Translations under genes and position numbers: made by a program
Shown here: positions 1 through 64,000 of the stretch, piece by piece
Layout: the number at the start of each line of letters is the position of its first letter
Numbering within the stretch: position 1 is the stretch's first letter
Assembly: GCF_014279595.1 (NCBI RefSeq)
Contig: NZ_CP047943.1
Location: 1,488,001 to 1,552,000 of the forward strand
Length of the DNA stretch: 64,000 nt
Origin: Synechococcus sp. RS9909
GTDB taxonomy: Bacteria; Cyanobacteriota; Cyanobacteriia; PCC-6307; Cyanobiaceae
Reading direction: 5' to 3'
Notes under the pieces: generated by a model
Databases searched by the model: none
What the model was told of the DNA's origin: nothing
Seen by the model: only the letters and a program-made list of their open reading frames with translations

Positions 1-353
1 TTCATCCCCACCCCGAACCGCTGGGCAACCGCAAAAGCTGGCTTGCCCATGCCCTTCGGCCCCAGGGGGATCTCAGGCTCGACAACGGAGCCTGCAACGC
101 CCTGGAACAACGCGGTGCCTCCCTGCTGCTGGTGGGAATCACCGCCGTGCAAGGGCACTTTGCCGCCAACCAACCGATCCGGCTGCTCGCAGCCGATGGT
201 CGGGAAGTGGCACGGGGGTTGAGCTCATGGAGCAGCGAAGCGCTTCAGCGGGCCCTGACCCAGGCCCCAGCCAACGCCAGCGGCTCCCCCGTTGTGGTGC
301 ATCGCGATGCCCTCGTGCTCACCACGCCTACGATCCGCCCGCAGGACACCTGA
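1..353 (+). CDS. proB: Glutamate 5-kinase, C-terminal fragment
   Basis: Cytoplasmic enzyme that phosphorylates glutamate in the first step of proline synthesis. The frame is open from base 3 and its start lies outside the window; 116 residues remain. The stretch RKSWLAHAL, then a segment ending ALEQRGASLL and GITAVQGHF, match the linker and PUA domain that close ProB proteins; the kinase domain is not in the window. The stop ends three bases before the lpxD start, so the two are probably co-transcribed. Identity rests on recognition of the C-terminal pattern only. Confidence 0.85.
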   Translation, partial: HPHPEPLGNRKSWLAHALRPQGDLRLDNGACNALEQRGASLLLVGITAVQGHFAANQPIRLLAADGREVARGLSSWSSEALQRALTQAPANASGSPVVVHRDALVLTTPTIRPQDT

Positions 354-356
354 ATC

Positions 357-1415
357 ATGCGTTTCAGTCAGTTGGTTGCGGCGCTGCAGGAGGGCGAGGC
401 CGGCCTTCTCCGCCACGGACTCGGGCGCGACCCTCAGTTGCACTCCGCCGCCTCCCTCGAGAGGGCCACGGCCGATCAGCTGAGTTTCCTGGAGCCTGGC
501 AATGCTCTGGTCCAGGCGCTGGCCAGCAGTGCCGTGGGAGCCGTCTTGCTGCCGGATCAGGATGACCTGGTGCAGCAGGCGGAATCGCGCCAGCTGGCCT
601 GGGCCGTGTGCAAAGACCCGCGCCTGGCCTTCGCAGAGTCGCTCGAGCAACTCCATCCAAGGCGACTCCCCCAGGCGGGCATCCACCCCACGGCGGTGAT
701 CGGTGATCGCGTCGAACTCGGGGCCGGTGTCTCGATCGGCGCCCATGTCTGCATTCATGACGGCAGCCGGATCGGCAGCCAGAGCGTGATCCACCCCGGT
801 GTGGTGATCTACGACGACGTGGTGGTGGGGGAGCGCTGCGAAGTGCATGCCAATGCCGTGTTGCATCCCGGCTCTCGCCTCGGGAACCGTTGTGTCGTTC
901 ACTCGAACGCCGTGGTGGGGTCGGAGGGGTTTGGCTTCGTGCCCACCGCCCGCGGCTGGCGCAAGATGCCCCAGACCGGCCTGGTGGTGCTGGATGAGGG
1001 CGTTGAGGTGGGCTGCGGCAGCACGATTGATCGCCCTGCCGTGGGCGAAACGCGCATCGGTGCCGGTACCAAGATCGACAATCTGGTGCAGATCGGCCAC
1101 GGCGTGGAAACCGGTCGAGGTTGCGCCCTGGCCTCCCAGGTGGGCATCGCCGGTGGTGCCCGCCTCGGGGATGGCGTGATCCTTGCCGGACAGGTGGGTG
1201 TGGCCAACCGGGCGGTGATCGGCGACCGGGCCATCGCCAGCTCCAAGAGCGGCATCCACGGCGAGATCGCGGCGGGGGAGGTGGTGAGCGGCTACCCGGC
1301 GATCCCGAACCGCCTCTGGCTGCGTTGCTCCGCCGCCTTCAGCAAATTGCCCGAACTGGCGAAACAGCTGCGGGAGCTCAAGCGTGCCCAGGAGACGGGG
1401 ACCACCCCTCAGTAG
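357..1415 (+). CDS. lpxD: UDP-3-O-acylglucosamine N-acyltransferase
   Basis: Transfers the second acyl chain to UDP-3-O-acyl-glucosamine in lipid A synthesis, in the cytoplasm. The 352-residue protein has the family's usual length: an N-terminal uridine-binding domain, then left-handed beta-helix hexapeptide repeats from about residue 104 ([13 protein letters not shown], then IGAHVCIH and so on) to about 300. The segment [10 protein letters not shown] carries the histidine expected to be the general base. It follows proB by 3 bases and is followed 31 bases later by leuB. Together with the Lpt genes at 26.7-29.0 kb it indicates an outer membrane with lipid A-like glycolipid. Confidence 0.95.
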
Positions 1416-1446
1416 TCTCGCCGCGTCAGGTCGTGGCTCTGGTCCC

Positions 1447-2526
1447 ATGCGTCAGCATCGCGTTGTTCTGCTGCCCGGTGACGGGATCGGTCCAGAGATC
1501 ACGGCGGTCGCTCGGATGCTGCTGGAGGCCGTGGCAGCACGGCACGGTTTTGCGCTTCAGTTTGATGAGCAGTTGATCGGGGGTGCCGCGATCGACGCCA
1601 CGGGTGTCCCCTTGCCAGAAGCCAGCCTCGAGGCCTGCCGCGGCGCCGATGCGGTGTTGCTCGCGGCGATCGGCAACCCCCGTTTCGATGCCCTGCCCCG
1701 AGAGCAGCGCCCGGAGAGCGGTCTCCTGGCCCTGCGCTCCGGCTTGGGACTGTTCGCCAACCTCAGACCGGTGAAGATTGTTCCGGCCCTGAGCGCCGCC
1801 AGCAGCCTCAAAGCGGAGGTGATCGAAGGGGTGGATCTACTTGTGGTGCGCGAACTCACCGGTGGCATCTATTTCGGTCAGCCCAAGGGACGGGTGACGG
1901 CCGATGGAGAGGAACGGGGCTTCAACACCATGACCTACTCCGCCTCCGAGGTCGACCGGATCGCCCGGGTCGCTTTCGAGCTGGCAAAAGAACGCCGCGG
2001 CCAGCTCTGCTCGGTGGACAAGGCGAATGTGCTGGATGTGAGTCAGCTCTGGCGCGACCGGGTCGAGGCCATGGCTGCCACTTATCCGGAGGTCAGCGTG
2101 AGCCATCTGTATGTCGACAACGCCGCCATGCAGCTGGTGCGTGATCCGCGCCAGTTTGATGTGCTGCTCACGGGCAACCTGTTCGGCGACATCCTCAGCG
2201 ATGAAGCGGCGATGCTCACCGGCTCGATCGGCATGTTGCCCTCCGCTTCCCTCGGCAGTGCAGGGCCCGGCCTGTTTGAACCCGTGCACGGCTCGGCGCC
2301 CGACATCGCTGGTCAGGACAAGGCCAATCCGATGGCGATGGTGCTGTCTGCCGCCATGATGCTGCGCATCGGCCTGAAGGAAACGGAGGCTGCCGATGCG
2401 CTCGAAGCGGCGGTGAACCGGGTGCTCGCTGCCGGTTACCGCACCGGAGACCTGATGGCGGAGGGCTGCACACCCCTCGGCTGTCGTGCCATGGGTGAAC
2501 AGCTGCTGGTCCACTGCAACGGCTGA
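1447..2526 (+). CDS. leuB: 3-isopropylmalate dehydrogenase
   Basis: Oxidative decarboxylation of 3-isopropylmalate in leucine synthesis, NAD-dependent, cytoplasmic. 359 residues. The N-terminal [12 protein letters not shown], the central ELTGGIYFG and the late [12 protein letters not shown] are diagnostic of the isopropylmalate dehydrogenase family; [12 protein letters not shown] lies between them. The frame is open further upstream to 1384, but the ATG at 1447 starts directly before the conserved first beta strand and avoids overlap with lpxD, so I chose it. ilvD, another branched-chain amino acid gene, lies at 15.5 kb. Confidence 0.96.
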
Positions 2527-2608
2527 GGCCATTGGCATTCCCGGCCCAGCTGCCACGGTGCCGGTCCGCTGACCTGCCAAACTCTTCCAGCCTGCTCAGC
2601 CTGCGTCG

Positions 2609-3511
2609 ATGTCGAAGCGTCACCCCGTTGTCGCCGTTACAGGGTCCTCCGGTGCCGGAACCAGCACTGTCAAAAGGGCCTTTGAACACATCTTCGCCCG
2701 GGAGAACATCACCCCGGCCGTGGTGGAGGGTGACAGCTACCACCGCTTCGAGCGCGCAGCGATGAAGGAAGCCATGGCGGAGGCCATGGCCAAGGGCGAA
2801 AACTTCTCCCACTTCGGGCCGGAAGCCAATCTCTTCGACAAGCTCGAAGAGCTGTTCCGCGTTTACGGCGAGAGCGGTGGTGGTCAGAAGCGCTACTACC
2901 TGCACAGCCCTGAGGAAGCGGCTGAGCACAACGCTCGCCTGGGCACCGATCTGGCTCCCGGTCAGTTCACCCCCTGGGAAAACATCCCCGCCAGCACCGA
3001 CCTGCTCTTCTACGAAGGTCTGCACGGCGGTGTGCAGGGCGATGGCTACGACGTGGCGGCCCTCGCCGATCTTCTGGTGGGCGTGGTGCCGATCACCAAC
3101 CTGGAATGGATCCAGAAGATCCACCGCGACAACGCCGAGCGTGGTTATTCGGCTGAAGCGATCGTTGACACGATCCTGCGCCGCATGCCCGACTACATCA
3201 ATCACATCTGCCCACAGTTCAGCCGCACCGACATCAACTTCCAGCGTGTCCCCACCGTGGACACCTCAAACCCCTTCATCTGCCGGAACATCCCGACGCC
3301 GGATGAAAGCTTTGTGATCATCCACTTCCGCAAGGGAGCTAGGGAGAAGTGGGGGATCGACTTCCCCTACCTGCTGAGCATGATCCACGATTCCTTCATG
3401 TCCAGCCCCACCAGCATCGTGGTCAATGGCGGCAAGATGGGCTTCGCCATGGAATTGATCCTCACACCGATCATTCATCGGATGATCGAAGAGAAGCAGA
3501 AGCTGGCCTGA
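2609..3511 (+). CDS. prk: Phosphoribulokinase, proteobacterial class I type
   Basis: Makes ribulose 1,5-bisphosphate from ribulose 5-phosphate and ATP in the Calvin cycle. 300 residues. The P-loop GSSGAGTST is near residue 12, followed by EGDSYHRF, FYEGLHGG, NLEWIQKIHRD and TDINFQRVP. Length and motifs are those of the short class I enzyme of purple bacteria, not the roughly 330-residue class II enzyme of plants and beta-cyanobacteria. No cysteine lies near the P-loop, so the thioredoxin/CP12 regulatory disulfide of class II enzymes is not expected. It is preceded by leuB and followed by a terminator-like hairpin at 3537-3570. Confidence 0.95.
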   Translation: MSKRHPVVAVTGSSGAGTSTVKRAFEHIFARENITPAVVEGDSYHRFERAAMKEAMAEAMAKGENFSHFGPEANLFDKLEELFRVYGESGGGQKRYYLHSPEEAAEHNARLGTDLAPGQFTPWENIPASTDLLFYEGLHGGVQGDGYDVAALADLLVGVVPITNLEWIQKIHRDNAERGYSAEAIVDTILRRMPDYINHICPQFSRTDINFQRVPTVDTSNPFICRNIPTPDESFVIIHFRKGAREKWGIDFPYLLSMIHDSFMSSPTSIVVNGGKMGFAMELILTPIIHRMIEEKQKLA

Positions 3512-3536
3512 TTCATTTCCAGGCGGGAGCTCTATC

Positions 3537-3570
3537 GTGGGTCCATCTGAGCAATCAGGTGGGCCCATTT
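3537..3570 (+). terminator. Terminator-like hairpin after prk
   Basis: Bases 3539-3550 pair with 3555-3566 in a 12-bp stem with two G-U pairs around a GCAA loop; one more A-U and one G-U pair can extend it. It starts 27 bases after the prk stop and is followed by TTTCCGTTTCG, a weak T-rich tail. It overlaps the only usable start codon (GTG 3537) of the next gene, so it may also act on that gene's translation. Confidence 0.6.
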
Positions 3571-3854
3571 CCGTTTCGTCGCCATCCTTTCTGATCAGTG
3601 GAGCCGGTGCCCCCATCGGTTCAACGCCGCGATGGGATCGGGTCAACAGCCAAGCGCTGATCGCCCTCGCCCGACAGATTTATTTCCGCTACCTGAGCGA
3701 AGCAACGCGGAGCCAGGAACCCAGTGGTGTGGTGGTGTGCCAGCGCAGCGGTGAAGGCCGGGTGGTCTTCGAACCACCAACCCTGTTGCCGGATGAGGAA
3801 TTCCTCTCCACAGCGCTGCTGCGCAATCGCGCCCGACGCTCCGGTGGGCGCTGA
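3537..3854 (+). CDS. Conserved-looking small protein of unknown function
   Basis: 105 residues, no recognised domain, no signal peptide or membrane segment. The N-terminal 30 residues are low complexity (rich in Gly, Ser, Pro); the remainder (ALIALARQIYFRYL, then GVVVCQRSGEGRVVFEPPTLLPDEEFL) looks like a small folded alpha/beta protein. The only ATG/GTG/TTG start in frame before the conserved-looking part is GTG 3537, with a GGGAG ribosome-binding site 7 bases upstream, which places the start inside the hairpin behind prk. It is followed by the prepilin peptidase gene after 11 bases. A CTG start near 3591 is possible. Confidence 0.6.
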   Translation: MGPSEQSGGPISVSSPSFLISGAGAPIGSTPRWDRVNSQALIALARQIYFRYLSEATRSQEPSGVVVCQRSGEGRVVFEPPTLLPDEEFLSTALLRNRARRSGGR

Positions 3855-3865
3855 AGCCTCCCCCC

Positions 3866-4666
3866 ATGGCCGCCTTCGTTGCCCTGATGCCGCCCCTCGC
3901 CCCGGTGCTGATCCTTTTCGGGGCCTGCGTGGGCAGTTTTCTCAATGTGGTCGTCTGGCGGCTTCCCCGCCGCGAATCGCTGATCTGGCCCGGTAGCCAT
4001 TGCCCCAACTGCGGCCACGCCGTGCGCTGGCACGACAACATCCCGCTGTTCGGATGGCTGCTGCTGCGGGGCCGCTGCCGCGACTGCGCCTGGCCGATCC
4101 CTGCGCGCTACCCCGCCACCGAAGTGCTCTGCGGCGGGCTCTGGCTCACGGCGGCATGGGCCCACGGATCGGCCCTCCAGCTGATCGCCGGCCTCGTGCT
4201 GGTCAGCCTGCTCCTCACCCTGAGCCTGATCGATTGCGACCATCTCTGGTTACCCGAACCGCTCTGCCGCAGCGGCGTGATCCTGGGGTTTCTGGCCACA
4301 CTCGCCCTCACAACGCCGGAACGCTGGCTCAATCATCTGGTGGCGGCAGCGGCCGCGCTGCTGGTGATGGAGGGACTGAGCGCTCTCGCGGAGCGACTTC
4401 TCGGTCAACCGGCGCTCGGGCTCGGGGATGCGAAGCTCGCCGCCCTCGGGGGTGCCTGGCTCGGCCTGGCCGGAATCACCGCCGCCATGGCCCTGGCGGT
4501 CTGCAGCGGCGCGATCATCGGCCTCCTGGGCCGGATCAGCGGACGCCTCGGCCCCCGCCAGCCCTTTCCCTTCGGTCCGTTCATCGCCCTTGGCATCTGG
4601 TTGGTGTGGCTCACCGGGCCCCTGTGGTGGTGGCAGAGCTGGATGCGACTGATCGGGGCGAGCTGA
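3866..4666 (+). CDS. pilD: Prepilin leader peptidase / N-methyltransferase
   Basis: Inner-membrane aspartyl protease that cleaves type IV prepilin and pseudopilin leader peptides and methylates the new N terminus. 266 residues, multiple hydrophobic segments. Two cysteine pairs (C46/C49 and C71/C74) form the usual cytoplasmic zinc-binding loop. Catalytic aspartates fit D123 or D125 (LIDCDH) and D188 (GLGDAK). Length matches the bifunctional form with the Cys domain. No pilin genes lie in the window, so its substrates are elsewhere (type IV pili or competence pseudopili). Confidence 0.93.
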   Translation: MAAFVALMPPLAPVLILFGACVGSFLNVVVWRLPRRESLIWPGSHCPNCGHAVRWHDNIPLFGWLLLRGRCRDCAWPIPARYPATEVLCGGLWLTAAWAHGSALQLIAGLVLVSLLLTLSLIDCDHLWLPEPLCRSGVILGFLATLALTTPERWLNHLVAAAAALLVMEGLSALAERLLGQPALGLGDAKLAALGGAWLGLAGITAAMALAVCSGAIIGLLGRISGRLGPRQPFPFGPFIALGIWLVWLTGPLWWWQSWMRLIGAS

Positions 4667-4717
4667 GCCTCACTGCGATGCGGTGGGTCTTAAATAGGCC
4701 CCAGCAGGAGCGATGGC

Positions 4718-5596
4718 GTGTCACTGTTCGACTGGTTTGCTGATCGCCGCAAGGGTCAATCGGTGAACAAGGTGGTCCAGGAACCGGAAGAGGGCGATGG
4801 CCTCTGGAGCAAATGCCCGGAATGCTCCCAGGTGGTGTATCGCAAAGATCTGCTGGCCAATGCCAGCGTGTGCAGCAACTGCGGTCATCACCACCGCATC
4901 GACAGCAGTGAGCGGATCGCCGTCATCGTCGATCCCGGCAGTTTCGTTCCTCTTGACACCGACCTGGAACCCACCGATCCCCTGGGCTTCAAGGATCGTC
5001 GCGCCTACGCCGAACGTCTGCGGGAGATGCAGGCGAAAACAGGCCTGAAAGACGCCGTGGTGACTGGCCTCTGCCGGGTGGAGAACCACCGGATGGCCCT
5101 GGCGGTGATGGATTTCCGCTTCATGGGCGGCTCGATGGGCTCGGTGGTGGGCGAGAAGATCACCCGCCTGGTGGAACGGGCCACCGAGGAGCGCCTGCCA
5201 CTGCTGATCGTGTGCGCCTCCGGGGGGGCGCGCATGCAGGAGGGGATGCTCAGCTTGATGCAGATGGCGAAGATCTCCGGGGCGCTGGAGCGCCATCGCG
5301 ACGCGGGCGTGCTCTACATGCCCCTGCTCACCCACCCCACCACCGGCGGCGTGACCGCCAGCTTCGCCATGCTTGGAGACCTGATTCTGGCGGAACCGAA
5401 AGCCTTGATCGGCTTCGCCGGACGGCGGGTGATCGAACAGACCCTGCGGGAGAAACTGCCCGACAATTTCCAGACCGCTGAGTATCTGCAGGAGCACGGA
5501 TTCGTTGACACGATCGTGCCCCGCACCCAGCTGCGCTCCACCCTGGCCCGACTGCTGCGGCTGCACGGCAGCCGCCCGCTGGAGGCCGTGGGCTGA
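4718..5596 (+). CDS. accD: Acetyl-CoA carboxylase carboxyltransferase beta subunit
   Basis: Beta half of the carboxyltransferase that moves CO2 from biotin to acetyl-CoA, the first step of fatty acid synthesis. 292 residues. A four-cysteine zinc finger at C33/C36 and C52/C55 precedes the crotonase-like domain with [20 protein letters not shown] and [11 protein letters not shown]. Start is GTG 4718 with an AGGAG site 7 bases upstream; MSLFDWF is a usual AccD beginning. The partner accA is not in the window. The stop overlaps the ATG of the next gene by one base, suggesting translational coupling. Confidence 0.96.
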
Positions 5597-5988
5597 TGGG
5601 GCGACTGCGCCAGTGGTGTCAAGGGGGTCTGCTCTGCGGCTTGGTCCTGCTGTTGAGCTGGTGCTGGAGCGGACCGGTCTGGGCAGGCCCCGTGGACTGG
5701 CGTGAAGTTCCCGCCACCAGCGAAGGCCGCCAATGGTGGGATGCGGGCAGCCTGCGCCGCGATCGAGACGGCAACCTCTCGGTGTTGAGCCGCTACACCG
5801 CGGAGACCGATCCCGACACCCCCAGCCTGGGGACCCTGGTGGTGATGCAGATTGACTGCGGCCAGAAGCTGTATCGCGACCAGCAGGTGAATGGATTGCC
5901 GCGCTGGGGTGCCCAGTGGGAAGCTGCCGGCGATGATGCCCTGATCAGCAACGTGATCGAGGCGGTCTGCAGCTCTGCTCCGGCCTGA
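5596..5988 (+). CDS. Exported protein of unknown function (surface-adhesin E-like?)
   Basis: 130 residues with a clear Sec signal peptide: basic start, a Leu/Cys-rich core (GLLCGLVLLLSW) and a likely cleavage after VWA near residue 31. The mature part has a WREV / WWDAGSLRRDRDGNLSVLSRY strand pattern and two cysteines (IDCGQKLYRD and AVCS). This resembles the small surface-adhesin E fold seen in bacterial exported proteins, but I recognise that only by pattern. It starts on the accD stop codon and is followed directly by the oxidoreductase gene, so the three are likely one transcript. Confidence 0.7.
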   Translation: MGRLRQWCQGGLLCGLVLLLSWCWSGPVWAGPVDWREVPATSEGRQWWDAGSLRRDRDGNLSVLSRYTAETDPDTPSLGTLVVMQIDCGQKLYRDQQVNGLPRWGAQWEAAGDDALISNVIEAVCSSAPA

Positions 5989-7131
5989 ATGCCACTCTCT
6001 GCCTCGACGTCCCCCTCGAATGCCCCAGTGCCGATCGGCGTCGCCATCGCCGGCCTCGGCTTCGGCGAAGCCGTGCATCTCCCAGCCCTGCGCAGCCTGG
6101 CGGATGCCCAACCTGTGGCGCTCTGGCATCCCCGCGCCGAACGGCTTGATCAGGCCTGCGCCCAGCATGGGCTGAAGGGGTACCACCACTGGGATGCCCT
6201 CATGGCCGATCCGGCCGTTGAGGCCATCGTGATCGCCACCCCACCGCAGCCACGGTTTGATCTGGCTCGCCGCGCCCTTGAGGCGGGCAAGCACCTGCTG
6301 CTGGAAAAACCGGTCGCCCTCGAGGCTGACCGGGTGGCCGAACTGCAGCGACTCGCGATCCGGCAGGGGTGCAGCGTGGCGGTGGATTTTGAATATCGGG
6401 CCGTGCCGCTGTTCATGCAGGCGGAACGCCTGCTGGCGGCGGGGGCGATCGGCACCCCCTGGCTGGTGAAGCTGGATTGGCTGATGAGCAGCCGCGCCAA
6501 CCCCGAGCGGCCCTGGACCTGGTATTCCTCAGCCGAGCAGGGGGGCGGTGTGATCGGCGCCCTGGGCACCCATGCCTTCGACATGCTCGCCTGGTTGGTG
6601 GGCGAGATCGACCAACTCCAGGCGTTGCACCACACGGCCATCACGAAACGCCCCCTGCCCGGTGGCGGCCAGGCCTCAGTCGATGCGGAGGATGTGGCCC
6701 TGATCCAGGCCCGCCTGCTCAGCCATGGAGGCACTGGGCCTGTGCCCGCCCAGGTGAGCCTTGCCTCCGTGGCGCGCAACGGACGCGGCTGTTGGCTGGA
6801 GATCTACGGCTCCGAGGGAAGCCTGGTGCTGGGCAGCGACAACCAGAAGGATTACGTGCACGGCTTCGGACTCTGGCTGGCCCAGAACGGGGAGTCGCCC
6901 CGCAGCCTTCAGGCGGATGCGGATCTGCGCTTCGCCACCACCTGGAGCGACGGGCGGGTGGCTCCCGTGGCGCGCATCCAGCAGTGGTGGATCGACAGCA
7001 TCCGCTCCGGCCGCCCCATGCTGCCGGGGCTGAGCGAAGGGCTACGCAGCCAGCAGGCCTGTGACCGCTGCAGACTGATGCCTTGGGACTCGCCCGGAAC
7101 AACACGGAATCGGGCGAATGAGATCCGGTAG
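5989..7131 (+). CDS. Gfo/Idh/MocA-family NAD(P)-dependent oxidoreductase
   Basis: 380 residues. The N-terminal Rossmann fold reads GVAIAGLGFGEAVHLPAL (about residues 14-31), with the family's hallmark EKPVA near residue 105 and the C-terminal alpha/beta domain with GGGVIGALGTHAFDML. Family members oxidise or reduce sugars, cyclitols or bilins. The substrate cannot be read here; I see nothing that singles out biliverdin reductase or inositol dehydrogenase. It begins at the base after the preceding stop codon. Its own stop lies inside an inverted repeat (7112-7139) that precedes fba. Confidence 0.85.
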   Translation: MPLSASTSPSNAPVPIGVAIAGLGFGEAVHLPALRSLADAQPVALWHPRAERLDQACAQHGLKGYHHWDALMADPAVEAIVIATPPQPRFDLARRALEAGKHLLLEKPVALEADRVAELQRLAIRQGCSVAVDFEYRAVPLFMQAERLLAAGAIGTPWLVKLDWLMSSRANPERPWTWYSSAEQGGGVIGALGTHAFDMLAWLVGEIDQLQALHHTAITKRPLPGGGQASVDAEDVALIQARLLSHGGTGPVPAQVSLASVARNGRGCWLEIYGSEGSLVLGSDNQKDYVHGFGLWLAQNGESPRSLQADADLRFATTWSDGRVAPVARIQQWWIDSIRSGRPMLPGLSEGLRSQQACDRCRLMPWDSPGTTRNRANEIR

Positions 7132-7139
7132 ATTCGCCC
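7112..7139. repeat. 8-bp perfect inverted repeat upstream of fba
   Basis: GGGCGAAT at 7112-7119 and ATTCGCCC at 7132-7139 are separated by 12 bases that include the stop codon of the oxidoreductase gene. It lies 41 bases upstream of the fba start. There is no T-run after it, so a plain terminator is unlikely; a dimeric regulator site or an mRNA stem are both possible. Confidence 0.5.
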
Positions 7140-7179
7140 ACATTCGTCCCCACGACGTACCACCACCGAGGATTTCACC

Positions 7180-8253
7180 ATGGCGCTCGTTCCGCTTCGG
7201 CTTCTGCTCGACCATGCCGCTGAGAACGGCTACGGCATCCCTGCGTTCAACGTGAACAACCTGGAGCAGGTGCAGTCGATCATGGAAGCCGCTGCCGAAA
7301 CCGACAGCCCCGTGATCCTGCAGGCCTCCCGCGGCGCCCGCAGCTACGCCGGTGAAATTTTCCTACGCCACCTGATTCTGGCCGCCACCGAGACCTACCC
7401 GAACATCCCGGTGGTGATGCACCAGGACCATGGCAACGCCCCTTCCACCTGCTACTCCGCTGCCATCAACGGTTTCACCTCGGTGATGATGGATGGTTCT
7501 CTGGAAGCCGATGCCAAGACCCCGGCCAGCTACGACTACAACGTGGCTGTCACCAAGGAAGTGGTGGATTTCGCCCATTCCGTGGGTGTGAGCGTCGAGG
7601 GCGAACTGGGTTGCCTCGGTTCCCTGGAAACCGGGAAGGGTGAAGCCGAGGACGGCCACGGTTTCGAGGGCGAACTGTCGAAGGACATGCTCCTCACCGA
7701 TCCGGCCGAGGCTGCTGATTTCGTTGCCAAAACCAAGGTGGACGCCCTGGCGATCGCCATCGGCACCAGCCATGGCGCCTACAAGTTCACCCGCAAACCC
7801 ACTGGTGAAGTGCTGGCGATCAGCCGCATCGCCGAGATCCACAAAGCCATCCCCAACACCCACCTGGTGATGCACGGCTCTTCCTCCGTGCCTCAGGAGT
7901 GGCTGGACATGATCAACAAGTTCGGTGGTCAGATCCCCGAGACCTACGGCGTCCCCGTCGAGGAGATCCAGGAGGGCATCCGCAACGGTGTGCGCAAGGT
8001 GAACATCGACACCGACAATCGCCTCGCCTTCACCGCCGCTGTGCGTGAAGCGGCCTTCGCCGATCCCGCCAACTTCGATCCCCGTCACTTCAACAAGCCG
8101 GCCCGCAAGTACATGAAGCAGGTCTGCCTCGATCGGTACCAGCAGTTCTGGTGCGCCGGCCAGGCCAGCAAGATCAAGCAGCAGAGCATCAACTACTACG
8201 CCGGCCTGTACGCCAAGGGCGAACTGGACCCCAAGACCGCTGTAGCAGCCTGA
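7180..8253 (+). CDS. fba: Fructose-bisphosphate aldolase, class II
   Basis: Zinc-dependent aldolase joining or splitting fructose 1,6-bisphosphate; in cyanobacteria it also makes sedoheptulose bisphosphate in the Calvin cycle. 357 residues, the longer class II form used by photosynthetic bacteria. [11 protein letters not shown] carries the catalytic and metal-binding residues, [19 protein letters not shown] and GTSHGAYKF are the family core, and [11 protein letters not shown] supplies a further zinc ligand. A GAGG ribosome-binding site sits 7 bases before the ATG. The gene stands alone between the inverted repeat and a strong terminator, fitting high expression. Confidence 0.97.
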
Positions 8254-8265
8254 TCACCGCAGGGA

Positions 8266-8297
8266 TTGATCCAGAGCAATTTTGATCCAGAGCAATT
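8266..8297. repeat. Perfect 16-bp tandem duplication after fba
   Basis: TTGATCCAGAGCAATT occurs at 8266-8281 and again at 8282-8297 with no mismatch, between the fba stop and its terminator. It looks like a recent slippage or duplication event. I see no protein or RNA function in it. Confidence 0.9.
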
Positions 8298-8304
8298 GAT
8301 GGGG

Positions 8305-8329
8305 GGGGGGCGCTTTGCCCCCCTTTTTT
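8305..8329 (+). terminator. Rho-independent terminator of fba
   Basis: A G-run and C (8305-8311) pair with GCCCCCC (8317-8323) around a short loop, followed by six T (8324-8329). The G-run extends to ten bases (8301-8310), so the exact stem register can slide. Confidence 0.9.
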
Positions 8330-8340
8330 GATGGAATCGA

Positions 8341-8366
8341 CGGACAGTCAGCGCGGACAGTCAGCG
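8341..8366. repeat. Perfect 13-bp tandem duplication before the LD-carboxypeptidase end
   Basis: CGGACAGTCAGCG at 8341-8353 is repeated exactly at 8354-8366, followed by a partial third copy-like CAGCGCAG. It lies just past the terminator, between the two convergent genes. Confidence 0.85.
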
Positions 8367-8373
8367 CGCAGAT

Positions 8374-9357
8374 TCAGCGCAGTGCCAGGGAGCCGTTGCG
8401 GCCATCCAGGAGCGCCATCTCACCCAGTGGTAAGGCTAGGTTCGGCTGGCCGTGACCCACCGGCAGATCCATCACCAGCGGAACTCCCAGATCGCCGAGG
8501 CGCTCCTCGAGGATCGCCGCCATCGAGAAATCGCCGGGCAGGATGTCATCTTCCGCCCAGCTGAAGCGGCCGATGCCGATCCCGGCGACACCCCGCAACA
8601 CCCCGGCGGTGCGCCAGTGCGTCAGCATGCGATCGATCCGATAGGGCGCTTCCCCCACATCCTCGAGCACAAGAATCGCCCCCTCGAGTGACGGCCACCA
8701 CGGCGTGCCGATCAGATGGGTCGCCACCGTGAGGTTGGTCACCACCAGCGGACCGGTGGCTCGACCGGACCGAACCGCCCGGCCCGTGAGTGGCGCCACC
8801 GCGCGGCCACTGAGCAACTCCACCGTTCGCTGCCACTGGGCCTCACTGCCACCGCTGGAGCCATGAATCGCGCCACGGGACCCTGCGGCCCACTGCGCCA
8901 GCAACAGAGAGCTGGTGTCGGAAAAGCCCAGGGTCCAGAGGGAACGACGGGGGAACTGGAAGCCAGCCTCCAGAACCCGAGCACCACCCCAACCGGCACC
9001 CACCACGATCAGGCCATCAAGGCTTGGATCGCGCCACGCCTCCTCCAGCGCTTCACAACGCTGGGCATCCGTGCCGGCGAACCACTGCCATTGACGCCGC
9101 ACCGATGCTGGAATCTCCAGGTGCCATCCCTGCGCCGCGCAGCGGTTCTGCAACGGCGTGAAGTCGGTGTCGGGAGCGATCCAGGTGCCCAGGTTGAGCG
9201 CCCGCAAGCGCGAGCCAGGACGCAACGGTGATGGCGGCGGCAGCGGTGACGGCAAGGAACGACCCCGCAGCCAAGCGGGCAGCGCCGTACCGAGCAGGGC
9301 CCAAGCACTGCTGGTCAGAACGGTGCGACTCAGAAACGTGCGCCGCCGCATCGTCAT
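8374..9357 (-). CDS. LD-carboxypeptidase (peptidase S66), Tat-exported
   Basis: Trims the terminal D-Ala from tetrapeptide peptidoglycan fragments in murein recycling. 327 residues. The catalytic triad can be placed at Ser146 (LGFSDTS), Glu232 (LVLED) and His302 (VGHGQP), the S66 arrangement. The N terminus MTMRRRTFLSR followed by a hydrophobic stretch is a twin-arginine signal, so the enzyme should act outside the cytoplasm, unlike E. coli LdcA which is cytoplasmic. It follows purQ by 19 bases and may be read from the same transcript. Confidence 0.88.
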   Translation of the reverse strand: MTMRRRTFLSRTVLTSSAWALLGTALPAWLRGRSLPSPLPPPSPLRPGSRLRALNLGTWIAPDTDFTPLQNRCAAQGWHLEIPASVRRQWQWFAGTDAQRCEALEEAWRDPSLDGLIVVGAGWGGARVLEAGFQFPRRSLWTLGFSDTSSLLLAQWAAGSRGAIHGSSGGSEAQWQRTVELLSGRAVAPLTGRAVRSGRATGPLVVTNLTVATHLIGTPWWPSLEGAILVLEDVGEAPYRIDRMLTHWRTAGVLRGVAGIGIGRFSWAEDDILPGDFSMAAILEERLGDLGVPLVMDLPVGHGQPNLALPLGEMALLDGRNGSLALR

Positions 9358-9376
9358 CGGTCCAGCCCCCCAGCGG

Positions 9377-10030
9377 TCAGGCGATCAGAGCGCGCAGGAG
9401 GCCCTGACCATCGACTCCGCCGAGCTGAGGATCGCAGGCGCGCTCTGGATGGGGCATCAAGCCGAGCACGTTGCCGCTGGCATTGGTGATCCCGGCGATA
9501 TCCGCGATCGAGCCGTTGGGATTGTTGCAATAGCGCAGGGCGATGGCGTCGTCGTCCTGCAGCTGCTTGAGCGTGTCGTCGCTGCACTGATAGCGCCCCT
9601 CACCATGGGCAATGGGCAGCACCATCTCACTGCCGACGCTCTGATGCCGCAACCAGGGCGTGCGGGAGCTGGCCACAGCCAGGGCAGCGTCTTCACAGAT
9701 GAAATGGAGGTTCTGGTTGCGGGTCAGAGCACCGGGCAGCAAGCCCAGCTCCGTCAGCACCTGAAACCCATTGCAGATGCCCAACACCCGCCCGCCTTTG
9801 GCGGCGAAGTCGACCAGAGCCTGAAGCACGGGAGCAAACCGGGCAATGGCACCGCAACGCAGGTAATCGCCGTAGCTGAATCCGCCCGGCAACACCACCG
9901 CATCCAAGCCGCTCAGGTCCTGGTCCTCATGCCAGAGGAAACGGGTGGGCAGGCCGAGGCAGCCCTCCGTGGCCCAACGCACGTCCCGGTCACAGTTGGA
10001 GCCGGGAAAAATCACCACCCCGATGCTCAT
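9377..10030 (-). CDS. purQ: Phosphoribosylformylglycinamidine synthase, glutaminase subunit
   Basis: Supplies ammonia from glutamine to PurL in step four of purine synthesis. 217 residues, class I amidotransferase: nucleophile Cys86 in GICNGFQVL, with His194 and Glu196 in MPHPER. Its ATG overlaps the purS stop by four bases, so the pair is translationally coupled. The catalytic subunit purL is not in the window. Confidence 0.96.
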
Positions 10031-10281
10031 GACTGCTGCAGCTCCAGGCTCCAGTTTTCGATCACGGGATTGGCCAACAGCCGATCGCTGAGCAGCTCCA
10101 GTCGCCGGCGGGCCTCCTGCTCATCGGGCGCCTCCAGCTCCAGCTCCACCGCTTTGCCGATGCGCAGCCTGCTCACCCCGTCGACGCCGAGGCGGACCGC
10201 GGCGGCACGGGTGGCCTCTCCAGCCGGATCGAGCACGGAGGGACGCAGGTTCACCAAGACGCGGGCTTGAAAACGCGGCAC
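10027..10281 (-). CDS. purS: Phosphoribosylformylglycinamidine synthase, PurS subunit
   Basis: Small structural subunit that joins PurQ and PurL. I start it at GTG 10281 ([13 protein letters not shown]...), giving 84 residues, the family's normal size; the frame stays open to 10347 but the extra 22 residues look unlike PurS. Key pattern: [15 protein letters not shown], then [10 protein letters not shown]. Four-base overlap with purQ. Confidence 0.92.
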
Positions 10282-10397
10282 GGACTCCGGGCAGGGATTG
10301 TTAAATCTTGACAGGCCGGGGCACCGCTGCCGGAACGCTCTGGGCACGGTGAAGGAAGGCCTCCATCAGCGCCTTGGCTCTCGCTCCTGCCCAACGG

Positions 10398-10754
10398 ATG
10401 CCACCCGCCCGCTTGCCTGGAGGGTGCTGGATCGCCCTGGGCACCCTGGGGCTGACACTCGCTGTCGCGCCGACAAGCCACGCCGCCGCCCCCCCGGAAC
10501 TGGTGCTGGAGCTGGAATGCCGCGAGAACGGTGGACACTGGCAGAGCTGCCGGATGGGGGTGGTGAAGCTGGGGGAGGAGTGGTGGCTGGATCTGGCCCA
10601 TCAACGCATTCGCTTCCGCCATGACGGCAGCGGTCGAATGCGCATGAAAGGATCGCGCGATCCGAGCTGGCAGTCGGTGCAGGCCCGCTGGATCGCCGAG
10701 CGCACCCTCTGCTGGGATGGGGTCTGCGCCCGGGGAGACCTGCCCCTGGATTGA
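10398..10754 (+). CDS. Small exported protein, unknown function
   Basis: 118 residues from ATG 10398. Signal peptide: GGCWIALGTLGLTLAVAPTSHAAA, likely cleaved after the Ala-rich stretch near residue 27. Mature part: four cysteines (LECRENGGHWQSCRMG, then TLCWDGVCARGD) that could form two disulfides, and alternating polar/hydrophobic strands. A TTG start at 10374 would add eight residues. It diverges from purS and ends in its own terminator (10771-10800), so it is a single-gene unit. I do not recognise the family. Confidence 0.7.
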   Translation: MPPARLPGGCWIALGTLGLTLAVAPTSHAAAPPELVLELECRENGGHWQSCRMGVVKLGEEWWLDLAHQRIRFRHDGSGRMRMKGSRDPSWQSVQARWIAERTLCWDGVCARGDLPLD

Positions 10755-10770
10755 GGGCGAGGAAGAAGCG

Positions 10771-10800
10771 AAAGCCAAACCGGGAACTGGCTTTTTCTCT
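10771..10800 (+). terminator. Rho-independent terminator
   Basis: AAAGCCA (10771-10777) pairs with TGGCTTT (10788-10794) around a 10-base loop, followed by a short T-rich tail (TT C T C T). It closes the small exported protein gene. Confidence 0.75.
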
Positions 10801-10842
10801 CGTGAGCGTTAAAAACAATCCGTAGTTTCGGCATCCGTTTGC

Positions 10843-11400
10843 GTGCTGCCGATGCCGCTATCCCGGCTCACCACTGCCCTGCTGCTGACCGCCGGGCTGA
10901 GCTCCGGTGTCGCCAAGGCCGACACCAGCCCGGAGCAGTGGCTGGCGCTGCTTCAGGAGCGCCAGGAATCGGTGCTGGTGTTGGAGCGGACCGATCGCTC
11001 CCTCCAACCCACCGGGGATCCGATCTGGGATCTGCGCCTTGAGATCCCCGGCCAACCGCCACGCCATTACCCGGCCCTCAGCGGCCGTGCCAATCGCCAA
11101 CTGGCCAACCGGGACCAGATGGGCAGCCGTGCCCCCCTCCCCCGAGGCCATTACACCCTCGGCGCCGTGGAGCCCCTCGCCGCCGGCGCTTATCCGGAGC
11201 TGGGTCCGATCTGGATCAGCATTGAGCCGACCTTCCCCACCGGTCGGCGCGTGCTCGGCATCCACCAGGATCCCAGCGCCGGCCTGAATGGCAACAGCGG
11301 TACCCTCGGCTGCATCGGCCTCATTCACCGCAAGGACCTGCTGGAACTGTCCACGCTGATTCAACGCAGCGGCACGCGCCAGCTCGTGGTCCGCCACTAG
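10843..11400 (+). CDS. L,D-transpeptidase (YkuD-like) domain protein, exported
   Basis: 185 residues with a Sec signal peptide (LTTALLLTAGLSSGVAKA, cleavage near residue 26). The C-terminal half carries His141 (GIHQDPS) and Cys157 in SGTLGCIGL, spaced 16 residues apart as in the YkuD active site, where the Cys attacks the tetrapeptide donor to form 3-3 cross-links or attach lipoproteins. The usual SHGC(I/V)R is loosened to GTLGCIG, so activity is likely but not certain. It is preceded by a terminator and followed by the symporter gene after 27 bases. Confidence 0.7.
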   Translation: MLPMPLSRLTTALLLTAGLSSGVAKADTSPEQWLALLQERQESVLVLERTDRSLQPTGDPIWDLRLEIPGQPPRHYPALSGRANRQLANRDQMGSRAPLPRGHYTLGAVEPLAAGAYPELGPIWISIEPTFPTGRRVLGIHQDPSAGLNGNSGTLGCIGLIHRKDLLELSTLIQRSGTRQLVVRH

Positions 11401-11427
11401 AGGCCACGCAGCTGAAAGGAGCGACGC

Positions 11428-12828
11428 TTGAGCCCACCCCCAACCCTGCCATCGCTCACAGCGCCCCTTGATGTGGCGGCAGCGCCTGCACCGCTGCGGC
11501 GGCGGGTGCTGCTGGCCTACGGGATCGGCGATGCGGGCACCGGCATGGCCTCGGCCCTCGTGGGGTTTTACCTCTTCGTGTTTTACACGGCCGTTGCCGG
11601 GCTGCCCCCCTGGTTGGCGGGCACGGTGCTGATGGTGGTGCGTCTCTGGGATGTGTTCAGCGATCAGCTGATCGGCTGGCTCGGAGACCGCACCCGCAGC
11701 CGGATGGGACCCCGCATCCCCTGGATGCTGGCCAGCGCCCTGCCCCTGGGGATTTCGATGGCCCTGATGTGGTGGGTTCCACCATTCCCGGATCCCTGGC
11801 GTTTCCTCTGGTTTGTGTTGATCGCCAGCCTGTTCCAGGCCTCCTATTCCGGCGTGAATCTGCCCTATTCAGCCCTGGCCACCGAGCTCAGCACCGACGT
11901 GAATCTGCGCACGCGGCTCAACAGCGCCCGCTTCACCGGTTCCGTGCTGGCCTCCCTGGTGGGGCTGCTTCTGGGCGCCGCCCTGAGCCACAAGGGCGCC
12001 GCGGGCTACTGGAGCATCGGCGTGGCCGCGGGCGCGATTCTGATTGTGGGCAGCCTGCTCAGTGCGTTCGGACTGGCTCCAGCAGCCGCCCGGTGTCAGC
12101 GTCCGAGCCAGGAGCATCGCCGGCTGCTGCCCCAGTTGCGCAGCCTCAGCCACAACGGATTCTTCCTTCGGGTGGTGTCGCTCTACCTCCTGATGTGGGG
12201 CGCTCTGCAGCTGATGCAGCCCGTGGCGATCATCTTTCTCTCCGATGGCCTGCACCTGCCCCACAGCTGGAGCACCTCCCTGCTGATTCCCTTCCAGATC
12301 AGTGCGATGGTGGGGATCTGGATCTGGAATCAGGTGGCAGCGCAGCGCAGTCGCCTGCTGGCACTGCAGATCGGGGGATCCGCCTGGGTGATCCTGTGTC
12401 TGATCACGATGCTGCTGCCCGCCCTGCCACAGGGGCAGACCCCTCTGGGGCCGGCCAATCACACCGACCTGGCCCTCTTGCTGGTCAGTCTGGTGGGGCT
12501 GGGCATCAGTGCCGCCACCGCCTATCTGCTGCCCTGGGCCTTCCTCCCCGATGCGGTGGACGCAGAACCGGAACATCCGGCTGGCCTGATCACGGCCTTC
12601 ATGGTGCAGATTCAGAAACTCGGCAGTGCCCTCTCGGTGTTCGCCCTCGGTCTGCTGTTGAGCTGGAGCGGCTACAACCCCGCCCTCAACGACAACCAAC
12701 CCTCAAGCGCCCTGGTGATGATCCGTTTGTGCATGGGGCTGATTCCCGCGCTGCTGGTGATCGCCAGCCTCTGGGTCATGCGGGACTGGAACCGTTTGTT
12801 GGCGACAAAGCCTGCAGCTGGGCACTGA
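11428..12828 (+). CDS. GPH-family sugar:cation symporter (MFS)
   Basis: 466 residues with about twelve hydrophobic segments. The glycoside-pentoside-hexuronide pattern is clear: LLAYGIGDAGTGM at the start of helix 1, DVFSDQLIGWLGDRTRSRMGP after helix 2 (the loop 2-3 signature), and NLPYSALATELS. Such proteins import glycosides or sugars with Na+ or H+. The substrate is unknown. The start is TTG 11428 with an AAGGAG site 8 bases upstream. The last 53 bases overlap the 3' end of the opposing cobW-like gene. Confidence 0.85.
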   Translation: MSPPPTLPSLTAPLDVAAAPAPLRRRVLLAYGIGDAGTGMASALVGFYLFVFYTAVAGLPPWLAGTVLMVVRLWDVFSDQLIGWLGDRTRSRMGPRIPWMLASALPLGISMALMWWVPPFPDPWRFLWFVLIASLFQASYSGVNLPYSALATELSTDVNLRTRLNSARFTGSVLASLVGLLLGAALSHKGAAGYWSIGVAAGAILIVGSLLSAFGLAPAAARCQRPSQEHRRLLPQLRSLSHNGFFLRVVSLYLLMWGALQLMQPVAIIFLSDGLHLPHSWSTSLLIPFQISAMVGIWIWNQVAAQRSRLLALQIGGSAWVILCLITMLLPALPQGQTPLGPANHTDLALLLVSLVGLGISAATAYLLPWAFLPDAVDAEPEHPAGLITAFMVQIQKLGSALSVFALGLLLSWSGYNPALNDNQPSSALVMIRLCMGLIPALLVIASLWVMRDWNRLLATKPAAGH

Positions 12829-13891
12829 GCTGATCCGCTGCCTCCGGATCGAATCCGATCAGCACCAGATCCACCCCCCCACCGCTGACCGGTCGCCAGG
12901 CCTGGTCGGGGGCGGCTTCAAACCAGCTGTCGAGCCTGGGGCCCACCATTTGCAGCTGGAGCGGCAGGTGTTTGCCTTCCAGCCAGATGCGCCCTTTCAG
13001 GCGAACCACCCGATGCGCCTGCACAAAGGCAGGCAGGCAGTGCTCCAGTTGCTGCCGCGTCAGTGGCACCTCAAGGCGCACACTGCCGCCAACCACCTCC
13101 ACATGGCTGTGATCGTGATGGTCGTGATCGTGATGGCTGTCCTGGTGATGGCTGTCGTGGTGATGGCTGTCGTGGTGATCGCCCGATGGCGTGGGGTCAA
13201 CGGCCGAGGCCGTGTTAAGACCCAGCACGATCCGAGGGTCCACCTGCCCCCGCTCCATCGCCAACAGGCCCGTGCCAGGACGCACCCGCGCTTGCAACTG
13301 GGCCTGGAGTGCGGCGAGAGCTGAGGAATCCAACCGGTCGGCACGACTGATCAGCACCTGATCGGCCGCCTGCAACTGATCCTCAAACAACGCATCGATC
13401 GAGCTGAGGTGATCGAGACTGGGATCCTCCCGGCGCTGCTGCTCCAGGGCTTCCGGATCACCCACCGGACTACCGGCGACCAGGGCCTCCCCATCCACCA
13501 CCGTGACCACACCGTTCACCACCACCCGGGAGCGCACCTCCGGCCAGGCCAGGGCCTGAAGCAGCGGACGGGGAAGCGCCAACCCACTCGTTTCAACGAC
13601 GATCCCGTCAAGGCGGTCAGCGCGTTCCAGCAGGGTGTTCATCGTGGGCAGGAAGTCGTCCTGCACCGTGCAGCAGAGGCATCCGTTGTTCAACTCCACC
13701 AGGCGCCCATCGAGCTCATCCTCCGGGCAGAAGCCGCAACTGCGGATGAGATCCCCATCCAGCCCCACGGTGCCGAATTCATTAACCATCACCGCCAGGC
13801 GCTGACCGCTCTGGGCGAGCAGATGGCGCAGCAGGGTGGTTTTGCCGGCCCCGAGGAAGCCGGTGATCACGGTGACGGGAAGCCTGGCCAT
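12776..13891 (-). CDS. CobW/G3E-family GTPase with His-rich linker
   Basis: Putative metal chaperone GTPase. 371 residues from ATG 13891, whose A is the last base of the upstream stop codon. Walker A is GFLGAGKTT (residues 11-19), followed by NEFGTVGLDGDLI, the metal-binding CLCC (C71, C73, C74) and ETSGL. The guanine-specificity motif, normally NKxD, reads SRAD (182-185). A linker at 238-263 holds 14 His in 26 residues, typical of Zn, Co or Ni binding members. C-terminal CobW domain follows. Which metal or target it serves cannot be read; no cobalamin genes are nearby. Its partner in the operon is the pentapeptide protein. Confidence 0.88.
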   Translation of the reverse strand: MARLPVTVITGFLGAGKTTLLRHLLAQSGQRLAVMVNEFGTVGLDGDLIRSCGFCPEDELDGRLVELNNGCLCCTVQDDFLPTMNTLLERADRLDGIVVETSGLALPRPLLQALAWPEVRSRVVVNGVVTVVDGEALVAGSPVGDPEALEQQRREDPSLDHLSSIDALFEDQLQAADQVLISRADRLDSSALAALQAQLQARVRPGTGLLAMERGQVDPRIVLGLNTASAVDPTPSGDHHDSHHHDSHHQDSHHDHDHHDHSHVEVVGGSVRLEVPLTRQQLEHCLPAFVQAHRVVRLKGRIWLEGKHLPLQLQMVGPRLDSWFEAAPDQAWRPVSGGGVDLVLIGFDPEAADQLSAQLQALSPTNGSSPA

Positions 13892-14427
13892 CAGCGGCAA
13901 CCCAGACTGTCGCGGGTGAGCACACCGGTGCGGCTGTTCTCTCCGGCGGCGCGGGCACAGAGGGCCTTCAGCTGGGGCAGATCGATCACGGCATCCGTGA
14001 AATCTGCACCATCAATCTGGGCATCGCCGAAGCGGCTCTGCATCAGCATGGCGTTGGTGAACACGGCATTGCGCAGATCGGCACCATCAAAACGGCTGGC
14101 GAAGGCCACCACATCCGACAGATCGGCACCCTGGAGATCGGCACCCTGAAGGGACGACGTGTTGATCACGGCCCCGCGAAGATCACTCCCCGACAGATCA
14201 ACCCCCTGCAGATCCGCCTTCAGAAACTCCTTTTCCTTGAGATCCATCCCGTGCATGTCAGGAACGATCTCCTGAACAGCCCGTTGCCCGCGCAATTCGG
14301 GAGCCGTGATCGCCAGGGCCGGTGCAGCGGGGAGCCAGAACCCGATCGCGAGAACGCAAGCCGCCAGGCTGATCGCCAGGGTGGTGAGGCGGCGGGGAAC
14401 ACGCATGCGCGGCAGATCAAGCGTCAT
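13891..14427 (-). CDS. Exported pentapeptide-repeat protein
   Basis: 178 residues. A signal peptide (LTTLAISLAACVLAIGFWLP, cleavage after ALA near residue 39) sends it to the periplasm or thylakoid lumen. The mature part has about ten A(D/N)LXX-type repeats (residues about 70-150: KADLQGVDLSGSDLRGAVI and onward), which form a right-handed quadrilateral beta helix, then a short tail with two cysteines (LKALCARA, SLGCR). It resembles lumenal pentapeptide proteins of cyanobacteria and chloroplasts. It is coupled to the CobW gene by a one-base overlap. A perfect palindrome sits just upstream of the start. Confidence 0.9.
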   Translation of the reverse strand: MTLDLPRMRVPRRLTTLAISLAACVLAIGFWLPAAPALAITAPELRGQRAVQEIVPDMHGMDLKEKEFLKADLQGVDLSGSDLRGAVINTSSLQGADLQGADLSDVVAFASRFDGADLRNAVFTNAMLMQSRFGDAQIDGADFTDAVIDLPQLKALCARAAGENSRTGVLTRDSLGCR

Positions 14428-14432
14428 TCGTT

Positions 14433-14449
14433 CGTCAGGCGACCTGACG
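14433..14449. promoter_or_regulatory. Perfect palindrome between divergent genes
   Basis: CGTCAGG (14433-14439), spacer CGA, CCTGACG (14443-14449). It lies 5 bases from the start of the pentapeptide/cobW operon and about 48 bases from the UPRT-like gene, so it could be an operator for either side. I do not recognise the regulator; it does not look like an NtcA or LexA site. Confidence 0.45.
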
Positions 14450-14496
14450 TAATTTGAAGGGTCACGTTATGGCAGTCCTCCGCCGCCCCACGCGTC

Positions 14497-15129
14497 ATGG
14501 CCAACACTCTGCGGGTGGTGGTTCCCCCCCATCCCCTGATCGCCCACTGGCTGACCGTGCTGAGGCATGGCGACACACCGGCGGCTCTCTATGGCACCGG
14601 CCTGGAGGAGCTGGGCCGCTGGCTCACCTACGAAGCGGTGCGCGACTGGCTGCCCCACCGCGCCGAAACCGTTACCACCCCGGTGGCGACGACGGAGGGC
14701 CGGGTGATTGAAACGGGAGTGCCCCTGTTGGCGATCCCCGTGCTCCCTGGGAGCTTGTCGCTCTGGCAGGGGGCCCGTCAGGTGCTTCCCAATGCGAATC
14801 TCTGCCTCTCGGGTATCCCCGACCAGGTGGAAGCGCAGGCGGGCCTGGTGCTGTTTCTCGATCAAATCGCCGACGGCACCACCCTGCTGGCCCTGTTGGA
14901 GGAGCTCCAGACCCGAGGCGTCGAGGATGCCCGGCGCCTCCGGGTGATCACGGCCGTGGCGGCGAGCCCCGGCCTGAAACGGATCGGCGAGCGCATGCCC
15001 GATCTCACGATTCACACGGCCTGCATCGATGAGGCACTCGACGCTGAGGGACGCATCACTCCGGGCATTGGCGATCCAGTGCAGCGCCAGCAGATTCGAT
15101 CGGCGAGCCACTCGGCCGGAGCGACCTAA
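14497..15129 (+). CDS. Uracil phosphoribosyltransferase homologue, probably catalytically altered
   Basis: 210 residues, full UPRT length and colinear with it: HPLIAHWLTVLR at the N terminus, a LTYEA segment near residue 43, IPVLPGSLSL (residues 80-89) and TACIDEALDAEGRITPGIGD near the C terminus, where UPRT binds uracil. The PRPP loop, normally DPMLATGGS, is DQIADGTTL (122-130), and the RAGLGM motif is PGSLSL, so PRPP binding looks lost. A salvage enzyme role is therefore doubtful; a structural or regulatory role is possible. It diverges from the pentapeptide operon and is followed by a small membrane protein gene. Confidence 0.75.
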   Translation: MANTLRVVVPPHPLIAHWLTVLRHGDTPAALYGTGLEELGRWLTYEAVRDWLPHRAETVTTPVATTEGRVIETGVPLLAIPVLPGSLSLWQGARQVLPNANLCLSGIPDQVEAQAGLVLFLDQIADGTTLLALLEELQTRGVEDARRLRVITAVAASPGLKRIGERMPDLTIHTACIDEALDAEGRITPGIGDPVQRQQIRSASHSAGAT

Positions 15130-15153
15130 TCTGGATGCACTGCGACACACCCC

Positions 15154-15444
15154 ATGGCCCAGCAGCGGGACACGGCCAGTGGCACCTTGATCACCTTGGT
15201 GAGTGGTGCCGTTCTCGGAGCTGCCGGGCTCGCCTGGTGGCTTCTCTCCGAAGCGGACCGACGCCAGCGCCGCCAGCGGCAACGCAACATGCTCTACGCC
15301 TCTCGCCTCCAGGACGGCAGCGAGGCCAGTGATCCCAGCCGGCGGCGCAACAACCAGGCCCAGCTTGAGCAACGGGTGGAGCAACTCAATGCCGCCATCG
15401 CCGACGTGCGCCGTCAGCTCGAGAATCTGGGCGCCAGGGGCTGA
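15154..15444 (+). CDS. Small single-span membrane protein with coiled coil
   Basis: 96 residues: one hydrophobic helix at about 10-31 ([22 protein letters not shown]), a strongly basic patch ([11 protein letters not shown]) that should stay in the cytoplasm, and a C-terminal amphipathic segment ([24 protein letters not shown]) with heptad spacing suited to a coiled coil. It lies 24 bases after the UPRT-like gene and 53 bases before ilvD. Function unknown. Confidence 0.7.
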
Positions 15445-15497
15445 GGCATTTGCTCGGTAGGTTGGGCGAAGTCAAGCCCGTGCTCCGGCTCTCCACA

Positions 15498-17168
15498 ATG
15501 CTCCGCTCCGCCGCGATCACCCAGGGGATTCAGCGCTCTCCGAATCGAGCCATGCTCCGTGCTGTGGGTTTCGGCGACGGCGACTTCAACAAGCCGATCA
15601 TCGGCATCGCCAACGGCTACAGCACCATCACCCCCTGCAATCTGGGGCTCAATGATCTTGCTCGACGCGCCGAGGAAGCCGCCCATCAGGTGGGAGCGAT
15701 GCCCCAGATGTTCGGCACCATCACCGTGAGCGATGGGATTTCGATGGGGACCGAAGGGATGAAATATTCCCTTGTGAGCCGGGAGGTGATTGCCGATTCG
15801 ATCGAAACGGTCGTCAACGGGCAAAGCATGGATGCCCTGCTGGCGATCGGTGGCTGTGACAAGAACATGCCTGGTGCCATGCTGGCGATGGCGAGGATGA
15901 ACGTCCCCTCGATCTTCGTGTATGGCGGCACCATCAAGCCTGGCAAGCTCGGTGCCTGTGACCTCACCGTGGTGAGTGCCTTTGAGGCGGTGGGCCAGTT
16001 CAGTGGCGGCAAGATCGAGGAGCAGGAACTCACGGCGATCGAGAAAAACGCCTGCCCTGGGGCGGGCAGCTGCGGGGGCATGTTTACTGCCAACACCATG
16101 AGTGCCGCCTTCGAGGTGCTGGGGCTGAGCTTGCCCTACAGCTCCACGATGGCGGCCGAAGACCCCGAGAAGGCCGATAGCGCCGCCCGTAGTGCCGAGG
16201 TTTTGGCCGACGCCATCGAGGCCCAGATCCTCCCGCGCGATCTGATGACGCGCGAAGCCTTCGAAAACGCCATCAGTGTGATCATGGCCGTGGGTGGCTC
16301 CACCAACTCCGTGCTGCATCTGCTGGCTGTCGCCCGCACGGCGGGGGTGGCGCTGAGCATTGACGACTTCGAGCGGATCCGGCAGCGCGTGCCGGTGATC
16401 TGTGATCTCAAGCCAAGTGGCCGCTTCGTGACGGTGGATCTGCACCGGGCTGGGGGCATTCCCCAGGTGATGAAACTACTGCTCGATGCAGGGCTCTTGC
16501 ACGGCGACTGCCGCACGATCGAAGGCAAGACCCTTCACGAGGTGCTCGCCGCTGTGCCGTCGGTCCCCCCCGCCGGCCAGGAGGTGATTCGGCCCCTGAG
16601 CCATCCGCTGTATGCCAAGGGGCACCTGGCGATCCTCAAAGGCAACCTGGCCGAGGAAGGCGCGGTGGCCAAGATCAGCGGCGTCAAAAACCCGGTCATC
16701 ACCGGCCCTGCCCGCGTGTTCGAGAGCGAAGAAACCTGCCTGGCCGCCATTCTCGACAAGCAGATCAACCCCGGCGATGTGGTGGTCGTGCGCAATGAGG
16801 GGCCGGTGGGCGGTCCTGGCATGCGGGAGATGCTCAGCCCCACCTCCGCGATCGTGGGCCAGGGGCTGCTCGACAAGGTGGCTCTGATCACCGATGGCCG
16901 CTTCTCAGGCGGTTCCTACGGCCTGGTGATCGGCCACGTGGCTCCGGAGGCCGCCGTGGGGGGCACAATCGGCCTGGTGCAGGAAGGCGACAGCATCACC
17001 GTGGATGCGAATCAGCTGCTGATTCAACTCAACGTGGATGAATCCGAGCTAGCTCAACGTCGCGCCGCCTGGACCCAACCCGAACCCCGGTATCGCACCG
17101 GCATCCTCGGCAAATACGCCCGACAGGTGAGCTCCAGCAGTGTGGGGGCGGTGACCGATCAGCCCTGA
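15498..17168 (+). CDS. ilvD: Dihydroxy-acid dehydratase
   Basis: Fe-S dehydratase that makes 2-keto acids in valine, isoleucine and leucine synthesis. 556 residues, the usual size. Diagnostic segments: [11 protein letters not shown] and [16 protein letters not shown] (iron-sulfur cysteines), and [15 protein letters not shown] near the C terminus. The ATG at 15498 ([19 protein letters not shown]) is the family start; the frame is open to 15450 but that extension is not expected. The last ten bases overlap the opposing hypothetical gene. Confidence 0.97.
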
Positions 17169-17548
17169 GACCCAGCCAGCAAGGCCCGCAGTCGCCGCGC
17201 CAATGCTTCCAATGGCGCCCCATCGCGAGGGCGCTCACACCGTTGGCCACTGCTGCCATCCATCCACACCGGATGGGATCCCTGCCAGAGCAGCGGCCTC
17301 CCATCCTGCTGCCACCAACTGAGCATCAGGTGCAGATCAGCGCCACTGCGATAAATCTCCAGCTCCAGATCCAGCTCAGGGCGCCGGTCACCGCCAGGGT
17401 CCCTGCTTTCAATCCGCAGGTGGGCGTCGTCCGCGGTCAGATCCACCGCACCACTGACGTTTGACTCCACGACCACGGGAACCACCGCATGCCGCTGCGG
17501 TTTGAGGCATACATCCGCTGCTGCGGCAATCAGCACCTGCAGATCCAT
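17159..17548 (-). CDS. Hypothetical protein
   Basis: 129 residues, no signal peptide or membrane span. Contains strand-rich pattern ([46 protein letters not shown]) and a C-terminal helix ([13 protein letters not shown]). No family recognised. Its ATG overlaps the last base of the CIA30 gene stop, so it is translationally coupled to it and may act with it. Confidence 0.6.
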
Positions 17549-18084
17549 CAGAGCACCGGTTCAATCGCACGCACGAGCAGCTGAATCGGGCCGGAGCGGA
17601 AGCCGGGGTTCTCCCGGCCATCCTCGGCAAAACGGGAATGGAGCAACTGGAGCCGGGTCACTCCCGAGGCATCAAAACGCACCGGCAGGGTCACGGGCTT
17701 GGCCCGGACCACGGGCTTGAGATCAGCCAAGGGAATCACCGTGGTGGTGGTTCCCTCAGCCTGGGTCGGTAGCGAAGCCACCCAACGCAGCCCGCCCGGG
17801 ATCAGGTCGGTGAGGCCCAACACACCATCGCGGCAAGCAACGGCCAGCTTGAGGGTGCGACCAGCTCCGTCCACCACGATCCGCACCCCCTGGGCAGCGG
17901 ACCAATCCAACGGCGGACGGAACACCGGAGAGCGGCAGCTCACAAAGCCGCCACCCTCAGCCACCAGCTCCCCCTCGAGCCAGAGGCCCTCGGGGCTGTA
18001 GCGGCAGCCTGCCCTGCTGGACCCGCCCATGATCGTGTCATTGAGGCAGGTCCAATCCGCAAGTCGCACAGACAAGGACGCCAA
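17548..18084 (-). CDS. CIA30-like (complex I intermediate-associated) domain protein
   Basis: 178 residues. The segment WTCLNDTIMGGSSRAGCRY near the N terminus and the jelly-roll strand pattern that follows match the CIA30/NDUFAF1 family (Asn-Asp-x-x-Met-Gly-Gly). In mitochondria this domain assists complex I assembly; in cyanobacteria related proteins are often simply annotated as CIA30 family and the role is not settled. The start is TTG 18084, just 3 bases after the upstream stop; GTG 18069 is an alternative. Coupled to the 129-residue gene downstream. Confidence 0.75.
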   Translation of the reverse strand: MASLSVRLADWTCLNDTIMGGSSRAGCRYSPEGLWLEGELVAEGGGFVSCRSPVFRPPLDWSAAQGVRIVVDGAGRTLKLAVACRDGVLGLTDLIPGGLRWVASLPTQAEGTTTTVIPLADLKPVVRAKPVTLPVRFDASGVTRLQLLHSRFAEDGRENPGFRSGPIQLLVRAIEPVL

Positions 18085-18087
18085 GCC

Positions 18088-18657
18088 TCAGTCGACCACG
18101 ACAGCTTCGAACACCACCAGATCGTTGTTCTTCAGGGCTTCGGCGACGGCGTTACCAACGGAAATCGCCCGGATGCGCGCGTTGATCACGTTGAGCGCAG
18201 CGTTCGGATTGACGTTACTGGGCAAGGTGCCGAGCACATCGCCGAGGCTGAGCTGGCCGATGGCGATCACGGGCTGCTTGGCGATCTTGCCGGCCACGAA
18301 GTAGTCACTGAGCGCCACGATCCCGGCGGGAGTCGCCGTTTTGGTGGCGAGGGCCAGGTTGGTGAGGCGGGTGGCGATGGAGGAGCAGCGCTTCTTCACC
18401 GAAACGCCTCCCTGGGGAGCGTTCACCAGGGCCACGGGGTAGGAGCCGGAACCCGCCAACGGTGCGATCGTGCTGGGGTTGATCGCCACACCATCAGCGG
18501 GGCGGGGCATGGGACCGAGACCCACCACATAGTTCTTACCCGCCTTGAGGCACTGGAAGGCAAAAATCGATTGGCTCTTGGCCTCAGCCATCGGCGCACC
18601 GAAAGCGAAAGCCGAGAGGGAGAGAGCGCCAGCGGTGGCAGCGAGGCGTTGCAGCAT
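18088..18657 (-). CDS. Exported protein of unknown function
   Basis: 189 residues from ATG 18657, with a signal peptide (MLQRLAATAGALSLSAFAFG, cleavage after AEA near residue 26). The mature protein has two cysteines (FQCLKAG and KKRCSS) and a repetitive Ala/Val/Ile-rich C-terminal half (ALNVINARIRAISVGNAVAEALKNNDLVV). I see no catalytic motif. The frame opens to 18714 but the extension would place charged residues before the signal core. It lies between pgl and the CIA30 gene in one run. Confidence 0.65.
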   Translation of the reverse strand: MLQRLAATAGALSLSAFAFGAPMAEAKSQSIFAFQCLKAGKNYVVGLGPMPRPADGVAINPSTIAPLAGSGSYPVALVNAPQGGVSVKKRCSSIATRLTNLALATKTATPAGIVALSDYFVAGKIAKQPVIAIGQLSLGDVLGTLPSNVNPNAALNVINARIRAISVGNAVAEALKNNDLVVFEAVVVD

Positions 18658-18682
18658 TGGAGGGAGGAGTAACGGGCCGAGC

Positions 18683-19399
18683 TTAAGGTGTTCCCAAGGC
18701 CGCTTCATCGGCAAGGATGATCAACTCGCCGGCCGGTTGCACCAGGCGAGCCGGGGTGCGCTCAGGTGACTCGCCGGGATCGAGCAAGCGACTGAGGGCC
18801 TGACGCTTGCCCTCACCGCTCACGAGGAACACCACCTGACGGGCGGCGCTGAGCACAGGAGCGGTGAGGGTGATCCGATCCAGGCCTTTGCCTCGACCGA
18901 TCGTGGTCCAGCGGTCGCGCACCAACGGGGCCTCCGTGCCCGGGAACAGCGAGGCGGTGTGACCGTCATCGCCCAGACCGAGCAACATCAGATCAAACAC
19001 CGGCGGCGCCCCACAGCACAGGCGCGACACAAGGTCGGCGAAGGCATCGGCACTGGCCTCGGCCGACGCCAGCTCCACCGTCGGTACGGGATGGAAACAG
19101 GCGCGTGCACCCGGCTGCCCCGGCTTCAGGAGCGTATTGCGCAGCATCCGGGCGTTGCTGGAGGCATCATCGGCGGCGACCCAACGTTCGTCGCCGAGCA
19201 ACACATCCACCCGATCCCAGGGCAGATGCTCATGGCCGAGCAGCTCGTAGGCCCTGGCCGGTGTGGTGCCTCCAGAGAGGGCAATCTGGGCTCGGTCGCG
19301 CTGATCAAGAGCCAGATCAATCGCCGTGGCGATGTGCTCGGCGGCGCGGCGGGCCAGATCCTGGGAATCCTTGGCCCGCTCGATGCGATAGGAGGTCAT
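18683..19399 (-). CDS. pgl: 6-phosphogluconolactonase
   Basis: Hydrolyses 6-phosphogluconolactone in the oxidative pentose phosphate path. 238 residues, DevB/SOL type: ALSGGTTPARAYELL near residue 41, DVLLGDERWV near 65 and LLGLGDDGHTASLFPG near 140. It follows gnd by 10 bases, so the second and third enzymes of the oxidative branch are co-transcribed. Glucose 6-phosphate dehydrogenase (zwf) is not in the window. Confidence 0.94.
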   Translation of the reverse strand: MTSYRIERAKDSQDLARRAAEHIATAIDLALDQRDRAQIALSGGTTPARAYELLGHEHLPWDRVDVLLGDERWVAADDASSNARMLRNTLLKPGQPGARACFHPVPTVELASAEASADAFADLVSRLCCGAPPVFDLMLLGLGDDGHTASLFPGTEAPLVRDRWTTIGRGKGLDRITLTAPVLSAARQVVFLVSGEGKRQALSRLLDPGESPERTPARLVQPAGELIILADEAALGTP

Positions 19400-19409
19400 C
19401 CGACCAACC

Positions 19410-20828
19410 TCAGTTCAGCCACTCGGTGTGGAAGACACCGTCCTTGTCGACCCGCTCGTAGGTGTGGGAACCGAAGCAATCGCGCATGGCCTGCACCAGG
19501 TTCTGGGGCAAGCGCGAGGTGCGGTAACTGTTGATGTAATCCAGCGTGCTGCTGAGGCAGGGGACGGGGATCCCGGCTTCAGCAGCGCCGGCCACGATCC
19601 GGGCCAGGCCAGGCAAGCGACGGTTCACCTGATCGGCGAACCAGGGGTCAATCAGCAGATTGGGAAGCTGGGGATCAGCATTGAAAGCATCCTGAATGCG
19701 CTTGAGCAGACGGGCGCGAATGATGCAGCCGCCCTTCCAGATCTGGGCGATCGAGGGCATGTGAAGGTTGTAGTTGTGCTCGGCGGAGGCGATGCGCAGC
19801 AGTTCCATCCCCTGGGCATAACTCGCCATGCAGGCCAGCACCATCGCATCCATCAACGGCGCCATGCCATCGGCGGGGCTGCCCATGTCAAAGGGCTTGA
19901 TCGCCGGCCCCTTGAGAAGGGGTTCGGCCTTGATGCGCTGATCCTTCATCGAGCTCATCACGCGACCGTTCAAGGCGGCGTAGATGGTGGGCACGGACGC
20001 GCCCATCTGCAGGGCACTCACGACGGTCCAGAGGCCGGTGCCCTTCTGGCCCGCCTTGTCCTGGATCTTCTCCACCAGGTCACTGCCGTCGTCGGGATCC
20101 TTGGTGCGCAGACACACCTCCGTGATCTCCACCAAATACGAGGACAATTCCTCGGTGCTGTTCCAGTGGGCGAACACTTCCGCCATCGCGCTGCCGCTCA
20201 GGCCACCGACCCGCTTCATCAGGTCGTAGCCCTCCGCCAGGATCTGCTCAATGCCGTACTCGATGCCGTTGTGCACGGTCTTGACGAAATGGCCTGACCC
20301 CCCGGGGCCGATGTAGGTGACGCAGGGCCCGTCTTCCACCTGGGCCGCCATCTTGCACACCAGACTCTCAATGGCGTCGTAGGAGGCCTTGGTGCCACCG
20401 GGCATCATGCTCGGACCTTCGAGAGCACCCTTGGCACCACCGGACACGCCCATGCCGATGAAGCCGAAGCTCTTGCTCTCCAACTCGGCCACCCGTCGCT
20501 CGGTGTCGTGGTATTCGGAGTTGCCACCATCAATCAGCAGATCACCTTCCTCCAGGTAGGGGGAGATCTGCTGAATCACAGCGTCGACCGGGCCACCGGC
20601 CTTCACCATCATCAGAATCCGGCGGGGACGCTCCAGCTTGTTGACGAAATCCTGAAGATCCGTGGCTCCCTGGATGTTGCGGCCAGCCCCTCGCCCGGCG
20701 AGGAACTCCTCTGTTTTGGCGTAGGTGCGGTTGTAAACGACGCTGGAGAAGCCGTTGCGTTCAGCGTTGAGGACGAGATTCTCGCCCATCACACCGAGAC
20801 CGATCAGACCGAAGTGCGCCTTGGACAT
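19410..20828 (-). CDS. gnd: 6-phosphogluconate dehydrogenase, decarboxylating
   Basis: Converts 6-phosphogluconate to ribulose 5-phosphate with NADPH. 472 residues, the long dimeric form. Rossmann motif GLGVMGENLVLN, then LIDGGNSEYHDT, MGVSGGAKGALEGPSMMPGG and FVKTVHNGIEYG with the catalytic Lys, and a late IAQIWKGGCIIR. The product enters the Calvin cycle as the substrate of phosphoribulokinase (prk at 2.6 kb). Confidence 0.97.
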   Translation of the reverse strand: MSKAHFGLIGLGVMGENLVLNAERNGFSSVVYNRTYAKTEEFLAGRGAGRNIQGATDLQDFVNKLERPRRILMMVKAGGPVDAVIQQISPYLEEGDLLIDGGNSEYHDTERRVAELESKSFGFIGMGVSGGAKGALEGPSMMPGGTKASYDAIESLVCKMAAQVEDGPCVTYIGPGGSGHFVKTVHNGIEYGIEQILAEGYDLMKRVGGLSGSAMAEVFAHWNSTEELSSYLVEITEVCLRTKDPDDGSDLVEKIQDKAGQKGTGLWTVVSALQMGASVPTIYAALNGRVMSSMKDQRIKAEPLLKGPAIKPFDMGSPADGMAPLMDAMVLACMASYAQGMELLRIASAEHNYNLHMPSIAQIWKGGCIIRARLLKRIQDAFNADPQLPNLLIDPWFADQVNRRLPGLARIVAGAAEAGIPVPCLSSTLDYINSYRTSRLPQNLVQAMRDCFGSHTYERVDKDGVFHTEWLN

Positions 20829-20894
20829 GGATCCGTGAAGTCATTCACTGGCGTCAGTGTGACCACGACGGAGCGATTCGGCTGCAACCTGCAC

Positions 20895-20933
20895 CACCTC
20901 TGTCAGAAGGAGGTGATCGGCGGCGATCCCGCC
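20895..20933 (-). other. Two short hairpins between glgC and gnd
   Basis: In the 112-base gap, CACCTC (20895-20900) pairs with GAGGTG (20910-20915) and GGCGG (20919-20923) with CCGCC (20929-20933). Neither has a T-run. They may slow transcription or stabilise the end of the glgC message; I cannot assign a function. Confidence 0.3.
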
Positions 20934-20940
20934 GGTGGGA

Positions 20941-22236
20941 TCAGATCACCGTGCCGTCAGGGATGGAGGCATTCTTCACCACCACAACGATGCCGTTGCG
21001 GATGTAGAAACCCAGTTCAGGCCGGTCGGCTTCTTCCACGTGATCCTTGTTGACGATGGTGACGTTGGAGCCGATCCGCGTGTTCTTGTCGAGGATGGCG
21101 CGCTTCACCGTGGTGCCCTGACCCACACCCACCGGAATGCCACCACGCTCCCTGAGAACGGAGCGCTCAGTGGAGGATTCAAAGAAATCAGCCCCCATCA
21201 GCAGCGAGTCCTGGAGCACGACGTCGTTTTCCACACGGCTGCGCACACCCAGCACGCAATGGTGAATACTGCAAGACTTTAGAATAGTGCCCTCGCCGAT
21301 GATCGACTCCGTGATCTGGGCATCCACGAGTTTGCTCGGCGGCAGATAACGGGGCCGGGTGTAAATCGGGAAGTCTTCGTCGTAGAAGCTGAAGGGCGGT
21401 GAGGGTTGCTGGGTCAGGGCCAGGTTGGCCTCATAAAAGGCACCGATCGTGCCGATATCTTCCCAGTAATCATCAAACACATAACTCTTGAGCGTCATGC
21501 CACCTGCCAGGGCCTCAGGAATGACCTCCTTACCAAAATCTTTGTGTTGGGGGTGATCGTTGAGGAGATCGATCAGCGCCTTACGGCTGAACACATAAAT
21601 GCCCATCGAGGCCAGATAGGGCTTCTGCTCAGCCGATTCCGGCGACAAGCCGAAGCGAGAGGTGTCCACAGCCATCTCTTTCAGCGAGTCCCCTTTGGGC
21701 TTCTCCCGGAACTCCTGGATCGTGCCATGGGCATCGGTGCGCATCAGGCCGAATGCCTCCGCCTGCTGGGGATCCACAGGCAGGGCAGCCACGGTGAGGT
21801 CGGCACCCGACTGGCGGTGATGCTCCACGAACAGGCTGTAGTCCATGCGGTAGAGCTGATCTCCGGACAGGATCAGATATTCATCAACATCCCATTCCTG
21901 AAACAGCCATTGATATTTGCGCACCGCATCGGCGGTGCCCTCAAACCAGGACGGGCTCTCGGGTGTCTGTTGCGCCGCCAGCACCTCCACAAACCCCTGG
22001 CCGAAACCTGCACTGAGGTCGTAGGTCTGGGAGAGGTGTCGGTTCAGCGATGCACTGTTGAACTGCGTCAACACATACATCTTGGTGATGTTGGAGTTGA
22101 TGCAGTTGCTGATCGGGATATCGATCAATCGATATTTTCCGGCCAGGGGGACCGCCGGCTTGGCCCTCATCTTGGTGAGCGGGTAGAGGCGGGTTCCAGC
22201 CCCCCCCCCCAGAATGATGGCCAGAACGCGCTTCAT
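20941..22236 (-). CDS. glgC: Glucose-1-phosphate adenylyltransferase
   Basis: Makes ADP-glucose for glycogen, the committed and allosterically controlled step (activated by 3-phosphoglycerate in cyanobacteria). 431 residues from ATG 22236. N-terminal [17 protein letters not shown], then [20 protein letters not shown], the glucose-1-phosphate region with [14 protein letters not shown], and a C-terminal left-handed helix. The GGG of the catalytic loop is written by eleven consecutive G (22200-22210), a slippage-prone site. The frame extends to 22269 but the family begins at MKRVLAI. Confidence 0.97.
22200..22210 (-). repeat. 11-base G homopolymer inside glgC
   Basis: Eleven consecutive C on the + strand encode the Gly-Gly-Gly of the nucleotide-binding loop about 11 codons into glgC. 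A change of one base would shift the frame almost at the start of the protein. Confidence 0.9.
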
Positions 22237-22402
22237 GCCGCCCCCTTCAGATCGGCGTTGCGCGTGCAAACTTACCGGACATTACGCCCTTCAAACCGCC
22301 ATCCGGCGAAGATCGGTCAAGAATGCTGGGAATCAGGTCTGGACTGCAGTGCTGGCCGACCGGACGGGCGAGGTCTCAGGCATCGGGCGAGGTTGAATCC
22401 AG

Positions 22403-23692
22403 CTACAGCTCGAAGATCCGCTCCACCACGCGCAGGGCTTGCTGACGATCCTGACGGGGCTGGGGACTGCGCAACTGGGTCACGGGCGTGTGCAGGATCT
22501 TGTTGATGATGCCCTTGCTGAGGGCTTCCACCACCTTGCGCTCCCGGGCCGAGAAGTCGGGCCCCATGCGGCTGAGCGCTTTCTGCAGTTCATCCGAGCG
22601 GATCTGCTCGAGAGCTGAACGCAGGCGGTTGATCGTGGGAACCGCCTCCAGACTGTCCCACCACTCCAGGAACAGACGCCCCTCCTCATCCAGGAGGCCC
22701 TGGGCTTCACGGGCCACCTGCTGGCGGGCTTCCTGATTGCGCGCCACCACTTCCTGCAGGTCGTCCACATCGAAGGCCTCAACGCCGGCGATGTCAGCCA
22801 CATCCGAGGCGATGTTGCGGGGAACGCCGATGTCGATCAGACGCAGGGAGCTGCGCCGATTCAGCCGTTGCAAGCGAGCGGCATCGATGATCGGATCATC
22901 GGCAGCCGTGCTCGTGAACACCAGGGAACAGGTGCTCAGGCAATGGTCAAGCTCCTCCAGGGTGCGGCACTGGGCCGGCAGCCCGGGGAAGTCGGCGGCG
23001 AGCATCTGGGCCCGTTCACGGGTGCGGTTGAGCAGCACCACACCGGAACACCCCTTGGCCTGCAGGTGCTGCAACAGCAAACGGCTCATGCGGCCGGCAC
23101 CCACCACGGCCACCTGCTCCGACTCGAGGGTGACCAGCTGATCGAGACCGCGGGCCTGGCCGAGCTTCAACTGGGCCAGCTCCACCGCAGCCGAACTGAT
23201 CGACACCGCACCGGTGCCGAGGTTCGTTTCAGTGCGCACCCGCTTGCCGGTGCTGACCGCCTGGGTGAGGAGACGATTGAGGATCGGACCGATCGATTTG
23301 TGTTCCTGGCCCAGGCGCATCATCTTCTTCACCTGGGAGAGGATCTGGCCTTCGCCCAGCACCAGACTGTCGAGCCCGGCGGACACCCGCAGCAGGTGGG
23401 CGACAGCGTCCTGATGGTGATACGTGAAGAGATGGGGGGTGAGGTCATCGGTCGGCAGACCGGAATGGCCGCTGAGAAACTCACGCACGGCGGACATGCC
23501 CAGCTCGGGATGCTGCACCAGGGTGTAGATCTCAAGCCGGTTGCAGGTGCTGAGAATCGACGCCTCGAGCACCTGCTCATGGTCACGCAGGGTCTGGAGC
23601 GAGGACTCCATCGTCTGCTCCGGGATGCTGAGCTTCTCCCGGACTTCAACGGGTGCCGTGCGATGACTGAGGCCGACGACGGCAATGTGCAT
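22403..23692 (-). CDS. hemA: Glutamyl-tRNA reductase
   Basis: Reduces glutamyl-tRNA to glutamate 1-semialdehyde, the first committed step to heme, chlorophyll and bilins. 429 residues. Nucleophile Cys50 lies in STCNRLEIY; GEGQILSQVK and the NADPH-binding VVGAGRMSRLLL follow, and a C-terminal dimerisation helix closes it. It follows glpX by 34 bases and precedes glgC by 166. Pigment genes chlP, pcyA and apcF lie elsewhere in the window, so the pathway is spread out. Confidence 0.97.
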   Translation of the reverse strand: MHIAVVGLSHRTAPVEVREKLSIPEQTMESSLQTLRDHEQVLEASILSTCNRLEIYTLVQHPELGMSAVREFLSGHSGLPTDDLTPHLFTYHHQDAVAHLLRVSAGLDSLVLGEGQILSQVKKMMRLGQEHKSIGPILNRLLTQAVSTGKRVRTETNLGTGAVSISSAAVELAQLKLGQARGLDQLVTLESEQVAVVGAGRMSRLLLQHLQAKGCSGVVLLNRTRERAQMLAADFPGLPAQCRTLEELDHCLSTCSLVFTSTAADDPIIDAARLQRLNRRSSLRLIDIGVPRNIASDVADIAGVEAFDVDDLQEVVARNQEARQQVAREAQGLLDEEGRLFLEWWDSLEAVPTINRLRSALEQIRSDELQKALSRMGPDFSARERKVVEALSKGIINKILHTPVTQLRSPQPRQDRQQALRVVERIFEL

Positions 23693-23726
23693 GGAGTGAA
23701 ACCCTCGAATCCAGACGAAACGGTGA

Positions 23727-24731
23727 TCAGCTCAGAGCGATGCTCTGGGCGCCGTCCTTGATGTGCACCGTGTTGGTGAAGCGGCAGGTGTTGTCGAGAT
23801 TGCTGATCACCAGGCTGCTGGTGCGGGTGCAGTCCTTCTCGAACTTAACGCCGTGGAACAGGAGGCCGTCGGTGATGCCGCTGCCGGCGAACACCACATG
23901 CTCACCGGAGGCGAGCTCCTCGGCTTCATAGATCTTGTCGGGGTCGCTGATGCCCATCTCGGCCAGGCGGGCCAGGTTGCCCTCCTTGGTGAGATCGGCC
24001 CACTCCTTGGTTTGGGCGACGGCGGGGTCGTAGACGAGCTGGCCCTGAAAGTGACCGCCGAGGGCGCGCATGGCAGCCGCGGAGATCACCCCCTCGGGGG
24101 CGGCGCCGATGCCCATCAGGCAGTGGGTGCCAGTGCCGGCGAAGCCACAGGCGATGGCCGCTTGCACATCACCATCGGAGATGGGCTGCACACGGGCGCC
24201 GGTGGCGCGGATCTCAGCGATCAGATCCTTGTGGCGGGCCCGATCCATCACCACGATCGTGAGCTCGCTCACCGCCAGGCCGAGGCACTCGCTGAGGATC
24301 TTGATGTTTTCGGTGGCCGACTTGCGGATGTCCACCTTGCCCTTGGCGGCCGGAGGAGCAGCCAGCTTCTTCATATAGAAGTCGGGAGCATTGAACAGAC
24401 CACCGCGATCGGAAGCCGCGAGCACGGCCATCGAACCGCGCTGGTTGTTGGCGCAGAGGTTGGTGCCTTCGCAGGGGTCAACGGCGAAGTCGACACCGGG
24501 GCCCGTTCCGCTGCCCACTTCTTCACCGATGTAGAGCATCGGCGCTTCGTCACGCTCGCCTTCCCCGATCACGATCCGGCCCTGCATCTGGATCTGGCCC
24601 ATGCGCTGCCGCATGGCCTCCACAGCAGCGGCATCGGCTTCATCCTTCTTGCCGAGACCGGTGAGGCGAGCGGAGGCGATGGCCGCCTGCTCCACGACCT
24701 CGAGTATTTCCTGGATGAGAGTGCGATCCAC
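23727..24731 (-). CDS. glpX: Fructose-1,6/sedoheptulose-1,7-bisphosphatase, class II
   Basis: Dual bisphosphatase of the cyanobacterial Calvin cycle. 334 residues of the GlpX type: [20 protein letters not shown] (metal-binding acids), AVDPCEGTN and GIGAAPEGV. It starts a leftward run with hemA and diverges from rpe across 189 bases, so the two Calvin cycle genes share a promoter region. Confidence 0.96.
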
Positions 24732-24889
24732 GGGTGTGCGGCGTTGGGGACGATTGCAGCGAACTGAGAGCGGTGCGGACCGGTCTGGGACTCGCCGAGA
24801 GCATCGGCAGGCCTGGGCCAGGGGCGCGATGCCGCAGGGCTTTCCAGCTCTTGAGCGCGGCTCACTGTATCAGTGGCATCAGCGCTTCC

Positions 24890-24895
24890 TACAAT
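24890..24895 (+). promoter_or_regulatory. Possible -10 element of rpe
   Basis: TACAAT sits 25 bases before the rpe ATG, a spacing that would give a 5' leader of about 20 bases. No convincing -35 hexamer precedes it. The rest of the 24732-24920 gap shows no other feature. Confidence 0.4.
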
Positions 24896-24920
24896 CGCCG
24901 CGCACTCCCGCGGACCCTTC

Positions 24921-25604
24921 ATGAGCACCAAGCCCCTGGTGATCTCCCCGTCGATCCTCTCGGCCGATTTCGCCCGCCTCGGCGAGGAGGTGAAAGCGGT
25001 GGATCAGGCCGGTGCCGACTGGATCCACGTTGACGTGATGGATGGTCGCTTCGTGCCGAACATCACAATCGGCCCGTTGATCGTGGAAGCCCTCCGCCCG
25101 GTGACCCAGAAACCTCTGGATGTGCACCTGATGATCGTGGAGCCCGAGAAGTACGTGCCCGATTTCGCGAAAGCGGGAGCCGACATCATCTCGGTGCAGG
25201 TCGAGGCCTGCCCGCACCTGCACCGCAACCTGGCGCAGATCAAGGATCTCGGCAAACAGGCTGGTGCTGTGCTCAACCCCAGCACCCCACTCGACACCCT
25301 GGAGTATTGCCTTGAGCTCTGCGATCTGGTGCTGATCATGAGCGTGAACCCCGGCTTCGGTGGTCAGAGCTTCATCGACAACCAGGTGCAGAAGATCCGA
25401 GATCTGCGTCGCATGTGCGAGGCCAAAGGTCTCGATCCCTGGATCGAAGTGGATGGTGGCGTTAAAGGAGCCAACGCCTGGAAGGTGATCGAGGCAGGGG
25501 CCAATGCGATTGTGAGTGGCTCCGGCGTGTTCAATCAGCCCGATTACGCCGCCGCCATCGAGGGCATCCGCAACAGCAAGCGCCCGGAAGGTGTTCTCGT
25601 TTGA
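24921..25604 (+). CDS. rpe: Ribulose-phosphate 3-epimerase
   Basis: Interconverts ribulose 5-phosphate and xylulose 5-phosphate in the Calvin and pentose phosphate cycles. 227 residues, TIM barrel: [23 protein letters not shown] (metal ligands His and Asp), [18 protein letters not shown] and [14 protein letters not shown] 24921 gives the family N terminus; the frame is open to 24873. A strong terminator follows. Confidence 0.97.
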
Positions 25605-25634
25605 TCAAGACTGCATCACGATCACGAAGGAGAG

Positions 25635-25658
25635 GCCCCGCCAAGGCGGGGCTTTTTT
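25635..25658 (+). terminator. Rho-independent terminator of rpe
   Basis: GCCCCGCC (25635-25642) and GGCGGGGC (25645-25652) form a perfect 8-bp stem with a two-base AA spacer, followed by six T. It lies 30 bases after the rpe stop and separates it from the opposing ccsA. Confidence 0.95.
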
Positions 25659-25673
25659 GATGGATCGATCCGA

Positions 25674-26657
25674 TCAGCTCTCGAAGAACCAGCCATAGCT
25701 GTGCAGGCCGATTCCCAGCAGGTTCACGCCGATGTAGCAGACCACAATCACCACCAGTCCGGCAGAGGCCACCAGGGCAGGCCGACGGCCCTGCCAGCCG
25801 CGGCTGAGGCGCGTGTGCAGATAGGCGGCGTACACCAGCCAGCAGATCAGAGCCCAGGTTTCCTTCGGATCCCAGCTCCACCAGCTCCCCCAGGCTTCAT
25901 TGGCCCACACGGCGCCACTGATGATGCCCACGGTGAGCAGCAGGAAGCCCACGGTGATCGTGCGATAGCTGAGGCTGTCGAGCTGCTCAGCTCGGGAAAA
26001 CTGCACCGGCGAGAGCTGCAAGGACGCGGTGGACTCAGGCTCCAGGCTGGGTCCGGTCAGCGCCGCACGACGAAAGCCACCGCTGCCGATCGAACTGCTG
26101 CGCAATTCCAGGGCATTGCCCCGATCGATCACGAGCACAGCAATCGACAGCAGGGAGCCCACCAACAGGGCGGCGTAGCTGACCATGATCACGCTCACGT
26201 GCATAACCAACCAGCTCGATCTCAGGGCCGGCACCAAGGGCGATGCCTCCTGCAGACGATCGGGCAGGGCAAAGCTGGCGAAGGCAATGCAGCCCAGACC
26301 CATCGGCGTGGCGGCAGCCGCCACCAGGGGCGAGGCCCAGGCCCTCTCCACCAGCAGCTGGGTGAGGGTGCAGGCCCAGGCGAGGAAGCAGAGGGATTCG
26401 TAGAGATTGCTGATCGGGAAGTGGCCCGACTGCCACCAACGCAACACCAGCTGGGCGGTGAAGGCCAGGTTCGCCAACGCCACCAGGGTGCGCACGGAAC
26501 TGGAGCTCTCCCCGGTGGAGAGGGCCCAGAAGGCCCAGGGCAGTGCGAGCAATAACAACGCGAACGCGATCAACCCCAGCAGCAGCACGGGCTCAGACAG
26601 GGCGGTGTCCAGGAAGGGCGTCAACGCGGAGAACACGAGAGCTGGGGAAGGGATCAT
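25674..26657 (-). CDS. ccsA: Cytochrome c biogenesis protein CcsA (heme handling)
   Basis: Membrane half of the system II cytochrome c synthase that delivers heme across the thylakoid/plasma membrane. 327 residues, about eight hydrophobic helices. The tryptophan-rich heme-handling motif [13 protein letters not shown] is near residue 260, followed by conserved His in [10 protein letters not shown] start at ATG 26657; the frame is open to 26711 with a Cys-rich extension that looks spurious. It is the last gene of the Lpt run. Its partner Ccs1 is not here. Confidence 0.92.
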
Positions 26658-26679
26658 CGGCCGATTCTGACGTTCGGAT

Positions 26680-27846
26680 TCAGCGGCTGGCCTGCCGCAG
26701 CAGCAGGCCACCGCCGGCGAGGGAGATCAACACGGGCGCCCAGGCAGCCACCACCGGGGGGAGGGTGCCTTTGACGCCAAGGGAACTGAAACTGAAGCTC
26801 AGCACGTAGTACACCAGAATCAGCACCACACTGATGCCGAAGCCCTGGCTGCGACTGGTGCGGCCATTCGGCTTCGCCCCGAGGCTGCTGCCGATCAGAC
26901 CGAAAACCAGACAGGCCATCGGCAGGGTGAACTTCTCCTGAATGCGCACGCGCATCCGCCGCGCTTCCTTGCGATCGCCGGCTTCATCGAGCATGCGCTC
27001 AGCTTCGATCGCCTCGGCCACCGTCATGTTGTTGGCATCCTTCGGCAACTTGGCGATCCGGATCGGTGCGGCACTGAGCGGATAGAGATAGCGATCGAAA
27101 TCGGCCGAGGTCACGCTGCCGGAGGGAGACAGGGTGAGGATCTGGCCATCGAGGAACTCCCACTTGCTCTCACGCTCGTTCCAGCGAGCCTCATCGGCCA
27201 CCAACATCTGGGTGAAACCGAGACGGGAGAAATCGAGCACCGTGACGCCACTCATGACCCCCTCGTTGAACTTTTTGGCATAGAACAACTGGGCCAGCCC
27301 GGTCTCCGATTCACCATCACCGGCCACCAGGCGCCCGAAGCGGGAATAAATGATGTTGTTCCCCTTCTCGGTTGACACGGAGCGGCCCAGCGCCCGCTGC
27401 AGCGTGATCTCCGCCGAGAGGCTGGTGCGGGGCACGATCACATCGTTGAAGACGAAGGTGAGGCCCGTCATCACCAGCGCGAGGGCCAGGGCCGGCGCAA
27501 TCATCCGTGTGGCACTGATGCCAACGCTGCGCAAGGCCGTCAGTTCACTGTTCGCCGACAGGCGGCTGTAGGCCAGCAGGGTGGCCATCAACGTGGCCAT
27601 CGGGAAGGAGATCACCAGAAAGCTGGGCAGGCGCAGCAACAACACCTGCACGGCGATGCCCACGGGCAGGCCCGACTCCACGATCCGGCGGACCAGCTCA
27701 AACATCACCCCCACCGAGAGGGAGACCACAGTGAAGGCCGCGATCGCGAAGAGAAGGGGCCCGATCAGCTCACCGAGAAGCCAGCGATCCAGCAGAGGAA
27801 TGCGCCTGCACCAGCTGCCAACGCGCGCCATCATCCGTTGGATCAC
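26680..27846 (-). CDS. LPS export permease LptF/LptG family
   Basis: 388 residues of the YjgP/YjgQ family: N-terminal helices ([21 protein letters not shown]), a central soluble beta-jellyroll (residues about 130-270) and three C-terminal helices. It should form the inner-membrane channel with LptB that extracts lipopolysaccharide. Cyanobacteria often have a single such gene; whether it is LptF or LptG cannot be told here. The start overlaps the lptB stop by four bases. Confidence 0.88.
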
Positions 27847-28571
27847 AGCTGGAACCCCTCCCCGAGATAGTGGCGCCGCACCTGGGGATCGTGGGCAACC
27901 TGATCGGAAGGACCGGAGGCCAGGATCGAACCGTCGGTGAGGATGTAGGCGCGATCGGTGATCGCAAGCGTTTCACGCACGTTGTGGTCGGTGATCAGGA
28001 TGCCCATCCCCCGATCGCGCAGGCCCTGAATCAGCTGTTGCAGATCAGCCACGGCGAGGGGATCCACCCCAGCGAAGGGTTCGTCGAGCAGCAGATAACG
28101 CGGACCCTCCAGGCCCACGGCCAGGGCCCGGGCCACCTCGCAGCGGCGTCGCTCACCGCCGGAGAGCTGGTAGCCGCGACGGTTGAGAAAGGCACTGAGG
28201 TGGAAATCCTCCACCAATTGGTGCAGGCGCTCACGGCACTGCTGCGTGGGCAGGCAGCTCTGGGCGAGGACGAGCTCAAGATTCTCGCGCACGGTGAGCT
28301 GGCGGAAGACACTCGGCTCCTGCGGCAGGTAACCGATCCCGAGACGGGCCCGTTCCGGCATCGGCAGCCCGGCGATCGGATGTCCATCCAACAGCACCTG
28401 GCCCTGGTCGGGGCGCAACAAGCCGATCACCAGATTGAAACTGGTGGTTTTGCCAGCCCCGTTCGGCCCGAGCAAACCGATCACCTCACCAGGTGCGAGC
28501 GCAATCGAGAGATCGCGCACCAACGGTCGGCCCCCCAGGGTCAGGGAGACCCGTTCCAGGGTCAGGCTCAT
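27843..28571 (-). CDS. lptB: LPS export ABC transporter ATPase
   Basis: 242 residues, ATP-binding subunit that powers LPS extraction. Walker A GPNGAGKTT near residue 35, Q-loop at YLPQEPS, signature QLSGGERRRCEVARAL and Walker B LLLDEPFAGVDP. The sequence RRGYQLSGGERRR is typical of LptB rather than LivF-type ATPases. Four-base overlaps on both sides couple it to lptA and the permease. Confidence 0.94.
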   Translation of the reverse strand: MSLTLERVSLTLGGRPLVRDLSIALAPGEVIGLLGPNGAGKTTSFNLVIGLLRPDQGQVLLDGHPIAGLPMPERARLGIGYLPQEPSVFRQLTVRENLELVLAQSCLPTQQCRERLHQLVEDFHLSAFLNRRGYQLSGGERRRCEVARALAVGLEGPRYLLLDEPFAGVDPLAVADLQQLIQGLRDRGMGILITDHNVRETLAITDRAYILTDGSILASGPSDQVAHDPQVRRHYLGEGFQL

Positions 28572-29020
28572 GGCAGGAGGGGGGTGACCGCCGGCCGCGG
28601 TTGGCCCTGGTCCTGGCGGATCACCATCTGGCTGAAGACCTGCCCCCCCTGCGCTGGTTCGGCCACGGCACGTTCGTCATCCAGTGAGTACACCACACGT
28701 TCAGCCCGCAGGGCATTGCCGCCCTCCTGAATCACATCCACATCGCCGCTCAGCACCAACCGACCCTCCTTGCTGTAGTACTGGGCCTGACGCGAGGTGG
28801 CCACCATCCCCCTGGCGGGATAGACGATGCGCACATTGCCGAGCGCAGTCACCACACCGGTGATGTTGTCGGCGCTCTGGGTGTCGGATTCGATTGTGAT
28901 CAAACCGCCCTGCTGAGCAGGCTGTTGCGGCTGAGTCGATGCCAAGGGCTGGGCGCGCAGGCCCGGCGCCAGAGCACTGAGACACAGCATGGAAACCCAG
29001 GCGGTCGACAGCCGTGACAC
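28568..29020 (-). CDS. LptA/OstA-like periplasmic LPS carrier
   Basis: Carries LPS across the periplasm. From GTG 29020 the protein has 150 residues: a signal peptide (WVSMLCLSALAPGLRAQ) and an OstA-N beta-jellyroll (ITIESDTQSADNITGVVTALGNVRIVYP in two halves, then ARQAQYYSKEGRLVLSGDVDV and ALRAERVVYSLDD). The frame is open to 29287 but would run under the DUF309 gene. Start is uncertain: TTG 29059, GTG 29020 and ATG 28990 are all possible and none has a clear ribosome-binding site. Confidence 0.8.
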   Translation of the reverse strand: MSRLSTAWVSMLCLSALAPGLRAQPLASTQPQQPAQQGGLITIESDTQSADNITGVVTALGNVRIVYPARGMVATSRQAQYYSKEGRLVLSGDVDVIQEGGNALRAERVVYSLDDERAVAEPAQGGQVFSQMVIRQDQGQPRPAVTPLLP

Positions 29021-29075
29021 AGAAACCGACAAGGCGTGGCCAACAATGCAATGGCTCAATGTACCGACATCCCGA

Positions 29076-29447
29076 TCAGGACAACAGACGCAGCGGCGGC
29101 GACGTGATGTCTGGATCCTCACCGTTCTGCAGCGCCTGCAGGCGCTGGGAGACGCGTTCGCGCAAGCGCGGCAGATCAAGACCGAGATCGGGATCAGAGC
29201 GACGACTGAGACGACCGAGTCCTTCACCGAACAGGATCGTGGCACCCCGCACATTGCCGCGCTGCAGGTGCACCTGGGCCACGGCAATCTGGATCAGCCC
29301 CTGCAGCACCCGCCGCTCGGGATCAGAGGTCTCATGCCAGAGATCCTCGAGCACATCGTGGGCGGCATACCACTCGCCTTGATCGAACAGAGCGACACCC
29401 CGCGCGAAGCGGGGATCGTCTGCCGGCGCGGTGGGATTGACGCTCAA
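29076..29447 (-). CDS. DUF309 family protein
   Basis: 123 residues, all-helical. RFARGVALFDQGEWYAAHDVLEDLW (in two helices) and LQGLIQIAVAQVHLQRGN are the DUF309 signature. The family is widespread in cyanobacteria and other bacteria with no settled function. Its ATG overlaps the typA stop by four bases, so the protein is made with TypA. Confidence 0.85.
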   Translation of the reverse strand: MSVNPTAPADDPRFARGVALFDQGEWYAAHDVLEDLWHETSDPERRVLQGLIQIAVAQVHLQRGNVRGATILFGEGLGRLSRRSDPDLGLDLPRLRERVSQRLQALQNGEDPDITSPPLRLLS

Positions 29448-31246
29448 CGCTTGGCCATCTTCTTGGCGGGCAGCTTGCGCAGACGGATCGACTCAGGGGT
29501 GACTTCGAGCATCTCGTCGGGGCCGATGTACTCCAGCGCCCGCTCCAGGGTCATCTGCACAGGGGCCTGCAGGGTATCGAGTTCATCGGCACCTGCTGAC
29601 CGCATGTTGGTGAGCTGCTTCGCCTTACAGATGTTGATCTCCAGATCCTGAGGACGATTGTTCTCACCGATGATCATGCCCTTGTACACCTTGGTGCCGG
29701 GTGAGATGAAGAACTGGCCCCGATCTTCGGCGTTCTTGAGGGCATAGAAGGTGGCGGTTCCCTCCTCAAAGGCGATCAACACACCATTACGGCGGGTATC
29801 GAAATCACCCAGCATCGGCCGGTATTCAAAGAAGGAATGGCTCATGATCCCTTCACCGCGGGTGGCGCGGATGAATTCACCACGGAAACCGATCAGGCCG
29901 CGTGAGGGAACGATGAATTCGAGCTGGGTGCGACCATCCTGGCCGGTTTCCATGTTCTGCATCTCGCCTTTGCGGGTGCCGAGCTTCTCAATGCAGGCCC
30001 CAACAGCTTCCTCGGGCACATCCATCACCAGAGTCTCCACAGGCTCGCAGGGAGTGCCGTCAATCGTGCGGAAGATCACCTGCGGCTGGGACACCTGGAA
30101 CTCGTAGCCCTCGCGCCGCATGGTTTCAATCAGGATGCCCAGGTGGAGTTCACCGCGACCGCTCACGGCAAAGCGATCCGGGGAGTCGGTGTCTTCCACG
30201 CGCAGCGCGACATTGGTGAGCAGTTCGCGCTGCAGGCGGTCGCGCACCTGGCGACTGGTCACGAATTTGCCCTCCTTGCCGGCGAAGGGGGAGTCGTTGA
30301 CCACGAAGGTCATCTGCAGGGTGGGCTCGTCCACCTTGATCAGCGGCAAAGCTTTGGGTTCATCCGGGCAGGCGATGGTTTCGCCGATGTTCACATCGTC
30401 GAAACCGGCCACGGCCACCAGATCACCGGCCGAGGCATGCTCGATCTCCACACGCTGCAGGCCCTCGAAGCCGAGCAGCTTGCTGATCCGCCCCTTCTTG
30501 ACGCTGCCGTCGTCCTTGATCAACGCCGCACTCTGCCCCTGTTTGATCACGCCGTTGTGAACGCGGCCGATGATGATCCGACCAAGGAAATCGGAGTAGT
30601 CGAGGGTGGTGATCTGAAGCTGCAGCGGCTTCTCGGGATCGCCGACCGGCGGCGGAACATGGCGGAGGATCGCATCGAACAGCGGTTGCATCGTCTCGCT
30701 GTCGGTCTTCATGTCGGGCTTGGCGAACCCACCCAGACCACTGCCGAACAGGTAAGGGAAATCGCACTGATCGTCATCGGCGCCCAGCTCGATGAACAGA
30801 TCCAGCACCTTGTCGACAGCCGTCTCGGGATCGACGCGCGCCCGGTCGATCTTGTTCACAAACACAATCGGACGGAGCCCCTGCTCCAGCGCTTTCTTCA
30901 ACACGAAGCGGGTCTGGGGCATCGGCCCCTCATTGGCATCCACGATCAGCAGGCAGCCATCCACCATGCCGAGCACCCGCTCCACTTCGCCACCGAAATC
31001 GGCGTGGCCGGGGGTGTCGACGATGTTGATGCGGGTGTCGTTGTAGGTGACCGCCGTGTTTTTGGAGAGAATGGTGATGCCGCGCTCCCGCTCCAGATCG
31101 TTGGAGTCCATCACGCAGGTGGGCACCGCTTCGTTGTCGCGGAAGATGCCGGACTGGTTGAGCAGGGCGTCGACCAGGGTTGTTTTGCCGTGGTCAACGT
31201 GGGCGATGATCGCGATATTGCGAATCGCCTTGTTCGGGGCGCTCAT
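29444..31246 (-). CDS. typA: Ribosome-binding GTPase TypA/BipA
   Basis: Translational GTPase related to EF-G that helps ribosome assembly and stress responses. 600 residues: G1 AHVDHGKTT (residues about 14-22), switch [15 protein letters not shown]4 NKIDR, then EF-G-like domains and the BipA C-terminal domain ([17 protein letters not shown]). It lies 77 bases after the U32 gene and overlaps the DUF309 start by four bases. Confidence 0.97.
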
Positions 31247-31323
31247 GGGGTCCGTATCGGTCTGAAAAAGGCTGATTTCGCCCGTGGGCGCAGCCGGCCC
31301 AGGCTATCTCAACGTGAGATCCG

Positions 31324-33936
31324 TCAGGAACCGAGGTGACTGGTGCGTTCGGGCCTCGCACCCCGCAGGCCGCCACGGGTGACCCCGAGCCGATGATCGA
31401 TCCGTTCCTGCCGCCACACCGCCTCCGAGGCAATCCGGCCCTGGAGCGCCTGGCCATACAGCCTGACGCGGCGCACGCTGGCCTCAGCGGTCTCCTCCAA
31501 CAGCTCCAGCCGGAAGTGGCGCAAGCCCGCCGCCAGCAGATCGGGCAGAGCCTCCACACCACTCTGGGCTCGGCCATTGAACAGGGTGTTGCGACACCCC
31601 AGGTCGGCCCGCAGCGGATGGTCGACACCACTGCGATCGCGCAGGCTCACCACATGGTGCTCACAGGGGCGACCGCAATCGGTGTGATCGTGCCCCTCGG
31701 AGAGAAAGGCACAGAAGAGGCAGTGCTCCATGTGAAACAGAGGCATGTGCTGATGCAGGGTCACCTCCAGCTGGTCCGGATCCACCGCCCTGGCCAGGTC
31801 GAGCAACTGACTCAGGTTCAGGTCATAGCTGGCGGTGAGCCGCTGGAGCCCCCAGTGCCCGAGCATCCAGCGATGGCTCAGGGGGTTGGCGATATTCAGG
31901 GAGAAGTCGCCGACGCAGGGGGCGAGGGGGCTGAGGGTTTCAAGCTGGTCGGCATTGCGCACCAGATAGCCATCGGCTTCGGCGCGAATCAGCGGTTCCA
32001 GGCTCCAGCGCTCGTCGGGCCGGGTGATGCGGGCACCGGCCAAACGGATCCCCCCGGGCCAGTGACCACGGCCCAGCCGCACCGCCGTTTTGAGATCACT
32101 GGGGCACTCCAGATCCGCCACCACGCTGGCGATCGGGACGGCATCACCCACCTCGATCAGGGCCTGAAGCTGCTCAAGGCTGCGCACCAGCACATGCAGG
32201 GCCGGCGCTTCAGTGACAGCGGCACGCTCCGGTCGCTGCGGCGCGCAGGCCGCCAGAGCGCGCTGGATCGCCTCGTGATCCCTCGCAGGCGCGGCGGTTG
32301 GCGCGCTGTGATCCGTGTGATCCACTTCGGCCATCGCCGCCAGCAGGCGTCGACGCATCCTGTTGAGTTCAGCGACCGGTAAAAACAGCCCCTCGGCCAG
32401 GTCAAGCTCCAGTGACTCCAGCCGCCAACCGCTGCCGCCAAGCCGGCCCAACTGACCCTCGAGTCGCGATCGATCCAACGCCTGAGCCTGGGCTGCCTGG
32501 AGGTCCATGGCACTCTCCACTGTGATCGGCCCGGAACGGTTCGCCCCGGAGGCCAGGGGTGGCATCACCGCCTCGAGCCGAAGCGGCACCCCGAACTGAC
32601 CCGACACCCGCAGCCGCAGCGGCCGCTCCAGGGCTGAGGCCTCCAGGGCCGCCTGCCGCTGCCAATGGCTCTGCCATTGGGGATCATCGGTGAGCCACAC
32701 TGTGGCGCCGGGACGCAGGGCACGCACATCGTGTCGTTTCGGCCCGAGGCGCAGACGACAGCGATCCATTCCCAGACCTTGAATCTCCATGATCCGCCCC
32801 CCGAGCTCCCGCGGCGGCTCCAGGGGATCGGCGCTGGCGTCCTCCACCTCCAGCACCAGCCCCTGCCCGGGCCGGAGCGATTCGGAGCTGCGCAGCACCA
32901 GCCAGCCCCGCGCTTCCACTCGCTCGAGGCGACCGATCACGGGTCCACGCTTCTTGCTCCAGAGGCCATGGACCAGTCGGCGGTGGTTCACCCCCTCCAG
33001 CCAGCCACTCGAAAGGCCACGGGAAAAGCCCAGCTCCAACTGGCGACGGATCGCTGCAGGATCCACCGCGAGACCATCCAGCTGCTGGCGATAGGCCTGG
33101 GTGACCGAGGCCACGTAGGTGGGATCCTTCAGGCGACCTTCGATCTTGAAACTGGCAATCCCCAGGTCGACCAGCTCCGGGAGCAGCGCCCAGGCCGAGA
33201 GGTCCTGGGGTGAGAGCAGATAGCGCTGCTCCACCAAATCCCGCTGTTCACCATCCACGATCAGGGCGTAGGGCAGGCGACAGGCCTGGGCGCATTCGCC
33301 CCGATTGGCACTGCGCTGCCCGAGCGCTTCGCTGGTGAGGCACTGCCCCGAGTAAGCCACACAAAGAGCGCCATGCACAAACACTTCGAGCGGCATTGGC
33401 TGCTGACACTGACCTAACTGCTGACACTGACCTAACTGCTGACACTGACCGAACTGCTGGCGCTGGCGCAGCTGCTGCTGGAGACGCCGCAGGTCCTTCA
33501 GGCTCAGTTCCCTGGCGCACACCACCCGCTCACAGCCCGCCGCCGCCGCCTGGGCCACACCGGCAGCGCTGGTGATCGACATCTGGGTGGAGGCATGCAG
33601 GGCCAGCTCGGGAACGAGTTGGCGGGCGAGCAGGCAGAGGCCCAGGTCCTGCACGATCAAGGCATCAACCCCAGCCCGTGCCGCGGCCAGCAGCAGGTTC
33701 GCCGCTGCAGGCAGCTCATCGGTGAACACGAGCACGTTGAAGGTGAGAAACCCCTTCACGCCCCTGGCATGCAGCCAGGTCATGATCTCGGGCAGCTCCT
33801 GGAGACGGAAGTTTTCAGCCCTCAGGCGGGCATTGAAGGCCTCCACCCCGAAATACACCGCATCGGCACCCTGGGCCACGGCCGCTTTGAGTGCGGCCCA
33901 ATCGCCGGCGGGGGCGAGAAGCTCGGGCAACGTCAA
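31324..33936 (-). CDS. Peptidase U32 family protein with DUF3656-like C-terminal region
   Basis: 870 residues. N-terminal U32 domain: ELLAPAGDWAALKAAVAQGADAVYFG split over the first 30 residues, then VFVHGALCVAYSGQC and the NRGECAQACR cysteine cluster, and KIEGRLKDPTYVASV. The long C-terminal part carries further cysteines (HCLFCAFL, CGRPCEHH). The closest characterised relatives are tRNA/rRNA hydroxylation proteins (TrhP, RlhA), so RNA modification is more likely than collagenase activity. A three-copy 18-bp repeat near residue 165 encodes GQCQQ(L/F). Four-base overlap with the VanY gene upstream. Confidence 0.88.
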   Translation of the reverse strand: MTLPELLAPAGDWAALKAAVAQGADAVYFGVEAFNARLRAENFRLQELPEIMTWLHARGVKGFLTFNVLVFTDELPAAANLLLAAARAGVDALIVQDLGLCLLARQLVPELALHASTQMSITSAAGVAQAAAAGCERVVCARELSLKDLRRLQQQLRQRQQFGQCQQLGQCQQLGQCQQPMPLEVFVHGALCVAYSGQCLTSEALGQRSANRGECAQACRLPYALIVDGEQRDLVEQRYLLSPQDLSAWALLPELVDLGIASFKIEGRLKDPTYVASVTQAYRQQLDGLAVDPAAIRRQLELGFSRGLSSGWLEGVNHRRLVHGLWSKKRGPVIGRLERVEARGWLVLRSSESLRPGQGLVLEVEDASADPLEPPRELGGRIMEIQGLGMDRCRLRLGPKRHDVRALRPGATVWLTDDPQWQSHWQRQAALEASALERPLRLRVSGQFGVPLRLEAVMPPLASGANRSGPITVESAMDLQAAQAQALDRSRLEGQLGRLGGSGWRLESLELDLAEGLFLPVAELNRMRRRLLAAMAEVDHTDHSAPTAAPARDHEAIQRALAACAPQRPERAAVTEAPALHVLVRSLEQLQALIEVGDAVPIASVVADLECPSDLKTAVRLGRGHWPGGIRLAGARITRPDERWSLEPLIRAEADGYLVRNADQLETLSPLAPCVGDFSLNIANPLSHRWMLGHWGLQRLTASYDLNLSQLLDLARAVDPDQLEVTLHQHMPLFHMEHCLFCAFLSEGHDHTDCGRPCEHHVVSLRDRSGVDHPLRADLGCRNTLFNGRAQSGVEALPDLLAAGLRHFRLELLEETAEASVRRVRLYGQALQGRIASEAVWRQERIDHRLGVTRGGLRGARPERTSHLGS
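33400..33453. repeat. 18-bp repeat, three tandem copies, inside the U32 gene
   Basis: CTGCTGACACTGACCTAA (+ strand) repeats at 33400-33417, 33418-33435 and 33436-33453, the last with one change (T to G). It adds whole hexapeptides (GQCQQL/F), so copy number can change without breaking the frame. Confidence 0.9.
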
Positions 33937-34673
33937 GGCGTCTGGGCAAGCTGGCGGGCGGGCTCGAAGCGCCGCAGAGCCTCGGCGGAGCCCTCAAAAC
34001 GCCAGTGCCAAGGCTCGTAACTCACCCCCTGGGGGTTCGCGGGTGGGAAGGAGAGCACAAAGTGGTAACTGGCCGCATGGTCCTGAAGCCAGCGGAAGGC
34101 GCGGGTTGTTTCAAACGACTGGGAGAGGTTGGTGCCGGGCGCATCGCCATCCCCCAGATCCATGGCGAATCCGGTGCTGTGCTCGGAATAGCCCGGGGGG
34201 GCACTCACCTTGGCCCGCTCCGATGCCGTTTGATTCCGCTCCGATTTCACATCGAAGAAAATGCTCTTCTGAAGGGCATGGGAGCGGTAGCCGCTGAGCA
34301 GACGAAGATCCACACCATCGACTGCGGCGGCTTGCTGCAGAGCCCGAAACGCGGAGGCCGCATCGGTATGGAGCTCGATCCCAGGCTCCACCGTGACCAG
34401 TTCGGTCCCAGAGGCCTCCGGGTAGGGAAAGTGTCCGAGCAGGCGACCGTCGGTGCTGGGGGTTTCCTCGATCCCTTCCACCACCACAGGTGGTGGTGAC
34501 AATCTCGCCAGAAGGGACGGGCCGAAGAGCACCGTGCCCAGAGAACCGCCAAACACCAGCACACAGGCGATCCAGACACCCGAGCCGCCGGTGCGGCGCC
34601 GCACCGGCCGGGCACGACGTGCGACCGGAATGTCATCCCGGCTGGTGCGACGGGGCGCAACGGCACGAGCCAC
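33933..34673 (-). CDS. Membrane-anchored D-Ala-D-Ala carboxypeptidase (VanY/M15B)
   Basis: 246 residues from GTG 34673. An Arg-rich cytoplasmic start, one membrane helix (GVWIACVLVFGGSLGTVLFG) and an extracytoplasmic M15 domain: LLSGYRSHALQ, the zinc ligands His and Asp in SEHSTGFAMDLG, and the last His in EPWHWRF. It removes the terminal D-Ala of peptidoglycan pentapeptides. The frame is open far upstream across chlP (to 35585) but that part is a shadow of chlP. It heads the 9-kb leftward run and overlaps the U32 start by four bases. Confidence 0.85.
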   Translation of the reverse strand: MARAVAPRRTSRDDIPVARRARPVRRRTGGSGVWIACVLVFGGSLGTVLFGPSLLARLSPPPVVVEGIEETPSTDGRLLGHFPYPEASGTELVTVEPGIELHTDAASAFRALQQAAAVDGVDLRLLSGYRSHALQKSIFFDVKSERNQTASERAKVSAPPGYSEHSTGFAMDLGDGDAPGTNLSQSFETTRAFRWLQDHAASYHFVLSFPPANPQGVSYEPWHWRFEGSAEALRRFEPARQLAQTP

Positions 34674-34784
34674 AACGTTGATGCAGTCTTGTGACGATCG
34701 TAAGGGGGGGTGCCAGGCCCCCTCCACAGCACCACCGTTGATGGTGATAGCTTCGCGAGAACAATCCAGCGGAGTCAGGCTGCG
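34674..34784. other. Divergent intergenic region of vanY and chlP
   Basis: 111 bases. A run of seven G (34704-34710) can pair with CCCCC (34718-34722) in a short hairpin. No clear promoter hexamers or known operator seen. Confidence 0.3.
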
Positions 34785-36158
34785 ATGCTTCGAGTTGCCG
34801 TCGTCGGTGGGGGTCCTTCCGGATCCTGTGCTGCAGAAATCCTCGCCAAAGCCGGCATCCAGACCTGGCTCTTCGAGCGAAAACTCGACAATGCCAAACC
34901 CTGCGGCGGGGCCATCCCGTTGTGCATGGTGGATGAATTCGAGATTCCTGATCACATCATCGACCGCAAGGTGCGGAACATGAAAATGATCTCCCCCTCC
35001 AATCGAGAGGTGGACATCAAACTCGATCCGCTCGGTTACGACCAGAACGCCTACATCGGCATGTGCCGGCGTGAGGTGTTTGATGCCTTCCTGCGCAACC
35101 GGGCCGCCGAGCTCGGTACCACCCTGGTGAATGGTCTGGTGCAGAAGATCGACACCGGCAATCAACGCCAGGGCCCCTACACCCTCCACTACGCCGACTA
35201 CAGCAGTGGTGGACCCACCGGGGAGATCAAAAGTCTGGAGGTGGACCTGATCATTGGTGCCGACGGTGCTAATTCCCGTGTCGCCAAAGCGATGGACGCC
35301 GGCGACTACAACGTGGCGATCGCCTTTCAGGAGCGGATCAAGCTTCCTGCCGAAGAGATGGCCTATTACGAGGATCTCGCCGAAATGTATGTGGGCACCG
35401 ATGTGTCCCCTGATTTCTATGCTTGGGTGTTTCCCAAGTACGACCATGTGGCGGTCGGAACCGGCACCATGCAGCAGAACCAGTCGCTGATCAAAGGGCT
35501 GCAGAAAGGGATTCGGGAGCGAGCCAGCAAGCGCCTCTTCAAGGGTGAAGTGATCAAGGTGGAAGCCCATCCGATCCCCGAACATCCCCGTCCCCGCCGG
35601 GTGGTGGGACGGATGGCCCTGGTTGGCGATGCGGCCGGCTATGTGACCAAGAGCTCTGGTGAGGGGATCTACTTCGCCGCCAAGAGCGGCCGCATGTGCG
35701 CGGAGGCGATTGTGGAAATCTCAGGCAACGGTGCCCGCATCCCCACCGAAAAGGAGATCAAATCCACCTATTTGAAGCGCTGGGACCGCAAATATGGCGC
35801 CACCTACGCCGTTCTCGACATTCTGCAGCGCATTTTCTATCGCAATGACGCTGCCCGCGAAGCCTTCGTGGAAATGTGCGATGACCGCGACGTGCAGAAG
35901 CTGACCTTCGACAGCTACCTCTACAAGCGGGTGGTGATGATGAATCCCTGGCAACAGATCAAGCTGACCCTTCGCACCCTGGGCAGCCTGCTGCGCGGCG
36001 AGGCCCTGGCCCCCTCCGACTACGACCCGGTTCCCTCAGCGGTGGGACGATCGGATGGCGATTTCCTCGCCCAGGAAGCGGCCGAAGCGATCAAGGCGAA
36101 GGCCCAGGCCCAGGCCAGCGACAGCAGCGATCACAAAGAAACCGCCACCATCGCCTGA
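34785..36158 (+). CDS. chlP: Geranylgeranyl diphosphate/chlorophyll reductase
   Basis: Reduces the geranylgeranyl tail to phytyl for chlorophyll a and tocopherol; thylakoid-associated flavoprotein. 457 residues from ATG 34785. FAD-binding VVGGGPSGSCAAEIL opens the protein, followed by AKPCGGAIP-type NAKPCGGA, LIGADGANSRVAKAMDAG-type motif and RMALVGDAAGYVTKSSGEGI. Length and motif order are those of the ChlP/BchP family. The end converges on glyS with a perfect hairpin in the 35-base gap. Confidence 0.96.
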   Translation: MLRVAVVGGGPSGSCAAEILAKAGIQTWLFERKLDNAKPCGGAIPLCMVDEFEIPDHIIDRKVRNMKMISPSNREVDIKLDPLGYDQNAYIGMCRREVFDAFLRNRAAELGTTLVNGLVQKIDTGNQRQGPYTLHYADYSSGGPTGEIKSLEVDLIIGADGANSRVAKAMDAGDYNVAIAFQERIKLPAEEMAYYEDLAEMYVGTDVSPDFYAWVFPKYDHVAVGTGTMQQNQSLIKGLQKGIRERASKRLFKGEVIKVEAHPIPEHPRPRRVVGRMALVGDAAGYVTKSSGEGIYFAAKSGRMCAEAIVEISGNGARIPTEKEIKSTYLKRWDRKYGATYAVLDILQRIFYRNDAAREAFVEMCDDRDVQKLTFDSYLYKRVVMMNPWQQIKLTLRTLGSLLRGEALAPSDYDPVPSAVGRSDGDFLAQEAAEAIKAKAQAQASDSSDHKETATIA

Positions 36159-36182
36159 AACCGTGCGCTAGATCCGATCCCT

Positions 36183-36207
36183 GGATCCAGGCCTCAGGCC
36201 TGGATCC
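36183..36207. terminator. Perfect hairpin at the chlP/glyS junction
   Basis: GGATCCAGGCC (36183-36193) and GGCCTGGATCC (36197-36207) form an 11-bp stem with a 3-base loop, TCA, which is the glyS stop codon read from the other strand. No T-run follows on either strand. It may work as a two-way terminator or RNA stabiliser. Confidence 0.6.
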
Positions 36208-38353
36208 GCTCGAACTGGGCCAACACCCCGGCTTGATTGCGCAGCACAGAGAGCAGATTGAGACGATTGCGGCGCAGCTCTGGGTCGTCGGCCATCACCA
36301 TCACACTTTGATCGCCATCAAAGAACGCTTCCAGGGTGGGCGTGGCCTCCACCAGAGCATGGGCAAGCGCCTGATAGTTGCGGGCTTGGGCCAGAGGCTT
36401 TAGACGCTGCACCACGCCATACATCGCCTGCTCACTCGGTGAGGCAAACCGTTTCGGATCCACGGTGTCGGCGGCATCGAGCACGCCGCGAGCCAGATCG
36501 CCCTTCTCCGCCAGGCGGGCGGCCCGCTGCACCACCGCCTGAACGGCCACCAGTCGGTTCTGCTGACGCAGCTGGGAGAGGAGGCGGATTCGATCCAATA
36601 CATCGATCGGATCGCAGAGAAGGCGTTCATCGCTGACCGCATCCCCTGCCACGGCCTGCACCAGGTCGGGGGCATGGCCGTCGTCTTCCAGCTGGGAATG
36701 GATGCGCTGACGCAACAGGAGCACCAGATCCCTCACCAGGACATCGGTGTCGACAGCGAAAGCCGGCAGCAGCTCCTGCCAACGCCCGGCGGCGCCCTTC
36801 AGGAGCTCGAGCAGGTCGAGACGCCAGCCCCGTTCCCAGAGGATCTGAAGGATGCCGTTCCCAGCGCGGCGCAGGGCATAGGGATCGGAGGAACCGCTGG
36901 GTCGCTCACCTTTGGCAAAAATGCTCAGGAGCAGTTCGAGGCGCTCGGCCAGAGCCACCACGGCGCCGGCATCACTGGACGGCAAGGCATCGCCGGCTCC
37001 CCGGGGTTGATAGTGCTCGACCACCGCCAGCGCCACGGCGCGGGACTCCCCCTCCTCCAGGAGATATTTGCCTCCGATCAATCCCTGCAATTCCGGAAAC
37101 TCACCCACCATCTGACTCACCAGGTCGTGTTTGCAGAGGTGGGCGGCACGACGGGCCGCCTCCTGCGTGGCCTGGGGACACTCGAGCCGCTCGAGCAGCT
37201 GACCTGCGAGATGCTCGATCCGATCGGAGCGATCGCGCAAACTGCCCAACCCCTCAGCAAAGGTCACGGCCTGCAGCGCCTCTCTCCGCGCGCTGCTGGG
37301 CTGGCGGCGATCCACGCTGAGAAAGAATTCCGCATCGGCCAGGCGAGCACTCAACACCCGTTGATTGCCTTCACGAATCCGATCATCCGCCGAAGCCAGG
37401 CCATTGCTCACCAACAGGAAGTCGGGGCACAACACCTCGCGGGCGCTCAAGCCGAGCGGATCCATGCACACGCCTGGACGGCGGAGGGGCACATAGCGTT
37501 GATGCGATTGCATCACGGTGATGATCACCTCCGGCGGCAAGGCCAGATAGCGATCGGCAATCGAGCCGGTGAGCACCCGGGGAGCCTCGACGAGATCCAC
37601 CAGCTCCTCGAACAGAGCAGGCGGGCAATCAGCCACGCCCTGCAGGACCTCGGCACGCTCCTTGAGGGCGGTGCGGATGATCTCCGCCCGCTTGTTGCGA
37701 TCCACCACCACGCCCGCCGCCGCCAGGGCAGCGCCGTAGGCCTCCGCATCGGCAAGATCCACCGTCCGATCGAACAGGCGGTGGGCCCGGCTGGAACGGC
37801 CGCTGTGCACCACCGGATCGCTGGCCGCCAGGGTCACCGGCACGCAGACCTCACCGAAGAGCGCCACCAACCAGCGCACCGGACGGCTGAAGCGCTGATC
37901 ACCCGAACCCCAACGCATGAAGCGACGCCCCTGGAGTGCATCCACCCAGCCGGGAATGCGCTCCTGCAGCAGCGACAGGGTGCTCTGACCCTCCACCAAC
38001 ACCGTGGCAAACACACAGTCGCCTTTGGGTGTGGCCCGAACCTCCAGAGCTGAGGGGTCGACGCCGCAGCGGCGCGCGAAACCAAGGGCAGCCGGACCGG
38101 GCTGGCCATCGACATAGGCCTGGGCGACGGGCGGCCCCTTGCGGTCTTCGCGCAGATCTTCCTGGCGCTCGACCAGGTTCTCCACGATCACAGCCAGGCG
38201 CCGGGGGGTGCTGGTGACCTGAATCGCGCCATGGTTCAGACGCCACTCCTTCAGGTCGCCCGTCACCGTCGCCTTGAGCTGGGGCAGAGCCAGGCGGGCA
38301 AAATCGGCCGGCAGTTCCTCCGTTCCGATCTCCAGCAGAAAGGTTGAAGCCAC
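36194..38353 (-). CDS. glyS: Glycyl-tRNA synthetase beta subunit
   Basis: Larger chain of the alpha2beta2 glycyl-tRNA synthetase. 719 residues, close to the family norm. The N-terminal FLLEIGTEELPADF is diagnostic; RFMRWGSGDQRFSRPVRWL and KHDLVSQMVGEFPELQG follow, with an HD-like helical C-terminal region. The alpha subunit (glyQ) is not in the window. The final codons sit in a hairpin shared with the chlP end. Confidence 0.96.
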   Translation of the reverse strand: MASTFLLEIGTEELPADFARLALPQLKATVTGDLKEWRLNHGAIQVTSTPRRLAVIVENLVERQEDLREDRKGPPVAQAYVDGQPGPAALGFARRCGVDPSALEVRATPKGDCVFATVLVEGQSTLSLLQERIPGWVDALQGRRFMRWGSGDQRFSRPVRWLVALFGEVCVPVTLAASDPVVHSGRSSRAHRLFDRTVDLADAEAYGAALAAAGVVVDRNKRAEIIRTALKERAEVLQGVADCPPALFEELVDLVEAPRVLTGSIADRYLALPPEVIITVMQSHQRYVPLRRPGVCMDPLGLSAREVLCPDFLLVSNGLASADDRIREGNQRVLSARLADAEFFLSVDRRQPSSARREALQAVTFAEGLGSLRDRSDRIEHLAGQLLERLECPQATQEAARRAAHLCKHDLVSQMVGEFPELQGLIGGKYLLEEGESRAVALAVVEHYQPRGAGDALPSSDAGAVVALAERLELLLSIFAKGERPSGSSDPYALRRAGNGILQILWERGWRLDLLELLKGAAGRWQELLPAFAVDTDVLVRDLVLLLRQRIHSQLEDDGHAPDLVQAVAGDAVSDERLLCDPIDVLDRIRLLSQLRQQNRLVAVQAVVQRAARLAEKGDLARGVLDAADTVDPKRFASPSEQAMYGVVQRLKPLAQARNYQALAHALVEATPTLEAFFDGDQSVMVMADDPELRRNRLNLLSVLRNQAGVLAQFERIQA

Positions 38354-38429
38354 GCCCGTCGGTCCATCCAGTGGCCGACTGTATTGGAAGCCGTTTCGCT
38401 ACTTTCATAGGGGTGTATTTCGCGTGCCC

Positions 38430-40223
38430 ATGAGCCAGCTCGACGTCGATGCATCGCAGAGTCCGCTGGGCTCCGGCAGCGGCGACGGTGCTCAGGCACT
38501 GCCCAAGGCGGAACAACGCAAGATCGACAGCGATTACCTGCGTGAACCGTTGTTGACGGAACTGGCGAACGATCGGCCCCAGTTCAGTGAGGATGCGCTC
38601 CAGATCCTCAAGTTTCACGGCAGCTATCAACAGGACGATCGCGATCGGCGCGAGAAGGGCAAAGACAAGCAGTGGCAGATGATGCTGCGTCTGCGCAGCC
38701 CCGGCGGCCGAATCCCCGCCTCATTGTTCCTAGCTCTCGACGATCTTTCCAATCGCCTCGGAGACGGCAGCCTGCGGGCCACCACCCGCCAGGCCTTTCA
38801 GATGCATGGGGTGGCCAAAGCCGACCTCAAGGAAGTGATCGGCACCATCGTGCGCCACATGGGCTCCACCCTGGCGGCCTGCGGAGACATCAACCGCAAT
38901 GTGATGGCACCGGCGGCCCCATTCGATAAAGACGGCTATCCGGCAGCCCGGCAGCTCGCCGACGACATCGCCGATCTGCTCAGCCCCGAAACAGCCGAAG
39001 GCTCCTATCTCGACCTCTGGGTTGACGGCGACCTCAGCTATCGGATCAAACCGAGCCGCATCGTCAAAGCGGCCCGGCAGCGCCAGCGCGATGGCGCTGT
39101 GTTTTCCGGTGATCCACAGGAGCCCCTTTACGGCGACACCTACCTACCCCGCAAGTTCAAGGTGGCCGTCACCGTTCCCGGTGACAATTCAGTGGATCTG
39201 CTCACCCAGGACATCGGCCTGGTGGCCTTCAGCGAACCTTCTGGCGCCCTGCGAGGCTGCAATGTGTACGTGGGAGGGGGCATGGGCCGCACCCACAACA
39301 AAGAGGAGACCTTCGCCCGGATCGCCGACCCCTTGGGCTATGTGGCCGCCGACCAGGTTCTGGATCTCGTGCAGGCGATCCTCGCCCTCCAACGCGATCA
39401 CGGTGATCGAACCCTGCGGCGCCATGCGCGGATGAAGTATCTGATTCACGATCGGGGCATCGACTGGTTCCGCGACGAGCTGCTGGCCCGCTACTTCCAT
39501 GGGGAGCTGGGCGCCCTGCGCCATGAGGCAAAGCCGAAGCTCACCGACTACCTCGGCTGGCACCGCCACCGGCCCGGCATGTGGTTTGTCGGCATTCCCC
39601 TGTTGTGCGGTCGCCTGGAGGGAGAGCTCAAGGCCGGGCTGCGGCGGATCGTGGAGACCTACCAGCTCGAGATCCGGCTGACGCCCAACCAGGATCTGCT
39701 GCTGTGCAACATCGGCACCCCGCAGCGGGCCGGCATCCGCCAGGCCCTTGCCGATCTCGGCATCGAGACGCCGGACGCGCCCGCGCCGCTGGCCCGCCAT
39801 GCGATCGCCTGTCCGGCCCTGCCCACCTGCGGACTGGCGATCACGGAATCGGAGCGCATTCTTCCCGACGTGCTCGAGCGGCTCAACACCCAGCTGGAAC
39901 AGCTGGCGATCAACAAACCGATCCTGGTGCGGATGACCGGCTGCCCGAACGGGTGTGCTCGCCCCTACATGGCGGAACTGGCCCTGGTGGGCAGCGGCGT
40001 GAATCAGTATCAGCTCTGGCTTGGCGGCAGCGCCAATCTGCAACGCCTGGCCCGCCCCTTCCTGCAACGGATGCCCCTCGACCAACTCGAGGCCACCCTG
40101 GAACCTCTGCTGATCAGCTGGCGCGACGCCGGTGGCCGGCGCAGCCTCGGCGACCATGTCGAGAAACTCGGCGATCAGGTGGTGGCAACCCTGCTCGGTG
40201 ATCCGGCGGTGGCCCCCACCTGA
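38430..40223 (+). CDS. sir: Ferredoxin-dependent sulfite reductase
   Basis: Six-electron reduction of sulfite to sulfide for cysteine synthesis. 597 residues. Two ferredoxin-like/siroheme repeats: LRSPGGRIPASL and RATTRQAFQMHG in the first, and the Fe4S4-siroheme cysteines in ACPALPTCGLA and TGCPNGCARP in the second. RATTRQAFQMHGV and the motif order favour sulfite over nitrite reductase; the two families are similar and this is the main uncertainty. ATG 38430 chosen over upstream in-frame codons that overlap glyS. The last 49 bases overlap the opposing vanX-like gene. Confidence 0.92.
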   Translation: MSQLDVDASQSPLGSGSGDGAQALPKAEQRKIDSDYLREPLLTELANDRPQFSEDALQILKFHGSYQQDDRDRREKGKDKQWQMMLRLRSPGGRIPASLFLALDDLSNRLGDGSLRATTRQAFQMHGVAKADLKEVIGTIVRHMGSTLAACGDINRNVMAPAAPFDKDGYPAARQLADDIADLLSPETAEGSYLDLWVDGDLSYRIKPSRIVKAARQRQRDGAVFSGDPQEPLYGDTYLPRKFKVAVTVPGDNSVDLLTQDIGLVAFSEPSGALRGCNVYVGGGMGRTHNKEETFARIADPLGYVAADQVLDLVQAILALQRDHGDRTLRRHARMKYLIHDRGIDWFRDELLARYFHGELGALRHEAKPKLTDYLGWHRHRPGMWFVGIPLLCGRLEGELKAGLRRIVETYQLEIRLTPNQDLLLCNIGTPQRAGIRQALADLGIETPDAPAPLARHAIACPALPTCGLAITESERILPDVLERLNTQLEQLAINKPILVRMTGCPNGCARPYMAELALVGSGVNQYQLWLGGSANLQRLARPFLQRMPLDQLEATLEPLLISWRDAGGRRSLGDHVEKLGDQVVATLLGDPAVAPT

Positions 40224-40927
40224 TCCACCCGGCCGTACCGGGCCGATGGCGCCTGCGTGCGCCAGGCCCAGAGCTGATCACCGAAACTGAAATGCCACCA
40301 CTCGTTCGGGTGTCGGACCAACCCCTGGGTGTGCAGGCAGTCCGCCAGCAGGCAGCGGCGCTGATGCCAGAGCGCAGCCTCCGACACAGGATCGGCAGCA
40401 GCAGCGGCGGCGTAGAACTCCGGCTCCGACACCGCATCGATCGCATCAATGGCCCCGCCCATCTCCAGGGGATTGCCGTCGCGATCCGCCAGGGTGAGAT
40501 CCACTGCAGCGCCGGTGCTATGGGGGGGTGGCGTGGCTGGGTCAGCGCTGGGAGGAGCCCAGAAACGGCCCACCCGGCGACGAAGCTCCTGACGCAACAC
40601 CGGCTGATCGGCGCCGGTGGGATGCAAGCCATGCCGCCGGCATTCCTCGGCCACGGCATGCTCCACCATGAAGGCCTGCACCGCCACCGGACGCCAGGCA
40701 TCAAAAATCGCCAGGCGCAAGGAGGCATCCCATTGCTGCAGCTGCTGCTCGGCCCGGACCAGCCGCTCGCGCACGCCCCGGCGCAAACGAAAGGGATCGG
40801 CCCCCTCCCCATAAGGGGCACCGAGGCGCTGATAGGGATGGGGGCGGAGGCAATGAAGAACGGATGGGAGCGGCTCCAGGGGTTCGCCGCACTCATGGAT
40901 TGCACACTTGCTCCAGGGCCTGGGCAT
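40175..40927 (-). CDS. D-Ala-D-Ala dipeptidase (VanX/DdpX, M15D)
   Basis: 250 residues, no signal peptide, so cytoplasmic. Zinc ligands: His and Asp in PHSTGAAVDLTL and His in NEWWHFSF, with AIFDAWRPVAVQ upstream as in VanX. It splits the D-Ala-D-Ala dipeptide; outside vancomycin-resistance operons such enzymes recycle D-Ala. It is the last gene of the rpsB-tsf-hypothetical-recG run, 46 bases after recG, and overlaps the sir 3' end by 49 bases. Confidence 0.88.
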   Translation of the reverse strand: MPRPWSKCAIHECGEPLEPLPSVLHCLRPHPYQRLGAPYGEGADPFRLRRGVRERLVRAEQQLQQWDASLRLAIFDAWRPVAVQAFMVEHAVAEECRRHGLHPTGADQPVLRQELRRRVGRFWAPPSADPATPPPHSTGAAVDLTLADRDGNPLEMGGAIDAIDAVSEPEFYAAAAAADPVSEAALWHQRRCLLADCLHTQGLVRHPNEWWHFSFGDQLWAWRTQAPSARYGRVDQVGATAGSPSRVATT

Positions 40928-40973
40928 GATTCGCGCGTCGAGAACCTCACCGTCGCATTCCAGACGGTGGCCT

Positions 40974-43544
40974 TCAATTCAACTGCCCGGCAGCGGCGGT
41001 TCGCTGAAGCTGATCCGCCAGGAGTTGCCGCAGGATCGGCTGGTTCTGCAGGCTGGGATCAGCGCTGATCAACGCTGCGGCCTCTTCCCGCGCTTCTTCC
41101 AGCACACTGCCGTCATCAGCCAGGCTGGCCAGGGCCAGATCGGGCAATCCCGACTGGCGGGTGCCGAGAACCTGCCCGGGCCCGCGCAGACGCAGATCCA
41201 TCTCGGCGATTTCAAAGCCGTCGTTGGAGCGCACCAGCACCTCCAGCCGCTGCTTCGCCAGCACATTGCGGCTGTCGTTGATCAGCAGGCAATGGGAGGC
41301 GGCCGCCCCCCGACCGACACGACCGCGCAACTGATGCAGCTGCGCCAGGCCAAAGCGATCGGCGTGGTCGATCACCATCACGCTGGCCTCCGGCACATCC
41401 ACCCCCACCTCCACCACGGTGGTGGACACCAGCACCTGCGCCCTCCCTTCCGCAAAGGCATGGATCACCGCCTGCTTCTCCGCACTGCTGAGGCGACCAT
41501 GCAACAACCCCACCTCGAACTCGGGGAACACCTCATCGCAGAGCTGGCGATGGACCTCCACCGCTGAACGAAGATCCAGTTTTTCTGAGTCCTCCACCAA
41601 CGGCAGCACCACATAGGCGCGCTGGCCACGTGCGACCTCCTCACGGATCAGGGCATAGGCCTCATCCCGGGCTGATGCGGTGAGCAGCCGGGTCTTGATC
41701 GGCGTCCGACCCGGCGGCAGCTCATCGATCTGACTCACATCAAGATCGCCATGGAGCGACAGGGCCAGAGTGCGGGGGATCGGCGTGGCCGTCATCGTGA
41801 GCAGATGGGGCTGCAATCCTTTGCCAAGCAGGCGGTTGCGCTGTTTCACGCCGAAGCGATGCTGCTCATCCACCACCACCAGGCCGAGCCTTGAGAAATC
41901 AACCGGGTCTTCAATCAGGGCATGGGTGCCCACCAGCACGTTCAACTGGCCATTCGCCAGATCCGTGAGCAGGCGTCGCCGCACCGGCCGAGGCGTGGCA
42001 CCGGTCAGCAGCTCCACCGACACATTCAAAGGAATCAACCAGCGACAGAGGCTGCGGTAGTGCTGCTCCGCCAGCACCTCGGTGGGGGCCATGAAGGCGC
42101 CCTGCCAACCCGCCTCCACGGCTTTGAGCAGGGCTGCGATCGCCACCACGGTCTTGCCACTGCCCACGTCACCCTGCACCAGCCGTGCCATCGGTTCCGG
42201 CCGGGCCAGATCAAGTTCAATCTCCGCCAGTACACGCTCCTGGGCCGCCGTGAACCGAAAGGGAAGCTCGTCAAGGAAACGCCCCACCAGGCCATCACGG
42301 GCCCCCAATGCGCGCAGGGCTGGCGCCTGACGCTGGCGCAAGGCTGCCCGGCGCAGCATCAAGCCCAGCTGAAGCAGGAGGAACTCATCAAACACCAGGC
42401 GACGCCGGGCCTGCTGGAGGCTGTCGCGGTCGGGTGGCTGATGAATCGCCTGCAGCGCTTGCGAGCGGGTCAGCAAACCGAGCCGCTGACGTTGCTGGAC
42501 CGTCAACGGCTCGGGCCAGAGCCGTCCCAGGGGCAGAACGGCGTCAACCGTGCGACGCAGACGGTCGGCGGTCAACCCTTCCGTCAGCGGGTACACCGGC
42601 AGCAGCCGTCCGATCTGGCGCGACCGCAGCGGCGCCTGGGCGCTCTCCATCACCTCGATCAGGGGATCCTGAAAACTGAGTCCATAGGGGCCCGCTTTCA
42701 CCAGACCGCTGACGGCAACCGTGGCTCCGGCAGGGTATTGGCGGGTCTGGCTGTGCAAGGCCGCTGGAGAACTGAAGCGTCGTCCGGCCAGAAAGCGCGT
42801 GACCTTCAAACGGCCGGTGGGATCCTGCAATTGCAGCTCCAGAATGGAGAGATTGGGATTGCGCGGACTGGTGAAGCCATGGCACCGGCGCACGCTGGCG
42901 ACGATGGTGGCGGTCTCTCCGGCCTGCAGGGCCTCAATCCGGCGCAAGGCGGAATAGTCGACGTAATCGCGGGGGTAATACAGGAGCAGGTCGCGCACCA
43001 GCAGCAGACCGAGCGCGGCCAGGCGCTCCGCCAGTTTTGGCCCAACCCCCTTCACCTTCCCCAGGGGCGTGTCCAGGGTCGGCTGGCCGCCCTGGCGGCT
43101 CGAGGAAGGCAGCTGTGTTCGCGCCGCCTGAGCGACGGGCGCGTCGAAGCGCAGCCGCGGCGGCGCCATCGGTGCGCTGGGCTCCAGCCGTTGGCGCAGA
43201 TCATGCAACCACTGCCGCGTGCTGGTCACCAAACGACGCCGCGCCGCCTCATTCAGCTGCGGATAGCCAGCGAAAGACGCCGCCATCTGAGCCAGACGCT
43301 GCTGGCTGTCGGCGGGCAGGGGACAGGGAGGCGGTGTCTGCAGTTGCCGGCTCAGAAAGGCGTGGAAGCGCTCCTGGCGGCCCTGCAGATCAGGACAACC
43401 CCGTTCAGCCTCGAGACCCAGTGCGGTCTGCAGTGGCTGCAACCAGGCCCGCAGCACAGCCAGATCTTTAGCGGCGAGACCCAGACCTGCCGCCCCGGGC
43501 GTCAGCTCTGATCCCGCGGAGGATTGGAAGGGCTGGGCCACCAC
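40974..43544 (-). CDS. recG: ATP-dependent DNA helicase RecG
   Basis: Rescues stalled replication forks and branch-migrates Holliday junctions. 856 residues, longer than E. coli RecG (693) because of an N-terminal cyanobacterial extension of about 150 residues. The wedge (OB) domain lies around residues 200-330; helicase motifs are GDVGSGKT, VVDEQHRFG, TATPIPRTL and LRGRVGRG. Start GTG 43544 overlaps the preceding gene by 43 bases; a later start is possible. Confidence 0.96.
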   Translation of the reverse strand: MVAQPFQSSAGSELTPGAAGLGLAAKDLAVLRAWLQPLQTALGLEAERGCPDLQGRQERFHAFLSRQLQTPPPCPLPADSQQRLAQMAASFAGYPQLNEAARRRLVTSTRQWLHDLRQRLEPSAPMAPPRLRFDAPVAQAARTQLPSSSRQGGQPTLDTPLGKVKGVGPKLAERLAALGLLLVRDLLLYYPRDYVDYSALRRIEALQAGETATIVASVRRCHGFTSPRNPNLSILELQLQDPTGRLKVTRFLAGRRFSSPAALHSQTRQYPAGATVAVSGLVKAGPYGLSFQDPLIEVMESAQAPLRSRQIGRLLPVYPLTEGLTADRLRRTVDAVLPLGRLWPEPLTVQQRQRLGLLTRSQALQAIHQPPDRDSLQQARRRLVFDEFLLLQLGLMLRRAALRQRQAPALRALGARDGLVGRFLDELPFRFTAAQERVLAEIELDLARPEPMARLVQGDVGSGKTVVAIAALLKAVEAGWQGAFMAPTEVLAEQHYRSLCRWLIPLNVSVELLTGATPRPVRRRLLTDLANGQLNVLVGTHALIEDPVDFSRLGLVVVDEQHRFGVKQRNRLLGKGLQPHLLTMTATPIPRTLALSLHGDLDVSQIDELPPGRTPIKTRLLTASARDEAYALIREEVARGQRAYVVLPLVEDSEKLDLRSAVEVHRQLCDEVFPEFEVGLLHGRLSSAEKQAVIHAFAEGRAQVLVSTTVVEVGVDVPEASVMVIDHADRFGLAQLHQLRGRVGRGAAASHCLLINDSRNVLAKQRLEVLVRSNDGFEIAEMDLRLRGPGQVLGTRQSGLPDLALASLADDGSVLEEAREEAAALISADPSLQNQPILRQLLADQLQRTAAAGQLN

Positions 43545-44674
43545 TGTTGTTGCACCTGCCGGGTCGTTGCACGCCGCTGCCAGTGGCGTTGTTGTCGCAC
43601 CATTGTGAGCAGTTGACGGCGCCGTTGGTGCAGCCGGGAACGACAGCGACGCAGATCGATCCGATCAAACTCCAGGTCGGCGGTGCGCAGCAGCACACCG
43701 GTCAGGTCGACCCAATGGCCGGCTGGAGCCGTGGGTAAAGGCACACGAAGCCGCAGCAGATTGGACACGGATGGCAAGGTCTCGAGCTGGCCGGCGAGAG
43801 CGGCATCGAGCAGGCTGATCGGCAACAGGCTGTGCATCAGCTGCGCCCGCATCAACTCCACATTGATGGCATGGGAGAGATTGCGAAGCCGGCGCATCAG
43901 CGCCTGATCCTGGCCATCCATCCAATGCAGCAGATCCAGCGGCAGGCTCGGCAGGAGGCGATTCGAATCGGCGTCAAGCCAATCTGCATCGGTGGTTGAT
44001 TCCTCCTGTTCAGCCTCATTGCCGGCATCGGACACTGCGGCACCACTGGCCATCACCTGACCGGCCATGGCAAACAACGACCTCAGGGTGGCGAGATCGT
44101 CCGACTCGGGAGCCGATCCGTCGTCGTCATCGTCTGCGGCGTCGGAGGATGCCGCAGCCTGGGGCGCTGGTAACTCCGGAGTGGGCGGCAGCAATCCCTG
44201 CAGCAGCTCCGGCTGATCGATCGGTGGTGTGAGGCTCAAAGCAACCGAAGCGGACGACTCTCCGCCCCCTGGCGCCTCATCGGTGGCGGGTCGATCCTCG
44301 AGCAACGCCCTCTGAGCCTGCAGTCGCCTCACCAGGTGCTCGCGCTCGATCTGACGCGACAGCTCCATGAGCTGCTCCACCGTGAGCAGGGAGCAGCAGC
44401 GCTGCACCAGCGCATCAACCTTCGCCTGAAACGCCTGGCGAGCCATTGCATCGAGCAGATCCAGACGCGCTCCCTGATCAGCGGTCAGGAGTGCCGAGAG
44501 CACGGTGCGAACGGCGGAAGGAAGCTGCTCGCGCAGCAATTGCAGATAAAGGGCCTGATCCCTGTAGAGCGCCGGGGCCAGGGATTGGCCCCAGGCGCTC
44601 AAGCGAGCGAGTTGTTCGTTCGGATCGCGCACCTGTGAATCGTGCAAGGACGCAGGCTCTGGGGCGGCGACCAA
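43502..44674 (-). CDS. Hypothetical protein with acidic central linker
   Basis: 390 residues, no signal or membrane span. An N-terminal helical region (about 20-135: ALYRDQALYLQLLREQLPSAV and following), an acidic low-complexity middle (about 170-235: SDAADDDDDGSAPESDD) and a C-terminal helical, Arg/Gln-rich domain (LHQRRRQLLTMVRQQRHWQRR) that could bind nucleic acid. No family recognised. Start TTG 44674 lies one base after the tsf stop, and its 3' end overlaps recG, so it is locked between them. Confidence 0.7.
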   Translation of the reverse strand: MVAAPEPASLHDSQVRDPNEQLARLSAWGQSLAPALYRDQALYLQLLREQLPSAVRTVLSALLTADQGARLDLLDAMARQAFQAKVDALVQRCCSLLTVEQLMELSRQIEREHLVRRLQAQRALLEDRPATDEAPGGGESSASVALSLTPPIDQPELLQGLLPPTPELPAPQAAASSDAADDDDDGSAPESDDLATLRSLFAMAGQVMASGAAVSDAGNEAEQEESTTDADWLDADSNRLLPSLPLDLLHWMDGQDQALMRRLRNLSHAINVELMRAQLMHSLLPISLLDAALAGQLETLPSVSNLLRLRVPLPTAPAGHWVDLTGVLLRTADLEFDRIDLRRCRSRLHQRRRQLLTMVRQQRHWQRRATTRQVQQQWWPSPSNPPRDQS

Positions 44675-44675
44675 C

Positions 44676-45332
44676 TCAACTCGCGGTCATGGAGGCGACT
44701 TCGGTGGCGAAATCAACCTGCTCCACCTCGATTCCCTCACCCAGGGTGTAACGGGTGAAGCGACGCACCTGCACGTTTTCGCCGATCTTGCCAGCCACCT
44801 GCTTCACCAACTCCGCCACGGTGAGGGAGCTGTCGCGAATGAAGGGTTGATCCAACAGGGCCATCTCCTTCAAGCGCTTGCCGATGCGACCCTCCACAAT
44901 CTTGGCCTTCATGGCCTCGGGCTTGCCGTCGAGATCATCGCGGCCCATTTCAATCGCCTTCTCGCGATCCACCACATCCTGGGGGATGTGGTCGGTGCTC
45001 ACGTACTCCACACTCGGGCAGGCCGCAATCTGCATGGCCACGTCGCGCAGCAGCCCCTGGAACACATCGCCACGGGCGACAAAGTCGGTCTCACAGTTGA
45101 GTTCGAGCAGCACACCCACCCGCGCTCCGGTGTGGATGTAGCTGCCGATGGCGCCTTCAGCAGCGGTGCGACCGGATTTCTTCTCGGCACTGGCGATGCC
45201 CTTCTGGCGCAACCACTCGACCGCCTTGGTCATGTCGCCCTCGGTCTCCGCCAGGGCTTTCTTGCAGTCCATCATTCCTGCGCCGGTCTTATCGCGCAGG
45301 TCCTTGACAAGCTTGGCAGAAACGGCAGCCAT
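44676..45332 (-). CDS. tsf: Elongation factor Ts
   Basis: Nucleotide exchange factor for EF-Tu. 218 residues, the short cyanobacterial/chloroplast-like form. [22 protein letters not shown] is the N-terminal signature (first 25 residues), and [13 protein letters not shown] is the second. Starts at ATG 45332; the frame is open to 45383 through the hairpin-bearing leader. Follows rpsB by 89 bases as in most bacteria. Confidence 0.97.
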
Positions 45333-45370
45333 CGGAGAGAAGAAAAAGGTGGGACGAAACTGTGACGAAC

Positions 45371-45396
45371 CGCCGATCCGCAACAGCGCATCGGCG
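45371..45396 (-). other. Hairpin in the rpsB-tsf gap
   Basis: CGCCGAT (45371-45377) and ATCGGCG (45390-45396) form a perfect 7-bp stem with a 12-base loop, 25 bases after the rpsB stop. There is no T-run. It may be a processing site or attenuator that sets the rpsB:tsf ratio. Confidence 0.45.
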
Positions 45397-45421
45397 GCGT
45401 GAACTTAGCGGTTCAGGCGAC

Positions 45422-46141
45422 TCAGCCCTGGGCGTCGTCGGCACCACGCTGATCATTGGCGCCGTGGCGACCTTCATTGATCGCATCAGCGAGGCGACTC
45501 AGCACAAGCTGCACCGAGCGCACGGCATCGTCGTTGCAGGGAATCGGCACTTCGCAGAGATCGGGATCGCAGTTGGTGTCCAGCATGGAAACCAGGGGGA
45601 TATCGAGCTTGCGCGCCTCCAGCACCGCATTGGTTTCACGGCGCTGATCCACCAGGATCACCACGTCGGGAAGACGACGCATGTTCTTCAGACCGCCCAG
45701 ATATTTCTGCAGACGATCGAGTTCGCGCCGCAGCACAGCGGCTTCCTTCTTCGGACGCATGGCGATGGCACCACTGGATTCCATCCGCTCCAGATCCTTG
45801 AGGCGATCGATGCGGGCCTTCATGGTGGTCCAGTTGGTGAGCATGCCGCCCAACCAGCGCTGGTTCACGTAAGACGCGCCACAGCGGCTGGCCTCCAGGG
45901 CCACCACTTCCGAGGCCTGCTTTTTGGTGCCAACAAACAGGAAACGCTTGCCGCTGCGGGCCGCCGAGCGGACCCACTTGTAGGCATTGTTCATGCAGAC
46001 GGCGGTCTGCACGAGGTCAATGATATGAACCCCGTTGCGCGCGCAATAGATGTAGCGCGACATCTTGGGGTTCCAACGACGCGTCTGGTGCCCGAAGTGG
46101 GCGCCAGCCTCCATCATCTCGGCGAGAGTGACAACAGCCAT
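45422..46141 (-). CDS. rpsB: 30S ribosomal protein S2
   Basis: 239 residues. [27 protein letters not shown] (first 27, in two halves) is the S2 signature, followed by [24 protein letters not shown] and [17 protein letters not shown]. Heads the rpsB-tsf-hypothetical-recG-vanX run. The leader directly upstream can fold into a pseudoknot. Confidence 0.98.
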
Positions 46142-46212
46142 GGTGTTTGGGTTTCGGGTTCGCCTCCACCTGTCAGGGATGGTCTGGGACCAGCACCCGA
46201 AACAGACAGGTG
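46142..46212 (-). promoter_or_regulatory. Pseudoknot-like 5' leader of rpsB
   Basis: Read on the mRNA, 46212-46205 (CACCUGUC) pairs with 46174-46167 (GACAGGUG), and 46203-46195 (GUUUCGGGU) pairs with 46159-46151 (ACCCGAAAC). The two perfect helices of 8 and 9 bp are interleaved (A-B-A'-B'), which is an H-type pseudoknot, and a 5-bp hairpin (UGGUC/GACCA, 46192-46180) sits in the loop between. A GGAGG motif lies between A' and B', 21 bases before the AUG, so folding of B/B' would bring it closer to the start. Fits a ribosomal-protein autoregulatory leader sensed by S2; that role is inferred. Confidence 0.7.
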
Positions 46213-46259
46213 TGCGGAATGAATGAACCCATTGAACTTATCAAAGCGACCGTTGCCGC

Positions 46260-47192
46260 TCAGGCGATGCCCTGCTGCCGCGCTTCCCGCGCCATCGCCC
46301 GCACACCGATCCGATTGAGCGGCAACCGCAGCAACTCCAGAGCCAGATCGGGACGACCGCGGCGAATCAACCAGGCAAGAATCGGCCGCAGACTGCGTTC
46401 ATTCAGCAGCCCTCCCAGGGTGAGCAGCTCCCAGAGCAACCGATGCAGCCAGGTGAACTGAATGATGAAACGTACCCGACGGCTGGGGTGCTTGCGATAA
46501 AACACCAGTCCCATCCGGGCCCGTTCCCGCTCCACCCGCACCAGATCGGGAATCTGCTGCAGGCGAAAGGCGGGATGCCAGTGATATCCCACAGCCTCCG
46601 GACACTTGACCAAGACGACGCCCATCTGACGAAGGCGCTCACCCAGCTCGAGGTCTTCCCAGCCATAGAGACGAAAGCCGGTGTCAAACAGACCGGAGCG
46701 TTCCAGCACCTCCCGATCAATCGCCACATTGCCGGTGGCGAAATAGGCCCAGGAGAGGTCACGCAGCTTGTGACGTTCCGAGGTGGGATCGGCGAAATTG
46801 GCCGTGTTGATCACGGCGCCATAGGTGAAACAGAGTCGATCACCCCGTTGCCGCCAGGTGCTCTCTAAGGCGGCGGCGTGGGAGGCCAGGAATCCTGATG
46901 TCACGACCAGATCACTGTCGATGAACACGATCACATCGCCTCGGGCCTGATCGACGCCGCGGTTCCGCCCCTCAGCGGGTCCGCCATGGGCCTGCTCAAC
47001 GAGTCGCACATGGGGAAAGCGGTGGCTGTTGTCGCGCAGCCAGTCGGGTGTGCCATCGGTGGAGCCATCGTCGACGACGACCACCTCATACCCCTGCAGC
47101 AGTGGACCGGCTTGCTGCTGCTCCAGGGCGTTCAGACACTTCTCAAGGATCGGCCGCCGGTTGTAGGTGGGGATGACGATGCTGGCAAACAT
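46260..47192 (-). CDS. Family 2 glycosyltransferase
   Basis: 310 residues, GT-A fold. SIVIPTYNRRPILEKCL at the N terminus, VVVDDGSTDGTPDWL, a GRNRGVDQARGDVIVFIDSDL segment with the DSD metal site, and GWEDLELGERLR as the catalytic acid region (E-D). C-terminal amphipathic helices. Sugar donor and acceptor unknown; likely envelope polysaccharide or lipid. ATG 47192 chosen; GTG 47198 adds two residues. A terminator separates it from the upstream small gene. Confidence 0.85.
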   Translation of the reverse strand: MFASIVIPTYNRRPILEKCLNALEQQQAGPLLQGYEVVVVDDGSTDGTPDWLRDNSHRFPHVRLVEQAHGGPAEGRNRGVDQARGDVIVFIDSDLVVTSGFLASHAAALESTWRQRGDRLCFTYGAVINTANFADPTSERHKLRDLSWAYFATGNVAIDREVLERSGLFDTGFRLYGWEDLELGERLRQMGVVLVKCPEAVGYHWHPAFRLQQIPDLVRVERERARMGLVFYRKHPSRRVRFIIQFTWLHRLLWELLTLGGLLNERSLRPILAWLIRRGRPDLALELLRLPLNRIGVRAMAREARQQGIA

Positions 47193-47233
47193 CCGCACGG
47201 AATCGGCAGGGGTTGTCTCAGCCTAAAGACATG

Positions 47234-47255
47234 AAAAAAGGGGGCCGAGGCCCCC
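47234..47255 (-). terminator. Rho-independent terminator after the 51-residue gene
   Basis: On the minus strand GGGGGCC and GGCCCCC form a 7-bp stem around a 2-base spacer (47240-47255), followed by six T (47239-47234). It ends the pcyA-devBCA-small gene transcript. Confidence 0.92.
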
Positions 47256-47278
47256 AAACAGAGTCTTGCGACCGCGGA

Positions 47279-47434
47279 TCAATCGGCGGCGCCACCATTG
47301 TTAGCCGTCCCGGTCACCCCATTGCCAGCACCTTCACCGCGGCCGTCGTTACGGAGCTTGCGCTTCTTGAACTTGCGGGCGTAGGCGCGATTGCGCTCCT
47401 GCTTTTCCTTCTTGAGATTTCTGCGCTTGGCCAT
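47279..47434 (-). CDS. Small, very basic protein (51 residues)
   Basis: Starts MAKRRNLKKEKQERNRAYA and continues KFKKRKLRND, then a Gly/Asn/Ala-rich tail. About 17 Lys/Arg in the first 32 residues, which suggests RNA or ribosome binding. The frame has an ATG at 47434, ends in TGA and is followed at once by a terminator, which supports it as a real gene. It lies 38 bases after devA. I recall similar small conserved proteins in marine picocyanobacteria but know no function. Confidence 0.75.
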   Translation of the reverse strand: MAKRRNLKKEKQERNRAYARKFKKRKLRNDGRGEGAGNGVTGTANNGGAAD

Positions 47435-47472
47435 GCGGTTCGAAGAATGGATCGTCGAGAACTGCCACCAAC

Positions 47473-48198
47473 CTACCCTTCCGCCGCATAGAGGCGGCCG
47501 TCTTCCATGCGCACCAGCCGATCGGCCAAATCAAGGATGCGGGGGTCATGGGTGACCATGAGCACCGAACAGGCCTGTTCCCGGGCAAGCCGACGCAAGA
47601 GCTCCACCACTTCGCGGCCGGTGGTGCTGTCGAGCGCCGCCGTGGGCTCATCAGCCAGAAGCAACTGGGGCTGGGCCGCCAGCGCCCGGGCAATGGCGAC
47701 GCGCTGCTTCTGACCACCGGAGAGATCGTGGGGGCGCTTGTTCATGTGATCCTCCAGGCCCACCGCCCGCAACCATTCCCGCGCCTGACCGCGGCGGGCG
47801 GCATAGGAGAGGTTGGGCAGAAGGTCGGCGCCCATCTGCACGTTCTGTTCCGCCGAAAGGCAACGCAGCAGGTTGTGACCCTGAAAGATCATGCCGATCC
47901 GGCGTCGCAGGCGCTGCCTGGCGCCCCGACCTGCGCCGCGCAGTTGCTCGCCGAACACGCGCAGATCGCCCTCCTGCACCTGACGCAGCGCCCCGATGAG
48001 GGTGAGCAGGGTGGTTTTGCCGCATCCGGATGGTCCGGTGAGCAGCACCACCTCGCCGGGCTCGATGCGCAAGAACACCTGCTGGAGCACCTGACGGCGC
48101 ATGTCGCGACGGCCATACCAGTGGCTCAGGCCCTCGATGTCGACCGTGGGGGAACCAGCCGATGGGCTGAACGCCAAGGGAGACAGGGGCCTGGTCAT
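47473..48198 (-). CDS. devA: DevA-type ABC transporter ATPase
   Basis: 241 residues. Walker A GPSGCGKTT, Q-loop IFQGHNLL, signature LSGGQKQRVAIARAL and Walker B LLLADEPTAALD place it in the MacB/LolD-like DevA group. With DevC and DevB it forms an envelope exporter; in Anabaena DevBCA exports heterocyst glycolipids through a TolC-like protein, but unicellular cyanobacteria also carry sets for unknown substrates. ATG 48198 chosen; devC ends 5 bases upstream. Confidence 0.92.
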   Translation of the reverse strand: MTRPLSPLAFSPSAGSPTVDIEGLSHWYGRRDMRRQVLQQVFLRIEPGEVVLLTGPSGCGKTTLLTLIGALRQVQEGDLRVFGEQLRGAGRGARQRLRRRIGMIFQGHNLLRCLSAEQNVQMGADLLPNLSYAARRGQAREWLRAVGLEDHMNKRPHDLSGGQKQRVAIARALAAQPQLLLADEPTAALDSTTGREVVELLRRLAREQACSVLMVTHDPRILDLADRLVRMEDGRLYAAEG

Positions 48199-48202
48199 CG
48201 CG

Positions 48203-49375
48203 TCAGAAGATCTCGGCGGGATCGGCATCGATCAGGCGACGCATGGCGAGACAGGCGGACACCATGCACATCACCAGAATCATGCTGAACACGGTGATGG
48301 CACGGGAGAAGTCCATCCCCACGGGCAGCCGGGTGGCCTGGCGCACGAACCAATACAGGCCCTGACCGGCGAGGTAAGCCGGCACATAACCGAACATCGC
48401 CAGCAGCAGCCCCTCCCGCACCACCACACCCAGCAATGAGGAGAGGCGATACCCCATCGCCATCAGGGTGGCGTACTCGGGCAGATGGTCGCTCACATCG
48501 GTGTAGAGCACCTGATACACAATCACGCAGCCCACCACGAAGCCCATGGCAGCGCCGAGGGTGAAGATGAATCCGATCGAGGTGCTGCTGCGCCAGTAGT
48601 TCTGCTCGAAATCGATGAATCCCTGCTTTGTGAGCACGCGCACGTCCTGAGGCAAGAGGGCCTGAAGTCGCTGCTGCACCAGGGCCGGATCCGCGCCGGG
48701 CTTCAACCGGATCAGGCCGAGCTCGATGCTCCCCGGCGGAGTGTTGGGCATGAGATCGAGGAAGGTCTCGGAGCTGGTGAGCAGGTTGCCGTCGGCCCCG
48801 AAGCTGGTGCCGAGCGCCACCAGACCGGCCACCCGCACCCGGTTGCCACTGATCTCGCTCTCCACGGTTCGCCCGTCGCGGAACCATTCGGCGACGGGGC
48901 CGAATTCAGGCCGGGAGCGTTCGTCAAAGAGCACCCGACCCTTCTGCGAGAGAAGACGAGCCTTGGCGGGCAGGTCCTGATCGGTGAAGAAAGGATCGCC
49001 CGGATCAAACCCCAGCGCCAGGATGGAGCGGGTCTGAAGCGTTTCCGGATTACGCCACAACATCAGACTCCAGTGCACCGGGGTGATGCCTTCCACGGCC
49101 GGATCAGCCATCACCTGGATCAGCCGCCGCCGCGGAAACCCCGCCATTCGCACCGAGCTGGTGGAGCGGGGACTGATCAACACCAGGTCAGCGTCAAAGC
49201 GACGATGCACGGTGACGCTGGCATCAAACAACCCATCCCGAAAGCCGAGCTGCATGAACATCAGAATGCCGGCGAAGCTGATGCCCGCCAGGGCCACCAG
49301 AAGCCTCACCGGTTGGCGCACCAACATCAGCGACGCCAGGGGAATCCGACGCCACCACCAGAACCGGCCCATCAA
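48203..49375 (-). CDS. devC: DevC-type ABC transporter permease
   Basis: 390 residues with the FtsX/MacB layout: one N-terminal helix (LLVALAGISFAGILMFMQLG), a large periplasmic domain (residues about 50-260) and three C-terminal helices. The start IPLASLMLVRQPVRLLVA and late YATLMAMGYRLSSLLGVVVREG are typical DevC. Ten bases after devB and five before devA. Confidence 0.92.
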   Translation of the reverse strand: MMGRFWWWRRIPLASLMLVRQPVRLLVALAGISFAGILMFMQLGFRDGLFDASVTVHRRFDADLVLISPRSTSSVRMAGFPRRRLIQVMADPAVEGITPVHWSLMLWRNPETLQTRSILALGFDPGDPFFTDQDLPAKARLLSQKGRVLFDERSRPEFGPVAEWFRDGRTVESEISGNRVRVAGLVALGTSFGADGNLLTSSETFLDLMPNTPPGSIELGLIRLKPGADPALVQQRLQALLPQDVRVLTKQGFIDFEQNYWRSSTSIGFIFTLGAAMGFVVGCVIVYQVLYTDVSDHLPEYATLMAMGYRLSSLLGVVVREGLLLAMFGYVPAYLAGQGLYWFVRQATRLPVGMDFSRAITVFSMILVMCMVSACLAMRRLIDADPAEIF

Positions 49376-49385
49376 CGCCCCCTCG

Positions 49386-50297
49386 TCACGGATTCTGGAA
49401 GCGGGCGATCACCTTCATCCCAGCCAACCGGCTCACCTTGGCCGCTGATTCAGGCGAAAGCCGCACGCGCACTTCCACGATGCGCGCATCGGCATCCCCG
49501 GTGGGATCGGTGGAGAGAACCCGCCGTTGGCGCACCTGGGGGCTGATCCGCACCACTTCACCACTGAGGCGACCGCTGAAGCCACCGTTCTCGCTCACCA
49601 GGGCAACGGGCTGACCGAGGCGGATGCGATTGACATCCGATTCGTACACCTCGATCAGGGCCTCCATCTGCTGGCTGGCACCCACCTCGAGCACACCATC
49701 GGCACTGGACCGTTCACCAACGCGGGTGTGCAGCTTCAGCACCACACCATCGATCGGTGAGCGCAGCTCGGAGTCGGCCAGATCGGCCTTCAACTTGCGC
49801 TCCCGAGCAAGAGCTTCACGCCGCTCACCCTCGAGGCGCACCAGCTCATCCTGCTTGTCTTCCAGCAGCACAAGCGCGGCGGCTCCTTCCCGGGCAGCAG
49901 CGGCGTAACGGGACACTTCCCGCTTGCCCATACGGATTTGAATGTCGAGGGTGCGCAGCTTCTCCCTCACCGCCGCAAGGTCCGCCAGGATCTGGGGGCG
50001 GCTGTCGAAGCGGGCGAGCACATCGCCTTGAGCCACAGGATCGCCCTCCTGCACCAACAGTTCGGCCACCCGAGGCGTGCCGCCGAAGCCACTCACCGGA
50101 GCGGCCAGGCGCCGCACATCACCAGCGGGCTCCAGCTGACCAAGGGCCGCAACGGCTTCCGGTGGGCGGACCGCTTCAGCTGAGGGAGCCACCGGCCTGG
50201 TGGGGGCGGAAGGGCGACGCAGGATCGCCACCAACAGGATCACCACCAGCAGACCCAGCCCCCCCACGAGCCAGGCGAGGCGAGAACGGGTGTTCAA
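49386..50297 (-). CDS. devB: DevB-type membrane fusion protein (HlyD family)
   Basis: 303 residues from TTG 50297. One N-terminal membrane helix ([20 protein letters not shown]), a lipoyl/barrel-sandwich region split around a coiled-coil hairpin (residues about 105-170), and a beta-barrel ending. It links the DevC permease to an outer-membrane channel. The TTG overlaps the pcyA stop by four bases (TTGA), so translation depends on pcyA; longer starts in frame would run through pcyA and are unlikely. Confidence 0.88.
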
Positions 50298-51034
50298 GGC
50301 TGCGGCGGATTGTCGAAGAGCAGGTCCTCGATGTAGCGGTCCGCCCACTCCGGACTGAACGCCTTTTCCAGAACCCGTCGCGTCTTGTCGTTGCGTTTCT
50401 GTTGGAGGCAATAGGAGAGCTGACCCTGATATCGGGCGATGGTAGGAACTGCCTGAGGCGGATCGGGCTCGGCCTGGTCGATGGCGGCCGCAAGAATCGC
50501 CAGGTAGGACCCCACCAGATCCACAAACCACCCCTCCTCCTCCCGATCAACCGGGCGGATGAAGCGCACGTACGGGGAGAAGATCGTGCCCCAGGGCGGC
50601 AACTCGCGCACCTGCTGGAACGGCGGCAACACCAGATCCTCCAGCGGACTCCGCACCGCATCGGGCAAGCGGTCTGTCACCGGGGAGAGATCGACGATCG
50701 CGGCGGAGATGCCGGCCGGACTGGCGACCAGATCAGCGCCGAAAACAGGCAGATCAAAACGCGGATCCGGAAAAAACACGCAATGAAGGATCTGCAGGCC
50801 AAGCCCCAGTCGGGCCGTTTCCAGATGGAGCTTGCGCAGGCCCCTGCAGCGATGCAGCTCGTTGCGAATGAACAGCGCTTCGCCATCGAGGCTCGCGCTG
50901 ATCTCCTCCAGGGAGGGATCCACCGCCAGATCGTCCAGCGCCGGCAGCTGGGAGCGGCACTCCCGGATCCGATCCGCCAGGGCATCCATCAAGGGATGCA
51001 TGGGCCGGTCGGGAGCGGTGACGGTCGTCGACAC
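50294..51034 (-). CDS. pcyA: Phycocyanobilin:ferredoxin oxidoreductase
   Basis: Reduces biliverdin IX-alpha by four electrons to phycocyanobilin, the chromophore of phycocyanin, allophycocyanin and phytochromes. About 246 residues. [12 protein letters not shown] at the N terminus, [22 protein letters not shown] in the middle and [14 protein letters not shown] at the end are PcyA patterns. Start GTG 51034 or ATG 51001; both lie within 55 bases of the opposing M16 gene. First gene of an operon with devBCA. Chromophore is used by apcF at 62 kb. Confidence 0.92.
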
Positions 51035-51053
51035 AGGTGCGAAAGAGCACAGA

Positions 51054-52340
51054 ATGGGACTTTGCCACGGGATCCTGAGCCACCCCACCCCCGGCCCTGA
51101 GCTGTTGCATCAGACCCTGGCCAACGGCAGTCGCTGTGTGCTCGCCCCCATGCCGGAGAGCCCGCTCACCTGTCTGGATTTCTGGTGCCGGGCCGGTAGC
51201 GCCAGCGAAGGGAACGGAGAGGAAGGGCTGGCCCACTTCCTCGAGCACATGGTGTTCAAAGGCAGCGACCGGCTCGGCGCCGGGGAGTTCGACCTGCGGA
51301 TTGAAGCCCTCGGCGGCAGCAGCAATGCCGCCACCGGTTTTGATGACGTGCACTTTCATGCCCTGGTGCCGCCCGATGCAGCGGCGGAGGGACTGGAGCT
51401 GCTGCTCGATCTGGTGCTGCAACCGGCCCTGCAGGCGGAGGCCTTCGCCATGGAGCGGGATGTGGTGCTCGAGGAGATCGCCCAGTACCGCGATCAACCG
51501 GATGAACAGGTGATCCAGCAACTCCTCTCAGCCTGCTGCCCCGACCAGGCCTATGGACGACCGATCCTCGGCTGGGAGAGCAGCCTGCAGGCCAGTGATC
51601 CCGAGGCGATGCGGCAGTTCCACCGCCGTCGCTACCAGGGTCCCCAGTGCTGCCTGGCCATGGCCGGAGCGATCCCAGCCGGCTGGGAGCACTGGCTGCA
51701 ATCGAGTGCGCTGGCCGGGCTCGACAGCAAGGGCGACGGCACCCCTGGCCCCAGCGAACCCATGCTCCACTTCCGCCCCGGTCGGCAGGAACAACGGGTG
51801 CCCCGACTGGAAGCAGCGCGGCTGCTGATGGCCTGGCCGGCACCGCCCGCCCGGGAGCAGACCACCCTCATGGGCTTCGATCTGGCCACCACGGTGCTGG
51901 CGGAAGGACGCCGCAGTCGCCTGGTGCAGCGCCTGAGGGAAGAGCTGCAGATCGTGGAATCGATCGACATGGACCTGACCAGCCTCGAGCAGGGAAGCCT
52001 GGTGATGCTGGAAGCCTGCTGCCCTGCGGATCTGGTGACGCGGGTGGAAGCGGAGGTGTGCGCCGTGCTGAAAGCGATGGTCGACGCACCGATCGAACGC
52101 CAGGAGCTCGATCGGGCCCGACACCTGGTGGGCAACGGACTGCGCTTCAGCCTCGAAGCTCCGGGGTCGGTGGCGGCCATCGCCGGCGCCCAGACCCTCT
52201 GGCGAGGTCCCCAGGCCCTCCTGGATCCCCTGCTGCAGATGGAGGCCTGGGACGGCCCCAGCCTGCGGGAGCGGATTGTTCCGGCGCTGCAACCGGAACT
52301 GGCCAGCACCTTGATCGCCCTCCCTGCGGATCCCGCGTGA
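51054..52340 (+). CDS. M16 zinc metallopeptidase, active subunit
   Basis: 428 residues. The inverted zinc motif HFLEH lies at residues 61-65, with the third ligand Glu141 in ERDVVLEEI, 76 residues later as the family requires. Two homologous halves of about 210 residues. Such processing-peptidase-like enzymes work as heterodimers with an inactive partner, here the next gene, whose ATG overlaps this stop (TGATG). Substrates in cyanobacteria unknown. No signal peptide seen. Confidence 0.93.
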
Positions 52341-53605
52341 TGGCGACACCGGAATGGATTGTGGATGCGATCAGCACACCCGGTGTGATCGCCGCCAAGC
52401 TCTGGCTGCGGAGGGGAAGCGGCAGTGATCCGCTCGGACAGCGTGGCGCCCATCAACTGCTGGGATCCAGCCTCACCCGAGGCTGCGGCCCCTACGACCA
52501 TCTCCAGGTCGCCGACCTGGTGGAGGGCTGCGGCGCTGGCCTGCGGTGCGACACCCATGAAGACGGCATCCTGATCAGCCTCAAATGCCAGGACCGTGAT
52601 GCCAGGCGGCTGCTGCCCCTGCTGGGGTGGATGCTCGCCGATCCCCATCTGGCCGAGGAGCAGGTGGAGCTGGAACGGGATCTCAGCCTGCAGGCCCTCC
52701 AGCGCCAACAGGAGGATCCCTTCCACCGGGCCCATGACGGCTGGAGACAACTGGCCTATGGAGACGGTCCCTATGGGCACGACCCGCTGGGAATCGCCGC
52801 CGAACTGGAGACGCTGAATGCGGAGATCCTGCGTCCCCTGGCCGGGCAGTTGGCCCGCCGCCAGGGCATCCTCGCCCTCTCCGGCACGATTCCTGACGGT
52901 CTGCTCACGGAGATGCAGGCCTTCCAGGGGTTCAGCGAACCGGCCACCGACCGCGACTGCTCAGGCGCAACCGGCTTGCCACCCATGGCAAAGACCGACC
53001 GATCGGCACGGGTTGGCCTCCAACCGCTCGACACCGAACAGGTGGTGATCATGCTCGGCCAGCCGACCCTGCCCCATGGCCATGCCGATGACCTGGCCCT
53101 GCGCATGCTGCAGGCGCACCTCGGGGTCGGCATGACCAGCGTGTTGTTCCGTCGACTGCGGGAGGAGCATGGCGTCGCTTACGACGTGGGCATTCACCAT
53201 CCAGCCCGCGCCGGTGCCGCTCCCTTTGTGCTGCATGCCAGCAGCAGTGCGGAGCGGGCGGCGCTGAGTCTGCGCTTGCTGCAGGAGGCATGGGATGAGC
53301 TGGCCCAGCGGCCGCTCACGACCCAGGACATGACGCTGGCCGCAGCCAAGATCCGCGGTCAGATCGCCCATGCCACCCAGACCTCAGGCCAACGGGCCGA
53401 GCGTCGCGCCCAGCTCAGGGCCCTCGGACTGGCCGATGATTACGACCACACCAGCCTGGAGCGCCTGGCCACACTCGAACCCGAGCAGCTGCGCAGGGCC
53501 GCCGAACGTCACCTTGATCGCCCCCTGCTCAGCCTCTGTGGACGCGGCGCCGTGATCGACTCTCTGGCATCAGAGTGGAGCCAAAGGACTCAGCGCAGCC
53601 GTTAA
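52340..53605 (+). CDS. M16 family protein, inactive partner subunit
   Basis: 421 residues, same fold as the preceding gene. At the place of HxxEH it has HQLLG (38-42), so it cannot bind zinc. YDHLQVADLVEGCGAGL and RLREEHGVAYDVGIHHP (substrate-binding region with R-x(n)-Y) are preserved. The pair mirrors mitochondrial MPP beta and alpha, where the inactive chain binds substrate. The last four bases overlap the opposing sipA end. Confidence 0.92.
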   Translation: MATPEWIVDAISTPGVIAAKLWLRRGSGSDPLGQRGAHQLLGSSLTRGCGPYDHLQVADLVEGCGAGLRCDTHEDGILISLKCQDRDARRLLPLLGWMLADPHLAEEQVELERDLSLQALQRQQEDPFHRAHDGWRQLAYGDGPYGHDPLGIAAELETLNAEILRPLAGQLARRQGILALSGTIPDGLLTEMQAFQGFSEPATDRDCSGATGLPPMAKTDRSARVGLQPLDTEQVVIMLGQPTLPHGHADDLALRMLQAHLGVGMTSVLFRRLREEHGVAYDVGIHHPARAGAAPFVLHASSSAERAALSLRLLQEAWDELAQRPLTTQDMTLAAAKIRGQIAHATQTSGQRAERRAQLRALGLADDYDHTSLERLATLEPEQLRRAAERHLDRPLLSLCGRGAVIDSLASEWSQRTQRSR

Positions 53606-53844
53606 GAGGCAGGGCCAGCGGATGCACCGGCCTCGGAGATCCGCTGCAACTGGTCGAGGGGAATCAGAAACGTGCCGCGACGAAAGCGCACCACGGCGGT
53701 GTTCAGCGGCCGCAGACCGACCAGTTCTCCCGGTTCCTCGGTGGTCACAAGATCAGCCGGCCTGAGCATGGGCATCGGATCAGCGGTTTTCAAATAGGGC
53801 AAAGGGCGTCGGAGCTGGACGCGATCGCCGATGACTGGGTTCAT
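53602..53844 (-). CDS. sipA: SipA-like protein (DUF3148), partner of histidine kinase NblS
   Basis: 80 residues, SH3-like barrel: VGDRVQLRRP-type start (IGDRVQLRRPLPYLKTADP) and PMPMLRPADLV, then VVRFRRGTFLIPLDQL. SipA binds and activates the sensor kinase NblS, which controls light and nutrient stress responses through RpaB/SrrA. A frame open to 54489 runs under bioY and is a shadow; ATG 53844 gives the family size. 48 bases separate it from the divergent bioY. Confidence 0.85.
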   Translation of the reverse strand: MNPVIGDRVQLRRPLPYLKTADPMPMLRPADLVTTEEPGELVGLRPLNTAVVRFRRGTFLIPLDQLQRISEAGASAGPAS

Positions 53845-53892
53845 GATCCCTGGGCAATGGATGCGTCCTACAGCAGGATGGTGGCCAGTTGA

Positions 53893-54468
53893 GTGATGCC
53901 CGTGCGGGCTCTGGCCACCTGGAGCGGCGCCGTCGCCGGCCTGATGCTGATTCTGGTGGGCAGCCTCATGCCCGCTGCCGTTGTGCTTCCCGTGCTGCCT
54001 CCCCAGGTGCTGCCGCTGCCGAGCACCTGGCAGGTGCCGGCCCTGTTGCTCACGGCCCTGGTCTGCGGCCCCCGCGCCGGCGTGATGGCGGCCATGGCCT
54101 ATCTCACCATCGGCCTTGTGGACCTGCCCGTCTTCCATGACGGCGGTGGCCTCGGGTATCTGCTCAATCCCGGCTTCGGCTATCTGGCCGGCTTTGTTCC
54201 GGCCGCCTGGCTCTGCGGGCGCCTGGCCCAGCAACGGGGCATGAACGATCTGGCGCGTCTCAGCCTGGCCGCGATCGCCGGGCTGCTCACGATTCAACTC
54301 TGCGGTCTGCTCAATCTGCTGCTGGGCAGCCTGTTCGGACGCTGGAGCGAACCACTGCCCACATTGCTGTTCAGCTACGGCATCGGTCCGTTCCCAGCCC
54401 AGATCGCTCTCTGCATTGCCGCCGGGGTGTTGGCCCTGCCGCTCCGGCGCCTGCTGATCATTGATTGA
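53893..54468 (+). CDS. bioY: Biotin transporter substrate-binding protein BioY
   Basis: 191 residues, six hydrophobic segments. Family patterns: LLLTALVCGPRAGVMAAMAYLTIGLVDLPVF and GGGLGYLLNPGFGYLAGF. BioY is the S component of an ECF biotin importer; no bioM/bioN genes are near, so it may use a shared energising module or work alone. Start GTG 53893 or ATG 53896. The stop overlaps the lspA ATG (TGATG). Confidence 0.92.
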   Translation: MMPVRALATWSGAVAGLMLILVGSLMPAAVVLPVLPPQVLPLPSTWQVPALLLTALVCGPRAGVMAAMAYLTIGLVDLPVFHDGGGLGYLLNPGFGYLAGFVPAAWLCGRLAQQRGMNDLARLSLAAIAGLLTIQLCGLLNLLLGSLFGRWSEPLPTLLFSYGIGPFPAQIALCIAAGVLALPLRRLLIID

Positions 54469-54986
54469 TGACGCAGCGCCGGCCCCCATCGATGCCCACC
54501 CTCCCCTCCAGCAGGCGGGGCCTTTCGAGGACAGCGCTCCTCGGCCTTGCCACTCTCCTGGTGCTCCTCGACCAAGGCAGCAAGGCCTGGGTGCGGCACC
54601 ATCTGCTCCCGGGTGTCGTGGCCCCGCTGATCCCCGGCCTGGTGCAGCTGCGCTGGGTCCGCAACAGCGGCGCCGCCTTCAGCCTCTTCACGGATGCCAC
54701 AGGGCTGCTCGCCCTGCTCAGCCTGGTGGTGGCGTTGGTCCTGTTGGTCTGGTTGTGGCGTGCTCCCAGGCTTGGGCTGTGGCAAGGGCTGGCCCTCGCC
54801 TTTCTGCTGGGCGGAACGGTGGGCAACGGAATCGATCGCTGGCGGCTCGGCCATGTGACCGATTTTCTGGAACTGGTGCCGATCCCGTTTCCCATCTTCA
54901 ATGGAGCTGATCTCGCCATCAACCTTGCCGTCGCCTGCTTCGCCATCGACGCCCTCAGCCGACGCCGTGACCCCAACGGCACCTGA
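54468..54986 (+). CDS. lspA: Lipoprotein signal peptidase
   Basis: Cleaves the signal peptide of prolipoproteins in the inner membrane. 172 residues, four membrane helices. Catalytic region: RNSGAAFSLF, GNGIDRWRLGHVTDFLEL and FNGADLAINLAV, which carry the two catalytic aspartates. The start overlaps bioY and the end overlaps the PBP gene, so all are translated from one message. Confidence 0.96.
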   Translation: MTQRRPPSMPTLPSSRRGLSRTALLGLATLLVLLDQGSKAWVRHHLLPGVVAPLIPGLVQLRWVRNSGAAFSLFTDATGLLALLSLVVALVLLVWLWRAPRLGLWQGLALAFLLGGTVGNGIDRWRLGHVTDFLELVPIPFPIFNGADLAINLAVACFAIDALSRRRDPNGT

Positions 54987-57141
54987 GCCGCCTACGCCAG
55001 GCCCCCCCTCGGTGGCACGGCTCTGCATCGATCAGGCCGGTCAGCCCTCGCAGTCGATCCCCCTCCATGGCGAGGCCTACCGCCTCGGGCGTGAGGAGGG
55101 AATGGAACTGAGCCTCGACCATCCTGCGGTCAGCCGGCAGCACGCGCTGCTGCGTCGACGTGGCCGCCGCTGGGTCCTGGAGGATCTCAACTCCACCAAC
55201 GGGCTCTGGTGGCGGGGGCGACGGGTGCAGGAACTGGAGCTGCGCGATGGCGATCGGATCAGCCTCGCTCCTGCCAGTGAACCGGGAGCCCCCTGCCTGC
55301 GTTTTCTCAATCCAGCCGAACAGGGCCGGCGCAGGCTGGAACGGCTGCTGGGGTTCGGGCTGTTGACGGGCCTTGGGGCCACGGCGGCGCTGATGCTCAT
55401 CGCCGTGCTCGATGTGCCGATCCGCGGACGCCTGGCCACGGTGCAGGGACCGATCGCCATCTACGACCGCCTGAACAAACCCCTCGAATCGGTGGATTCC
55501 AGCCGCCACCGGGAGTTGAAGACGATTTCAGCGTTCTCTCCTGCGCTGGTCGATGCCCTGCTGAGCTCAGAAGACAATCGCTTCTGGTGGCATCCGGGTG
55601 TGGATCCCATTGGCACCCTGCGCGCATTCGCCACCAATCTGAGCGGCGGTCGCCTGATCGAAGGGGGCAGCAGCCTCACCCAGCAGCTGGCACGCAGCCT
55701 GTATCCCGATCAGGTCGGGCAGGGCGACACCCTGGGCCGGAAATGGCGGGAGCTGCTGGTGGCCCTGCAGCTGGAAAGCCGTTTCAGCAAGGGAGAGCTG
55801 CTGCTCAGTTACCTCAACCGGGTGTATCTCGGCGTGGGCTGGGGGTTCGAGGATGCCTCCCGCGTCTACTTCAACAAATCCGCCTCCAAGCTGTCGCTGC
55901 CCGAAGCGGCGCTGCTTGTGGGGCTGCTGCCATCGCCCAATGGCCACGATCCCTGCCGCTACCCGCAACGAGCCCTGGAGGCGCGCAACCGCGTGCTCAA
56001 CAAGATGGCGGATGCCGGGCGCCTTTCCCTGGAGGAGGCCCGTCTGGCAAGACGCCAACCGATCCAGCTGGCTAAGGCGGCCTGCAGCAAGGAATCGTTG
56101 CGCCGCTCCGCTCCCTTCTACACCGATCAGGTGCGGCGCGATCTCAGCGCCCTGGTCGGACCTGATGTGGCCGCCGAAGGCAATTTTCTGATTGAAACCC
56201 ACCTCGACCCGGTGCTTCAGCAGGTGGTGGAGCGGCAGCTGCAGGAGCTCCTCAACCAGGCTCAAGGGCTGGGCGTGGGCGAGGGCGCCGCGGTGGTGAT
56301 CGACAGTCGCAACGGCGGTGTGCTCGCCATCGCCGGCGGCAGGGACTACCGCTCGAGCCAGTTCAACCGGGCCACCATGGCGCTGCGTCAGCCCGGCAGC
56401 ACCTTCAAGCTGTTGACCTACCTGGCGGCGCTGCAGCGGGGGATCAAGCCAGGCGACGGCATCGATTGCAGCACCCTGGAGTGGGGCGGCCAACGCTTTG
56501 AAAGCAGCTGCAATGGTCGCCTCAGCCTCACCAGTGCCTTTGCCTCCAGCAGCAACACGGCGGCGCTGCGCCTGGCGCGGCGGGTGGGGCTGGAGCAGGT
56601 GGTTCGCCAGGCTCGGGCCCTGGGGATCAACACGCCGCTCGATCCTGTACCCGGGCTGGCGCTCGGCCAGAGCGAGGTGCGCCTGATCGAACTGACCGGA
56701 GCCTATGCCGCCGTTGCCAACGATGGGCTCTGGCACCCCCCCACCACGATTCGCAGGCTGCTGGATGCGGAGAGCTGCTCCGCCGACACGTTGAAACGCT
56801 GCGGCAGCCTCACCGGCGATGGCTCGGCGCAGGTGAGCAGCGCCCGTCGCGCCATCAGCAAAGACGTGGCGCGACGCATGCAGGCGATGCTGCGGGCTGT
56901 GGTGCGCGGTGGCACCGGCTCCGCCGCCTCCCTGGGGGGCCTGGAGGGGGGCAAGACCGGCACCACCAACGATGGCCGGGATCTGCTGTTCATCGGCTAC
57001 GAACCAAGCCGGCACTGGGTTCTCGGCATCTGGCTCGGCAATGACGACAACAGCCCCACCGCCAGCTCCAGCGCCCTGGCCGCCTCCCTTTGGGGCGACA
57101 TCATGCGCGCCGCCGGCAGGGGCAGCGCTGGTCAGCGATGA
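54967..57141 (+). CDS. Class A penicillin-binding protein with N-terminal FHA domain
   Basis: Peptidoglycan glycosyltransferase/transpeptidase. 724 residues from GTG 54967 (ATG 54901 would add 22 and overlap lspA further). Residues 38-100 form an FHA domain (YRLGREEG, VSRQHALL, LNSTNG), a phosphothreonine reader, placed in the cytoplasm before the single membrane helix (about 128-150). GT51 domain: catalytic Glu202 in SSEDNRFWW, GGSSLTQQLA, RKWRELLVALQLE. Transpeptidase: Ser478 in PGSTFK, SSN 528-530 and KTGTT. The FHA domain suggests control by a Ser/Thr kinase. The stop overlaps the GTPase start by four bases. Confidence 0.92.
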   Translation: MTPTAPEPPTPGPPSVARLCIDQAGQPSQSIPLHGEAYRLGREEGMELSLDHPAVSRQHALLRRRGRRWVLEDLNSTNGLWWRGRRVQELELRDGDRISLAPASEPGAPCLRFLNPAEQGRRRLERLLGFGLLTGLGATAALMLIAVLDVPIRGRLATVQGPIAIYDRLNKPLESVDSSRHRELKTISAFSPALVDALLSSEDNRFWWHPGVDPIGTLRAFATNLSGGRLIEGGSSLTQQLARSLYPDQVGQGDTLGRKWRELLVALQLESRFSKGELLLSYLNRVYLGVGWGFEDASRVYFNKSASKLSLPEAALLVGLLPSPNGHDPCRYPQRALEARNRVLNKMADAGRLSLEEARLARRQPIQLAKAACSKESLRRSAPFYTDQVRRDLSALVGPDVAAEGNFLIETHLDPVLQQVVERQLQELLNQAQGLGVGEGAAVVIDSRNGGVLAIAGGRDYRSSQFNRATMALRQPGSTFKLLTYLAALQRGIKPGDGIDCSTLEWGGQRFESSCNGRLSLTSAFASSSNTAALRLARRVGLEQVVRQARALGINTPLDPVPGLALGQSEVRLIELTGAYAAVANDGLWHPPTTIRRLLDAESCSADTLKRCGSLTGDGSAQVSSARRAISKDVARRMQAMLRAVVRGGTGSAASLGGLEGGKTGTTNDGRDLLFIGYEPSRHWVLGIWLGNDDNSPTASSSALAASLWGDIMRAAGRGSAGQR

Positions 57142-58748
57142 AAGGGCAGAAGCGATGGATCGTCTGGGCGGGTGGCGCCCTGGTGGTCCTGATCGTGCTG
57201 GGGATGGTCCTGCAGGCGATTCGCAACCTGCTGTGGGATCTCAGCTACTGGCTGCCGCCCTGGCTGGTGGGTCCGGTGCTGCTGCTGGGATTCGGTGTGA
57301 TCGCCGCCCTGGCCTGGCAGCTGGGTTGGCCCTGGTGGCAAGCCTGGCGCCAGGGAGCGGGCCGAGCGGGTGGCGCCGGCCGGGGTCGCACCGCAGCAGC
57401 GCCGCCAGCGCCGGACAATCGCCGCCAGGCCGCCGAACAGAGCCTGGAGAGCATCGACCGCCTGCTGGAGAAGCTTCAGGATGAGGTGGCCCGCGAGGGC
57501 CTGCGTCAGGAGCGTGAGCGGGTGGCGCAGGAACTGAAACGCGGCGATCTCACCGTGGTGGTGTTCGGCACCGGATCAAGCGGCAAAACCTCCCTGATCC
57601 GCGCCCTGCTCCAGGAGATGGTGGGGGAGGTGGGCGCCGCCATGGGCAGCACCAGCGAAACCCGCAGTTATCGGCTGCGCCTCAAGGGCCTCGAGCGCGG
57701 CCTGAAACTCATCGACACCCCCGGCATTCTCGAAAGTGGTCGCGATGGCCGCGAACGGGAGCAGGAAGCCCGCCGAGAGGCCAGTCGAGCCGATCTGATG
57801 CTGGTGGTGGTGGATGGCGACCTCAGAGCGGCGGAGCTGGAGGTGACCCGCCATCTGGCCGGACTGGGCAAACGGCTGCTGCTGGTGCTGAACAAATGCG
57901 ACCTGCGGGGAGAGGAGGAGGAACGGCGCCTGCTCGCCCTGCTGCATCGGCGTTGCGGCGATCTCCTCAGCAAAGACGACGTGGTATCCGCGAGTGCAGC
58001 CCCCCAGTCTGTGCCGAGACCTGGACGCTCCCCCTGGCAACCGCCGGCCGAAGTGGACCGCGTCTTGCGACGCCTCGCCGTCGTGCTCCATGCCGATGGC
58101 GAGGAACTCCTGGCCGACAACATCCTGCTTCAGTGCCGCCATCTGGGTGAAGCCGGCCGGGACTTGCTCGATCGTCAACGTCGCCAGGAGGCCGGCCGCA
58201 TCGTCGATCGCTATAGCTGGATCGGTGGAGGGCTGGTGGCGGCCACTCCCCTCCCCGGGGTTGATCTGCTGGGCACCGCTGCGGTGAATGCCCAGATGGT
58301 GATCGAGGTGGCGGGGGTCTATGGGGTGCAACTGACCCGAAGCCGGGCCCAGGAGCTGGCGATGTCGGTGGGTCGCACCTTGGCGGGCCTGGGGGTGGTG
58401 AAAGGGGCTGTCTCCCTGATCGGCACAGCCCTCACCCTCAACCTGCCCACCCTGCTACTCGGCAGAGCGGTGCAGGGGGTCGCGGCCGCGTGGCTCACCC
58501 GCATCGCCGGTGCCAGTTTCATCACCTTTTTCCAGCAGGATCAAGACTGGGGCGATGGCGGCGTGCAGGATGTGGTGCAGCATCACTACGACCTCAGCCG
58601 GCGCGAGGCCTCGCTCAGGCGCTTTCTGGAGACGGCGCTGCGTCGGGTGGTGGAACCACTGCAGCGGCGGGAGGCGAAACGACTGCCGCCCCAGCCAGGG
58701 CCTCGGGCGGCGGCGGACGCATCGGACCGCGGGAATCCAGCACCGTGA
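57138..58748 (+). CDS. Membrane-anchored GTPase with DUF697 (YcjF-like) domain
   Basis: 536 residues. Two N-terminal membrane helices (about 10-30 and 40-65), an Ala/Arg-rich linker, a coiled coil (QAAEQSLESIDRLLEKLQDEV), then the G domain: P-loop FGTGSSGKTSLI, DTPGI and VLNKCDL. The C-terminal DUF697 part (GGGLVAATPLPGVDLLGTAAV and following) is helical and membrane-active. The family is common in cyanobacteria; role unproven, perhaps membrane or envelope trafficking. ATGA overlap with the PBP gene. The last 134 bases overlap the opposing small membrane protein gene. Confidence 0.9.
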   Translation: MKGQKRWIVWAGGALVVLIVLGMVLQAIRNLLWDLSYWLPPWLVGPVLLLGFGVIAALAWQLGWPWWQAWRQGAGRAGGAGRGRTAAAPPAPDNRRQAAEQSLESIDRLLEKLQDEVAREGLRQERERVAQELKRGDLTVVVFGTGSSGKTSLIRALLQEMVGEVGAAMGSTSETRSYRLRLKGLERGLKLIDTPGILESGRDGREREQEARREASRADLMLVVVDGDLRAAELEVTRHLAGLGKRLLLVLNKCDLRGEEEERRLLALLHRRCGDLLSKDDVVSASAAPQSVPRPGRSPWQPPAEVDRVLRRLAVVLHADGEELLADNILLQCRHLGEAGRDLLDRQRRQEAGRIVDRYSWIGGGLVAATPLPGVDLLGTAAVNAQMVIEVAGVYGVQLTRSRAQELAMSVGRTLAGLGVVKGAVSLIGTALTLNLPTLLLGRAVQGVAAAWLTRIAGASFITFFQQDQDWGDGGVQDVVQHHYDLSRREASLRRFLETALRRVVEPLQRREAKRLPPQPGPRAAADASDRGNPAP

Positions 58749-58839
58749 TCAACGCGAGGTACACCACACCGATCAGCACCGACAGGGCGCCGGTGACAAT
58801 CGCCACCCAGCGACCACGGGGCGAGGCAGGTGCAGCCAT
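58615..58839 (-). CDS. Small single-span membrane protein
   Basis: 74 residues: one helix (WVAIVTGALSVLIGVVYLALI) followed by TVLDSRGPMRPPPPEAL and a Pro/Ala-rich tail. The segment LDSRGPM-PPPPEAL looks conserved among marine picocyanobacteria from memory. Its ATG overlaps the decarboxylase stop (TGATG). Only the Pro/Ala tail lies over the GTPase gene on the other strand. Confidence 0.65.
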   Translation of the reverse strand: MAAPASPRGRWVAIVTGALSVLIGVVYLALITVLDSRGPMRPPPPEALAGAAVVSPPAAAVVPPPDAAPSPESA

Positions 58840-60224
58840 CAGCCGTTCTCCAGAACCGAACGATTGAGCATGGCAGCCAGCTGATCGAGGTGATGACTCT
58901 GGGTGTGGGGATTGCCCAGCACCGCCTTCAAGGGATGGCAACCGCCATGGAAGGGGCGCGACAGCATGAACCCCTGCTCCAGCAGCCTGGCGCGTGTGGC
59001 CTCTGACCAGGCATCGACTTGGTCGGGCGCAGCGATGCGGGGCCGGCACACCAGCAGATGCAAAGGGCCGGAACTGACCTGAATCCGCTCCGGATCCAGA
59101 AGGGCTTCCAGTTGCTGGCGACGCTGCAAAGCACCCTGGAGCAGCGATCGGATCCCGGTCTCGCCCAACTGGCGCAGGCCCAGCCAGAGCTTGAGAATCT
59201 CCGCAGGTCTTGAGCCCTGCAAACCCTGCTCGCCGCCATGGGCGTCGCCCCAGGCCGGCTCCATGTAGGGCAGACCGGTGGCAAAGGCCTCCGCCAGCAG
59301 GCGTCGGTCGGCCACCAGGAGCAGGGAGGAGGTTTTGGTGATTCCGAGCAATTTCTGGGGATTGACCGTGATCGAATCGGCAAGGCCCAGCCCCTCAAGG
59401 GGGGCCGAGGTGTCGGGGGAGAGCGCATAAACGGCTCCAATCGCACCGTCCACATGCAGCCAGATCCCGCGACGACGACAGAGCTCCGCCAGCTGGGGCA
59501 GGGGATCGATCGCGCCGCGCACGGTGGTGCCGGCGGTGGCCACCACGGCCAGACAGGGTCGTCCTTCCGCCTGAAGCTGCTCCAGTGCGGTCTCGAGCGC
59601 CTCCAGCCGCATGGCGCCGTCGGCATCGACGGCGATGCGACGCAGGCCATCAGGCTGCAACCCCATCACGCGCACCGCCTTGGCGAGCGACGTGTGGGCC
59701 TCGTCGCTGGCGAGCACCACCGCCCCAGGCTCGGCGCCCAGACCAGCCCGCTGCCGGGCCACCACCAGGGCCATCAGATTGCTGAGGCTGCCGCCACTGG
59801 CCGGCACGCCACCGGCGCCTGAGGGCAGGCCAAGGCGCTGTGCCAGCCACTGGCAGAGCTGTCGCTCCAGATGACTGAGGCTGGGCGCCAACTCTTCGGC
59901 GAGGAGATTGTTGTTGAGGCCGGCGCAGATCAGGTCGGCGGCGATACTTGCTGTCAACGGCGGCGGATCCAGATGGGCCAGAGCGCCGGGATGGGACGGG
60001 CGGTAGGCCCCATCCATCACCAGTTGCAGGTCCTCCAGCAGCGCGGTGGCCGAGCGCGGGGTCGGCTCCGGAGCGATCGCCGGCAACACCGAGAGGGCCG
60101 GCAAGGGCCCCCGGCCCTCGGCATCGGCGAGCCAGCGACAGAGCCTTTGGCTCGCCTGATCGAGAAACTCCTGCAGCGCCGGATCAAGCCCCTCCGGCGC
60201 AGCAAAGAAAGGCAGGGTCAGCAT
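58839..60224 (-). CDS. PLP-dependent group II amino acid decarboxylase
   Basis: 461 residues from ATG 60224 (other starts to 60293). Cofactor region: ASGGSLSNLMAL, AGTTVRGAIDPL, HVDGAIGA, and the Schiff-base Lys in VNPQKLLGITKTSSLLLV. The NPQK(L)LG form is nearer to cysteine sulfinate/glutamate decarboxylases (NPHK) than to aromatic decarboxylases; substrate not determinable here. Could supply beta-alanine, taurine-like compounds, or an amine. Coupled to the small membrane protein gene. Confidence 0.85.
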   Translation of the reverse strand: MLTLPFFAAPEGLDPALQEFLDQASQRLCRWLADAEGRGPLPALSVLPAIAPEPTPRSATALLEDLQLVMDGAYRPSHPGALAHLDPPPLTASIAADLICAGLNNNLLAEELAPSLSHLERQLCQWLAQRLGLPSGAGGVPASGGSLSNLMALVVARQRAGLGAEPGAVVLASDEAHTSLAKAVRVMGLQPDGLRRIAVDADGAMRLEALETALEQLQAEGRPCLAVVATAGTTVRGAIDPLPQLAELCRRRGIWLHVDGAIGAVYALSPDTSAPLEGLGLADSITVNPQKLLGITKTSSLLLVADRRLLAEAFATGLPYMEPAWGDAHGGEQGLQGSRPAEILKLWLGLRQLGETGIRSLLQGALQRRQQLEALLDPERIQVSSGPLHLLVCRPRIAAPDQVDAWSEATRARLLEQGFMLSRPFHGGCHPLKAVLGNPHTQSHHLDQLAAMLNRSVLENG

Positions 60225-60325
60225 CGGTTCGCGCGCGGGGTTGCCGACCAAGACCATCGCCAGAACAAACGCCATTCTCCCCTGCGGTGGCACAGTGCCA
60301 ACGGCAGGTCTCCGTTTCGAGCGCC

Positions 60326-60814
60326 GTGGCTACCCACCATGTTCTGGGCGATGCGGAACAGCGCCTCTGGATGGGGCGGCTGCTGCGGCGCGCCGACCAG
60401 CTCGGCCGCGAGGGCGAAGTGCCGGTGTGCGCCGTGATCCTGGATGGACTGGGGCGCTGCATCGGTTACGGCGGCAACCGACGCGAACGGCAACGGGATC
60501 CCCTCGGCCATGCCGAACTTGTGGCCCTTGGGCAAGCCAGCCAGCTGCGTCAGGACTGGCGTTTCAACGACTGCACCCTGCTGGTGACCCTGGAACCCTG
60601 CCCGATGTGCGCCGGCGCCCTGGTACAGGCCCGGATGGGCCAGGTGATCTTCGCCGCCTGGGACAGCAAGCGTGGGGCGCTTGGAAGCACGATCGATCTG
60701 AGCCAACACCGCAGTGCCCACCACCACATGCGCGTGGTGGGTGGGGTGATGGAGCCGGAGGCGAGAACCAGGCTGGAAGCCTGGTTCAGACAACGGCGGC
60801 AGCGACCGACTTGA
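60326..60814 (+). CDS. tadA: tRNA-specific adenosine deaminase
   Basis: Deaminates A34 to inosine in tRNA-Arg(ACG). 162 residues from GTG 60326. Zinc and proton shuttle residues: His62 and Glu64 in GHAELVAL, Cys92 and Cys95 in LEPCPMCAGA. The frame is open far upstream across the divergent decarboxylase gene, which is a shadow. The last 29 bases overlap the opposing aminotransferase. Confidence 0.93.
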   Translation: MATHHVLGDAEQRLWMGRLLRRADQLGREGEVPVCAVILDGLGRCIGYGGNRRERQRDPLGHAELVALGQASQLRQDWRFNDCTLLVTLEPCPMCAGALVQARMGQVIFAAWDSKRGALGSTIDLSQHRSAHHHMRVVGGVMEPEARTRLEAWFRQRRQRPT

Positions 60815-61979
60815 ACCGGGGCAGTTCGGTCTCAAACAGGTTGAGCAGTCGATCCACGTTCTCAGGATTGGAGTTGTAACCCATCAGGCCGATCCGCCAG
60901 ATCTTGCCGGCCAGGGTGCCGAGCCCACCACCCACTTCGATGCCGTGGGTGTTGAGCAGGTGCTGGCTGAAGGCCTTGCCATCCACCCCTTCCGGGATGC
61001 GCACGGTGGTGAGGGTGGGGAGACGCAAGGCCTCGGGGGCATGGAGCACCAGGCCGAGTCGCTCGAGGCCAGCCCAAAGCGCTTCGGCATTGCGACGATG
61101 ACGGGCCCAGGCCTGCTCCAGCCCCTCTTCCGCCAGCAGACGCAGGGCTTCCCGCATGCCGAAGTTCATGTTCACCGGTGCCGTGTGGTGGTACACCCGA
61201 TCACTCCCCCAGTATTGATTCAACAGGGAGACATCGAGATACCAGTTGGGCACTTTGCTGGAGCGGGAAGCGAGTTTCGCTTCAGCGCGGGGGCCCATCG
61301 TGAAGGGTCCGAGGCCTGGAGGGCAGCTCAGCCCTTTCTGACTGCAGCTGTAGGCAAGGTCGACTTTCCAGGCATCGAGGAAAAGGGGAACGCCACCAAG
61401 GGACGTGACGGTGTCGAGCAGCAGCAGGCAATCATGCTTGCGGCAAAGATCGCCCACACCCTCCATCGGCTGGCAGATGCCCGTGGAGGTTTCGGCATGC
61501 ACCATCGCCAGAATCGCGGGCCGATGCTCGATCAGGGCTGCCTCGAGCTCCTCCAGGCTGAAGGCCTCTCCCCAGGGACGCTCGATCACCCGCACATCGG
61601 CGCGGTAACGACCGGCCATGTCAGCGAGGCGATGACCGAAATAGCCCTTCACAGCCACAAGCACGGTGTCACCGGGCTCGACCGTGTTGGCCAGGGTGGC
61701 TTCCATGGCAGCACTGCCGGTGCCGCTCATGGGAAGGGTGAGGCGATTGTCGGTTTGCCAGGCGTAACGGAGCAGCTCCTGCACCTCGCTCATCAACTCC
61801 ACATAGAGAGGATCGAGGTGACCGATCGGGGTGCGCGACAGGGCCTGGAGCACCGTCGGATGGGCATTGGAAGGGCCAGGACCCAACAGAAGCCGATCCG
61901 GTGTGGCGATCGGGGCAAGAGCCTGGCGGTGGCTCGAATCAACCGGACGCTGAGAGAGCGATGTCGCCAAGGCCTGCAC
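60786..61979 (-). CDS. Alanine/serine-glyoxylate aminotransferase
   Basis: 397 residues, PLP fold type I, class V. GPGPSNAHPTVL, LPMSGTGSAAMEATLANTVEPGD (in two parts), LDTVTSLGGVPL and the PLP Lys in SCSQKGLSCPPGL. Uses glyoxylate as acceptor, so it fits the photorespiratory glycolate pathway of cyanobacteria or serine metabolism. Start GTG 61979. Follows apcF by 85 bases on the same strand. Confidence 0.93.
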   Translation of the reverse strand: MQALATSLSQRPVDSSHRQALAPIATPDRLLLGPGPSNAHPTVLQALSRTPIGHLDPLYVELMSEVQELLRYAWQTDNRLTLPMSGTGSAAMEATLANTVEPGDTVLVAVKGYFGHRLADMAGRYRADVRVIERPWGEAFSLEELEAALIEHRPAILAMVHAETSTGICQPMEGVGDLCRKHDCLLLLDTVTSLGGVPLFLDAWKVDLAYSCSQKGLSCPPGLGPFTMGPRAEAKLASRSSKVPNWYLDVSLLNQYWGSDRVYHHTAPVNMNFGMREALRLLAEEGLEQAWARHRRNAEALWAGLERLGLVLHAPEALRLPTLTTVRIPEGVDGKAFSQHLLNTHGIEVGGGLGTLAGKIWRIGLMGYNSNPENVDRLLNLFETELPRFKSVAAAVV

Positions 61980-62064
61980 AAGAAATTAATGGCGTGAAGC
62001 CTACGCAGTCGCTCCGCCAAGACGGGGAGAGATGTGCGTTTGCAACGGTGAAAACAGCAAACCG

Positions 62065-62589
62065 TCAGCGCTGCCGCACGTCGGTGGCCGCCAGGCCGGA
62101 GGCCATGTGATCAAAGGGCTGACGAATCACGGCACAACGATCGATCTCCAGACCCTCCGCCACCAGCCGTTCACAGAGCACCTCAGCCAGCAGGGTGATG
62201 CTGCGCACGGTCGGACCCGTCGGCACTCCCAGGCTCTTGTAAGTGTCATCGAGTCCGTTCAACACCCGTTCGTTGAGGATGGTGCTGTCACCGGCCACCA
62301 GGGCGTAGCTGGCATAGCGAAGGAAGTAATCCATATCGCGCAGACAGGCGGCCAGGCGTCGGGTGGTGTAGGCATTACCGCCGGGAAGCAGCAGTTCCGG
62401 GTCGCCGGCAAACAGCCGCTGGCTCGCTTCGCGCACCACCTCCGCGGCTTCGCGGTTGATCAGTTCCACGGCCTTGAGCCGAATGGAAGCTTCCGAGAGA
62501 TAGTCATCAATCCTGTCCATGGCGGAGCGATCGAGATAACGACCGAGCTGGTCGTAGCGGCCGATCAACCCGGTGATGGCATCACGCAT
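62065..62589 (-). CDS. apcF: Allophycocyanin beta-18-type subunit (phycobilisome core)
   Basis: 174 residues, globin-like phycobiliprotein. The chromophore Cys82 lies in ACLRDMDYFLRYASYALVAGD, the conserved Asn72 in PGGNAYTTRR, and the end SLGVPTGPT is standard. MRDAITGLI with LGRYLDRSAMD matches ApcF rather than ApcB. ApcF is a minor core subunit that pairs with ApcE and helps pass energy to chlorophyll. It diverges from glnA across 263 bases. Chromophore comes from PcyA (50.3 kb). Confidence 0.9.
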   Translation of the reverse strand: MRDAITGLIGRYDQLGRYLDRSAMDRIDDYLSEASIRLKAVELINREAAEVVREASQRLFAGDPELLLPGGNAYTTRRLAACLRDMDYFLRYASYALVAGDSTILNERVLNGLDDTYKSLGVPTGPTVRSITLLAEVLCERLVAEGLEIDRCAVIRQPFDHMASGLAATDVRQR

Positions 62590-62773
62590 GGCGCAGGCTT
62601 AGACGATGACAAGCTGGAAAGTAACACCAGCGAACCGTGGAGAACGCTTTGGGTGGCTGCGATATGGCCCAATTGACAGAAACGGTTACCAAGCAGAAAA
62701 TCGGCGCAGCCGCCACGCTGCAGGTGTCGACTGCGGCTGACGAGCGCGGGTCAGGACCGAGGACCCCAAAAAT

Positions 62774-62787
62774 GTACGCATTGATAC
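62774..62787 (+). promoter_or_regulatory. NtcA binding site of glnA
   Basis: GTA (62774-62776), eight bases, TAC (62785-62787): a perfect match to the NtcA consensus GTAN8TAC. It lies 22 bases before the -10 box, the spacing of NtcA-activated promoters. Confidence 0.9.
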
Positions 62788-62809
62788 AAAAAGAGGGTCG
62801 ATCCCTCCC

Positions 62810-62815
62810 TACGGT
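62810..62815 (+). promoter_or_regulatory. -10 box of the NtcA-activated glnA promoter
   Basis: TACGGT fits TAN3T and starts 23 bases after the TAC half-site of the NtcA motif. Transcription would begin near 62822, giving a leader of about 30 bases. Confidence 0.75.
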
Positions 62816-62852
62816 CCGCCACGACTGAGGCTTCGTGCCACCCACATCATTC

Positions 62853-64000
62853 ATGGCCAAGACCGCACAGGACGTTCTCCGGCAGATCAAGGACGACGGC
62901 ATTGAGCTGATCGACCTGAAGTTCACCGATCTGCATGGCAAGTGGCAGCACCTGACGGTCTGCGCCGACATGGTGGATGACCAGGCGTTCAGTGAAGGAC
63001 TGGCGTTCGACGGGTCATCGATCCGGGGCTGGAAAGCGATCAACGCCTCCGACATGGCGATGGTTCCCGATCCCAACACCGCCTGGATCGATCCTTTTTA
63101 TCGGCACAAGACCCTGAGCCTGATCTGTTCGATTCAGGATCCGCGCACCGGCGAGCCCTACGACCGCTGCCCCCGGGCCCTGGCGCAGAAAGCGCTGGCC
63201 TACCTCGCCGGCACAGGGCTGGCCGACACTGCATTCTTCGGTCCGGAGCCGGAATTCTTCCTGTTCGACGACGTCCGCTACAGCTCCAGTGAAGGAGGAT
63301 GTTTCTACAGCGTTGACACGATTGAAGCCCCCTGGAATTCCGGCCGACTGGAAGAAGGCGGCAATCTGGCCTACAAGATTCAGTTGAAGGAGGGTTATTT
63401 CCCTGTCGCCCCCAACGACACCGCCCAGGACATCCGCTCCGAGATGCTCCTGATGATGGGACAACTGGGGATTCCCATCGAAAAGCACCACCATGAGGTG
63501 GCCGGCGCCGGCCAGCACGAACTGGGCATGAAGTTCGCCGAGCTGATCCAGGCCGCCGACAACGTGATGACGTACAAATACGTGGTGCGGAACGTTGCCA
63601 AGAAATATGGCAAAACCGCCACCTTCATGCCGAAGCCGGTGTTCAACGACAACGGCAGTGGCATGCACGTGCACCAGAGCCTCTGGAAAGGCGGCCAACC
63701 CCTCTTTTTCGGCGAAGGCACCTACGCCAACCTCTCCCAGACCGCCCGTTGGTACATCGGCGGCATTCTCAGGCACGCCCCCTCCTTCCTCGCCTTCACC
63801 AACCCCACCACCAACAGCTACAAGCGCCTGGTGCCCGGCTTTGAAGCACCCGTGAACCTGGTGTATTCCGAGGGGAACCGCTCCGCCGCCGTGCGGATTC
63901 CGCTCACCGGCCCGAACCCGAAAGCGAAGCGTCTCGAGTTCCGTTCTGGCGATGCTCTGGCCAACCCCTACCTGGCCTTCACGGCGATGATGATGGCCGG
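62853..64000 (+). CDS. glnA: Glutamine synthetase type I, partial (3' end cut)
   Basis: Central ammonium assimilation: glutamate plus ammonia to glutamine. 382 codons are present; the usual protein has about 470. Seen: [83 protein letters not shown] and [15 protein letters not shown], so the catalytic motifs are intact. The adenylylation-loop Tyr lies beyond the window. ATG 62853; controlled by NtcA as seen upstream. Confidence 0.97.

Follow-up and report, generated by a model that had tools for sequence, protein, structure and literature searches.

The FHA-PBP1A of Synechococcus sp. RS9909, a class A penicillin-binding protein (PBP) with an N-terminal FHA domain, is found or lost across the family Cyanobiaceae together with the intact catalytic core of one membrane kinase. 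This shared presence and loss suggests direct signalling from the kinase to the wall-building machinery. With moderate confidence, the kinase is proposed to signal to PBP1A, probably through a phosphorylated juxtamembrane threonine that docks the FHA domain. The window, the whole stretch of DNA analyzed here, comprises 64,000 nucleotides. An earlier note on this DNA had suggested a route by which Ser/Thr kinase signalling could reach peptidoglycan synthesis; judged from sequence, such a link appears supported by an invariant FHA pocket and a strict tie to one kinase.

Operon organization and conservation of gene order

Four genes on the forward strand of the window form a bioY-lspA-FHA/PBP1A-GTPase operon, with the following genes and domains:

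53893..54468, + strand: bioY, biotin transporter S component (PF02632, E 3.7e-31); first gene of the operon, GTG start
54468..54986, + strand: lspA, prolipoprotein signal peptidase II (PF01252, E 2.2e-34); ATG start
54967..57141, + strand: FHA-PBP1A, class A penicillin-binding protein with N-terminal FHA domain (PF00498, PF00912, PF00905); GTG start chosen
55078..55266, + strand: FHA domain (PF00498); pThr-pocket residues GR, S..H and STNG intact
55354..55410, + strand: single membrane helix of the PBP (aa 130-148; hydropathy)
55477..56007, + strand: transglycosylase domain (PF00912); EDxRF motif intact
56284..57105, + strand: transpeptidase domain (PF00905); SxxK, SxN and KTG intact
57138..58748, + strand: membrane GTPase (PF01926, PF05128/DUF697); ATG start
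57552-57896, + strand: MMR_HSR1 domain of the GTPase
58128-58601, + strand: DUF697 domain of the GTPase, which also has two N-terminal hydrophobic segments (hydropathy)

The chained stop/start overlaps reported in the earlier note are real, as seen in the sequence and the Pfam matches. The bioY and lspA genes meet in TGATG at 54466-54470, lspA and FHA-PBP1A overlap by 20 bases when the PBP starts at GTG 54967, and FHA-PBP1A and the GTPase gene share ATGA at 57138-57141. The start of FHA-PBP1A is uncertain, because two other in-frame starts exist, ATG 54901 (86-base overlap) and GTG 55012 (25-base gap).

The same gene order was observed in all 20 fetched loci, which represent 17 genera and 20 of the 69 family genomes with the FHA-PBP gene. 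The order is therefore not due to chance, and restriction to a single strain is ruled out. Measured from the PBP stop, the closest possible start of the GTPase gene is at -4 to +3 bases in 17 of these 20 loci and no more than 16 bases away in all of them.

This conserved order and the tight junctions speak for the interpretation first given, in which the whole operon works as one unit and the envelope grows through joint action of PBP, GTPase and lspA. Outside the family, bioY, lspA and FHA-PBP are also adjacent in 5 of 19 loci, which points the same way; lspA adjoins the FHA-PBP gene in 6 of the 19, considered with 1.5-kb flanks. The distribution of the GTPase argues against it. The GTPase gene occurs in 121/121 Cyanobiaceae genomes, 52 of them without FHA-PBP; where the PBP is lost, bioY-lspA-GTPase closes up with its order unchanged (20/20 fetched non-carrier loci); and in none of the 19 outside loci, within the same flanks, does the GTPase adjoin the FHA-PBP. 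Operon-level coupling is weakened by these observations and is very unlikely. The GTPase is a neighbour that does not depend on the FHA-PBP. A joint role of the PBP with the GTPase and lipoprotein maturation is not supported, since the GTPase and lspA stay where the PBP is lost.

The FHA domain of the peptidoglycan synthase

The protein consists of one FHA domain, one hydrophobic segment, and then the transglycosylase and transpeptidase domains. With a single membrane helix, the FHA domain is placed in the cytoplasm and catalysis outside; an intact cytoplasmic FHA domain ahead of the helix, as had been claimed, is thus borne out by Pfam and hydropathy. The FHA match reaches 65.5 bits (PF00498; cut-off 20.7), and the nearest solved FHA domains are those of Rv1747, EmbR and Rv0020c/FhaA (best E 5.9e-9). 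The GR, S, H and N residues, which we take to be those contacting the phosphothreonine, are invariant in 39/39 aligned orthologue rows and 19/19 paralogue rows. The conservation of the binding residues among orthologues, on which the proposed link hinged, is therefore confirmed, and a degenerate pocket is ruled out. The Thr of STNG is found in all 39 orthologue rows versus only 1 of 19 paralogue rows. Counted from GTG 54967, the FHA region covers aa 16-117, and R42 and S56 belong to its pocket. As expected of a class A (bifunctional) PBP, the SED-type Glu, SxxK, SxN and KTG are kept in each of the 39 orthologue rows. In the window's genome, the Pfam search found no FHA domain other than that of this PBP. 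Exactly one FHA domain was found in 43 of the 121 family genomes, all 43 of which carry this FHA-PBP.

The partner kinase and its atypical N-lobe

The partner is a membrane kinase of 701 aa (G000:C1:129927-132029), about 1.4 Mb from the operon. The two genes are not neighbours, which counts against signalling from kinase to PBP1A. This kinase is the only one of Hanks type over the Pfam cut-off in the window's genome (Pkinase 58.3 bits, cut-off 31.7). The protein comprises a kinase domain, a linker, one membrane helix and an extracytoplasmic domain. The kinase fold is present in the AlphaFold model of the WH7803 relative, whose top fold match is a Mycobacterium tuberculosis PknA/PknB entry. In the same model, the extracytoplasmic part consists of helices and beta strands; the fold search, whose matches were mostly kinase domains, gave no identity for it. 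A Pfam scan of the kinase found no PASTA repeats, which sets it apart from the PASTA kinases.

The HxD, N and DxG residues are kept in 68/68 readable FHA-PBP carriers. In the same 68 carriers, the beta-3 Lys is replaced by Arg, and the alpha-C Glu position is not conserved. The kinase was classed as divergent, possibly a pseudokinase, because the beta-3 Lys/alpha-C Glu pair is missing, and this counts against the proposed signalling. Bacterial families with such N-lobe traits, among them DYD and ActPs2, are listed as pseudokinases in the available part of PMC12599244. Consequently, the partner could be a nucleotide-binding pseudokinase that serves as a scaffold for the PBP, with the threonine, if phosphorylated, being modified by something else. 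The mycobacterial MviN pseudokinase, whose tail recruits FhaA according to the same portion of PMC12599244, is a precedent for such a scaffold. This is nevertheless unlikely: the catalytic Asp, the Asn and the DxG Asp are lost in non-carriers and kept in every carrier read, and the window's genome has no second Pkinase over the cut-off to phosphorylate the threonine. Relatives outside the family, moreover, have the canonical Lys (CVLKEF) in 22/22 fetched sequences.

Shared fate of FHA-PBP and kinase

FHA-PBP is present in 69 of the 121 family genomes. Presence was taken as an orthologue at about 60-100% identity with the FHA part included; G034 and G094, which have it in two pieces, and G036, which has it up to position 612, were counted as carriers. 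The catalytic core of the kinase is intact in 68/68 readable carriers versus 1/52 non-carriers (Fisher p 2e-33, uncorrected for kinship). In G034 the kinase is cut by a contig end ahead of the catalytic loop; those of G064, G009 and G094 are partly cut in the same manner, with the core still read. Among the 52 non-carriers, the kinase is missing in 37, decayed in 14 and intact in 1. The decay strikes the kinase domain, and the extracytoplasmic part is often kept (G071, G081, G013, G030, G035, G002, G111).

In a GTPase tree of 87 genomes, the starred branches can be explained only with 4 or more changes of FHA-PBP. Across 4 independent pairs, for which a sign test cannot reach 0.05, the kinase changes in the same direction as FHA-PBP in 3.9 on average and never in the opposite direction. 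In G005, G060 and G074, the main PBP and the main kinase core are both gone, and a paralogous FHA-PBP with its own kinase locus is kept.

Exceptions count against signalling from this kinase to PBP1A. An intact kinase with the juxtamembrane threonine and no FHA-PBP was found in G057, and likewise in the MAGs L276, L282, L306 and L314, which are incomplete. These MAGs belong to a set of 50 loci (of 80) that was also considered, many of them from species already among the 121 genomes: 41 have the main FHA-PBP, in some cases in pieces, G409 is unclear, and 8 lack it. Of these 8, L322, L336, L348 and L349 have a decayed or truncated kinase, and the remaining ones are the four MAGs.

Loss of both genes might also reflect small marine genomes shedding all signalling, with no functional link between the two. 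The absence of the kinase from 37 of 52 non-carriers and the genome size of 1.6-2.0 Mb in many of them would fit. Simple genome reduction is weakened by genomes of 2.1-2.6 Mb that lose both (G005, G060, G074, G015, G044, G035, G002, G071, G081, G101, G111), some of which keep another FHA/kinase/PP2C locus, by decay confined to the kinase domain in several genomes, and by the pairs in the GTPase tree. It appears highly improbable.

The juxtamembrane threonine as candidate docking site

The linker of the kinase is variable except for a juxtamembrane motif, MP[E/D]STGPxxR[A/S][D/E]R-T-x-x-L-x-P, in which the Thr and the Leu at +3 are kept in 69/69 carriers. The Thr is T290 in the kinase of the window's genome and T273 in the numbering of the WH7803 model, with DRTVVLAP as the surrounding sequence. 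RTxxL is gone in 13 of the 15 non-carriers with any kinase match; the non-carrier G015 still has RTLAL, which counts against the proposed signalling. The linker after the Thr is modelled with pLDDT <50 in the WH7803 relative. In relatives outside the family, T[VILM]x[VL], a pattern chosen after looking, occurs in 12 of 22 linkers against 2.1 in shuffles, with L390, whose linker had been cut to 2 residues in the extraction, scored as a miss. The juxtamembrane threonine is the most likely docking site for the FHA domain and is regarded as a candidate.

In the proposed mechanism, one dedicated membrane Ser/Thr kinase would make a phosphothreonine that the cytoplasmic FHA domain of FHA-PBP1A would read. 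The juxtamembrane motif may be phosphorylated in trans or in cis and would then dock the FHA domain; docking may bring the PBP to the kinase or act as a switch for PBP activity at the growth site.

Kinase and FHA-PBP could also be partners with the FHA domain reading another phosphoprotein, such as a divisome or elongasome substrate of the kinase. Co-decay shows partnership, not ligand, and mycobacterial FhaA also binds the kinase substrates MviN and CwlM, as described in extracts of PMC11898655 and PMC12599244. Against this stands the juxtamembrane Thr island, which is invariant in the carriers and which most decayed kinases have lost or altered; motif loss, in turn, may simply go with loss of the kinase domain. 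Another ligand is somewhat unlikely.

Comparison with known systems

Docking of the FHA domain to a conserved juxtamembrane threonine would resemble PknB-FhaA (Rv0020c) of Mycobacterium tuberculosis, in which the phosphorylated juxtamembrane domain of a membrane Ser/Thr kinase binds an FHA reader in cell-wall control (available parts of PMC12077195 and PMC11898655). The conserved Thr is present here; its phosphorylation and binding are predictions. FhaA, however, is a separate adaptor, whereas the present FHA domain is part of the synthase, and the kinase differs from PknB in its atypical N-lobe and its lack of PASTA repeats. The StkP kinase of Streptococcus pneumoniae also has juxtamembrane threonines, phosphorylated there and predicted to be so here, and its phosphomimetic juxtamembrane domain enriches PBPs; according to the portion of PMC12077195 available, FHA domains are lacking from streptococci, in contrast to the FHA-bearing PBP here. 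In MviN-FhaA, a kinase-fold domain has a tail that brings in an FHA domain and controls peptidoglycan synthesis, a recruitment predicted here. MviN is without catalytic residues and is itself a phosphorylation target of PknB (same extracts of PMC12599244), whereas HGD, N and DFG are kept here and the genome has no other Pkinase over the cut-off. In Rv1747 and EmbR, too, the FHA domain is part of a membrane or effector protein, yet its fusion partner is an ABC transporter or regulator, not a PBP.

Some Cyanobiaceae have an FHA-PBP paralogue at a locus with kinase, FHA-TM, VWA and PP2C genes, an arrangement that presumably resembles the TerY-P triad. There the FHA-PBP adjoins a Ser/Thr kinase, so FHA-PBPs and kinases go together. 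The paralogue locus differs in that its PBP is 40-44% identical and its kinase lies together with a PP2C_2 phosphatase at a single locus, and it is absent from the window's genome. PF13672 is over the cut-off in 31 of 121 family genomes, in listed cases mostly at the paralogue locus. As an opposing enzyme, no PP2C_2 phosphatase (PF13672) was found in the window's genome. That genome has one SpoIIE-type phosphatase (PF07228).

Significance for picocyanobacteria

The co-occurrence of FHA domains and kinases in general is old knowledge (available part of PMC2176072). A full-text literature search, with most subscription papers outside its scope, found no description of the function of an FHA-PBP in the text it covered, and no picocyanobacterial phosphoproteome was found in it. 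Kinases usually control peptidoglycan synthesis through adaptors or by phosphorylating many targets directly, and the accessible text of PMC12077195 describes as unknown what reads the phosphorylated juxtamembrane domain in streptococci. In the present case, reader and synthase are one fused protein, and the genome has just one kinase over the cut-off and one FHA domain. A single kinase, a single threonine and a single PBP are thus enough to test how a kinase reaches the wall machinery.

A wider proposal is offered tentatively, as a possibility open to some doubt. In many picocyanobacteria, the Hanks-kinase and FHA repertoire may have shrunk to one hard-wired pair, in which the kinase would work with a beta-3 Arg and the built-in FHA domain of the synthase would dock the juxtamembrane phosphothreonine of the kinase. 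The pairing would date to the ancestor of oxygenic cyanobacteria, and loss of the synthase would lead to decay of the kinase domain. The proposed signalling to PBP1A could also explain what the only Ser/Thr kinase reported for several marine Synechococcus strains does (the same part of PMC2176072); the genes named there are candidate orthologues.

Operon structure and gene neighbourhood

The genome of Synechococcus sp. RS9909 (G000) is a single contig of 2.60 Mb, with the window at G000:C1:1488001-1552000. The operon (window 53893-58748, forward strand) encodes BioY, LspA, a class A penicillin-binding protein with an N-terminal FHA domain (FHA-PBP), and a GTPase (MMR_HSR1, DUF697). The three junctions confirm the overlap-joined operon described in the earlier note: bioY and lspA share TGATG, lspA and the PBP gene overlap by 20 bases provided that GTG 54967 is the PBP start, and the PBP and GTPase genes share ATGA. 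The only hydrophobic segment of the FHA-PBP is located between the FHA and catalytic domains, so the FHA domain should lie on the cytoplasmic side. The transglycosylase Glu, SxxK, SxN and KTG are retained in 39 aligned orthologue rows, and conservation of the FHA pocket was confirmed: 39/39 orthologue and 19/19 paralogue rows have GR, S, H and N.

Among 121 Cyanobiaceae genomes, 69 carry an FHA-PBP orthologue. The order CRR42-bioY-lspA-FHAPBP-GTPase-PLP decarboxylase is identical in 20/20 fetched carrier loci from 17 genera, in which the tight junctions recur; the gene order thus holds across strains. Features in and around the operon are as follows.

Window 53602-53844, reverse strand: CRR42-like gene (PF11347), upstream of bioY on the opposite strand in all 20 fetched FHA-PBP loci
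Window 58615-58845, reverse strand: 76-aa reading frame without Pfam match, overlapping the GTPase 3' end from the opposite strand
Fetched loci L188:5560-6176 and L189 about 5690-6073 (L189 reverse strand): decayed C-terminal FHA-PBP gene remnants between lspA and the GTPase gene

In 20/20 fetched loci from the 52 non-carrier genomes, the GTPase gene directly follows bioY-lspA. Two of these (G044, G015) still have a C-terminal PBP remnant in place, implying in situ loss of the gene. Outside the family, proteins matching the profile from the FHA part to the end occur across the class in approximately 100 genomes, which indicates that the FHA-PBP is old. Its position beside lspA may also be old, as lspA adjoins it in 6/19 loci there; the GTPase does so in 0/19. 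The GTPase, found in 121/121 family genomes and closing up where the PBP is absent, is therefore a neighbour that does not need the FHA-PBP. The joint role of the FHA-PBP with the GTPase and lspA, suggested in the earlier note, is not upheld, since bioY-lspA-GTPase persists without the PBP, and the operon coupling is an ordinary neighbourhood.

Shared fate of the FHA-PBP and a kinase

The finding is instead a partnership of the FHA-PBP with a kinase encoded outside the window. PF00498 has one match in G000, in the window's FHA-PBP. PF00069 has one match above cut-off, the kinase below, and a second below cut-off (637-aa frame), which we guess to be an ABC1/UbiB-type protein.

L001:1285-3390 (G000:C1:129927-132029): 701-aa kinase with kinase domain, linker, membrane helix and extracytoplasmic part, according to its sequence and the model of a relative

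By this kinase, the relatives of G000 in a scan of named genomes belong to Synechococcus such as UW140 and WH7803. FHA was found in 73 of the 121 genomes, Pkinase over cut-off in 74, and both in 72. The kinase query matched 84 genomes, namely all 69 carriers and 15 non-carriers, with 0 matches in the other 37 non-carriers searched. HxD, N and DxG are intact in 68/68 readable carriers vs a single non-carrier.

Kinase core in the 15 non-carriers with a match
G057: intact
G015, G044: HGD Asp kept, catalytic-loop Asn lost
G035, G002, G111: catalytic-loop Asn, DFG motif and activation loop lost
G005, G060, G074: HGD and DFG lost
G071, G081, G013, G030, G027: C-terminal parts alone remain
G101: broken

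The earlier note's route from Ser/Thr kinase signalling to peptidoglycan synthesis gains support from this distribution, and its interpretation as a whole is partly supported.

A quick, long-branched tree of the neighbouring GTPase (87 genomes), which serves as a guide only, requires 5 changes for the FHA-PBP and 6 for the kinase core. From its starred branches come 4 independent pairs; on average the kinase changes together with the FHA-PBP in 3.9 of these, and it never goes the opposite way (sign test 0.125; 0.05 is out of reach with 4 pairs). In one clade of genus g3, the FHA-PBP is absent from 7/7 members, and both subclades surrounding G057, whose kinase is still intact, have a broken kinase. 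This pattern is consistent with the synthase having been lost before the kinase decayed.

A second FHA-PBP paralogue (40-44% identity) occurs in several genera; searches of G000 with PF00498 and for PBPs showed it to be absent there.

L086:6104-14775 and L084-L103 (paralogue loci): FHA-PBP divergent from FHA membrane protein, kinase, VWA protein and PP2C_2 phosphatase

This gene-linked FHA-PBP/kinase association, which also includes a 360-aa protein without Pfam match and is flanked on its other side by a rhomboid gene, resembles a second phosphosignalling module directed at the wall. G005, G060 and G074 have lost both the main PBP and the main kinase core but retain the FHA-PBP paralogue together with the kinase linked to it, which argues for specific pairing of the main FHA-PBP and main kinase.

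Two side observations were made. In G015, L101:3347-5704 (reverse strand) encodes an ABC transporter-like protein carrying two FHA domains; a cluster of kinase, VWA and PP2C genes and several genes for trypsin-like proteases are close by (names assigned by inspecting the translations). Near-complete genomes of genus g32 (1.8-2.0 Mb; e.g., G032, G056, G070) match the PBP1A query only at 1e-7 to 1e-11, and apparently have no class A PBP.

Juxtamembrane motif and possible kinase activity

The motif MP[ED]STGPxxR[AS][DE]RTxxLxP directly follows the kinase domain, within a linker that is rich in Pro and Ala and otherwise little conserved. Pro278, Gly282, Pro283, Thr290 and Leu293 are present in 69/69 carriers, as are Pro312 and Arg332 further along; Arg289 is present in 68/69. 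Among the 15 non-carriers with a match, RTxxL is kept in G057 and G015, the Thr is Pro in G044, and the motif is missing in the rest. An AlphaFold model is available for the WH7803 relative (mean pLDDT 73.5, pTM 0.42); its pLDDT falls below 50 across residues 271-312, which comprise the motif Thr and the stretch after it, in keeping with a flexible linker. Outside the family, T[VILM]x[VL] occurs in 12/22 linkers vs 2.1 on average and at most 7 in 2000 shuffles, a lead, the pattern having been picked after inspecting the sequences.

The beta-3 Lys is Arg in 68/68 carriers' kinases and the alpha-C Glu is missing, which speaks against a simple story. Relatives outside the family have the canonical Lys (CVLKEF) in 22/22 and HRD in 21/22 by pattern. 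The HGD Asp is required for catalysis, not for nucleotide binding; that carriers retain it, and that it mostly disappears along with the PBP, speaks for a catalytically active kinase. The family thus has a natural Lys-to-Arg change with a conserved catalytic Asp. Both changes, at the beta-3 Lys and the alpha-C Glu, are traits of families classed as pseudokinases (PMC12599244).

Proposed docking and precedents

The best reading is that the juxtamembrane Thr of the kinase would become phosphorylated and would then serve as a docking site for the FHA domain of the PBP. Direct precedents are described in two papers. FhaA binds the juxtamembrane domain of PknB when this is phosphorylated, and all PBPs are enriched by a phosphomimetic form of the StkP juxtamembrane domain, although streptococci have no FHA domain (PMC12077195). 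FhaA is also recruited by the MviN tail in its phosphorylated state, which inhibits peptidoglycan synthesis (PMC12599244). That bacterial FHA proteins and Ser/Thr kinases co-occur has been reported, along with the presence of a single such kinase in one Prochlorococcus strain and three marine Synechococcus strains, and of none in other strains (PMC2176072). Literature searches on the subject yielded no paper describing what an FHA-PBP does; domain databases probably already list the fusion. What appears new, within reach of these searches, is the specific pairing of the FHA-PBP with the kinase and the putative docking motif.
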